From a virus: DNA of 26,923 nucleotides. Shown piece after piece: positions 1 to 26,923 of the stretch. Location of the stretch: positions 1-26,923 of IMG/VR virus record IMGVR_UViG_3300021356_000136; one strand, 5' to 3'. The number at the start of each line of letters is the position of its first letter. Position 1 is the first letter of the stretch. The translations under genes and the position numbers were made by a program. The notes beneath the pieces are model-generated. The model was not told the origin of the DNA, did no database searches, and worked only from the letters and a program-made list of their open reading frames with translations.

Positions 1-134
1 TTAGACCTTTCACCTATAAAAGTATTATTGCCACCAAAATAAACATGTTGACCATCACCTGATAAAAATATTTTTCCTTCAACACTTAATGCTCGACTTG
101 GACTCGTAGTCCCAATACCTAATCTCTCTGTTGA
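1..134. repeat. Terminal direct repeat, left copy (assembly join)
   Basis: Bases 1-134 match 26790-26923 without gaps. There are two mismatches, at 120 (t against c) and 129 (t against a). Both change only the third position of a codon (Leu and Thr). The tail-fibre frame is the same in both copies. Confidence 0.9.
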
Positions 135-1199
135 TGCATCCCAAAATAAACCTTGCGTTGTACCTGTATCATCGTAGAAGGATATGTCGCCGTTAGCATC
201 AATCTCTAATGCTTTTACAAAAGTATTATTAGCTGTAGGTGATGTATAGAAAGCAATATCGTAACCTGTTCTAGCTTGTTTAAAATTAAAATGACTTGGT
301 TGTGTTGTTGATTTTATAACTTCACCGCCAACTATATTTAGGTCTGCTACTATAGCTATTTCGTCTCCACCTTCTGACATAAGTTTTGGATTACCACTAC
401 TAGCATAATCAATGATAAGCCTACCAATTGTATGTGCATTATTTCCACCTGCATCTATTGATGCAACACCATCAACAGTCAATCCATCACTTACAACTGT
501 TCCTGTTACGTCTATACCTGAACTGGTTGTAGAAAAACGACTTGTATTATCATGGTATAAAACTACACCGCCATTATTAGCAGCAGTCATGTATGTTTCA
601 GTACCAGTACCATTTCTAACAATTAAGTTGGTAGCATCTAAATATAAATTACCTTCTCCCGTATCAGCTATATGGCTATTAGTGCCTGAATGATATATAG
701 ATAAATCTGAGCCTGTACCGAATATGGCTTTGTCATTATCGCCAAACTCAATATCAGTACCGCCTGTAGTATTACCATTTAAAAGTATTTCAGCTAATGT
801 ATCTACGCTTCCTACTTGGCTATCTACATAGGCTTTGATTGATTGTTGTGTTGCTAAAGCTGTAGCAGAATCAGAAGATAAATCATCTTCATCTAAAATG
901 CTAGTTACAGTAGAGCCTGTAGAAAAGCTAAACGAAGTTATGCCATTTACAGTTCCACCATTAATATCAAAAGTATTATCTGCTGTAATACTTACACCAG
1001 TTGTAATCCATGCATCGTTAGCTGAGTTTCTTATTTTTAATACGCTATTTGCTGTATCTACCCATAACTGATGTGCAAAAGTTGTACTAGGTGAAGTTGC
1101 ACCGCTATTGGTTGTTGCAATAGCAGATAAAGCATTATTTAAATCTGCTCTAAAGTCTGCACCTGATTGGTTTGCTAAATTGTAATCGTGTTGTGCCAT
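1..1199 (-). CDS. Tail fibre protein, N-terminal part (gene continues across the window join)
   Basis: This frame opens at ATG 1199-1197 and stays open to base 1, giving 399 codons with the 3' part off the window edge. The start follows AAAGAGAT, a usable Shine-Dalgarno (SD), 27 bases after the stop of the tail-tip gene. The protein begins MAQHDYNLANQSGADFRADL, an N-terminus I recognise from tail fibres of marine phages; it presumably docks the fibre on the tail. The rest is low-complexity, Gly/Thr/Ser-rich beta sequence with repeated VTGTV.SDGLTV and LGIGTTSPS units, as in trimeric fibre shafts. The last 134 bases of the window repeat bases 1-134 in the same frame, so the gene probably continues at 26789 and ends at 24419. 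The whole protein would have 1189 residues. Its role would be host recognition. Confidence 0.85.
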   Translation of the reverse strand, partial: MAQHDYNLANQSGADFRADLNNALSAIATTNSGATSPSTTFAHQLWVDTANSVLKIRNSANDAWITTGVSITADNTFDINGGTVNGITSFSFSTGSTVTSILDEDDLSSDSATALATQQSIKAYVDSQVGSVDTLAEILLNGNTTGGTDIEFGDNDKAIFGTGSDLSIYHSGTNSHIADTGEGNLYLDATNLIVRNGTGTETYMTAANNGGVVLYHDNTSRFSTTSSGIDVTGTVVSDGLTVDGVASIDAGGNNAHTIGRLIIDYASSGNPKLMSEGGDEIAIVADLNIVGGEVIKSTTQPSHFNFKQARTGYDIAFYTSPTANNTFVKALEIDANGDISFYDDTGTTQGLFWDASTERLGIGTTSPSRALSVEGKIFLSGDGQHVYFGGNNTFIGERS

Positions 1200-1226
1200 A
1201 TTAAATCTCTTTGTTATATATTACCT

Positions 1227-3668
1227 TTACCATGTGCTAATCGCTACCCTTTTCCATGTATTTGTAGCAACACATACATAAATGTAGTTTGAATCCCATT
1301 GTATTTGACCTGCTGTACCAGTAGATGTAGCAGAAGCAGGTGCACCACTACTAATCTTTAAACCACCATCAGCATTAATTCTGCCTTGTGCACTTAAACC
1401 TGCACCCGATATAGTTAAGTCGCCGCCATCAATTAAAACACCACCACTACCAGTAAATTCAGCAAAGTCTTTACATAAAAACTCATCTTCCATTACTACT
1501 TGGTTTGTAAACTTTACATAGTTTCCTGTCTTACCTGTTGTAGTTCCATAAGATTCAACTGTAGATAATGTAACTCCATCTATTTCTACTTCAGTAGTTT
1601 TTACTGGGTCATCTGCAATAGTAAAAGTACCTGTAGTTGCATTTGACTCTATACCTAAACCATTGAAAGCAGTTACAGAATAATTATAGTCACTACCTTT
1701 AGCAATAAATGATAGATCTGCTTGATTAGTGTCAACTATCTTACTAAATACTGGATTATCTGAACTATCAGTGACATCTAATCTAAATTCTTTTACTGGA
1801 AAGTCTGTTGGGTTATCCCAAGATATAAAGGGTCTATTTATTGCAGATGCATCAGTATCAGTAAAAGTTACATTCTCAGGTGCTGCTAATGCACCTGCTG
1901 TTGGTGGTGTTGTAGGGTCTGCTGTAGCTTCTTGTAAAGGCACAAGCCACGAATAAATATCTAAATACTCAATCATAGAAACACTAACCAATCCATCAGG
2001 TTGTAATTCTAGGGCTTCAATTCTAAATAGTTTTGAACTAAATCCTAAACCTGCATATGTTAAATCTACTATGTCACCTACATTTAATTTATATATTTCA
2101 GGTGTGCCTAAAAATTGCACTGTAGTTTGATTCCTACTTCTACCTAATATAGCTTTTGCCATATTACTAGCAATATAAGGGTCTGTTATATATGGAAATT
2201 CTGCTTTTATCTCTAAAATCTCACCATCATCAGAATAATAATTAGGTGTCGCATCATGCAATTCTGTAACTGTATCTAATTCGTATTTTTTATTTGCATT
2301 AAAAAACTCTACTATTACTTTGTTAGCTTTTTTATCTTTATTGCCATAGTCAACTGAAATGCCTGTATCAGCTATAATATGATCATCAGTAATACTAAAT
2401 GTAGAACTGCCAGTATCTTCAATTTTAAGTTCATATTTACCATCTATATAAGTAAAAATACCTCTCATGTTTGCTAGTAATTCTTTTGCGTTGTCCATTA
2501 CATTCTTATTGGTATCTACATAACCGTTACAATGAAATCTCTGCACTACAGCTAATATCACTCCATTCTCATCTGTATAATCATCAAGAATGGTGTCATC
2601 AATTGTAATTTCATTGACTTGACTTTCAGAATAGAATTGATAGCTATTAAATGCTTCAATTTTTACACCATCAACAATAAGATTATCACTACTATCTTTT
2701 ATGCTTATTTTTTCATCTACTTTGTTTTGAAAAGCATCATCAAAATCGTCAACAGTAACAATATTAGTATCAGCTTCTGCACTCCATGTTACATTTTGAT
2801 AACTACCACCATAAAATGGATTATTATAAAAAACATCACATATATCAGCAGCATCTTCAAATGTAGACATATTAATATCTGCTGTTGCTAGACCTTTTCC
2901 ATATTCATCATTTTGTATGTAATCAAGAAAGCATAAAGCAGGATTACTAGAAAAAATTGTGCTTTCACTTCTAGGGTCATAAACTTTTTTTCCTCTAACC
3001 TGTACTGTAATTTGTGGTACACCTCTATACATTCCCTTTTTATCATAATCAAATGCAGCAGCAATATAAGCTATGCCATTTAATTTATGATTAGAAGTCC
3101 ATGCTTCAGGTATAGATGCAGTCAACATAGGGTCTGCTGTTTGACTAGCTGAGCCATGATGCAAATTAAAAACAAAAGAATATCTTAGTGTGGGGTCTGT
3201 GCCTAATCTACCTGCTTGTGAATATTGCACATCACCAACTTGACTTGCTGTATTAAGATTCGCAGCACTAGGTATGCTTTTATCACTACCTACATAGCCA
3301 CCACCTTTATATATATTGCCATCTAAAATAGAATTTCCATCTATTTCTATTGTATGACCCATAATTTCTTCTACTTCACCGACACATAATGCATATACAA
3401 CAAATAAATCTTTAGACCTATTGTTTTTTGTATCCATGTATATTACTTGTGCACCAACCCTTCTTGTTCCATATATGACTGGTATCTTGCCACCTGCAGA
3501 AGTTTTGTTAGCCATTATTTCTGCACCTTTAGCTAACATGTCTCTAGCTTGTTGATAGTTTTTTACACCTGTATAAACTGTATATGCAGTTAAGACAGCT
3601 TGTGTATATGGATTAGCTAAAAATGCACCTACAGCTTTAAAAAATTTAATTACTGATTGCCAAACCAT
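1227..3668 (-). CDS. Tail-tip / central tail protein (gpJ-like role) with FN3 domain
   Basis: This 813-residue protein sits between the DUF2163-like protein and the fibre, where siphophages encode the large tail-tip (host-specificity) protein. Residues 1-40 are hydrophobic. KIPVIYGTRRVGAQVIY (about 60-78) resembles the start of other large tail-tip proteins. The middle, with phrases such as DIVDLTYAGLGF, looks like a baseplate-hub fold. Residues 596-690 form a fibronectin type III-like module (APENVTF, FISWDNP, YNYSVTAFNGLG). The last 30 residues (WDSNYIYVCVATNTWKRVAI) are a short C-terminal module that I have also seen on other phage tail proteins. The stop of the upstream 182-aa gene abuts this start, so the two are translationally linked. 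The exact family is inferred; a tail-tip role is likely. Confidence 0.75.
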   Translation of the reverse strand: MVWQSVIKFFKAVGAFLANPYTQAVLTAYTVYTGVKNYQQARDMLAKGAEIMANKTSAGGKIPVIYGTRRVGAQVIYMDTKNNRSKDLFVVYALCVGEVEEIMGHTIEIDGNSILDGNIYKGGGYVGSDKSIPSAANLNTASQVGDVQYSQAGRLGTDPTLRYSFVFNLHHGSASQTADPMLTASIPEAWTSNHKLNGIAYIAAAFDYDKKGMYRGVPQITVQVRGKKVYDPRSESTIFSSNPALCFLDYIQNDEYGKGLATADINMSTFEDAADICDVFYNNPFYGGSYQNVTWSAEADTNIVTVDDFDDAFQNKVDEKISIKDSSDNLIVDGVKIEAFNSYQFYSESQVNEITIDDTILDDYTDENGVILAVVQRFHCNGYVDTNKNVMDNAKELLANMRGIFTYIDGKYELKIEDTGSSTFSITDDHIIADTGISVDYGNKDKKANKVIVEFFNANKKYELDTVTELHDATPNYYSDDGEILEIKAEFPYITDPYIASNMAKAILGRSRNQTTVQFLGTPEIYKLNVGDIVDLTYAGLGFSSKLFRIEALELQPDGLVSVSMIEYLDIYSWLVPLQEATADPTTPPTAGALAAPENVTFTDTDASAINRPFISWDNPTDFPVKEFRLDVTDSSDNPVFSKIVDTNQADLSFIAKGSDYNYSVTAFNGLGIESNATTGTFTIADDPVKTTEVEIDGVTLSTVESYGTTTGKTGNYVKFTNQVVMEDEFLCKDFAEFTGSGGVLIDGGDLTISGAGLSAQGRINADGGLKISSGAPASATSTGTAGQIQWDSNYIYVCVATNTWKRVAISTW

Positions 3669-4217
3669 TTAACTGCCCCACCTAACATCAGACTTAGTTT
3701 CAGTTGCATACTCTAAACCTCTATCACCTGCATAAACTGATTGTTGTGATTCATCTGTATAATGCCTACCTTTTGTCAAGTTCCAGTTAGACCAATGTGA
3801 AGCAACAGTTAAAGTTAAAATTGAATCATTGATATTTTCTTTAATAGCTACATGTCTTATATTTCCTGAAAAATAACTTATCGCACCTACTAAATCTTCA
3901 TTAACATCAAAGTATGCTATGTATATTTCTACTTTTTTATTATTGAATTCACCATCTTGTACAAGGCTTCTTACTTGATCTGTAACATTTGAAAAACCTA
4001 GCTGTATTTCATCTATTTGTAATTGTCCTGTTTCTGCTGTTTGACTAACAGATAAAAAAGAACCACCTGCTTCATAAGTTTCTGAGTTATAAGTTACATC
4101 CCTATAAAAATCTGTAAGTCTTATGACGGTAGATAGATTTAATTCTACTAAAAAAGCTATCTTGGTTTGTTGTGCAGATACTTGTGTTTGTAATGCTGCT
4201 GATAGGCTTCTAGGCAT
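3669..4217 (-). CDS. DUF2163 / BR0599-like tail hub protein
   Basis: The 182-residue protein has the features of the DUF2163/BR0599 family found in tail-tip modules of siphophages and gene transfer agents. It has an N-terminal beta region (AFLVELNLSTVIRLTDFYRD, then VTYNSETYEAGG) and a C-terminal signature HYTDESQQSVYAGDRGLEYA. Many family members are longer (about 250-300 residues), so this is a compact version. It lies between the tape measure/distal-tail pair and the tail-tip gene, and overlaps the preceding stop by one base (TAATG). It probably forms part of the hub at the end of the tail tube. Family assignment is by pattern only. Confidence 0.6.
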   Translation of the reverse strand: MPRSLSAALQTQVSAQQTKIAFLVELNLSTVIRLTDFYRDVTYNSETYEAGGSFLSVSQTAETGQLQIDEIQLGFSNVTDQVRSLVQDGEFNNKKVEIYIAYFDVNEDLVGAISYFSGNIRHVAIKENINDSILTLTVASHWSNWNLTKGRHYTDESQQSVYAGDRGLEYATETKSDVRWGS

Positions 4218-4816
4218 TACTCAATGACCTCTCTTACATCAAATGATATTCTGTAAAGTCCACTAGCATCAGTTGTATATCTGATCTCATCGCTTGTTAG
4301 ATATACTTTAAATGTAGGTTTAGTAACAGTTACAGCTTCATTATCAGCAAGATCAGCAACTAAATTAGGCAATATATTAACTGTAGCAGCACCTCCTGAT
4401 GCATTAACTGTATCTTCTACCATATAAACTTTAGAATGTCCTGCAAATTGTATTATGTCACCTGCTTCTAAAACTTTGTTATGTCCACTAAAACCATCAA
4501 TTGCAATACTGCTATCACCTGCAGTTTGTGCACCATTTACTAAAATATCAGTTTCATTATGTCCAGTACCTTTATTATGTAAGGGTGCTGTAATATCAAA
4601 GTTTTCATAACCACCTTTTTGTTTTGCTAAAAATGCAAATATTTCCTGTGCTGTAGTTTGTTCCATAGGTGGCATATTAACTGTAAAAGAAAAGTATTGT
4701 GCACCTATTTGTCTTGCAGATTTTTTACCTGATAAAGTTTGATTCATTAATACTGGTCTATTATCTACAAAGTTTATAGATGCAAAGTTTGGTGTAGTTG
4801 GAAAAGTACCTGCCAT
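4217..4816 (-). CDS. Distal tail / minor tail protein (putative)
   Basis: This 199-residue, beta-rich protein follows the tape measure gene with a one-base overlap (TAATG). It starts with FPTTPNFASINFVDNRPVLM and has a region (QYFSFTVNMPPMEQTTAQEI, FLAKQKGGYENFDI) that reads like the compact distal-tail and minor-tail proteins of siphophages. In comparable gene orders the protein directly after the tape measure caps the tube end and joins it to the hub. I do not recognise a specific family. The role comes from position and fold-like features. Confidence 0.5.
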   Translation of the reverse strand: MAGTFPTTPNFASINFVDNRPVLMNQTLSGKKSARQIGAQYFSFTVNMPPMEQTTAQEIFAFLAKQKGGYENFDITAPLHNKGTGHNETDILVNGAQTAGDSSIAIDGFSGHNKVLEAGDIIQFAGHSKVYMVEDTVNASGGAATVNILPNLVADLADNEAVTVTKPTFKVYLTSDEIRYTTDASGLYRISFDVREVIE

Positions 4817-6261
4817 TAGATTATCCCCATTTTGCCTTGTGTATTCATAGCATCATTAATTATTGTTGTTATTGTGCCTTTTCTTGATGTTAGTAACTGG
4901 TCAAAACCTGCTGCATCTACTGTAGATATATTGAAGTTTACCGTAGGACTTGCAGTTTGTACTTGTGTTGCAGTACCAGTATTAAGTGTATTGTAAGCAC
5001 TTTCTGCTGCACTTATGCCACCTGTTCCGCCTGTTTTAAATGATTGTGTGAAGCTAGTTATGCCACTTTGCACAAAACCTACTAAATTCTTAACTAAATA
5101 TATTTGTATTAATTCATTTATAACTGCTTGTGCTACATTAGTAGCTAAATTTTTAAAATCCATAAATTCTTTATTTGCAAAGTCAAAGAAGTCTGTAAAT
5201 GCATTTGTTAGTTGTCCTGCTATAGTATCGTTGAATTGTTTTACTACTGTTATGTTGTCTTCAATTGTTTTAGTAACATTTGCACTAGCATCTTCTATTT
5301 CAGTAAATGTTGCTGTGTATTTTTTTCTTCTGTTGTTTTCTTCTTCTTGTTCTTTTTTCTTTGTAGATATTAATTCATTTAGATCATCTATTTCTTTTTG
5401 TAGATTAGCTTGTCTTTGTTTTGCTGCCCTTTTACCTTGACCTAATGTTCCACTATTTAATTGCTCTTGTACTTTTTGTAATCTTATTTGTGCTTTTTCT
5501 AAATCGTAGGTTAATAAAGTAAGTGTTTTTGTTTCAGCACTTATAAGACCCATAGCATCTAAGAAATCTAAAAAGCTATTTGCAACATCAATAATTCTAG
5601 CTTGTAATGGTGTTAATATTTCTCTTTTTAACCTGTTCATGGTGTCGTTAAATCTTTCTGCTTGTCTTATGGTTTCTTCAGGCATTACACCAGTAGCAGA
5701 TTCAGCTAATTCTTTCATAGCTTCTGCACCATCTTTACCCATTACAGCAAGTTTTACACCTGCTCTACCCATAAGATCAGCTAAAATAGCATTTTTCTCA
5801 AACTGACTACCTACACCATCTAATGCTTCAAATAATTCTACAAATACTTCTTCTGCATTTTTTACACTACCGTCTGTATTTTTAACTTGTACGCCTAATT
5901 TCTCTAAAGTTCTTCCTGCTTCAGTAGTTCTTAATTGTGCTTGACCAACCATCTTGGTAAAGTTTTGCATACCTTTGTTAAATTCTTCAGTAGCAAGACC
6001 TGACTGCTGTGCAGCAAATTGATATTTTTGTAAAAATTCTGTAGATACACCAATAGAATCAGCAACCTTACCAATACTATCTGCTAATGCTAATGCTTCA
6101 TTACCAAACTGAACTATTTGTCTAACAGCAAAAACACCTGCAAAAGCACCTGCAAGTTTTTTCATAGCAGCCTGTGTGCTGTTTACATTTCTATTAACAG
6201 AACCAAATGCACCTTTTGTTTGATCTTTTGCGGTGATTCTAAATTTATAATCAGTTGCCAT
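4816..6261 (-). CDS. Tail tape measure protein
   Basis: The 481-residue protein lies directly after the tail chaperone frameshift pair, as tape measures do. It opens with FRITAKDQTKGAFGSVNRNV, a typical tape-measure start. Hydrophobic segments follow (KLAGAFAGVFAVRQIVQFG), then long Ala/Gln/Glu-rich helices; residues about 255-320 are a coiled coil (LEKAQIRLQKVQEQL, NLQKEIDDLNELISTKKKEQ). Another hydrophobic stretch lies near 365-405, and the C-terminus (FNISTVDAAGFDQLLTSRKG) resembles the lambda-type ending. It sets tail length and is thought to be ejected with the DNA. At roughly 1.5 angstroms per residue the tail would be about 70 nm, short for a siphophage. The ATG lies 11 bases inside the end of the GT frame. 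Confidence 0.88.
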   Translation of the reverse strand: MATDYKFRITAKDQTKGAFGSVNRNVNSTQAAMKKLAGAFAGVFAVRQIVQFGNEALALADSIGKVADSIGVSTEFLQKYQFAAQQSGLATEEFNKGMQNFTKMVGQAQLRTTEAGRTLEKLGVQVKNTDGSVKNAEEVFVELFEALDGVGSQFEKNAILADLMGRAGVKLAVMGKDGAEAMKELAESATGVMPEETIRQAERFNDTMNRLKREILTPLQARIIDVANSFLDFLDAMGLISAETKTLTLLTYDLEKAQIRLQKVQEQLNSGTLGQGKRAAKQRQANLQKEIDDLNELISTKKKEQEEENNRRKKYTATFTEIEDASANVTKTIEDNITVVKQFNDTIAGQLTNAFTDFFDFANKEFMDFKNLATNVAQAVINELIQIYLVKNLVGFVQSGITSFTQSFKTGGTGGISAAESAYNTLNTGTATQVQTASPTVNFNISTVDAAGFDQLLTSRKGTITTIINDAMNTQGKMGII

Positions 6262-6738
6262 GTTTCATTTGCCTATTCTTTTCTTCTAAGTATGCCATCC
6301 ATCCAGTAAATTCAGATAAGGACATTTTGTTTTCTAGTTCTTCAACTGTAACATGTAAAAGTTCAGCTAAATAATATTTTGCAAATAATTCCTTATCTTC
6401 CGCTACTTTTTTCTTTGTTCATCTACAGTTGGTGTAGACATTATTTCAGTAGCTAATCTAGCTAACACATCTTTGTCTACATTGTTCATTAAAGTTTGTT
6501 TATCAGATAAATCAAACACCTTATTACCTTCTTCATCAAGTGCTTTATAAATTAAGCAATAAGCCATTAATGCAACATCATCATCTTTTGCAAATTTTTG
6601 CAATTTAGACATTTCTGCTAACGTTAATGGCTTTGCATAAATTTTAACCACTTCATTCTCATCACTCCATTCAGGTACTTCAATACATTTAATTTCTAAA
6701 GTATTAAAGTGTTCTTTTGCTTTATCAATGAGTTTCAT
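6251..6738 (-). CDS. Tail assembly chaperone GT, made by -1 ribosomal frameshift
   Basis: If ribosomes slip back one base at A AAA AAG (6412-6406), translation avoids the TAG and continues at GTA (6406-6404) for 51 more codons to TGA at 6253-6251. The product has 162 residues. The extension includes VAEDKELFAKYYLAELLHVT and MSLSEFTGWMAYLEEKNRQ; the latter resembles the T domains of other phages, where a short S/T-x-x-E-F-x-x-W-x-A-Y motif recurs. The extension has no good start codon of its own and overlaps the tape-measure start by 11 bases. In lambda the T part recruits tail-tube subunits to the chaperone-coated tape measure. The slip site is seen directly; the ratio of products is unknown. 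Confidence 0.85.
6403..6738 (-). CDS. Tail assembly chaperone G (frame-0 product)
   Basis: This 111-residue protein lies between the major tail protein and the tape measure, where lambda-like phages encode gpG. It is acidic and helical (LIDKAKEHFNTLEIKCIEVP, LTLAEMSKLQKFAKDDDVAL), like tail-assembly chaperones that coat the tape measure until the tube polymerises. The reading ends ...DEQRKK, followed by TAG at 6405-6403. The stop is immediately preceded by A AAA AAG, so a fraction of ribosomes should shift back one base and make the longer GT protein. The upstream gap to the major tail gene is only 2 bases. Confidence 0.82.
   Translation of the reverse strand: MKLIDKAKEHFNTLEIKCIEVPEWSDENEVVKIYAKPLTLAEMSKLQKFAKDDDVALMAYCLIYKALDEEGNKVFDLSDKQTLMNNVDKDVLARLATEIMSTPTVDEQRKK
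6406..6412 (-). promoter_or_regulatory. -1 frameshift slippery heptamer A AAA AAG
   Basis: Read on the minus strand in frame 0, the sequence is aga aaa aag tag. This places the canonical X XXY YYZ heptamer A AAA AAG directly before the in-frame stop, which can stall the ribosome and favour slippage. The same heptamer serves dnaX of E. coli. Confidence 0.88.
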
Positions 6739-6740
6739 AG

Positions 6741-7127
6741 TTATACTGTTGTGCTAGTAATGCCACCTGAAAATTGTACATTAACAGTTGCTTCTACTAA
6801 ACCATCAAATGATGCTGTCCTTGTTATACCTGTAACTATAGCAGTACCAGTATAATAAGTATCACCCGAATCTGAACCCTCAGGATAAAAATTAACAGTT
6901 ACACTTGTACCAATAGTTAGTGCATTTTGTGCTGTATCAAGTTCATCCCAGTAGACATCAATAGTTCCTGTACCATCTTTTAAAGATGATTCATAAGACC
7001 TAGCATCAGCACCCATAACAGTAGATTCTATTGTTGCAGCAGTTTCCTCAATTGAGTATGACCTAATGTGTGCAACTGAATCTGAACCTACTTTAACAGT
7101 ACCTTCACTTCCTTTATGTATCGCCAT
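6741..7127 (-). CDS. Major tail (tube) protein
   Basis: The 128-residue, beta-rich, acidic protein lies just before the tail chaperones, the usual place of the tube subunit. It starts MAIHKGSEGTVKVGSDSVAH and continues IRSYSIEETAATIESTVMG, a pattern shared by many siphophage tube proteins, in which a short strand is followed by E-x-x-A-x-x-x-E-x-x-x-M/F-G. The end (LVEATVNVQFSGGITSTTV) is a beta strand with a flexible tail. Subunits stack as hexamer rings to form the tube around the tape measure. The start overlaps the upstream 50-aa ORF by 14 bases. The size is at the small end for this class. Confidence 0.85.
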   Translation of the reverse strand: MAIHKGSEGTVKVGSDSVAHIRSYSIEETAATIESTVMGADARSYESSLKDGTGTIDVYWDELDTAQNALTIGTSVTVNFYPEGSDSGDTYYTGTAIVTGITRTASFDGLVEATVNVQFSGGITSTTV

Positions 7128-7266
7128 TTTCTACCTCTTTTTTAGATTTTTTAGAAGATGATTTAGATTTAGGTGCATCTTCCTTCCACCCTTTACTTAA
7201 ATAATACTCAACCTGTGTAGGATGAGCAATTACAGTAATCTTACCATTTGGACTAATTAATTTCAT
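7114..7266 (-). CDS. Small Lys-rich protein of the tail module (50 aa)
   Basis: A short ORF opens at ATG 7266-7264 behind a strong SD (AGGAGATAATT) and ends at TAA 7116-7114, overlapping the major tail gene by 14 bases. It encodes MKLISPNGKITVIAHPTQVE, then a segment ending SKGWKED and a Lys/Ser tail (KSKSSSKKSKKE). The first 30 residues look like a small beta-hairpin plus helix, similar in style to the VE-LDE-A-x-x-L segments of small head/tail accessory proteins. The strong SD, the tight fit between neighbours and the codon use support a real gene. Function unknown; possibly a tail-tube or connector accessory. Confidence 0.7.
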   Translation of the reverse strand: MKLISPNGKITVIAHPTQVEYYLSKGWKEDAPKSKSSSKKSKKEVENGDT

Positions 7267-7278
7267 AATTATCTCCTG

Positions 7279-7725
7279 TTAAACTGCCACATCAGGATTA
7301 GTTTCCTGTACATAGTAGTTAGTTAAAAAAGTTAGTGAAACATAACCTAAAGGCTTTTCTGCTTCACCATTAAAATCAATTTCAGTTGATTCTAAATAAG
7401 TATCTTTTGCTAAACCGCCTAATGTTCTATCTGCTGCTATAGCTTCTTCTACTTCTTTGCTTATTGTATCAATAGTATCGTCAAAGTTGCTAGTAGCTTT
7501 TGCATAGCCTTCTACAACTACAGCTAGTTCTCTACTCATAACTCTATCTGTACCTATAACAATAGGCTCAGATGCTTCTGATTTAGTATAGATAACTAAT
7601 GTAGGTAGCTTTGTATTTTCTATAGGATAAACTCTTGATTCATAGACATTAGAACCAGTAGTTGTTAAACCTGTTAGTGTAGTACCAAAGTATTCTCTTA
7701 TTTGTTGTCTCACATGATTTGCCAT
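7279..7725 (-). CDS. Tail terminator protein (gpU-like)
   Basis: The 148-residue protein lies between the connector genes and the major tail protein, as gpU does in lambda. It begins with a helix (HVRQQIREYFGTTLTG), then VYESRVYPIENTKLPTLVIY, where the R-V-x-P and L-P-x-L-x-I-Y pattern recurs in tail-terminator and tail-completion proteins. It continues with SRELAVVVEGYAKATSNFDD and a long helix (TISKEVEEAIAADRTLG), and ends with beta strands (LGYVSLTFLTNYYVQE). The family caps the grown tube and joins it to the head. Its start overlaps the upstream stop by one base. Assignment rests on pattern and position. Confidence 0.7.
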   Translation of the reverse strand: MANHVRQQIREYFGTTLTGLTTTGSNVYESRVYPIENTKLPTLVIYTKSEASEPIVIGTDRVMSRELAVVVEGYAKATSNFDDTIDTISKEVEEAIAADRTLGGLAKDTYLESTEIDFNGEAEKPLGYVSLTFLTNYYVQETNPDVAV

Positions 7726-8075
7726 TACACTTCCTCTAACATTAAAGCAGTAAATCCAGTTCTATCTTTTTGCACATTAACTATAGTGTAGTTTTGTGCT
7801 GCTTTTAGAATATTACCATGTATATCTGTAACTGCACTAGCATTTAATAAATCACCGTATGCTACATTTGGTATATCTACACTTCTACAATATGCAACTG
7901 GTTTAAGTGCTTCTACACCAGTACCTAAATCTTGTTCTGTGTATTCATTATTCAGTATTATTTTAATATTAGTAGATACACCACCCCTTATGTAAACTGC
8001 ATCTAAGCCATGACCATAGCTAGTATCTAAATATGCCAACATATCTTCTTCAGTTTCTAGCATGTACTGTGACAT
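7725..8075 (-). CDS. Head-tail connector protein, FII-like (copy 2)
   Basis: This 116-residue protein resembles the product of the gene directly upstream. Both open with a helix and D-T-x-x-G-H-G (MLAYLDTSYGHGLDAVYIRG here), and both end with the same layout of strands (YTIVNVQKDRTGFTALMLEE here). The middle (YCRSVDIPNVAYGDLLNASA) matches the lambda FII pattern in which strands carry a G-D between the two halves of a small barrel. In lambda FII forms the surface to which the tail attaches. One-base overlaps link it to both neighbours. Having two such genes in tandem suggests a duplication with divergence into two connector rings. Confidence 0.5.
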   Translation of the reverse strand: MSQYMLETEEDMLAYLDTSYGHGLDAVYIRGGVSTNIKIILNNEYTEQDLGTGVEALKPVAYCRSVDIPNVAYGDLLNASAVTDIHGNILKAAQNYTIVNVQKDRTGFTALMLEEV

Positions 8076-8479
8076 TATTGTTCCTCTAAGACTAACTGTA
8101 TTAAGCCTGTATTATCAGGCTCTACAGTAACAACTAAAAATGTTGTTTCAGGTACTAATGTATTACCTTTATTGGTAGTTATTGCATGTAATAATATTTT
8201 GTCACCTTGTGATATATAAGGTGCATCTGTAGCCTTTATTATTGCTCTTGGTTGATATCCGTCAACTGATACAGTACCACCTGCAATACTAAAGTATTCT
8301 TGATCTATAATTAAGTTAATTGGGTAAGAATCGCCTGAGTCTATATCGTACCAAGTATCAATTAAACGTGTTCTTGAATCCCAAAGGTTATTCTGTATTT
8401 CAATAAAAACACCTGTTACCCCATGACCAGTTGTAGTGTCTACATAAGAGTTAAAATCTGCAGCACTTTCTAAAGGCAT
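8075..8479 (-). CDS. Head-tail connector protein, FII-like (copy 1)
   Basis: The 134-residue protein starts MPLESAADFNSYVDTTTGHG. It has a predicted beta-barrel core (PRAIIKATDAPYISQGDKIL) followed by TFLVVTVEPDNTGLIQLVLE. This order resembles lambda FII (V-R-T-D-x-x-x-x-x-x-G-D, then x-V-D-R-V-x-P-D-x-x-G-x-x-x-L-x-L), which I recall from the family. It lies after the capsid gene with one small gene between, where head-completion genes are expected. The paralogue directly downstream shares the D-T-x-x-G-H-G motif. The FII assignment is by pattern and position; a general head-tail joining role is more certain than the exact family. Confidence 0.5.
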   Translation of the reverse strand: MPLESAADFNSYVDTTTGHGVTGVFIEIQNNLWDSRTRLIDTWYDIDSGDSYPINLIIDQEYFSIAGGTVSVDGYQPRAIIKATDAPYISQGDKILLHAITTNKGNTLVPETTFLVVTVEPDNTGLIQLVLEEQ

Positions 8480-8742
8480 TATTTTTTGGCTCTTTTCTTA
8501 ACTGGTTTAGTTTCAGATTTTTTTAAACCTACACTTCTATTTGCTTTTTTTGGTTTAGCAGTTTCTTTGTAAAGTTCTGCTTTTTTGTTTGACACAAGTG
8601 CATAACCTTGTGCTTCATCTAACTCTACAATATCACCTACATAAACTCTTTGTTTATTAGCAATAGTGTCTCTCAAAATTATATATTTTTTCACTTCATT
8701 AGTGGTGGGGCTTTTCACCCCACCGTTTTCAGTAGTTAACAT
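8479..8742 (-). CDS. Small head-module protein (87 aa), function unknown
   Basis: The ORF starts at the capsid stop (TAATG overlap) and encodes 87 residues. The middle (YVGDIVELDEAQGYALVSNK) matches a short motif common in small phage structural proteins, where a strand, L/V-D-E-A-x-A and x-x-L-V-x-x-x-x-A are read. The tail is very basic (KKANRSVGLKKSETKPVKKR). A GC-rich hairpin covers codons 7-13. A GTG at codon 17 is an alternative start that would leave the hairpin outside the gene. It may be an accessory or connector protein of the head; I assign no family. Confidence 0.6.
   Translation of the reverse strand: MLTTENGGVKSPTTNEVKKYIILRDTIANKQRVYVGDIVELDEAQGYALVSNKKAELYKETAKPKKANRSVGLKKSETKPVKKRAKK
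8704..8724 (-). other. GC-rich stem-loop just after the capsid gene
   Basis: The arms GGTGGGG and CCCCACC form a perfect 7-bp stem with a 7-base loop, starting 18 bases after the last base of the capsid stop codon. It is one of the strongest hairpins in this AT-rich genome. No U-run follows on the transcribed (minus) strand, so it is not a standard terminator. It might slow exonucleases or ribosomes and raise capsid mRNA relative to what follows. Confidence 0.5.
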
Positions 8743-9986
8743 TAACCGTCATTACCTAGACAGAATGAAACTGCATTTCTAACAGCTACATCTATCATTT
8801 GAATACCAACAACTCTTACAGCACCTTTAGTTGAATTTGAATAAGGGTCTACAACTATATCAAGACCGCCAAAAAATCCTACTAATAGATCTGAGAAGTT
8901 ACCAAAGTAATGGTCGCCTGATGTAGGTTGATTAGAAACAACAACACCGTAATTATTGATTCTTCCGTCTCTATCTACAACAAACTGAGCAGTACCAGTA
9001 GCTTTTTCAGTTGTTTTTAATGAACCATAGTCGTCTGCTCTCATGATGTAAGAGAGATTTCCTAATAAAGCATTTTCTACAGCTACTTGGCTCTCCATAT
9101 CTACTGTTTCTGCCCAAGTTGGGTTAGCAGCACCAAATGTTACAGTATTAATACCTGAAGTATTTTTAATACCTGTTGGATTACCTGATGTGCCTGAACC
9201 TTCTAAAGCACCTGCATCAATAGCTAAAGCCATGCTTTGTGCTATGTCATTTCTAATTAAGTTTTCAACATCTAATGAAGACTGAACTAAAAGTTGTCTT
9301 GTTACGTCTGTAAAGCAACCTAAAGTTTTAGGTGACATTGTTACGCTTCCAATAGTCATATCTGACTCAGCAACAGCAGTTCCTTCGCTTGATACGAAAG
9401 CAGCAGTTGATGTACCAGTTTTTTTAGGAATCTTAACATCGCCTTGTAGTCCTCTTAGTAATGTTGCACCTGCAGCCATCACAGAAGATGAATTTCTTAA
9501 TGCATCAATAAAGTCTCCACCTCTGAAGTCTTGACCTACTGCACCTGCATCATCAGTTGTGTTCAATTCTCTTTTTGACCATTGTGCTAATACTTCAGGT
9601 GGTAGCATAAGACCTTGTGTGCTTCTACCATAAGCTTCAGCAGCAGCAGCAGAACACTCAAATTCAAAAGCAGCATCAGCTTGTGCTTTCCTATCTGATG
9701 GATTTGCTAGTGCGTTTATACCTCTTACTAAAGAAAATCTCTTTAGTTCTTTTTTGCTCAAACCAATATCATTTGGAGTTTCTAGTGGCTGACTAGCAAT
9801 AGTTTCTAGTAATTCACCTCTAAATTCTTCAATTGTTTTGTGTTCAGCAATTGCTTTTGCAGCTAATTCCTTTTGATTGTGTCTTTCAGCTAACTTATAA
9901 ATCTCTTGTGAGTTTCTTTTTAATTCAGCTTTGACTTCTTCAGCAGATTTAGCTTTAACTTCGTCTAAATTGACTTCGTTATCCAT
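8742..9986 (-). CDS. Major capsid protein from internal start (nested, same frame)
   Basis: An ATG at 9986-9984 (Met333 of the fusion) is preceded by AAGGAG, six bases away (9998-9993), one of the best SD sequences in the window. In the fusion the same bases read as Lys-Glu-Ile. Starting here gives a 414-residue delta-domain-plus-capsid protein, close to the usual size of HK97-type capsid precursors. A shell needs hundreds of capsid subunits per few dozen proteases, so direct internal initiation would solve a stoichiometry problem. I infer that most capsid protein comes from this start. Lambda uses a comparable arrangement for C and Nu3. Confidence 0.7.
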   Translation of the reverse strand: MDNEVNLDEVKAKSAEEVKAELKRNSQEIYKLAERHNQKELAAKAIAEHKTIEEFRGELLETIASQPLETPNDIGLSKKELKRFSLVRGINALANPSDRKAQADAAFEFECSAAAAEAYGRSTQGLMLPPEVLAQWSKRELNTTDDAGAVGQDFRGGDFIDALRNSSSVMAAGATLLRGLQGDVKIPKKTGTSTAAFVSSEGTAVAESDMTIGSVTMSPKTLGCFTDVTRQLLVQSSLDVENLIRNDIAQSMALAIDAGALEGSGTSGNPTGIKNTSGINTVTFGAANPTWAETVDMESQVAVENALLGNLSYIMRADDYGSLKTTEKATGTAQFVVDRDGRINNYGVVVSNQPTSGDHYFGNFSDLLVGFFGGLDIVVDPYSNSTKGAVRVVGIQMIDVAVRNAVSFCLGNDG

Positions 9987-10982
9987 TTTAATCTCCTTAA
10001 AAGATTGAGAACGACCGACCCCGACAAGTCGACTGGCGTCAGCCGGAATTGCAACGGAACTGACTTCCATAGGCGTCCATGCTGCTCTATAGCTAACTTC
10101 TTTAGCATCTTTCATTCTCATTAGTTTATTTACACGATATCCGACTGAAATATTCATTCGTATACCACTTTTTACATCTTCAAACACTTCTGAAGCAAGT
10201 CGACTTTTACCAAATCGAACTACAGCAATTGTCCTTTTAGCTGTTTCATCTAGTCTGAAATCTTCTATAACACCAATTTGTTTGGTCATGTCATGATCGA
10301 GAAGTAAGGGTGCACGTCCGCTGTTAATAAACTCCATGTTTATATCTTCAGCTTTGTGGCTCAATATCTCTAAACCAAATGACCTTTCAACTGGTTCTTC
10401 TGAAGAAACACCGATTCTTACTGTTCTTGTTTCTTCATCTATAAATTTTGCTCTTGATAAATCTATGTTTCTGTATCTCATAGGCATGTCTACAACCTTT
10501 CTATCTTCATCTTCATCATGATAAGGTCTTTCAGCTTCAGTTTCTTCTTCAACTTCTACTTCTTCCTCATGCTCTTTTGCAAACTCAACAATTACAGATT
10601 CATCTGTTTCGCTTACGTTTAATATATGTCTATCTTCTTTATCTTTCATAGATTTTTCCTCTTTTTTTAATTTTTCGACAATTCTTCGTGACCATGTATA
10701 ACCTGCATCGCCACCCCAAAGTGCCCAAGCTATTCTACCATTTGAGGGATAGCCATCTTCACCTGCACTAAACCCTTCAGCTTGTTTATCAACTTCATGT
10801 CTGCTAAAAAAACTATACATTCTTTTAACAGTATCATCTGATAGATTTTCACCTGCTACAATTTGTCTTGCTCTTATAGCACCTACTCTTGTACCACCTC
10901 TACCAAATTCTTCTCGCCAGTCTAAACCTTTTTGTGCTTCAGACTTCATGCCATCAGTAGGTTTAGGCATCGTCTTCACCAC
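8742..10982 (-). CDS. Fused prohead protease and HK97-fold major capsid protein
   Basis: One 746-residue frame holds three parts. Residues 1-105 (LDWREEFGRGGTRVGAIRAR, LSDDTVKRMYSFFSRHEVDK, RIAWALWGGDAG) are a small helical domain that I also know from the front of other phage head proteases. Residues about 165-325 look like a serine prohead protease of the HK97/U35 kind, with LLLDHDM (His230), MNISVGYRV (Ser279) and TPMEVSSVAIPAD (Glu306) as likely active-site segments. Residues 333-746 are a HK97-fold capsid protein: a helical delta/scaffold region (about 333-430), then the shell part (GSGTSGNPTGIKNTSG, NYGVVVSNQP, and a C-terminal beta segment). Its neighbours are portal upstream and connectors downstream. 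Internal SD-plus-ATG starts exist at Met112 and Met333, so free capsid protein may be made directly. The start overlaps the portal end by 20 bases. Confidence 0.88.
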   Translation of the reverse strand: MVKTMPKPTDGMKSEAQKGLDWREEFGRGGTRVGAIRARQIVAGENLSDDTVKRMYSFFSRHEVDKQAEGFSAGEDGYPSNGRIAWALWGGDAGYTWSRRIVEKLKKEEKSMKDKEDRHILNVSETDESVIVEFAKEHEEEVEVEEETEAERPYHDEDEDRKVVDMPMRYRNIDLSRAKFIDEETRTVRIGVSSEEPVERSFGLEILSHKAEDINMEFINSGRAPLLLDHDMTKQIGVIEDFRLDETAKRTIAVVRFGKSRLASEVFEDVKSGIRMNISVGYRVNKLMRMKDAKEVSYRAAWTPMEVSSVAIPADASRLVGVGRSQSFKEIKMDNEVNLDEVKAKSAEEVKAELKRNSQEIYKLAERHNQKELAAKAIAEHKTIEEFRGELLETIASQPLETPNDIGLSKKELKRFSLVRGINALANPSDRKAQADAAFEFECSAAAAEAYGRSTQGLMLPPEVLAQWSKRELNTTDDAGAVGQDFRGGDFIDALRNSSSVMAAGATLLRGLQGDVKIPKKTGTSTAAFVSSEGTAVAESDMTIGSVTMSPKTLGCFTDVTRQLLVQSSLDVENLIRNDIAQSMALAIDAGALEGSGTSGNPTGIKNTSGINTVTFGAANPTWAETVDMESQVAVENALLGNLSYIMRADDYGSLKTTEKATGTAQFVVDRDGRINNYGVVVSNQPTSGDHYFGNFSDLLVGFFGGLDIVVDPYSNSTKGAVRVVGIQMIDVAVRNAVSFCLGNDG
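9993..9998 (-). promoter_or_regulatory. Internal Shine-Dalgarno for the capsid domain
   Basis: On the minus strand AAGGAG is followed by ATTAAA and ATG, an ideal spacing. It lies inside the open protease-capsid frame and supports independent capsid translation. Confidence 0.7.
10657..10661 (-). promoter_or_regulatory. Second internal Shine-Dalgarno, before Met112 of the fusion
   Basis: GAGGA is followed seven bases later by an in-frame ATG (10649-10647). Translation from here would give a protease-capsid protein without the N-terminal 111-residue domain. The A/G-rich sequence is also coding (KKEEKS), so chance cannot be excluded. Confidence 0.4.
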
Positions 10983-12471
10983 CTTCTATTTTAGGGTCAA
11001 CTGGTATCTTATTAGCACCAAATGGTTGATAAGCTAATTCTATATCATATTCTTTAGCTAATTCTACCTCTTTTTGATGTTGTTCAAAAAGTTCTTCAAC
11101 ATCTCTGCCATAGTTAGCACTTATGTCACTATAAGTTACTGTTCCATTTTGCAATCCTACTACATTAGCGTTCATTTCTTTAAGTGGGTCAATCCATGCA
11201 AAGTTTCTTGGTATATATGTAACTGATGATCTAAATTTTTCTACTTTTTCTATAGGCAATGATAAATAACCTGTAGATATAGCCATTTCTAGCCATTCAT
11301 TAAATATAGGCTGTATCATGTGTTCTACCATAAACTGTTGCCATATTTGGAAAGTGCTTCTATCTTCTAAAGCACCTTGTCTTATAGAAGAATAGTTTAC
11401 TGATGTTAAATCGTTGCTTAAAGCATGATAAGAAATGTTTAAACCTGATGCTATGCTTCTTAAAACGCTAGATGTAAAACTATCAAAAGCACTTGTAGGG
11501 TGTTGTGGGTCAAATGATTGAAATGATACACCTGCAGGTAACTGTTCAAATGTTCCTGCATTTGCAGTAGTTACTGGATTATAAATATCTTCGTATTCAC
11601 CATCACCTACATATCCTTCACCATCAGGTGAAGTGAAAAAGCCCATTTTTGATGCTGCTGTTCTTGCAGCTACTATTTCTGCTTCTAAATATGCATTTAA
11701 TTGCTTAACATTTGCCATTACAGTAGCAATACTGCTGACTCCTCTAGTTTGTTCTGCTCTTGATGGCATATAAAGATGAATTATCTCATCTGCAGGTACT
11801 CTTATGTGCTCATTTTCATTTAAATATGTCTTATCAAACGGATGTCTCTTATAAATATGATAAGCAACTGGTTTATCGTACTTATCTACTTCTACACCCA
11901 TCTTTATCTCATTACCTGTCTTAGCATCATGTCTATTTAGGTCTTCATCTAAATGATCTGCTTCTAAAAACTGTATTTGAAAGCCAAATGGTGAATCAGG
12001 CATTTTTAGTTTCCTAATTAGCACTTCACCGTCTCTAGCTAGTGATTCTATAGCTATTTTTTGGCAATCTAAGAATGATAACCTACCATTAGCTGTGCAA
12101 TTGCCCTTTTTTGTCCATTCTTTCCATGCTGACTCAATAAGTTTATTAGCTAAGATGTCTAATTTGCCACCATTTACTTCATCATCAAGTCTAACTTTAG
12201 AACTAACTCTTATTCCTGCTTTACCTATAACATTAGATATCATTAAATTTAGATATCTTGCTATATGTGAGTCATTTCTAGCTAGTTCTCTTGCTCTATC
12301 TCTTAAAACTCTAAGATTATCTTTTATTTCTGCATCTGCTGATGCTGAACTTGTTATAAAATCTGCAAAAAGTCTACCAGTATTTGCACCTGCATAACTT
12401 CTTTGCATTTTAAACTTCTTTTTTACTGTTGGTTTAGAACCAAAGTTAAATATTCTGTTGTACCATGCCAT
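10963..12471 (-). CDS. Portal protein, lambda gpB family
   Basis: The 502-residue protein has the pattern of the lambda-type portal family (Phage_portal_2). The first 70 residues hold SYAGANTGRLFADFITSSAS and LRVLRDRARELARNDSHIAR, and IGKAGIRVSS follows soon after. The central part includes ESLARDGEVLIRKLK, FQIQFLEADHLDEDLN and ADEIIHLYMPSRAEQTRGVS, a stretch typical of this family. The wing/stem part carries LRSIASGLNISYHALSNDLT and YSSIRQGALEDRSTFQIWQQ. Twelve copies form the ring through which DNA enters and leaves. It lies between the gpW-like gene (1-base gap) and the protease-capsid fusion (20-base overlap), the same order as W-B-C in lambda. Confidence 0.92.
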   Translation of the reverse strand: MAWYNRIFNFGSKPTVKKKFKMQRSYAGANTGRLFADFITSSASADAEIKDNLRVLRDRARELARNDSHIARYLNLMISNVIGKAGIRVSSKVRLDDEVNGGKLDILANKLIESAWKEWTKKGNCTANGRLSFLDCQKIAIESLARDGEVLIRKLKMPDSPFGFQIQFLEADHLDEDLNRHDAKTGNEIKMGVEVDKYDKPVAYHIYKRHPFDKTYLNENEHIRVPADEIIHLYMPSRAEQTRGVSSIATVMANVKQLNAYLEAEIVAARTAASKMGFFTSPDGEGYVGDGEYEDIYNPVTTANAGTFEQLPAGVSFQSFDPQHPTSAFDSFTSSVLRSIASGLNISYHALSNDLTSVNYSSIRQGALEDRSTFQIWQQFMVEHMIQPIFNEWLEMAISTGYLSLPIEKVEKFRSSVTYIPRNFAWIDPLKEMNANVVGLQNGTVTYSDISANYGRDVEELFEQHQKEVELAKEYDIELAYQPFGANKIPVDPKIEGGEDDA

Positions 12472-12472
12472 T

Positions 12473-13090
12473 TTATGTGTAACTTGTTGGATTTATTGTC
12501 TTTTGTGAACCAAACTTAACTTTTATTGTATTTCCTGAACCTTGACCGTTAGCTATTCTCGCTTGTTTCACTTCTTTATTGTATTCTGCTTGATATCTGT
12601 CTTTTAAGGTAAATAATTCGTCAATTGACATTCTTGAAAGTGATCTCCCTGCAATAGACATAGAACTTTGATCCATAGTTGCTCTATTTTCTATTACAGC
12701 CTTTACAGCATCTAAAACAATCTTTGCATGACTTCTAACTGAAGCAGTAGTAGTCGCATAATTGTCTTGAATTTCTGTAAAACCTTCAGATAGTTTAACT
12801 CTAGCTGAATCTGATGATCTTGTTATGTATTCTACCCAGTTATATTCGCCTTTTGTGTAACTTGTGGTTGTACTAGTCTCAATAATATATTCATCATTAG
12901 ATTCTGTTGCAATTAAAGTAAAATTAGATGCAGTAGCACCGTCAATTAAATTAAACTCATAAGATAATGAATAATCTGCTGTAGGATAATCAGTAGCTAA
13001 GTTGTCTTTTTTCCATGCCCAAAAATCACCTAGCTGTAAAACAGCAGGTACATTTGTAGGATAATTAGTTGAATCAAATTTGTTGCTCAA
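12473..13090 (-). CDS. Head-tail joining protein with gpW-like C-terminus
   Basis: This 205-residue protein lies between the large terminase and the portal, the place of gpW in lambda. Residues about 1-110 form a beta-rich domain (VLQLGDFWAWKKDNLATDY, TASNFTLIATESNDEYIIET) with a shape like an all-beta accessory domain. Residues about 135-185 (MDQSSMSIAGRSLSRMSIDE, LFTLKDRYQAEYNKEVKQAR) match the gpW layout: a helix, a hairpin with I-x-G-R-S, and a second helix starting S-x-x-E/D-L. gpW seals the portal and prepares it for the tail. The N-terminal domain is an addition relative to the 68-residue lambda gpW. Confidence 0.6.
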   Translation of the reverse strand: MSNKFDSTNYPTNVPAVLQLGDFWAWKKDNLATDYPTADYSLSYEFNLIDGATASNFTLIATESNDEYIIETSTTTSYTKGEYNWVEYITRSSDSARVKLSEGFTEIQDNYATTTASVRSHAKIVLDAVKAVIENRATMDQSSMSIAGRSLSRMSIDELFTLKDRYQAEYNKEVKQARIANGQGSGNTIKVKFGSQKTINPTSYT

Positions 13091-13172
13091 ACAAAAACCT
13101 CATTAAAGTTAGATATATCTTATCTAATACTAAGGGTATCTGTGCAAATTTGCAATAACCTAACAAGAAATA
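13091..13172. other. Intergenic region with palindromes between terminase and head genes
   Basis: These 82 bases separate the large terminase and the gpW-like gene in a genome where most genes touch. They contain TTAGATA-tatct-TATCTAA (13109-13127) and the perfect palindrome TGCAAATTTGCA (13143-13154). A third palindrome, AAATATTAATATTT (13168-13181), covers the terminase stop. A sigma70-like promoter can be drawn through the same bases. Confidence 0.6.
13127..13155 (-). promoter_or_regulatory. Candidate late promoter before the head genes
   Basis: On the minus strand TTGCAA (13155-13150) and TAGTAT (13132-13127) are 17 bases apart, each matching 4 of 6 consensus positions. The -35 hexamer overlaps the palindrome TGCAAATTTGCA, and the predicted start falls in the TTAGATA/TATCTAA repeat. 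This layout would allow a dimeric regulator to control the gpW-to-fibre operon. The match is modest. Confidence 0.35.
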
Positions 13173-14999
13173 TTAATATTTCCATGAAGTCGCAAAGTTT
13201 TTACGATTTATGCCTTTTTTTGCTTGTTTTACTCTATTTTCATCAGGCTCACTAGCATTACCTGTTAATAGTCTTTGTTCTAGTATGTCAAAGTTAGGAT
13301 TTAGTATATATGCGGCAGCTAAAGCATAACAAATGGTGTCTAGTGCTTCGTTTCTTTCTCTTATTTGTTTCCAGTATAAAGTTTTTCTACCTTTTACAAA
13401 TTTAACAAATCTTTGTTCTGCTGTAAGTTGATTAAAATATTCTTCATCTACTGTTGATGGAAAGTGTAATGTAGAATAACCATATTCTGCTGCAAGTCTT
13501 GAATAAATAACTTCTTTTGCAGAATCACTACCTACTGGATATAAGGTGTTATTTTCTTTGCCTACTTTACTAGGTCTACCTACAACTGTCTTACCACTTT
13601 GTGATTGACCCTTAACTGCAAAGATTCTTCTACCTTTTTTGTTTTTAGTAAAAGCATAGACCATTTGCGTTTGGAATCCTGAATCTATAGTAGTACATGC
13701 AATATTCATAACTCTACCTGAATGTGTTTTGAATCTTGTAAGCAAATATTTGTCTAATTGATTCCAAACATCTTGTTGACCAGTAGAACCGTATAGTATT
13801 TTGTATTCTACAACCCACATTTCATAATTGTGTGAAAATGCTACTACTTGACACTCTAACCTGTTTTTTTGCACATCTACACCACAAGTGAGTACTAATG
13901 CTTCATCAGGTATAGTTTGTTCATCATAGCTTTCACGTCTACCTAATAAACCTGCTGCTTCAACTGCTTCTTCAGGTTCAGGTTGCCATGTCTCGCCTAA
14001 AGAAGTGTTAATAAACGTTTTTAACATTTCAGGTTGTTTTTTTGCTTCTAAAAAGTTTTCTGCCATAGATGCCCATGTAGAAAAGACTGAATATAGTTCA
14101 TTTAAGTGAAATCCTGCTGTTTTGCCAGTTTCTTTAGTTGCTCTCCACTCTCCATGCTTTAACATCCAGTATTTCTTTGATTCTTCTATGACACAACCAT
14201 TTTCACATGAATATATAGCAGTTTCAGGTTGATCTTCTTCCCATATCACATTTGACCACTTTAAAGTCTGCATTTTGTTACATTCAGGACATGGCACATA
14301 GTAATAACGTTGATCTGATTCTTCAAAAGCTGCTTCTATTCTAGATAAGCCTTGTATTGTTGGTGTACTGCATAAATAAATTTTTCTATTAAAGAATGTC
14401 TGTGTTCTTTTACTTGCAAGAAGTATAGGGTCTCCCTCACTACCTACACTTGCTTCCATTCTGTCAACTTCATCAACACAAAGTATTCTTACTGCTCTAC
14501 TAGCAACTGAAGCTGCTGAGTTACTTCCTACCATGTTTAAAGTAGTACCGCCTATAAACTTCTTAGATAAAACAGTATTTGATGAATCTTTGCTTTTTAC
14601 TTCATTTAGTCTTGCTTTTAAGACTGGTGTGTCTCTTAACATGTTAGCTAGTTTTTCTTTACTGTATGCTTGTGCCATCTGTAAAGTAGGTTGCATAACT
14701 AATATTGGACTGGGTTGCATGTGAATGTAATAACCAACAACATTATTTAGAATTTCAGTTGCACCAACCTGTGCTGACTTCATCCAAACTATTCTCTCAA
14801 TATTAGGGTCGTTGAAAGCATCCATAATTTCTTTTTGATATGGTGCATAGTCTGTTCTGTATTTTCCGCTTACTGCTGATGATTCAGGTGATAAATACCT
14901 ATATTCATCCGCCCACTCACTTATCTTCAGTTGTGTTGGTGGTCTCCACAGCTTTTGTACTTTGTTCAGTACGTTCTGCATATTCTGTTGGTATTCCAT
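13173..14999 (-). CDS. terL: Terminase large subunit, lambda gpA family
   Basis: The 608-residue protein packages DNA using ATP and cuts it into genome units. The ATPase part shows KISEWADEYRYLSPESSA (a typical gpA start), a Walker A-like KSAQVGAT at residues 74-81 and Walker B ILCVDE at 172-177. Residue 237 begins CPEC and 265 begins CENGC, a possible zinc site seen in this family. The nuclease part begins near GVDVQKNRLE (Asp375) and has further acidic residues near TTIDSGFQTQ and NEALDTICYALAA. The start overlaps the small subunit gene by 83 bases. GGAGGAG lies about 10 bases upstream of the ATG, so this start is reasonable; Met7 is an alternative. gpA-type terminases commonly make cohesive ends at cos. 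Confidence 0.95.
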   Translation of the reverse strand: MEYQQNMQNVLNKVQKLWRPPTQLKISEWADEYRYLSPESSAVSGKYRTDYAPYQKEIMDAFNDPNIERIVWMKSAQVGATEILNNVVGYYIHMQPSPILVMQPTLQMAQAYSKEKLANMLRDTPVLKARLNEVKSKDSSNTVLSKKFIGGTTLNMVGSNSAASVASRAVRILCVDEVDRMEASVGSEGDPILLASKRTQTFFNRKIYLCSTPTIQGLSRIEAAFEESDQRYYYVPCPECNKMQTLKWSNVIWEEDQPETAIYSCENGCVIEESKKYWMLKHGEWRATKETGKTAGFHLNELYSVFSTWASMAENFLEAKKQPEMLKTFINTSLGETWQPEPEEAVEAAGLLGRRESYDEQTIPDEALVLTCGVDVQKNRLECQVVAFSHNYEMWVVEYKILYGSTGQQDVWNQLDKYLLTRFKTHSGRVMNIACTTIDSGFQTQMVYAFTKNKKGRRIFAVKGQSQSGKTVVGRPSKVGKENNTLYPVGSDSAKEVIYSRLAAEYGYSTLHFPSTVDEEYFNQLTAEQRFVKFVKGRKTLYWKQIRERNEALDTICYALAAAYILNPNFDILEQRLLTGNASEPDENRVKQAKKGINRKNFATSWKY

Positions 15000-15447
15000 C
15001 GCTAGATAACTCCTCCAATGCTTCGTATATCTCTTTTTGTATTAAATCACGTCTCTCGTTGTAATCATTAGCACCTGCAACTCTATGTGCTAGATTATCA
15101 GGTATATTTAAAAATTTAGCATGTGCATTTGATACTAATGAACTCCATGTACTCTCTACTAGGTTTGCAGGTATTAATCTACCTTCTAATTGGTTTACTT
15201 CTAATTCTGCTTTATCTGCTTGAAACTTTTTAAGTCTCGTTGTTTCTTCTACGATATCACCTTTAGTTCCACTCTTTTTAAAGTGGTTAGCACTTTTTCT
15301 AAGATGATTTATGTATTCTATTCTGCATACGTCTAAATCTACTGGTGATCTACCTTTTTTAATTGTAAATATGCCCTTTTTAACAAGTTCTCCGACTGAT
15401 TGAGGACTCATGCCCAAATGTTCTGCTAATTCCTTCTGCGTAGCCAT
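14917..15447 (-). CDS. terS: Terminase small subunit, Nu1-like
   Basis: This 176-residue protein starts with a winged-helix-type DNA-binding motif: MATQKELAEHLGMSPQSVGE, where the helix-turn-helix places S-P-Q-S-V in the recognition helix, then LVKKGIFTIKKGRSPVDLD. A central helical part (TTRLKKFQADKAELEVNQLE, GRLIPANLVESTWSSLVSNA) matches Nu1/DNA-packaging small subunits, in which L-x-x-x-x-A-x-x-x-x-x-x-x-G-x-L/x-I is common. The C-terminus is acidic and Thr-rich and would contact the large subunit. It recognises the packaging start on the phage DNA. The gene overlaps terL by 83 bases. No clear SD precedes the ATG. Confidence 0.82.
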   Translation of the reverse strand: MATQKELAEHLGMSPQSVGELVKKGIFTIKKGRSPVDLDVCRIEYINHLRKSANHFKKSGTKGDIVEETTRLKKFQADKAELEVNQLEGRLIPANLVESTWSSLVSNAHAKFLNIPDNLAHRVAGANDYNERRDLIQKEIYEALEELSSDGIPTEYAERTEQSTKAVETTNTTEDK

Positions 15448-15542
15448 ACGTTAGCTTAAATAAGGTTGATTTTTCAAAGGTCGTGCTAAAAAAATAAAAA
15501 AATCGCAACCTTCGATGCTTTTGTCGTTGAGTAAGAACCTAG
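15448..15542. other. Intergenic region before terS; candidate cos or operator
   Basis: The 95 bases between the gpZ-like gene and terS contain an inverted repeat: AAGGTTG at 15462-15468 and CAACCTT at 15506-15512. The arms extend inward by ATTTTT/AAAAAT with a 2-base bulge (13 pairs in all). On the minus strand there is also a T-run (TTTTTTTATTTTTTT). In lambda the cos site lies just upstream of Nu1, so this is where cos would be expected; I do not see lambda cos sequence itself. Confidence 0.4.
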
Positions 15543-16142
15543 TCATAGCCTAGCTGCTCTCTTTATCTGCTTGTCTAGTTCTTTCTTGTAGTTATTGTTG
15601 ACTACACCTACTGCTATCTTAAAGAAATCTAAGAACTTTCTATGCTTGATGAATGGTTTGGCTACTGCTAATAGCTTCTTACCTTCTCTACCTTCTCGCT
15701 TCCATAGTGCACCGTTATGAAAGAATAACTTCTTAGGTGCATCAGCTTTGTTAGCCTTCTTACCAATTATGTTACCGAACTTATTTAATCTCTCACCACC
15801 TGCTGATGTGACTGGTGCTAATATGCTTGTCTTCTTTGCTCTCTCTATACCACCTTCATACACATAGGTTAAGTATTTAGCTGCTATATCTTTAACAAAG
15901 ATAAGTGCAGATAGATCGTTTCGTTTGGCTCTAAACTTCTTAGGCATATCTACTGACTTAACAGTAAATGGTGTAGGTCTATCCAATCGTTTCTGTAGTT
16001 GTGCTCTTTGTGCATTAACTACCTTTGCACCTACATTGTTGATAGCTTCTGCAGTCGCATCAGGTAGGTACTTACGCTTAAACAATCCTAGCTTTTTCTT
16101 GAGTTCTTTCTCGTTTGTCTTTACATGTATGTTAATTGTCAT
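15543..16142 (-). CDS. gpZ-like tail completion / minor tail protein (putative)
   Basis: The 199-residue protein is very basic. It begins with a strand and helix (MTINIHVKTNEKELKKKLGL), then LPDATAEAINNVGAKVVNAQ and RAQLQKRLDRPTPFTVKSV. This resembles the gpZ minor-tail family, where A-x-x-x-A-I-N-x-x-A and a turn with pre-aromatic basic residues recur. Further on, ALIFVKDIAAKYLTYVYEGG and KRAARL at the end are compatible. gpZ helps finish the tail-head joint. Here it lies upstream of terminase, away from the tail genes, which is unusual. Its start overlaps the DUF3310 stop by 4 bases (ATGA). Another possibility is a virion-morphogenesis protein of different descent. Confidence 0.5.
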   Translation of the reverse strand: MTINIHVKTNEKELKKKLGLFKRKYLPDATAEAINNVGAKVVNAQRAQLQKRLDRPTPFTVKSVDMPKKFRAKRNDLSALIFVKDIAAKYLTYVYEGGIERAKKTSILAPVTSAGGERLNKFGNIIGKKANKADAPKKLFFHNGALWKREGREGKKLLAVAKPFIKHRKFLDFFKIAVGVVNNNYKKELDKQIKRAARL

Positions 16143-16351
16143 AGTTCTTCATAGTATGTTATTAACTTATTAATATACCACTTTGCCTTGTTAAGGTCTT
16201 CTATGTTGCTGTTCTTCAAACGGTTTCTATGTATGTACTTTATTATTTGACCTTCAAGATAATAAGGAAAGTGCTGACCTAATTGTTGTTGTATATAGTC
16301 TATACACTCTACCTTACCCTTCTTGTAATGTGGTGGATTTATGCTGTCCAT
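16139..16351 (-). CDS. DUF3310 family protein
   Basis: The 70-residue protein contains the short DUF3310 pattern: NPPHYKKGKVECIDYIQQQL, then a turn, LEGQIIKYIHRNRLKNSNIE and DLNKAKWYINKLI. The family is widespread in phages (also called SaV-like or nucleotide kinase-like) and usually lies among replication or nucleotide genes. Its biochemical role is not established. It has good SD (AGGAGATAAA) before ATG and is coupled to the next gene by ATGA. Confidence 0.85.
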   Translation of the reverse strand: MDSINPPHYKKGKVECIDYIQQQLGQHFPYYLEGQIIKYIHRNRLKNSNIEDLNKAKWYINKLITYYEEL

Positions 16352-16360
16352 TTTATCTCC

Positions 16361-16792
16361 TTATTTAAAACCATTAATAATTACACAATCTTCAGGCGGT
16401 ATTCTAAAGATTGGCTCTATGTCTTGATCGTCTCTTGTTGTTAAAGTTCTACCACTAAACTCAAACTTATATGCTTTTGTGAAATCCCATTTGTGATAAC
16501 ACAGCTTGTCATTGCAATTAAATATTAATATGAAGTCACAACCACTTGTATCATGCAATAATTTTGCTGCTTCTATTTTTTTGTAACTAATCATAAATAT
16601 ATATTGACCATAGTTAATGTTAGCTTTTTTTATCTCGCACCATGTATACACATCATCTTTTTTAATTAAATAATCTACTTTGTATTTGACTGGATTTAGC
16701 TTTATAAAATTACATGACCACTTATCTTCAAGATATGTAGCTATATCCTTTTCGTTTTGTAAATCTGCTTTACTTTCGTAATATGGTCTCAT
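16361..16792 (-). CDS. PD-(D/E)XK nuclease-like protein (143 aa)
   Basis: The protein has an N-terminal helix (SKADLQNEKDIATYLEDKW) with Glu14 or Asp16 as a possible first acid. It continues with VKYKVDYLIKKDDVYTWCEI, in which Asp40, Glu53 and Lys55 (D...E-I-K) fit the PD-(D/E)XK active site. The layout helix-strand-D-strand-ExK-helix is the fold's core. The end (QDIEPIFRIPPEDCVIINGF) is not diagnostic. Such small proteins in phage early regions are often DNA-cutting or DNA-processing factors. It starts inside the Lys-rich small ORF (23-base overlap). The exact substrate is unknown. Confidence 0.55.
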   Translation of the reverse strand: MRPYYESKADLQNEKDIATYLEDKWSCNFIKLNPVKYKVDYLIKKDDVYTWCEIKKANINYGQYIFMISYKKIEAAKLLHDTSGCDFILIFNCNDKLCYHKWDFTKAYKFEFSGRTLTTRDDQDIEPIFRIPPEDCVIINGFK

Positions 16793-16883
16793 TCTTTTTC
16801 TTTTTCTTCTTCTTAAATATCTTATCCCAGTTGTCTCTATAAGACTTATGGTCTTTAGTTCTGTCCTTGTCGCCTTTACTCAT
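16770..16883 (-). CDS. Small Lys-rich ORF (37 aa)
   Basis: An ORF from ATG 16883-16881 to TAA 16772-16770 encodes MSKGDKDRTKDHKSYRDNWD, then KIFKKKKKKKNETILRK. Its start overlaps the end of the upstream 164-aa gene by 8 bases, which allows translational coupling. The purine-rich Lys run also supplies the ribosome binding region for the next gene. There is no strong SD of its own. The highly charged peptide could bind nucleic acid, but it could also be a by-product of an A-rich leader. Confidence 0.45.
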   Translation of the reverse strand: MSKGDKDRTKDHKSYRDNWDKIFKKKKKKKNETILRK

Positions 16884-17370
16884 ATGTAATTCTCTCAAAT
16901 GTTACGTCACCATGTTTGTTAGTTAAAAAATGCTTTGCTTCAATAAAATCAGACGGAATAGATTTAAACATTTCCTCCATGCTAAAAAACATAACGTCTT
17001 TTTCATTTTTATGCATTTCCATCATCATCTTTTTCTCATTGTTATAGTCACATACTAAAATAGTTTTTTTATTAAATTCATAACATCTAATATATGGCTC
17101 TAATTCTTTATATCCATTAGCTTTTATCTTTTCTACCAGTGCATCATATGCACGAAACATCATTTCTATCATTTGTAGCTTCTTTTTATCTGTATCTTTG
17201 CTTAAAGATTTATCAAAAAGAATTTTTGCTCTACCGTATTTAATCTCTAAATCTGTGCCTACTAACTTATAAATACGTCTCATATTGCCATACTTTTTAA
17301 ATATCTCTGCTTCATAATTTCGCAAGTCATTTAATCTATTATCTATTTGTCTCTCTAAATATGTTTTCAT
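16876..17370 (-). CDS. Unknown protein (164 aa)
   Basis: I do not recognise this protein. It is helical and charged at the start (YLERQIDNRLNDLRNYEAEI, KKYGNMRRIYKLVG), then has KLQMIEMMFRAYDALVEKIK. The C-terminal half is alpha/beta with Cys, Met and Lys (EPYIRCYEFNKKTILVCDYN, KKMMMEMHKNEKDVMFFSME). No catalytic motif stands out. The gene follows the repeat-rich region after the primase-helicase and has no clear SD. Two TAGAAT boxes lie just before its ATG. It may belong to DNA metabolism by location only. Confidence 0.6.
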   Translation of the reverse strand: MKTYLERQIDNRLNDLRNYEAEIFKKYGNMRRIYKLVGTDLEIKYGRAKILFDKSLSKDTDKKKLQMIEMMFRAYDALVEKIKANGYKELEPYIRCYEFNKKTILVCDYNNEKKMMMEMHKNEKDVMFFSMEEMFKSIPSDFIEAKHFLTNKHGDVTFERITYE

Positions 17371-17500
17371 CTTATTCTACCCATTCTACTCTGCCTACCC
17401 TGCAGTTCTAAAGAACTGCTGCAGGGGTGGCTGAGCAAATATATGGCATTTTGCCTTGCTCTGCCTATTTTTTACTAAAAATGGCAGAGTAATGGCAGAG
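17371..17500. repeat. Iteron-like CTCTGCC/GGCAGAG repeats and stem-loops (candidate origin)
   Basis: This 130-base gap follows the primase-helicase stop. It holds CTCTGCC at 17389-17395 and 17459-17465 and inverted GGCAGAG at 17483-17489 and 17494-17500, with another AGGCAGA covering the stop codon at 17503. Between them are CCCTGCAG/CTGCAGGG arms (17398-17428) enclosing GCAGTTCT-AA-AGAACTGC (17403-17420), and GGCA-ttt-TGCC (17445-17455). The block is more GC-rich than its surroundings. Repeats plus cruciform potential beside a replication helicase suggest an origin, though RNA processing or regulator binding are alternatives. Confidence 0.5.
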
Positions 17501-19441
17501 TTAGGCAGACCCATCAAAATCAGGTGGTATATCTTTATAATCTGCATGTTGCCAATTATTATTCTCTTTATCATGTATAACTAAGTTTTTATCTCTTAAT
17601 GCTGTTAATGTTTTTTGTATTTGATTTGGGTTTAAATCTTCATCATCTTTATTCTTAACTTTTCCTACTAAATCAGAAGTTTGTAATTTAACATCTTGTG
17701 GTGCTTGTGGGTTACGTTCTATAGCTTCTATCTTAAGCTGTGCTAAAACATTTTTTTGATTACCTCTTAATATTGGTTGCTGTTTTTTAGTCAAATCAAC
17801 ATCTGTTTCTTCTAAATATCCTGATGTTAAATTAAGACCGTCACCTATTATATCTACTTCTTTAAAAACAAATGCTTTTTCCTGCATTCCTTGTCCGTCT
17901 TTATTTAAAGTTTGCTCAAAAGTTACATACATATCTTCTTTTTTATCTGCACCTAATGCCTTATCTTGTCTCTCTACTTTAAATTCATAATCTAATGATG
18001 CACCTAATACACTTGAACCTCTTGCTCTATCACCATTACCATGTCCAGTATGATGTACTAAACAAACACAACACTTATACTCAGATATTAGGCTATCTAA
18101 CTTATTAATGAAATTACCAACATCTTCTGCACTATTCTCATTACCTACAAAGTTTCTCTGAAAGGTGTCAATAATTATCATACCTATATTGCCCTCTATA
18201 TTTTGTATGTAGTTAATTTCATCCTTTAGCTTTACAAAATCATCTTCTTCATTGACTCTAACTGCCCTATCAGATAAATATAATGGTACTTCTTTTAAGT
18301 CATACATACCCTGCTGCCATGCAGCCAATCTTCTTTTAACACCTCTTTGACCTTCACCACATAAATATAAAACTGATGCTTTATTAGACTCATTACCGTA
18401 AAAGTTTCTACCCTTTGCTATTGCACATGCCATAGAGATAGCTATAAATGATTTACCACTTTTAGGTTTACCAAATATACACATCAATGCTTCTTTTTCA
18501 CAAACATCTTTAATCAACCACTCAGGATTTGTAACTTGTTGCAAAACATTATCTGCTCTAGTGAATGTGATTTGTCCTATTGGTTTCATAGGATTGCAAA
18601 TAATGTATTTAATTAATGCATCTTGATCTTTAAAATATTCTTTCTCATATGCATCCCATAAATCATCTTTTGCATCAAAGTCTGCAGGTGGTTTAGCAAT
18701 TGTTACTATGCAGCCATTTTTCTTTAAATATGCAGATAATTCACTAGCACACTGTTTACCCGCTTCATCGTTATCAGGAAATATATATACCTCTTTATTA
18801 AATATAGGACTCCAGTCTGATTTTTGCCATCCTGTAGCCCCACCATGCCATGTAACAGCATCATAGTCTTTTGCTATCTTCTTACATCCTATTGCTGCTT
18901 TTTCTCCCTCATTAATAATTATTGGTTTATCTTCATGCTCTGCTTTGTAATAAATTGGCAATAAACCTTCAGGTCTTCGCATAACCCATGTACCATCAGG
19001 ATTTTCACTAAATGGTGCATATTTTTGCTTTATGTAATGATGTGGCGGAAATCGCATTACCTTAAATTTACTTGTGTACTGCAGATACACAATTGCATGT
19101 CCTTGCAACTCCGCCACTTTTTCTTTTGATAATAACTTAGCACCGTCTGACTTTTTAGTAAGGGGAATCATATGAGAAACGTCAGACGATGCCACGTTAT
19201 AACCGTACTGTTTTAAAACTTGTTTTATATCTAAATTATATATCTTAATTAAATCAGTTACACCACCGCCAGTACCTGCTTCGTGGTCATACCATTGTCC
19301 TGTCTCTAAATTCAAAGATTTAGAGCCATGACGACCCCACCTCAGTTCTTTAGGAGTAACTTTAGTAGGTTCGCCAAATAGCTGTTTTGCAATATCAGGT
19401 GCTATTCGCACCCAGTCTGCATCAGAAAGGGATATCGTCAT
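17501..19441 (-). CDS. Primase-helicase: Toprim plus RepA-like AAA ATPase
   Basis: The 646-residue protein combines an N-terminal DNA-binding/primase-like region (residues 1-110, with LNLETGQWYDHEAGTGGGVT, a motif seen at primase fronts) and a Toprim domain at about 170-255. The Toprim has PIIINEGEKAA (Glu178/Glu180) and YIFPDNDEAG (Asp223, Asp225). The RecA-like helicase domain starts near 300: Walker A GKPKSGKS at 324-331, Walker B MIIIDT at 421-426, CLVHHTGHGNGDRARGSS at 460-477 and SLDYEFKV. Residues 550-646 look like a small C-terminal winged-helix domain (QKTLTALRDKNLVIHDKENN). It would open and prime the replication fork; no DNA polymerase is encoded. The start overlaps the SSB-like gene by 20 bases. 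Confidence 0.9.
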   Translation of the reverse strand: MTISLSDADWVRIAPDIAKQLFGEPTKVTPKELRWGRHGSKSLNLETGQWYDHEAGTGGGVTDLIKIYNLDIKQVLKQYGYNVASSDVSHMIPLTKKSDGAKLLSKEKVAELQGHAIVYLQYTSKFKVMRFPPHHYIKQKYAPFSENPDGTWVMRRPEGLLPIYYKAEHEDKPIIINEGEKAAIGCKKIAKDYDAVTWHGGATGWQKSDWSPIFNKEVYIFPDNDEAGKQCASELSAYLKKNGCIVTIAKPPADFDAKDDLWDAYEKEYFKDQDALIKYIICNPMKPIGQITFTRADNVLQQVTNPEWLIKDVCEKEALMCIFGKPKSGKSFIAISMACAIAKGRNFYGNESNKASVLYLCGEGQRGVKRRLAAWQQGMYDLKEVPLYLSDRAVRVNEEDDFVKLKDEINYIQNIEGNIGMIIIDTFQRNFVGNENSAEDVGNFINKLDSLISEYKCCVCLVHHTGHGNGDRARGSSVLGASLDYEFKVERQDKALGADKKEDMYVTFEQTLNKDGQGMQEKAFVFKEVDIIGDGLNLTSGYLEETDVDLTKKQQPILRGNQKNVLAQLKIEAIERNPQAPQDVKLQTSDLVGKVKNKDDEDLNPNQIQKTLTALRDKNLVIHDKENNNWQHADYKDIPPDFDGSA

Positions 19442-19988
19442 CCGTTAGTCCTTTTGATTCAGTTTCTTGCACTCCGACATCTGTATTAGATGCCCATTCA
19501 GGTATTATAAAATTATTATTTCTAGGTTTGTAACCAAGAAAATCAATTTCAATATCTGCTGATCTGCCTTTTCCAACCTGTATGTCAGTAGCACCTTTAA
19601 ATTCAAATATAGGTAAGCCTTCTTTAGCTTCCTGTGAATTCCAAAATTTACCTAACATCTTGTTAAATGCAGAAGATTCAGAATAACTGTATCTTTGCCA
19701 TAACAAAGGTCTGTCTAAAGCGTCTGTATATAACCAAGCAGAAAATGCTCTTTTATAATCATCAGCAGGTTTGTCGCCAACTACAGTAAATTTATCATCC
19801 CATACAAACTCATAGCCTGTATTAGGTGTATATCTACCCCAACCCGATTGAAATGTAGCAGGGTCTAACTGAATGTATTTAACATCCAATGCTTCCTCGC
19901 CTACATAAAATCGCTTGTCAGCAGCTTTAAATGCAAGAAATGAACTAGTAGGACTACCACTAGACATTCCACCTAATATATCAACCAT
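19422..19988 (-). CDS. SSB-like protein with DDDIPF tail
   Basis: The 188-residue protein has a mostly beta region (residues 10-150: SSFLAFKAADKRFYVGEEAL, VKYIQLDPATFQSGWGRYTP, WSLW-type aromatic segments such as FSAWLYTDALDRPLLWQRYS) and ends in ...TDDDIPF. The D-D-D-I-P-F tip is the C-terminal peptide by which single-strand DNA-binding proteins contact partner enzymes. A Gly/Lys-rich DIEIDFLGYKPRNN hairpin precedes the linker. It lies between recombination genes and the primase-helicase, which fits SSB. The sequence of the body does not show a clear classical SSB, so an annealing or another ssDNA-binding protein is possible. Good SD (AAGGAGAGTATT) sits before the ATG. Confidence 0.65.
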   Translation of the reverse strand: MVDILGGMSSGSPTSSFLAFKAADKRFYVGEEALDVKYIQLDPATFQSGWGRYTPNTGYEFVWDDKFTVVGDKPADDYKRAFSAWLYTDALDRPLLWQRYSYSESSAFNKMLGKFWNSQEAKEGLPIFEFKGATDIQVGKGRSADIEIDFLGYKPRNNNFIIPEWASNTDVGVQETESKGLTDDDIPF

Positions 19989-20003
19989 AATACTCTCCTT
20001 ATG

Positions 20004-20186
20004 TTAGTGTATAGATAGCTTATCTATACTGGTTAAATATTCGACTTCAAGACGATGATAATTCCTCTCCTTAAAGTCCTCGTATGTATCGTCATTTATT
20101 ATTCCTAATACTTCCAATACTACGTTCATTCTGTCGTATGCATCACGACAAAAACTCTCAAAATCTTCTTCATTTATTGAATACAC
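20004..20186 (-). CDS. Unknown small protein (60 aa)
   Basis: The 60-residue product (MYSINEEDFESFCRDAYDRM, then VVLEVLGIINDDTYEDFKER and a short C-terminal tail) is acidic and probably all helical. It overlaps the resolvase gene by 17 bases and lies 15 bases before the SSB-like gene. No family is recognised. The arrangement suggests a co-expressed replication accessory. Confidence 0.6.
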   Translation of the reverse strand: MYSINEEDFESFCRDAYDRMNVVLEVLGIINDDTYEDFKERNYHRLEVEYLTSIDKLSIH

Positions 20187-20592
20187 TAGCTTTCTTCAAT
20201 ATTTGTTTATGCTCTTTACATAAAGTTCTAAGGCTACACATATAAGTAACCTGATTATCTTGTGGCACATTGTCACTAACTAACCATGCAGGTATAACAC
20301 AATAAATTTCTTTTCTATCAAACTTATAAACTAAGATAGGAATGTATTTATCCCTAGCAGCTACTAAAACTTGTTCCCACCATGCTTGTTTATACATGTT
20401 AGTTGCTGTCTGTCCGTATCTTTTACATTCAATTGCAAAGTTATCCCAGTAAATATCAGCTTGTCCTTTGTACTGTGCTTGATCTAAGTTTCTACTAACT
20501 AATTTAGTGCCACCTTTTAAAGTAATAAATTGGTTTATCATCTTAACGATAAGTCTCTCGAAATTATGTCCTTTAGTCCTGCTATTAGTCAT
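20170..20592 (-). CDS. Holliday-junction resolvase-like PD-(D/E)XK nuclease (Hjc-like)
   Basis: The 140-residue protein reads like Hjc/phage resolvases. An N-terminal helix carries RTKGHNFERLIVKMINQFIT (Glu12). QYKGQADIYWDNFAIECKRY then gives Asp46 and Glu55-x-Lys57, the D...E-x-K active site. A helix follows (YKQAWWEQVLVAARDKYIPI) and a strand (LVYKFDRKEIYCVIP). These positions match the metal-binding residues of the fold. Such enzymes cut four-way junctions and branched DNA before packaging. The start overlaps the 49-aa gene by 8 bases. Confidence 0.75.
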   Translation of the reverse strand: MTNSRTKGHNFERLIVKMINQFITLKGGTKLVSRNLDQAQYKGQADIYWDNFAIECKRYGQTATNMYKQAWWEQVLVAARDKYIPILVYKFDRKEIYCVIPAWLVSDNVPQDNQVTYMCSLRTLCKEHKQILKKASVFNK

Positions 20593-20734
20593 TTGTATTT
20601 TTGTGTTCTATCATTCCTAACTTTACTAAAAGTTCAGTCGCTTTGCCAATGTCTATTTTATTAACAGCAGCAAATACACTAAGTTCATGGTGCATGTCCT
20701 CACTCACCCATAATGCTTTTTTATTATTTTCCAT
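20585..20734 (-). CDS. Small putative DNA-binding protein (49 aa)
   Basis: This ORF opens at ATG 20734-20732 behind GGAGAG and ends at TAA 20587-20585. It encodes MENNKKALWVSEDMHHELSV, then FAAVNKIDIGKATELLVKLG and MIEHKNTND. A short strand (ALWVS) followed by two helices with D/E-x-x-H-x-x-L is the layout of ribbon-helix-helix repressors, so a small regulator is possible. It overlaps the resolvase start by 8 bases. The SD and the tidy fit make it likely to be real; the fold is inferred. Confidence 0.65.
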   Translation of the reverse strand: MENNKKALWVSEDMHHELSVFAAVNKIDIGKATELLVKLGMIEHKNTND

Positions 20735-20843
20735 TTTTTGACTCTCCATTATCAATATTATTCTTTATTTGGTTTATAATCAAGTTAGGGCGACTAGCGA
20801 AACTCTCCTTCTGTCTAATACTCTCATTTGCTTGTTCGCCCTT
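20735..20843. promoter_or_regulatory. Gap between exonuclease and 49-aa gene; weak promoter candidate
   Basis: On the minus strand TTGATT and TAATAT are 17 bases apart, shortly before the 49-aa gene. GGGCGA (20788-20793) and TCGCCC (20836-20841) form a distant inverted repeat with a 42-base loop. Neither signal is strong. A 15-codon ORF here has no SD. Confidence 0.25.
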
Positions 20844-21674
20844 CTAAATTTCCAAATCAACCACATTAGGACTATTATAAATAGTTAGCGGTTTACCTTT
20901 CTTATATTCTTTATATTCTTCTAAATACGTCTCTACTGTATGCCATGCATAATCCATATGCTCTTGTGTAATTCTAAATACTTTAGCTGCATAAGGATGC
21001 ACCTTTTCTTGTGCTACAAATACAAATTCTTTTACTTTATAACCTGCAGCTTCTACACCACGTCTATAAAATGCAGCTTGTAAATCATAACCATACTTTC
21101 TAACTGAATAGCCAAACTGTCTTGGGTCACAAGACTGTGTAGTTTTATAATCCACTATAACTATTTCATTATCTGTATGTGGTTTATCTATAGGTTTACA
21201 AAGCACATCAGGTCTGCATTTACAAATAACATCATCTTCATACCAATAAATACTAGATTCAGCTATTTTATCTTTTGCATTTATATATGCATTACCTTCA
21301 TAAATCATATTGTCCTTCATACCCTGTATGATCTCCATATCAGACTCTTTTAAAACAATAAGACCATTAGCTTCATATTCTTCTTTTAATTCTTTATTAG
21401 CTTTTGTATAAGGTGAACCAGTCATAATAACTACATCACGTTTAAATGCTTCTTCTCCCTCTAATAAATAACTATGTGCTGCAGTTCCAAATTTAAGTGT
21501 AGGACTAGATTCTAGCTTTTGTTCTATAGCATGTAACTGTGATTCTCCGAATCTTCTTATGCTACTACTACTAACACCTAGTCCTGCATGATATACGTCA
21601 TTAGGTAAGTCTTTAACTATGATTGCATTACCAACCTTTTTAAAGTCATACTTTTCTAAATCTTTTATATTCAT
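20844..21674 (-). CDS. RecE-type exonuclease (DUF3799, PD-(D/E)XK)
   Basis: The 276-residue protein has the layout of ExoVIII/DUF3799 exonucleases used in phage recombination. Near the start, NDVYHAGLGVSSSSIRRFGE and LKFGTAAHSYLLEGEEAF (His67) form the typical front. VICKCRPDVLCKPID gives Asp156 and IVIVDYKTTQSCDPRQFG gives Asp175 and Lys177 (D-x-K), followed by YDLQAAFYRRGVEAAG with Gln199. These are the expected metal and DNA contacts. It digests one strand from DNA ends to give 3' tails for annealing. No clear RecT gene is nearby; the SSB-like protein may act in that step. Its ATG overlaps the previous stop (ATGA). Confidence 0.85.
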   Translation of the reverse strand: MNIKDLEKYDFKKVGNAIIVKDLPNDVYHAGLGVSSSSIRRFGESQLHAIEQKLESSPTLKFGTAAHSYLLEGEEAFKRDVVIMTGSPYTKANKELKEEYEANGLIVLKESDMEIIQGMKDNMIYEGNAYINAKDKIAESSIYWYEDDVICKCRPDVLCKPIDKPHTDNEIVIVDYKTTQSCDPRQFGYSVRKYGYDLQAAFYRRGVEAAGYKVKEFVFVAQEKVHPYAAKVFRITQEHMDYAWHTVETYLEEYKEYKKGKPLTIYNSPNVVDLEI

Positions 21675-21856
21675 GTTCTACTTAGTTGTTCCTGTATTTC
21701 TTCTTGCGAGTTTCTAACTTCAAATTTATCGTTATTAACTTCAACAACATTGTGACCAGTTATAAAGTCTTTATAAAAACCTTTAACCTCTCTAGGCGGT
21801 AGATATAAAGTACCACCACCAATTAAATTAAATCTTATATTTCTATTTGCTCTCAT
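21671..21856 (-). CDS. Unknown small protein (61 aa), possibly FlbD-like
   Basis: The 61-residue protein (MRANRNIRFNLIGGGTLYLP, then FITGHNVVEVNNDKFEVRNS and EEIQEQLSRT) is small and beta-rich with a final helix. The order hydrophobic strand, P-x-x-V, strand VxEVNNxKFEV, then S-x-E-E-I resembles the compact FlbD fold, but the match is weak. It starts with a strong SD (AGGAGAGAA) inside the preceding ORF and overlaps the exonuclease by 4 bases. Function unknown. Confidence 0.6.
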   Translation of the reverse strand: MRANRNIRFNLIGGGTLYLPPREVKGFYKDFITGHNVVEVNNDKFEVRNSQEEIQEQLSRT

Positions 21857-21968
21857 TTCTCTCTCCTTTTTGTATCATATCATTGTGCATATTTAACCAG
21901 TCTATATCGTCACCACGATCAAACAGATTCATAAACATAACAATACATTTATTAATAAACTCTTTCAT
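21843..21968 (-). CDS. Small early-region ORF D (41 aa)
   Basis: ATG 21968-21966 overlaps the stop of ORF C (ATGA). It ends at TAG 21845-21843. The product is MKEFINKCIVMFMNLFDRGD, then DIDWLNMHNDMIQKGERNES and a final Lys, an amphipathic, partly hydrophobic helix followed by an acidic segment. Its 3' end contains the SD of the 61-aa gene. No homologue is recalled; coupling in the chain is the main support. Confidence 0.5.
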   Translation of the reverse strand: MKEFINKCIVMFMNLFDRGDDIDWLNMHNDMIQKGERNESK

Positions 21969-22051
21969 CTTCTATCGTTAAGTAATAAAGCTATACCGTA
22001 TAAACAGATAGCCATAAAAACTAAGAATGGTAATACTTGCAAATCAATCAT
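21965..22051 (-). CDS. Small membrane peptide ORF C (28 aa)
   Basis: ATG 22051-22049 to TGA 21967-21965 encodes MIDLQVLPFLVFMAICLYGI, then ALLLNDRR. This is one transmembrane helix with charged ends and nothing else. The start lies inside the last codons of ORF B (overlap of 8 bases) behind GGTGAG. The length is near the lower limit for a gene. Placed in an early operon, it may be an inhibitor or host-membrane factor, but that is speculative. Confidence 0.5.
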   Translation of the reverse strand: MIDLQVLPFLVFMAICLYGIALLLNDRR

Positions 22052-22181
22052 AACTCACCAACCTTACACTATGCTTTTGCTTTGCAAGTCTAGCGTATTT
22101 ATCAAGTGCTTCTGTAAAACTAGGTGTCTGAAATGCAGTCCACCATCCTATTGGTAATTTAACTTTTACTAAATATTTCAT
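22044..22181 (-). CDS. Small early-region ORF B (45 aa)
   Basis: ATG 22181-22179 overlaps the stop of ORF A (ATGA) and follows AGGAGAGGAAA, a strong SD. The gene ends at TGA 22046-22044. It encodes MKYLVKVKLPIGWWTAFQTP, then SFTEALDKYARLAKQKHSVR and LVSYD: a strand, a Trp-rich turn, an amphipathic helix and a short strand, like a small alpha/beta unit. Family unknown. Confidence 0.65.
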   Translation of the reverse strand: MKYLVKVKLPIGWWTAFQTPSFTEALDKYARLAKQKHSVRLVSYD

Positions 22182-22342
22182 TTTCCTCTCCTATATAAAA
22201 CTTCATAATCTTTTTTTGTAGCTTTTCCATCTAACAGTTTATTAAGTGCATTTAGTTGCTTCAATGTAAATGTTGCAGTTGCATCAGCATTTATTGTCTG
22301 TGCAAAGTCTCTGCTTATATTTTGTTTTTTTGATTTACTCAT
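22178..22342 (-). CDS. Small early-region ORF A (54 aa)
   Basis: ATG 22342-22340 follows a strong SD (TAGGAGAGGATT) and lies directly downstream of a good promoter. It ends at TGA 22180-22178 and overlaps ORF B by 4 bases. The product is MSKSKKQNISRDFAQTINAD, then ATATFTLKQLNALNKLLDGK and ATKKDYEVLYRRGK: a basic start and two helices. The first gene of a phage early operon often makes a host-directed or regulatory protein. The family is not recognised. Confidence 0.7.
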   Translation of the reverse strand: MSKSKKQNISRDFAQTINADATATFTLKQLNALNKLLDGKATKKDYEVLYRRGK

Positions 22343-22364
22343 AATCCTCTCCTATAAAAATATC

Positions 22365-22394
22365 ATTATATACATAAAAATATATATATGTAAA
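22365..22394 (-). promoter_or_regulatory. Strong sigma70-like promoter (early operon)
   Basis: On the minus strand TTTACA (22394-22389, 5 of 6 consensus) and a perfect TATAAT (22370-22365) are 18 bases apart, with start near 22358. The region is AT alternating (ATATATAT), with ACATA/TATGT symmetry. It lies between the last late gene and small ORF A and is the best promoter in the window, so I read it as the early promoter. Confidence 0.7.
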
Positions 22395-22395
22395 G

Positions 22396-22902
22396 CTATT
22401 TTATTACTGGATTTAATACTGGCACTTTACTAAGTGCATCTAAGGTTTGTTGCAACGATATGATCTCCATATCAGGTGTAATGATTTTCTTATCAAAAGT
22501 GTAATAAGTTTGTGATGATGTATTGGGTTTAAATAGTATTCGTTTATGTTCTTGATTAACAAAAACAAAAGCTAAGATGTCACAATGATAGTTCTTATAA
22601 ACATCAGACATAGACCTAGATGTTTCAGTTGCAAATACATATTTGCCTTCTTTAGTTTCTCTCCTAGCTTTTACTTGTACTGTGTATTTGCAGTTAGATA
22701 CTTCAGCTAAAATATCTGCAGGATGCTTGTCTTGTGTAGGATAAACAAAGTCACAAAATTCAAGCAAGAAAGTTTGCACTAGACTTTCACCTAATGCACC
22801 TAACCTTGAATTACCTTGATGTTCCTCGCTTGATTTTCTCGCCATGACACAATGCCAGTTGTCTTGAATTGTATGCTGCTCTATTTGGTGTCTGTATTGC
22901 AT
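22396..22902 (-). CDS. PD-(D/E)XK-like endonuclease (168 aa as annotated)
   Basis: Residues 31-160 form a small nuclease-like domain. RLGALGESLVQTFLLEFC gives Glu39 in a helix, and KHPADILAEVSNCKYTVQVK gives Asp63 and Gln76-x-Lys78 (Q-x-K in place of E-x-K, a known variant). Then come EGKYVFATETSRSMSDVYKN, a strand (DILAFVFV) and a C-terminal helix. The annotated start overlaps the lysozyme end by 92 bases; Met20 (22845-22843), 35 bases inside the lysozyme frame, may be the true start, since the region before it has no domain. It could be a DNA-processing or homing-type nuclease. It ends 53 bases before ORF A, in the promoter region. Confidence 0.6.
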   Translation of the reverse strand: MQYRHQIEQHTIQDNWHCVMARKSSEEHQGNSRLGALGESLVQTFLLEFCDFVYPTQDKHPADILAEVSNCKYTVQVKARRETKEGKYVFATETSRSMSDVYKNYHCDILAFVFVNQEHKRILFKPNTSSQTYYTFDKKIITPDMEIISLQQTLDALSKVPVLNPVIK

Positions 22903-23254
22903 ACTTGCTGTCTAGCAACTCCTCAGATGCTTCTAGCCACATATTCATCTGCATAAGGGCTAAAGTTTTTCTAAATCCTAAAAATCCTCGTATTCCCATT
23001 TGAAAAGCCATATCAATACATACCATTCTTGCTTTTTTAGGCATACATCGCCACATTTGAAATGACTTATCTAAATTGCTCATAACTCTCTTAATGTCAT
23101 TTTCTAATAAGTAGTATGCTTCTTCTTCGCTTATACCGTTTTGCTCTATATTCCTTCCAATACCAATTGTTAGTCTATTTTCTGAGCAATGATAAGGAAA
23201 AGTCCTTATGCCTTCATGTCTCACTAACATATCTCTAATCTCTCTTGTTATCAC
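22811..23254 (-). CDS. Endolysin: GH24 (T4-type) lysozyme
   Basis: The 147-residue protein cuts the glycan of peptidoglycan. The front VRHEGIRTFPYHCSENRLTI matches the T4-lysozyme active-site stretch: Glu14, then after eight residues Cys23 where T4 has Asp20, then after five residues Thr29, followed by IGIGRNI. The second lobe carries FQMWRCMPKKARMVCIDMAF and MGIRGFLGFRKTLALMQMNM, typical of this fold, and the C-terminal RQLALCHGEKI. E-8-D-5-T is usual; here it is E-8-C-5-T. A D20C form of T4 lysozyme is known to keep activity, so function is likely. No signal peptide is evident; the ATG overlaps the holin stop by 4 bases. Confidence 0.85.
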   Translation of the reverse strand: MITREIRDMLVRHEGIRTFPYHCSENRLTIGIGRNIEQNGISEEEAYYLLENDIKRVMSNLDKSFQMWRCMPKKARMVCIDMAFQMGIRGFLGFRKTLALMQMNMWLEASEELLDSKYAIQTPNRAAYNSRQLALCHGEKIKRGTSR

Positions 23255-23622
23255 TTTCCTACTCCTTGTACTCTCTCATAAGTTCTTAATCCACCTAATC
23301 CTAACATACCCATTAAAACTGGCAACATAGTTGACGTATCAGCTTGTGGTATAGCAAAACCAAATGGTGCAGCTAGTGGACTAATTAAGAAATTAACAGC
23401 AAAGCCACATACACAAATCCATGCAGTAGCAGGTCTCCATCCTGATTGAAACCAGTTACCCTTTGCTTCTTCTTTGTTAACTTCTATTTGTGCTTTAGCT
23501 ATCTCATGTATATGTCTTTGCGACATAGTAGCTATTTCGTGTGCTAGTTTTTGTTTCAGATCTTTGTCTGCAATAAACTTGTCAAGAATATTACTGACTG
23601 GCTCTATAAGCTTGTCTATCAT
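23251..23622 (-). CDS. Holin, GTA 3-TM family-like
   Basis: This 123-residue protein begins with a long charged helix (NILDKFIADKDLKQKLAHEI, QRHIHEIAKAQIEVNKEEAK). It has the marker WFQSGWRPATAWICVCGFAV, which resembles the start of the first membrane segment of the three-TM holins of gene transfer agents. Hydrophobic stretches at about 66-84 and 100-115 follow. It would form pores in the inner membrane and let the lysozyme out. Downstream lies the lysozyme (4-base overlap), upstream an XhlA-like gene. The assignment agrees in motif, length and position. Confidence 0.8.
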   Translation of the reverse strand: MIDKLIEPVSNILDKFIADKDLKQKLAHEIATMSQRHIHEIAKAQIEVNKEEAKGNWFQSGWRPATAWICVCGFAVNFLISPLAAPFGFAIPQADTSTMLPVLMGMLGLGGLRTYERVQGVGK

Positions 23623-23623
23623 C

Positions 23624-23821
23624 TTATATAGATGTTTTTATAATAAGAGTAATTAATGCTGTTACTATTGTTGTAAGACCACCAAGAAGCCATAGTTTTG
23701 TACTATCTACTGATTCTTGTAATGCATCAGTTTTTTTATAGATAGTCTTCCACCTTTCCTCACACATCTTTTCATGTACTTGTAATTGTGTATGAACTTC
23801 ATTAGCGGTCTTTCTAGGCAT
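23624..23821 (-). CDS. XhlA-like small membrane protein of the lysis cassette
   Basis: The 65-residue protein has a charged coil-like half (NEVHTQLQVHEKMCEERWKT, IYKKTDALQESVDSTK) and one C-terminal membrane helix (LWLLGGLTTIVTALITLIIK). This fits haemolysin XhlA-type proteins, which act with holins in some phages. It lies one base before the holin gene and overlaps the 76-aa gene by one base. A second holin or antiholin role is possible. Confidence 0.6.
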   Translation of the reverse strand: MPRKTANEVHTQLQVHEKMCEERWKTIYKKTDALQESVDSTKLWLLGGLTTIVTALITLIIKTSI

Positions 23822-24051
23822 TATTCTTCCTCTATTACTTCTTCCTCTTTGGTTAAAGTTTTATCAAATGCTTCAATAAGAATATTTTTATGCTCGTTAA
23901 TAATGGCATAAGTATCAGCAGCATCTTGTAATCTTAATAATTGTTTACCTGCTGTATTTAGCTTCATAGCTAATTGCATCTGATCATCGTTTAAATCTTC
24001 TGCTTTATACTCTCTACCGTTAAAGTTGATGATAACTTTATCTTCACTCAT
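23821..24051 (-). CDS. Small acidic protein (76 aa), DUF6447-like
   Basis: The 76-residue protein starts with MSEDKVIINFNGREYKAEDL, then has a helix (MQLAMKLNTAGKQLLRLQDA) and an acidic tail (TKEEEVIEEE). Strand-turn-strand I-x-G-x-x-Y/Y-x-x-E-D-L followed by helices is what I recall for DUF6447 proteins of marine phages, often downstream of fibre genes. Its role is unknown; it may be a fibre or assembly helper. One-base junctions tie it into the late operon. Confidence 0.55.
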   Translation of the reverse strand: MSEDKVIINFNGREYKAEDLNDDQMQLAMKLNTAGKQLLRLQDAADTYAIINEHKNILIEAFDKTLTKEEEVIEEE

Positions 24052-24052
24052 T

Positions 24053-24409
24053 TTACTCTCCTATAGTTTTAGTTTCTGAAGTTGGGTTTATTTCTTCAGC
24101 TATTTTTGAATCTAAAGCAGACTTTAAATTAGCTACTTCTTCTTCACCCATAATGCCTTCTACCCAACCAGTTACAATTTCGTTGGTTAAATCAGCGAAT
24201 GGAATAAAGTCAGAACCAATATCTTCTAATGATAATGACTGAGTTCCATAAACACTAGCTGTATATGGTACTTGCTCACCATCTACTTCATGTGTCTCGC
24301 TGCTTTCAGCGTTTAATCTCCAATGTACGTTATAAACGACATCAGTTTCCGATTCGTATGTAGGATGCACGTCTACTGTTTTGCAGTTCCATTCATATGT
24401 ATTTGCCAT
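24053..24409 (-). CDS. Unknown protein (118 aa), DUF7936-like, after the fibre
   Basis: The protein starts MANTYEWNCKTVDVHPTYES and continues TDVVYNVHWRLNAE, then TASVYGTQSLSL and IGSDFIPFADLTNEIVTGWV. I have seen this beta-sandwich-like pattern (M-A-N-T-Y-x-W, V-H-W, Y-G-T-Q) in small proteins of marine phages beside tail genes. It may help fold the fibre or be a minor virion protein. The ATG is preceded by AGGAGAATAAC, an adequate SD. The start is 9 bases from the fibre stop. Confidence 0.55.
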   Translation of the reverse strand: MANTYEWNCKTVDVHPTYESETDVVYNVHWRLNAESSETHEVDGEQVPYTASVYGTQSLSLEDIGSDFIPFADLTNEIVTGWVEGIMGEEEVANLKSALDSKIAEEINPTSETKTIGE

Positions 24410-24418
24410 GTTATTCTC

Positions 24419-26923
24419 CTATATTGCAGCAATTATAAATGCTAGAAGTTCATTATACCTTACTCCTAGTCTTGTTTTTTCTTCACCTGTTGCTTCGTCT
24501 GTCCAAGTGGTTGATATAAACATACCATAATCACCTGCATCAAGTCCTTCATTTGCAAAGGCATTTTCTAAATCTTGTGCCATTATACCAAAATGTATTC
24601 TAGCATCATCACCTTTATCAGCTACAGCAGACTTCCATCTGTACTTTTTAAGCAATCCTTTAGCTGCAATTGCAACTCTAGTTTCTGCTTCTGATAAATC
24701 TTCTATGTCTTGTTTTTCATTTATGTCTGATGTTTGTATAGTTCCGTTAGATGCGTAAATGTCTTGAAATCTATAAGAAGCATGACCTATATCAACTGCA
24801 TCATCTACTGCAGCACCATTATCTCTAGGATAAATATTAGAACTTCCAAAATATAAACCTGTAGAACCCGTTCCGCCATCTATGTATATAGTTCCTGAAC
24901 TAACACCAATACTTCCAACTGATGTTCCATTTTTTCTAAAATGTGTAATGTCACCATCAGAGCCTTGCCTGTTAAAATATGATGTAATACCTGCTGTTGC
25001 CACAGCTAAATAGTTATCAGCTTCGTAATAAAGACCTGTAACACCCGATGAAGAAACTGGATTAGTTGTGGTAGAAACCAACAGATTGCCTGATGAGTCA
25101 ATTCTCATGCGTTCTGTGTTGTTATAGCCACCGAAAGCTAAAGCATCATCTGTATGATTATATAATATGTGTCCTGTAGCTGAATCATCCGAATCACCAA
25201 AAATAATACCAGCAGTTGTTGTATTCGATGAAGTAATCATCATTTGGCAACTGTCTGTAGTATCTGATATATGTAAAATTTTACTTGGCGAATTTGTACC
25301 TATTCCAACTTTGCCATCTTTAAGTCTCATTATTTCTGAGCCACTACCATTTAAAGTTAAATCACCAGTTGGCTGTATAAATAAATTACCAGCACTTTGA
25401 ACATAATTTAAATATGCACCTGTAAAAGCTACTCTATCAGAAGTTGTAGGAATAGAGGTTGTGTTTGTTCCGTTGCTTACAGTAAGTGCATCACTTGTAA
25501 CTGTTCCTGTTACGTCTAAAGCTGTCGAAGGACTAGTCGTTCCAATTCCAACGTTGCCTGATGTATCAATAGATATGCCGCCAGTACCATCGTTTGTTAG
25601 AGTTCCTGAAAGGTAGAGGTCTTTGAATCTACCACCTGAATAACCTATATCTATCGCTGCATCATTTATGCCATTTGTTGTCAAACTAAATGGTGCTAAT
25701 CTTGTATTACCATCTTGGAATCTTATTGCAGTAGATTGATAACCTAAAATTAAACTCGTACCTTTAACTGAAAATTCACCAATCTCAACTCCGTCATTTT
25801 TAAAAGATAAAAGTTGACCATCATTGCCTCTCCTATCTATTATTAAAGGTGTAAGGCTATTAGCTGTACATCCAGTTACGCCATTTGCTCTAGCTTCAAA
25901 ACCTGCATACTGAGTACCTACAGAAGTCTTCCCAACCAACAGATTGCCTGATGAGTCCAGTCTAGCTTTTTCACTTCCGTCTATTTCCCATCTATGCCTA
26001 CTATTGCCCATTTGACTACCACTGTCAGCCATGTAAATCATATTGCCATCAATATTCTTTATACCGTTATAGTTAGTATTGGTTGTATCAGATAATCTTA
26101 TTTCAGGGTTTGCACCTGATATGTGAAGTAAGGTTTGTGGTGATGTCGTTCCAATTCCAACCTTACCATCAGTTCTAACAATAATGTGGTTTGCATTACC
26201 ACCTGCACCTAATTGTAAATTACCTAAAGTTTCTCTATTGTAGATAAAAGCTGTATCGCCTGATTTAGAGATTTGTAAAGCATCACTTGCTGTGCTTCCA
26301 TTATCAGCATCAGTAACATAAATAATACCACCGCCTGATGCACCTGCTGCACCTTCTACATGAAGATTGCCTTGTGGTGCAGTTGTGCCTATTCCAACAC
26401 GTTGACTAGAATCAATAAACAAAGCAGTAGACAAACTTCCTGATGATGCAGTTGATAAAGATAAGCTACCTGATGTGCTGTCTGTTACAGTCTTAGCTTC
26501 AATACGTCCTATTTCAGTATTACTACTTGCAAGATTAATTCTTGTACCACGACCACTTGTTGAAGCAGAACTATTTTTAACTGTTAAAGCATTACTTATA
26601 CCGCCAACACTTCCGTTGATTGTAACTCTGCTGTCAGAAGCATGAGTTGTGCTACCTAAAAATGCACCACCAATAACGTGTAGTTTCTCACTTGGTGAAG
26701 CAGTTCCTAAACCTAGTCTACCATTATTATCTATGTAAACAGTTTGTGCATTGCTATTACCACCACCTCTTAATTGTAAGTGCGTTGAGTTAGACCTTTC
26801 ACCTATAAAAGTATTATTGCCACCAAAATAAACATGTTGACCATCACCTGATAAAAATATTTTTCCTTCAACACTTAATGCTCGACTTGGACTCGTAGTC
26901 CCAATACCCAATCTCTCAGTTGA
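24419..26923 (-). CDS. Tail fibre protein, C-terminal part with S74 autoproteolytic chaperone
   Basis: This is the 3' part of the gene that starts at 1199; its 5' end is cut by the window edge. The TTG at 26911-26909 is an internal Leu codon (STERLGIGTT reads through it), not a real start. The shaft holds six LGIGTTSPS-type repeats, near residues 360, 425, 531, 610, 813 and 894 of the joined protein. The last 103 residues (24422-24730) look like an S74 intramolecular chaperone. They begin with SDINEKQDI, which matches the S-D-x-x-x-K core where the chaperone cuts itself off, and they contain HFGIMAQDLE and a hydrophobic helical end. In this family the domain drives trimer folding and is then released. 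The Ser at about full-length residue 1087 would be the cleavage nucleophile. The next gene starts 9 bases downstream. Confidence 0.85.
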   Translation of the reverse strand, partial: STERLGIGTTSPSRALSVEGKIFLSGDGQHVYFGGNNTFIGERSNSTHLQLRGGGNSNAQTVYIDNNGRLGLGTASPSEKLHVIGGAFLGSTTHASDSRVTINGSVGGISNALTVKNSSASTSGRGTRINLASSNTEIGRIEAKTVTDSTSGSLSLSTASSGSLSTALFIDSSQRVGIGTTAPQGNLHVEGAAGASGGGIIYVTDADNGSTASDALQISKSGDTAFIYNRETLGNLQLGAGGNANHIIVRTDGKVGIGTTSPQTLLHISGANPEIRLSDTTNTNYNGIKNIDGNMIYMADSGSQMGNSRHRWEIDGSEKARLDSSGNLLVGKTSVGTQYAGFEARANGVTGCTANSLTPLIIDRRGNDGQLLSFKNDGVEIGEFSVKGTSLILGYQSTAIRFQDGNTRLAPFSLTTNGINDAAIDIGYSGGRFKDLYLSGTLTNDGTGGISIDTSGNVGIGTTSPSTALDVTGTVTSDALTVSNGTNTTSIPTTSDRVAFTGAYLNYVQSAGNLFIQPTGDLTLNGSGSEIMRLKDGKVGIGTNSPSKILHISDTTDSCQMMITSSNTTTAGIIFGDSDDSATGHILYNHTDDALAFGGYNNTERMRIDSSGNLLVSTTTNPVSSSGVTGLYYEADNYLAVATAGITSYFNRQGSDGDITHFRKNGTSVGSIGVSSGTIYIDGGTGSTGLYFGSSNIYPRDNGAAVDDAVDIGHASYRFQDIYASNGTIQTSDINEKQDIEDLSEAETRVAIAAKGLLKKYRWKSAVADKGDDARIHFGIMAQDLENAFANEGLDAGDYGMFISTTWTDEATGEEKTRLGVRYNELLAFIIAAI
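24422..24730 (-). other. Peptidase S74 intramolecular chaperone domain
   Basis: The final 103 codons of the fibre encode SDINEKQDI, a helical stretch, HFGIMAQDLE and a hydrophobic C-terminus ending AFIIAAI. This order matches S74 domains of bacteriophage fibres and endosialidases. Cleavage would fall just before the Ser of SDINEK. Confidence 0.75.
26790..26923. repeat. Terminal direct repeat, right copy (assembly join)
   Basis: Second copy of the 134-base repeat at the window start. Joining the two gives an uninterrupted fibre frame and a unit of 26,789 bp. This fits a circular or circularly permuted genome better than two separate fibre genes. Confidence 0.9.

Follow-up and report, generated by a model that had tools for sequence, protein, structure and literature searches.

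A probable iteron-type replication origin behind the TOPRIM-AAA_25 primase-helicase gene of a phage

The replication origins of most environmental phages are unknown. In the viral record IMGVR_UViG_3300021356_000136 (positions 1–26,923 of the record; the window), a gap at positions 17371–17500 separates the stop codon of a primase-helicase gene from an open reading frame of 164 amino acids. Short repeats and a hairpin are found in and around this gap, and the question is what they are for. The first-pass annotation of the sequence named a replication origin, a regulator array and an RNA processing site. The origin is clearly best supported, by the same block in relatives, by arrays in unrelated phages and by repeats that track a protein domain. 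An RNA processing site and a promoter-type operator fit less well. Judged from comparison of sequences, the block is very probably an iteron-type origin of phage replication that is read by the C-terminal domain of the helicase itself.

Repeats and hairpin behind the helicase gene

The block spans positions 17389–17510 and comprises six copies of CTCTGCC or its inverted form GGCAGAG, four of them exact and two with one mismatch (Table 1). Five copies had been annotated; the repeats and their orientations agree with that description, and the count is six if imperfect copies are included. The first repeat lies outside the 130-base gap in which the copies had been placed. In the direction of the helicase gene, iterons 1–3 are forward, iteron 4 is inverted and iteron 5 is forward, followed by the hairpin and the inverted iteron 6. 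In the rep-ori modules of SaPIs and PICIs, two sets of iterons flank an AT-rich region at which the DNA melts. Here, iterons lie on both sides of a stretch (17436–17458) with a GC content of 35%, in a genome that itself has 34%.

Table 1. Coordinates of the repeat block, the hairpin and the adjoining genes
Feature	Position	Strand	Remarks
Iteron 1, GTCTGCC, in the last helicase codons	17504..17510	-	one mismatch; outer partner of iteron 6 (pairing of 17502-17509 with 17390-17397)
Iteron 2, CTCTGCC	17494..17500	-	exact; invariant in relatives
Iteron 3, CTCTGCC	17483..17489	-	exact; invariant in relatives
Iteron 4, inverted CTCTGCC	17459..17465	+	exact; invariant in relatives
Iteron 5, degenerate CTCAGCC	17429..17435	-	one mismatch; exact CTCTGCC in relatives L002-L006
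Iteron 6, inverted CTCTGCC	17389..17395	+	exact
Hairpin: 7-bp stem GCAGTTC/GAACTGC with cap CTTTAG (minus-strand sense) at 17402-17419, 3-nt bulge, 4-bp lower stem	17398..17426		
Primase-helicase, 646 aa, TOPRIM and AAA_25 RecA-fold, RepA-like, presumed initiator	17501..19441	-	Pfam, PHROG
Helicase C-terminal domain, residues 545-646, winged-helix-like, presumed iteron reader	17504..17809	-	AlphaFold2 model, structure matches
Next operon gene, 164 aa, weak SPO1 gp41-like match, outside the origin	16876..17370	-	Pfam 1.5e-4, below the curated cut-off

The remainder of the window predicts 0.15 copies per 140 nt, whereas six are present within 122 nt, and the block is its densest 7-mer cluster. 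Clusters of at least three 7-mers with at least four G/C were absent from 28 of 30 shuffled genomes. The 200-nt segment at the block has the highest local repeat score among the 156 segments compared. Furthermore, the composition differs from the surroundings as annotated (gap GC 44% versus 34% for the window, 99th percentile). Iteron-type origins are characterized by a short repeat that recurs in a compact noncoding region beside an initiator gene, and such an arrangement is found here beside the gene of the presumed initiator.

The upstream gene was annotated as a replication helicase. This is borne out by its matches to AAA_25 (3.7e-36) and Toprim_2 (1.9e-5) in Pfam and to PHROG 906 (3e-48). 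All long genes around the block are on the minus strand. The earlier statement that the genome has almost no spare bases is too strong, since further noncoding gaps of 50–250 nt are present. Two further sizeable gaps without a listed long open reading frame are located at 20593–20843 (251 nt) and 6262–6402 (141 nt) of the otherwise compact genome. The detrended cumulative GC skew peaks at 16448, about 1 kb from the block. As nearly all genes are on one strand, the skew is uninformative for the origin, and its inflection was dropped as a marker.

The hairpin is the only capped hairpin of its kind in the 26.9 kb window. The previously annotated CCCTGCAG...CTGCAGGG stem, enclosing GCAGTTCT-AA-AGAACTGC, is present in the sequence. 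The GGCA-ttt-TGCC mini-stem annotated with it is not kept in relatives (GGACAAAAGCC).

Five viral contigs (L002–L006) with helicases of 74–97% identity all have the block behind the helicase gene, and it aligns without gaps. Iterons 2–5 are nearly invariant among them. Two clades are distinguished by their outermost repeats and hairpin. Four compensatory changes there are two-sided (three pairs in the hairpin and one in the outer pairing). Conservation of the block beside the primase-helicase gene with compensatory changes in the stems, which the first-pass annotation had proposed as a check, was thus observed. In the alignment of the relatives, 100% of the cells are paired, compared with 26–45% when the partner is slid. 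These changes are drawn from two clades only and each change counts as one event. The pattern suits a conserved inverted DNA arrangement as well as an RNA fold.

A small overprinted gene would be a different explanation of this conservation. An alternative frame of 59 amino acids (17574..17395, minus strand) runs across the helicase end and the gap, and in L004–L006 it is open with a stop at the same place. Most changed gap codons are non-synonymous, however, as judged by eye, and the changes preserve base pairs. Such a gene is extremely unlikely to account for the conservation.

Another rival would be a structured RNA element that the operon transcript forms in the region from the helicase gene to the 164-aa reading frame. 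A terminator, a processing site, an attenuator or a switch that masks the ribosome-binding site would explain the strong folding of the block, which is seen on both strands (z = -6.0 and -6.1), and the compensatory changes. Alternative pairings exist among the invariant repeats; at long range these could act as a switch. Covariation was rejected as proof of an RNA, as it comes from two clades only and DNA hairpins fit too. No match in the window was obtained with Rfam 15 at the gathering score, which argues against a known RNA element. A tRNA or tmRNA remnant was considered as well, and none was found by ARAGORN.

Arrays and capped hairpins at other AAA_25 helicase loci

For a survey independent of the motif, 80 viral contigs were fetched by helicase homology alone, of which 75 could be scored. 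In 54 of these 75 metagenomic loci, the array at the helicase 3' end is the strongest one, and 12 of 14 clusters (80% core identity) contain a locus with an array at this place. Most of the negatives belong to one clade of 14 XX1924-like loci, in which the region behind the gene lacks both a top-scoring array and a capped hairpin (L086, L107, L108, L110, L112, L113, L120, L122, L125, L126, L132, L133 and others). The origin of these phages must be elsewhere or of a different look. Very strong local arrays at a distance from the helicase are located upstream of its stop codon, by about 4.4 kb in L067 (score 302) and by about 2.8 kb in L129 (score 113).

In the Roseobacter phages CRP-406, CRP-811, CRP-821, CRP-823 and CRP-831 and in Rhizobium 16-3, XX1924, CGphi29 and MissE1, the highest-scoring repeat window of the locus is that at the helicase 3' end. 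The last four belong to a further set of 15 named or metagenomic phages with AAA_25 helicases. They and contig L036 are the members of this set whose best array has this place, and the motif is a different one in each (CGTGACA in 14 copies in Rhizobium 16-3). The best array is at another place in the Guernseyvirinae (SETP3, LDT325, K1ind2) and in UncleHowie, Sour, Trine, NBR1, RW, Vibrio 1269 and Mae-JY30; the AAA_25 helicases of Guernseyvirinae, mycobacterial phages and several other actinophages have no array. In eight phages examined afterwards, the top array is at the helicase 3' end in five, one or two of them weakly. The exceptions are a DnaB-like helicase of a Vibrio phage and two actinophages. 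The repeat sequence differs between lineages, whereas the placement behind the helicase gene is kept across many unrelated phages. The gene downstream of the array differs too, and the array stays with the helicase.

L036 was found through its motif and is outside the survey by homology. Nine CTCTGCC copies (L036:4410–4580) are located inside the coding end of its TOPRIM-AAA_25 helicase gene. Its protein tail is therefore made of repeat-derived codons.

Of 85 loci, 42 have the capped hairpin (a perfect stem of at least 6 bp, a cap CT[AT]1-2AG and a distance of at most 250 nt after the helicase stop), and its median distance from the stop is 115 nt. Only one of 2567 other 250-nt windows of the same loci has such a hairpin. 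The cap is constant and the stem sequences vary widely across loci. Two capped hairpins, with caps CTAAAG, are present behind the helicase gene of Kosakonia phage Kc237.

These loci also bear on the RNA element. Intrinsic terminators combine a G+C-rich hairpin with a T-run, and neither in the window nor in the 42 loci is the capped hairpin followed by one. Thus, the capped hairpin is not an ordinary terminator. An element of the operon transcript is also hard to reconcile with an array inside a coding end, as in L036, and with a downstream neighbor that varies between phages. The repeats, moreover, are found in either orientation, and their sequence changes along with a protein domain, as described below. 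Altogether, an RNA element is unlikely.

Repeat motif and C-terminal domain of the helicase

Comparison with Pfam gave no convincing family for the C-terminal domain of the helicase. The AlphaFold2 model of the window domain has moderate confidence (pLDDT 65.7), and most of the structures that it matches are winged-helix DNA-binding proteins (LexA, Fur, MarR-type and the MCM C-terminus, Z 5–7). A model derived from 77 sequences has a mean pLDDT of 86 and consists of a helix-turn-helix with a two-stranded wing. It matches ArsR/MarR-type and other winged-helix folds, all with Z < 8, at which level the matches would support the fold class only.

Where the motif is clear (59 loci), its similarity rises with identity of the C-terminal domain when core identity is corrected for (partial r 0.50, permutation p 0.001). 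With the C-terminal domain corrected for, motif and core show no relation (-0.10). As the permutation removes phylogeny incompletely, an internal control with pairs matched for core identity (0.84 and 0.82; 40 loci, five motif groups) was added. In these matched pairs, residues 601–630 differ in about 10% of same-motif and about 65% of different-motif comparisons. The largest excess in the protein is found for residues 601–615 (12% versus 70%). Nine columns are fixed within the five motif groups and differ between them, eight of them at positions 609–621; with shuffled group labels there are no such columns. The group-specific residues are located on or beside the second helix of the helix-turn-helix in the 77-sequence model. 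Since the core repeats of the window are alike in both of its clades, the tie between domain and repeat is seen in relatives and not in the lineage of the window.

The terminase of the window is closest (46% identity) to those of the Roseobacter phages CRP-821, CRP-822, CRP-823, CRP-831 and CRP-406. By sequence, the gene upstream of the block is assigned to a relative of the CRP-822-type phages, a family described in 2025 (PMC12629253). A text search of that paper found no mention of repeats or iterons. Like the window, these roseophages have the same gene order and an array behind the helicase gene, but with another repeat motif. A gap of ~175–187 bp follows the helicase gene of CRP-811, CRP-821, CRP-823 and CRP-831 and contains short repeats in both orientations and a AAACCCTTTAGGGTTT hairpin. 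The repeats are GTATAAA/TTTATAC in CRP-821 and CRP-831 and CTACAAA/TTTGTAG at the corresponding places in CRP-811 and CRP-823. Thus, nearly every copy changes together. The motif of CRP-406 is GGCTGGAAA, and its array overlaps the annotated downstream open reading frame.

In almost the whole of the first 600 helicase residues, CRP-821 and CRP-823 are 93–100% identical. Their C-terminal ~105 residues are 70–83% identical (60-residue blocks) and every repeat differs. CRP-811 and CRP-823 are ~70–87% identical over much of the first 230 residues and 97–100% in the C-terminal part, and the repeats are common to both. CRP-821 and CRP-831 likewise share the C-terminal part and the repeats. In a sliding comparison of the DNA, the split is confined to the C-terminal domain and the gap (~600 nt), and the flanks (the helicase core and the first 450 nt of the next gene) are 86–99% alike in all pairs. 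The C-terminal domain and the array behave as one exchangeable cassette in these four Roseobacter phages. Given their adjacency, linkage alone could contribute to the co-variation or mimic it, though both outer flanks do not follow.

Of the two binding partners proposed in the first-pass annotation, the helicase and the 49-aa protein, nothing speaks for the latter. The tie between motif and domain would show sequence-specific reading of the repeats, leaving its purpose aside. It also suits a DNA site at which the helicase protein does something other than start replication, namely an operator for autorepression, a partition or incompatibility site, or a packaging site. The block is, however, behind the gene and not before it, the array stays with the helicase despite differing neighbors, and the partner in co-variation is a helicase domain. 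Furthermore, a helicase with such a domain and with sites right behind its gene is the known origin layout of SaPIs and PICIs (PMC7581432, PMC6092414). A job other than replication is very unlikely.

Known replicons and the proposed mechanism

The C-terminal domain of SaPI Rep helicases binds iterons directly behind the rep gene itself (PMC7581432). Gram-negative PICIs have the same rep-ori layout, which in 2018 was said to be absent from other known bacterial replicons (PMC6092414). The likeness to the block consists in a replication protein gene followed immediately 3' by short iterons, with a C-terminal domain that reads the cognate repeats in these modules (PMC6092414, PMC7581432) and presumably does so here; the array has this position in the window, in its relatives and in other phages. 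In contrast, the SaPI Reps are SF3/D5-type or DUF927 helicases of satellites. Instead of a DUF927 or D5/Primase_Cterm helicase, the window encodes a RecA-fold AAA_25 helicase fused to a TOPRIM primase, found in tailed phages and accompanied by the capped hairpin.

The replicon of RSF1010 relies on its helicase RepA, on iterons and on ssi hairpins that its primase recognizes (PMC4234260, PMC4538821). A RepA-type RecA-fold hexameric helicase, iterons and short hairpins (in RSF1010 oriV the priming sites ssiA and ssiB) likewise occur together in the window. RSF1010, however, uses three proteins (RepA, RepB' and RepC) with a separate AEP-type primase, RepB'. Here, TOPRIM primase, helicase and winged-helix-like domain form one polypeptide, and the ssi-like role of the hairpin is putative. 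As one defining feature of each is lacking, the block belongs to neither the SaPI nor the RSF1010 family. By analogy, it would work like a fusion of the two devices.

The origin of pRN1 resembles the locus in that a stem-loop just downstream of the gene for a primase-helicase with a C-terminal winged helix is essential; phage BIP-1 is comparable (PMC4234260). It differs by an AEP primase, an SF3 helicase, a large stem-loop and the lack of iterons. The alpha protein of P4 combines TOPRIM primase, helicase and C-terminal DNA-binding domain in one protein and goes with an iteron origin (PMC4234260). It differs by its SF3 helicase and by having ori and crr as separate sites. A search for plasmids with a close full-length relative of the helicase gave no replicon that covers 80% of the query.

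The array, the hairpin, their fixed place behind this type of helicase and the tie between repeat and domain emerge from comparison of the loci. From these we infer binding by the C-terminal domain, melting of the DNA, loading of the helicase, initiation at the block and, most conjecturally, priming at the hairpin. The origin would be placed directly behind the gene of its own initiator. The winged-helix-like domain of the primase-helicase would bind the CTCTGCC iterons in both orientations, and binding would load the ring helicase onto its own origin and melt the DNA. The CTTTAG-capped hairpin would then be exposed as single-stranded DNA. It may, with somewhat less than even likelihood, be a primer start or a loading signal, by analogy to the ssi hairpins of RSF1010. 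A primer would be extended by the host polymerase.

As a tentative generalization, such loci might represent a widespread class of one-protein phage replicons. In the TOPRIM-AAA_25 polypeptide, the C-terminal domain would read the iterons as RepC does, the helicase would correspond to RepA, and primers would start at a CT[AT]AG-capped hairpin, the function of RepB'. The origin would be at the 3' end of its own gene, and domain and iterons would be swapped between phages as a specificity cassette.

AAA_25 proteins are without a described function according to one paper (PMC8965321). The rule that iterons and a CTTTAG-capped hairpin follow the stop codon of an AAA_25 primase-helicase gene would provide testable candidate origins in many phages at a time. 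Which residues would contact the repeats is indicated by the natural swaps in CRP-811, CRP-821, CRP-823 and CRP-831 and by the XX1924-like motif groups. Should primers indeed start at the hairpin, a start signal would be defined for TOPRIM primase-helicase fusions. The layout would also carry the rep-ori arrangement of SaPIs and PICIs beyond satellites.

Exact-pattern searches with the motif of the window retrieved only close relatives and the unrelated phages L032–L036. As a shuffled control pattern also gave two matches, pattern counts alone prove little. In the unrelated viral contigs L033 (3277–3320; also L035) and L034 (2613–2656), intergenic CTCTGCCA repeats in both orientations are located beside PrimPol/D5-type primase-helicase genes. 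These repeats, found by motif search, are perhaps convergent iterons of nearly the same sequence. L032, a contig with a VRR-NUC-like gene, contains two CTCTGCCAG arrays on opposite strands (2809–3133), each beside a DnaA-box-like TTATCCACA; this region looks like another phage origin.
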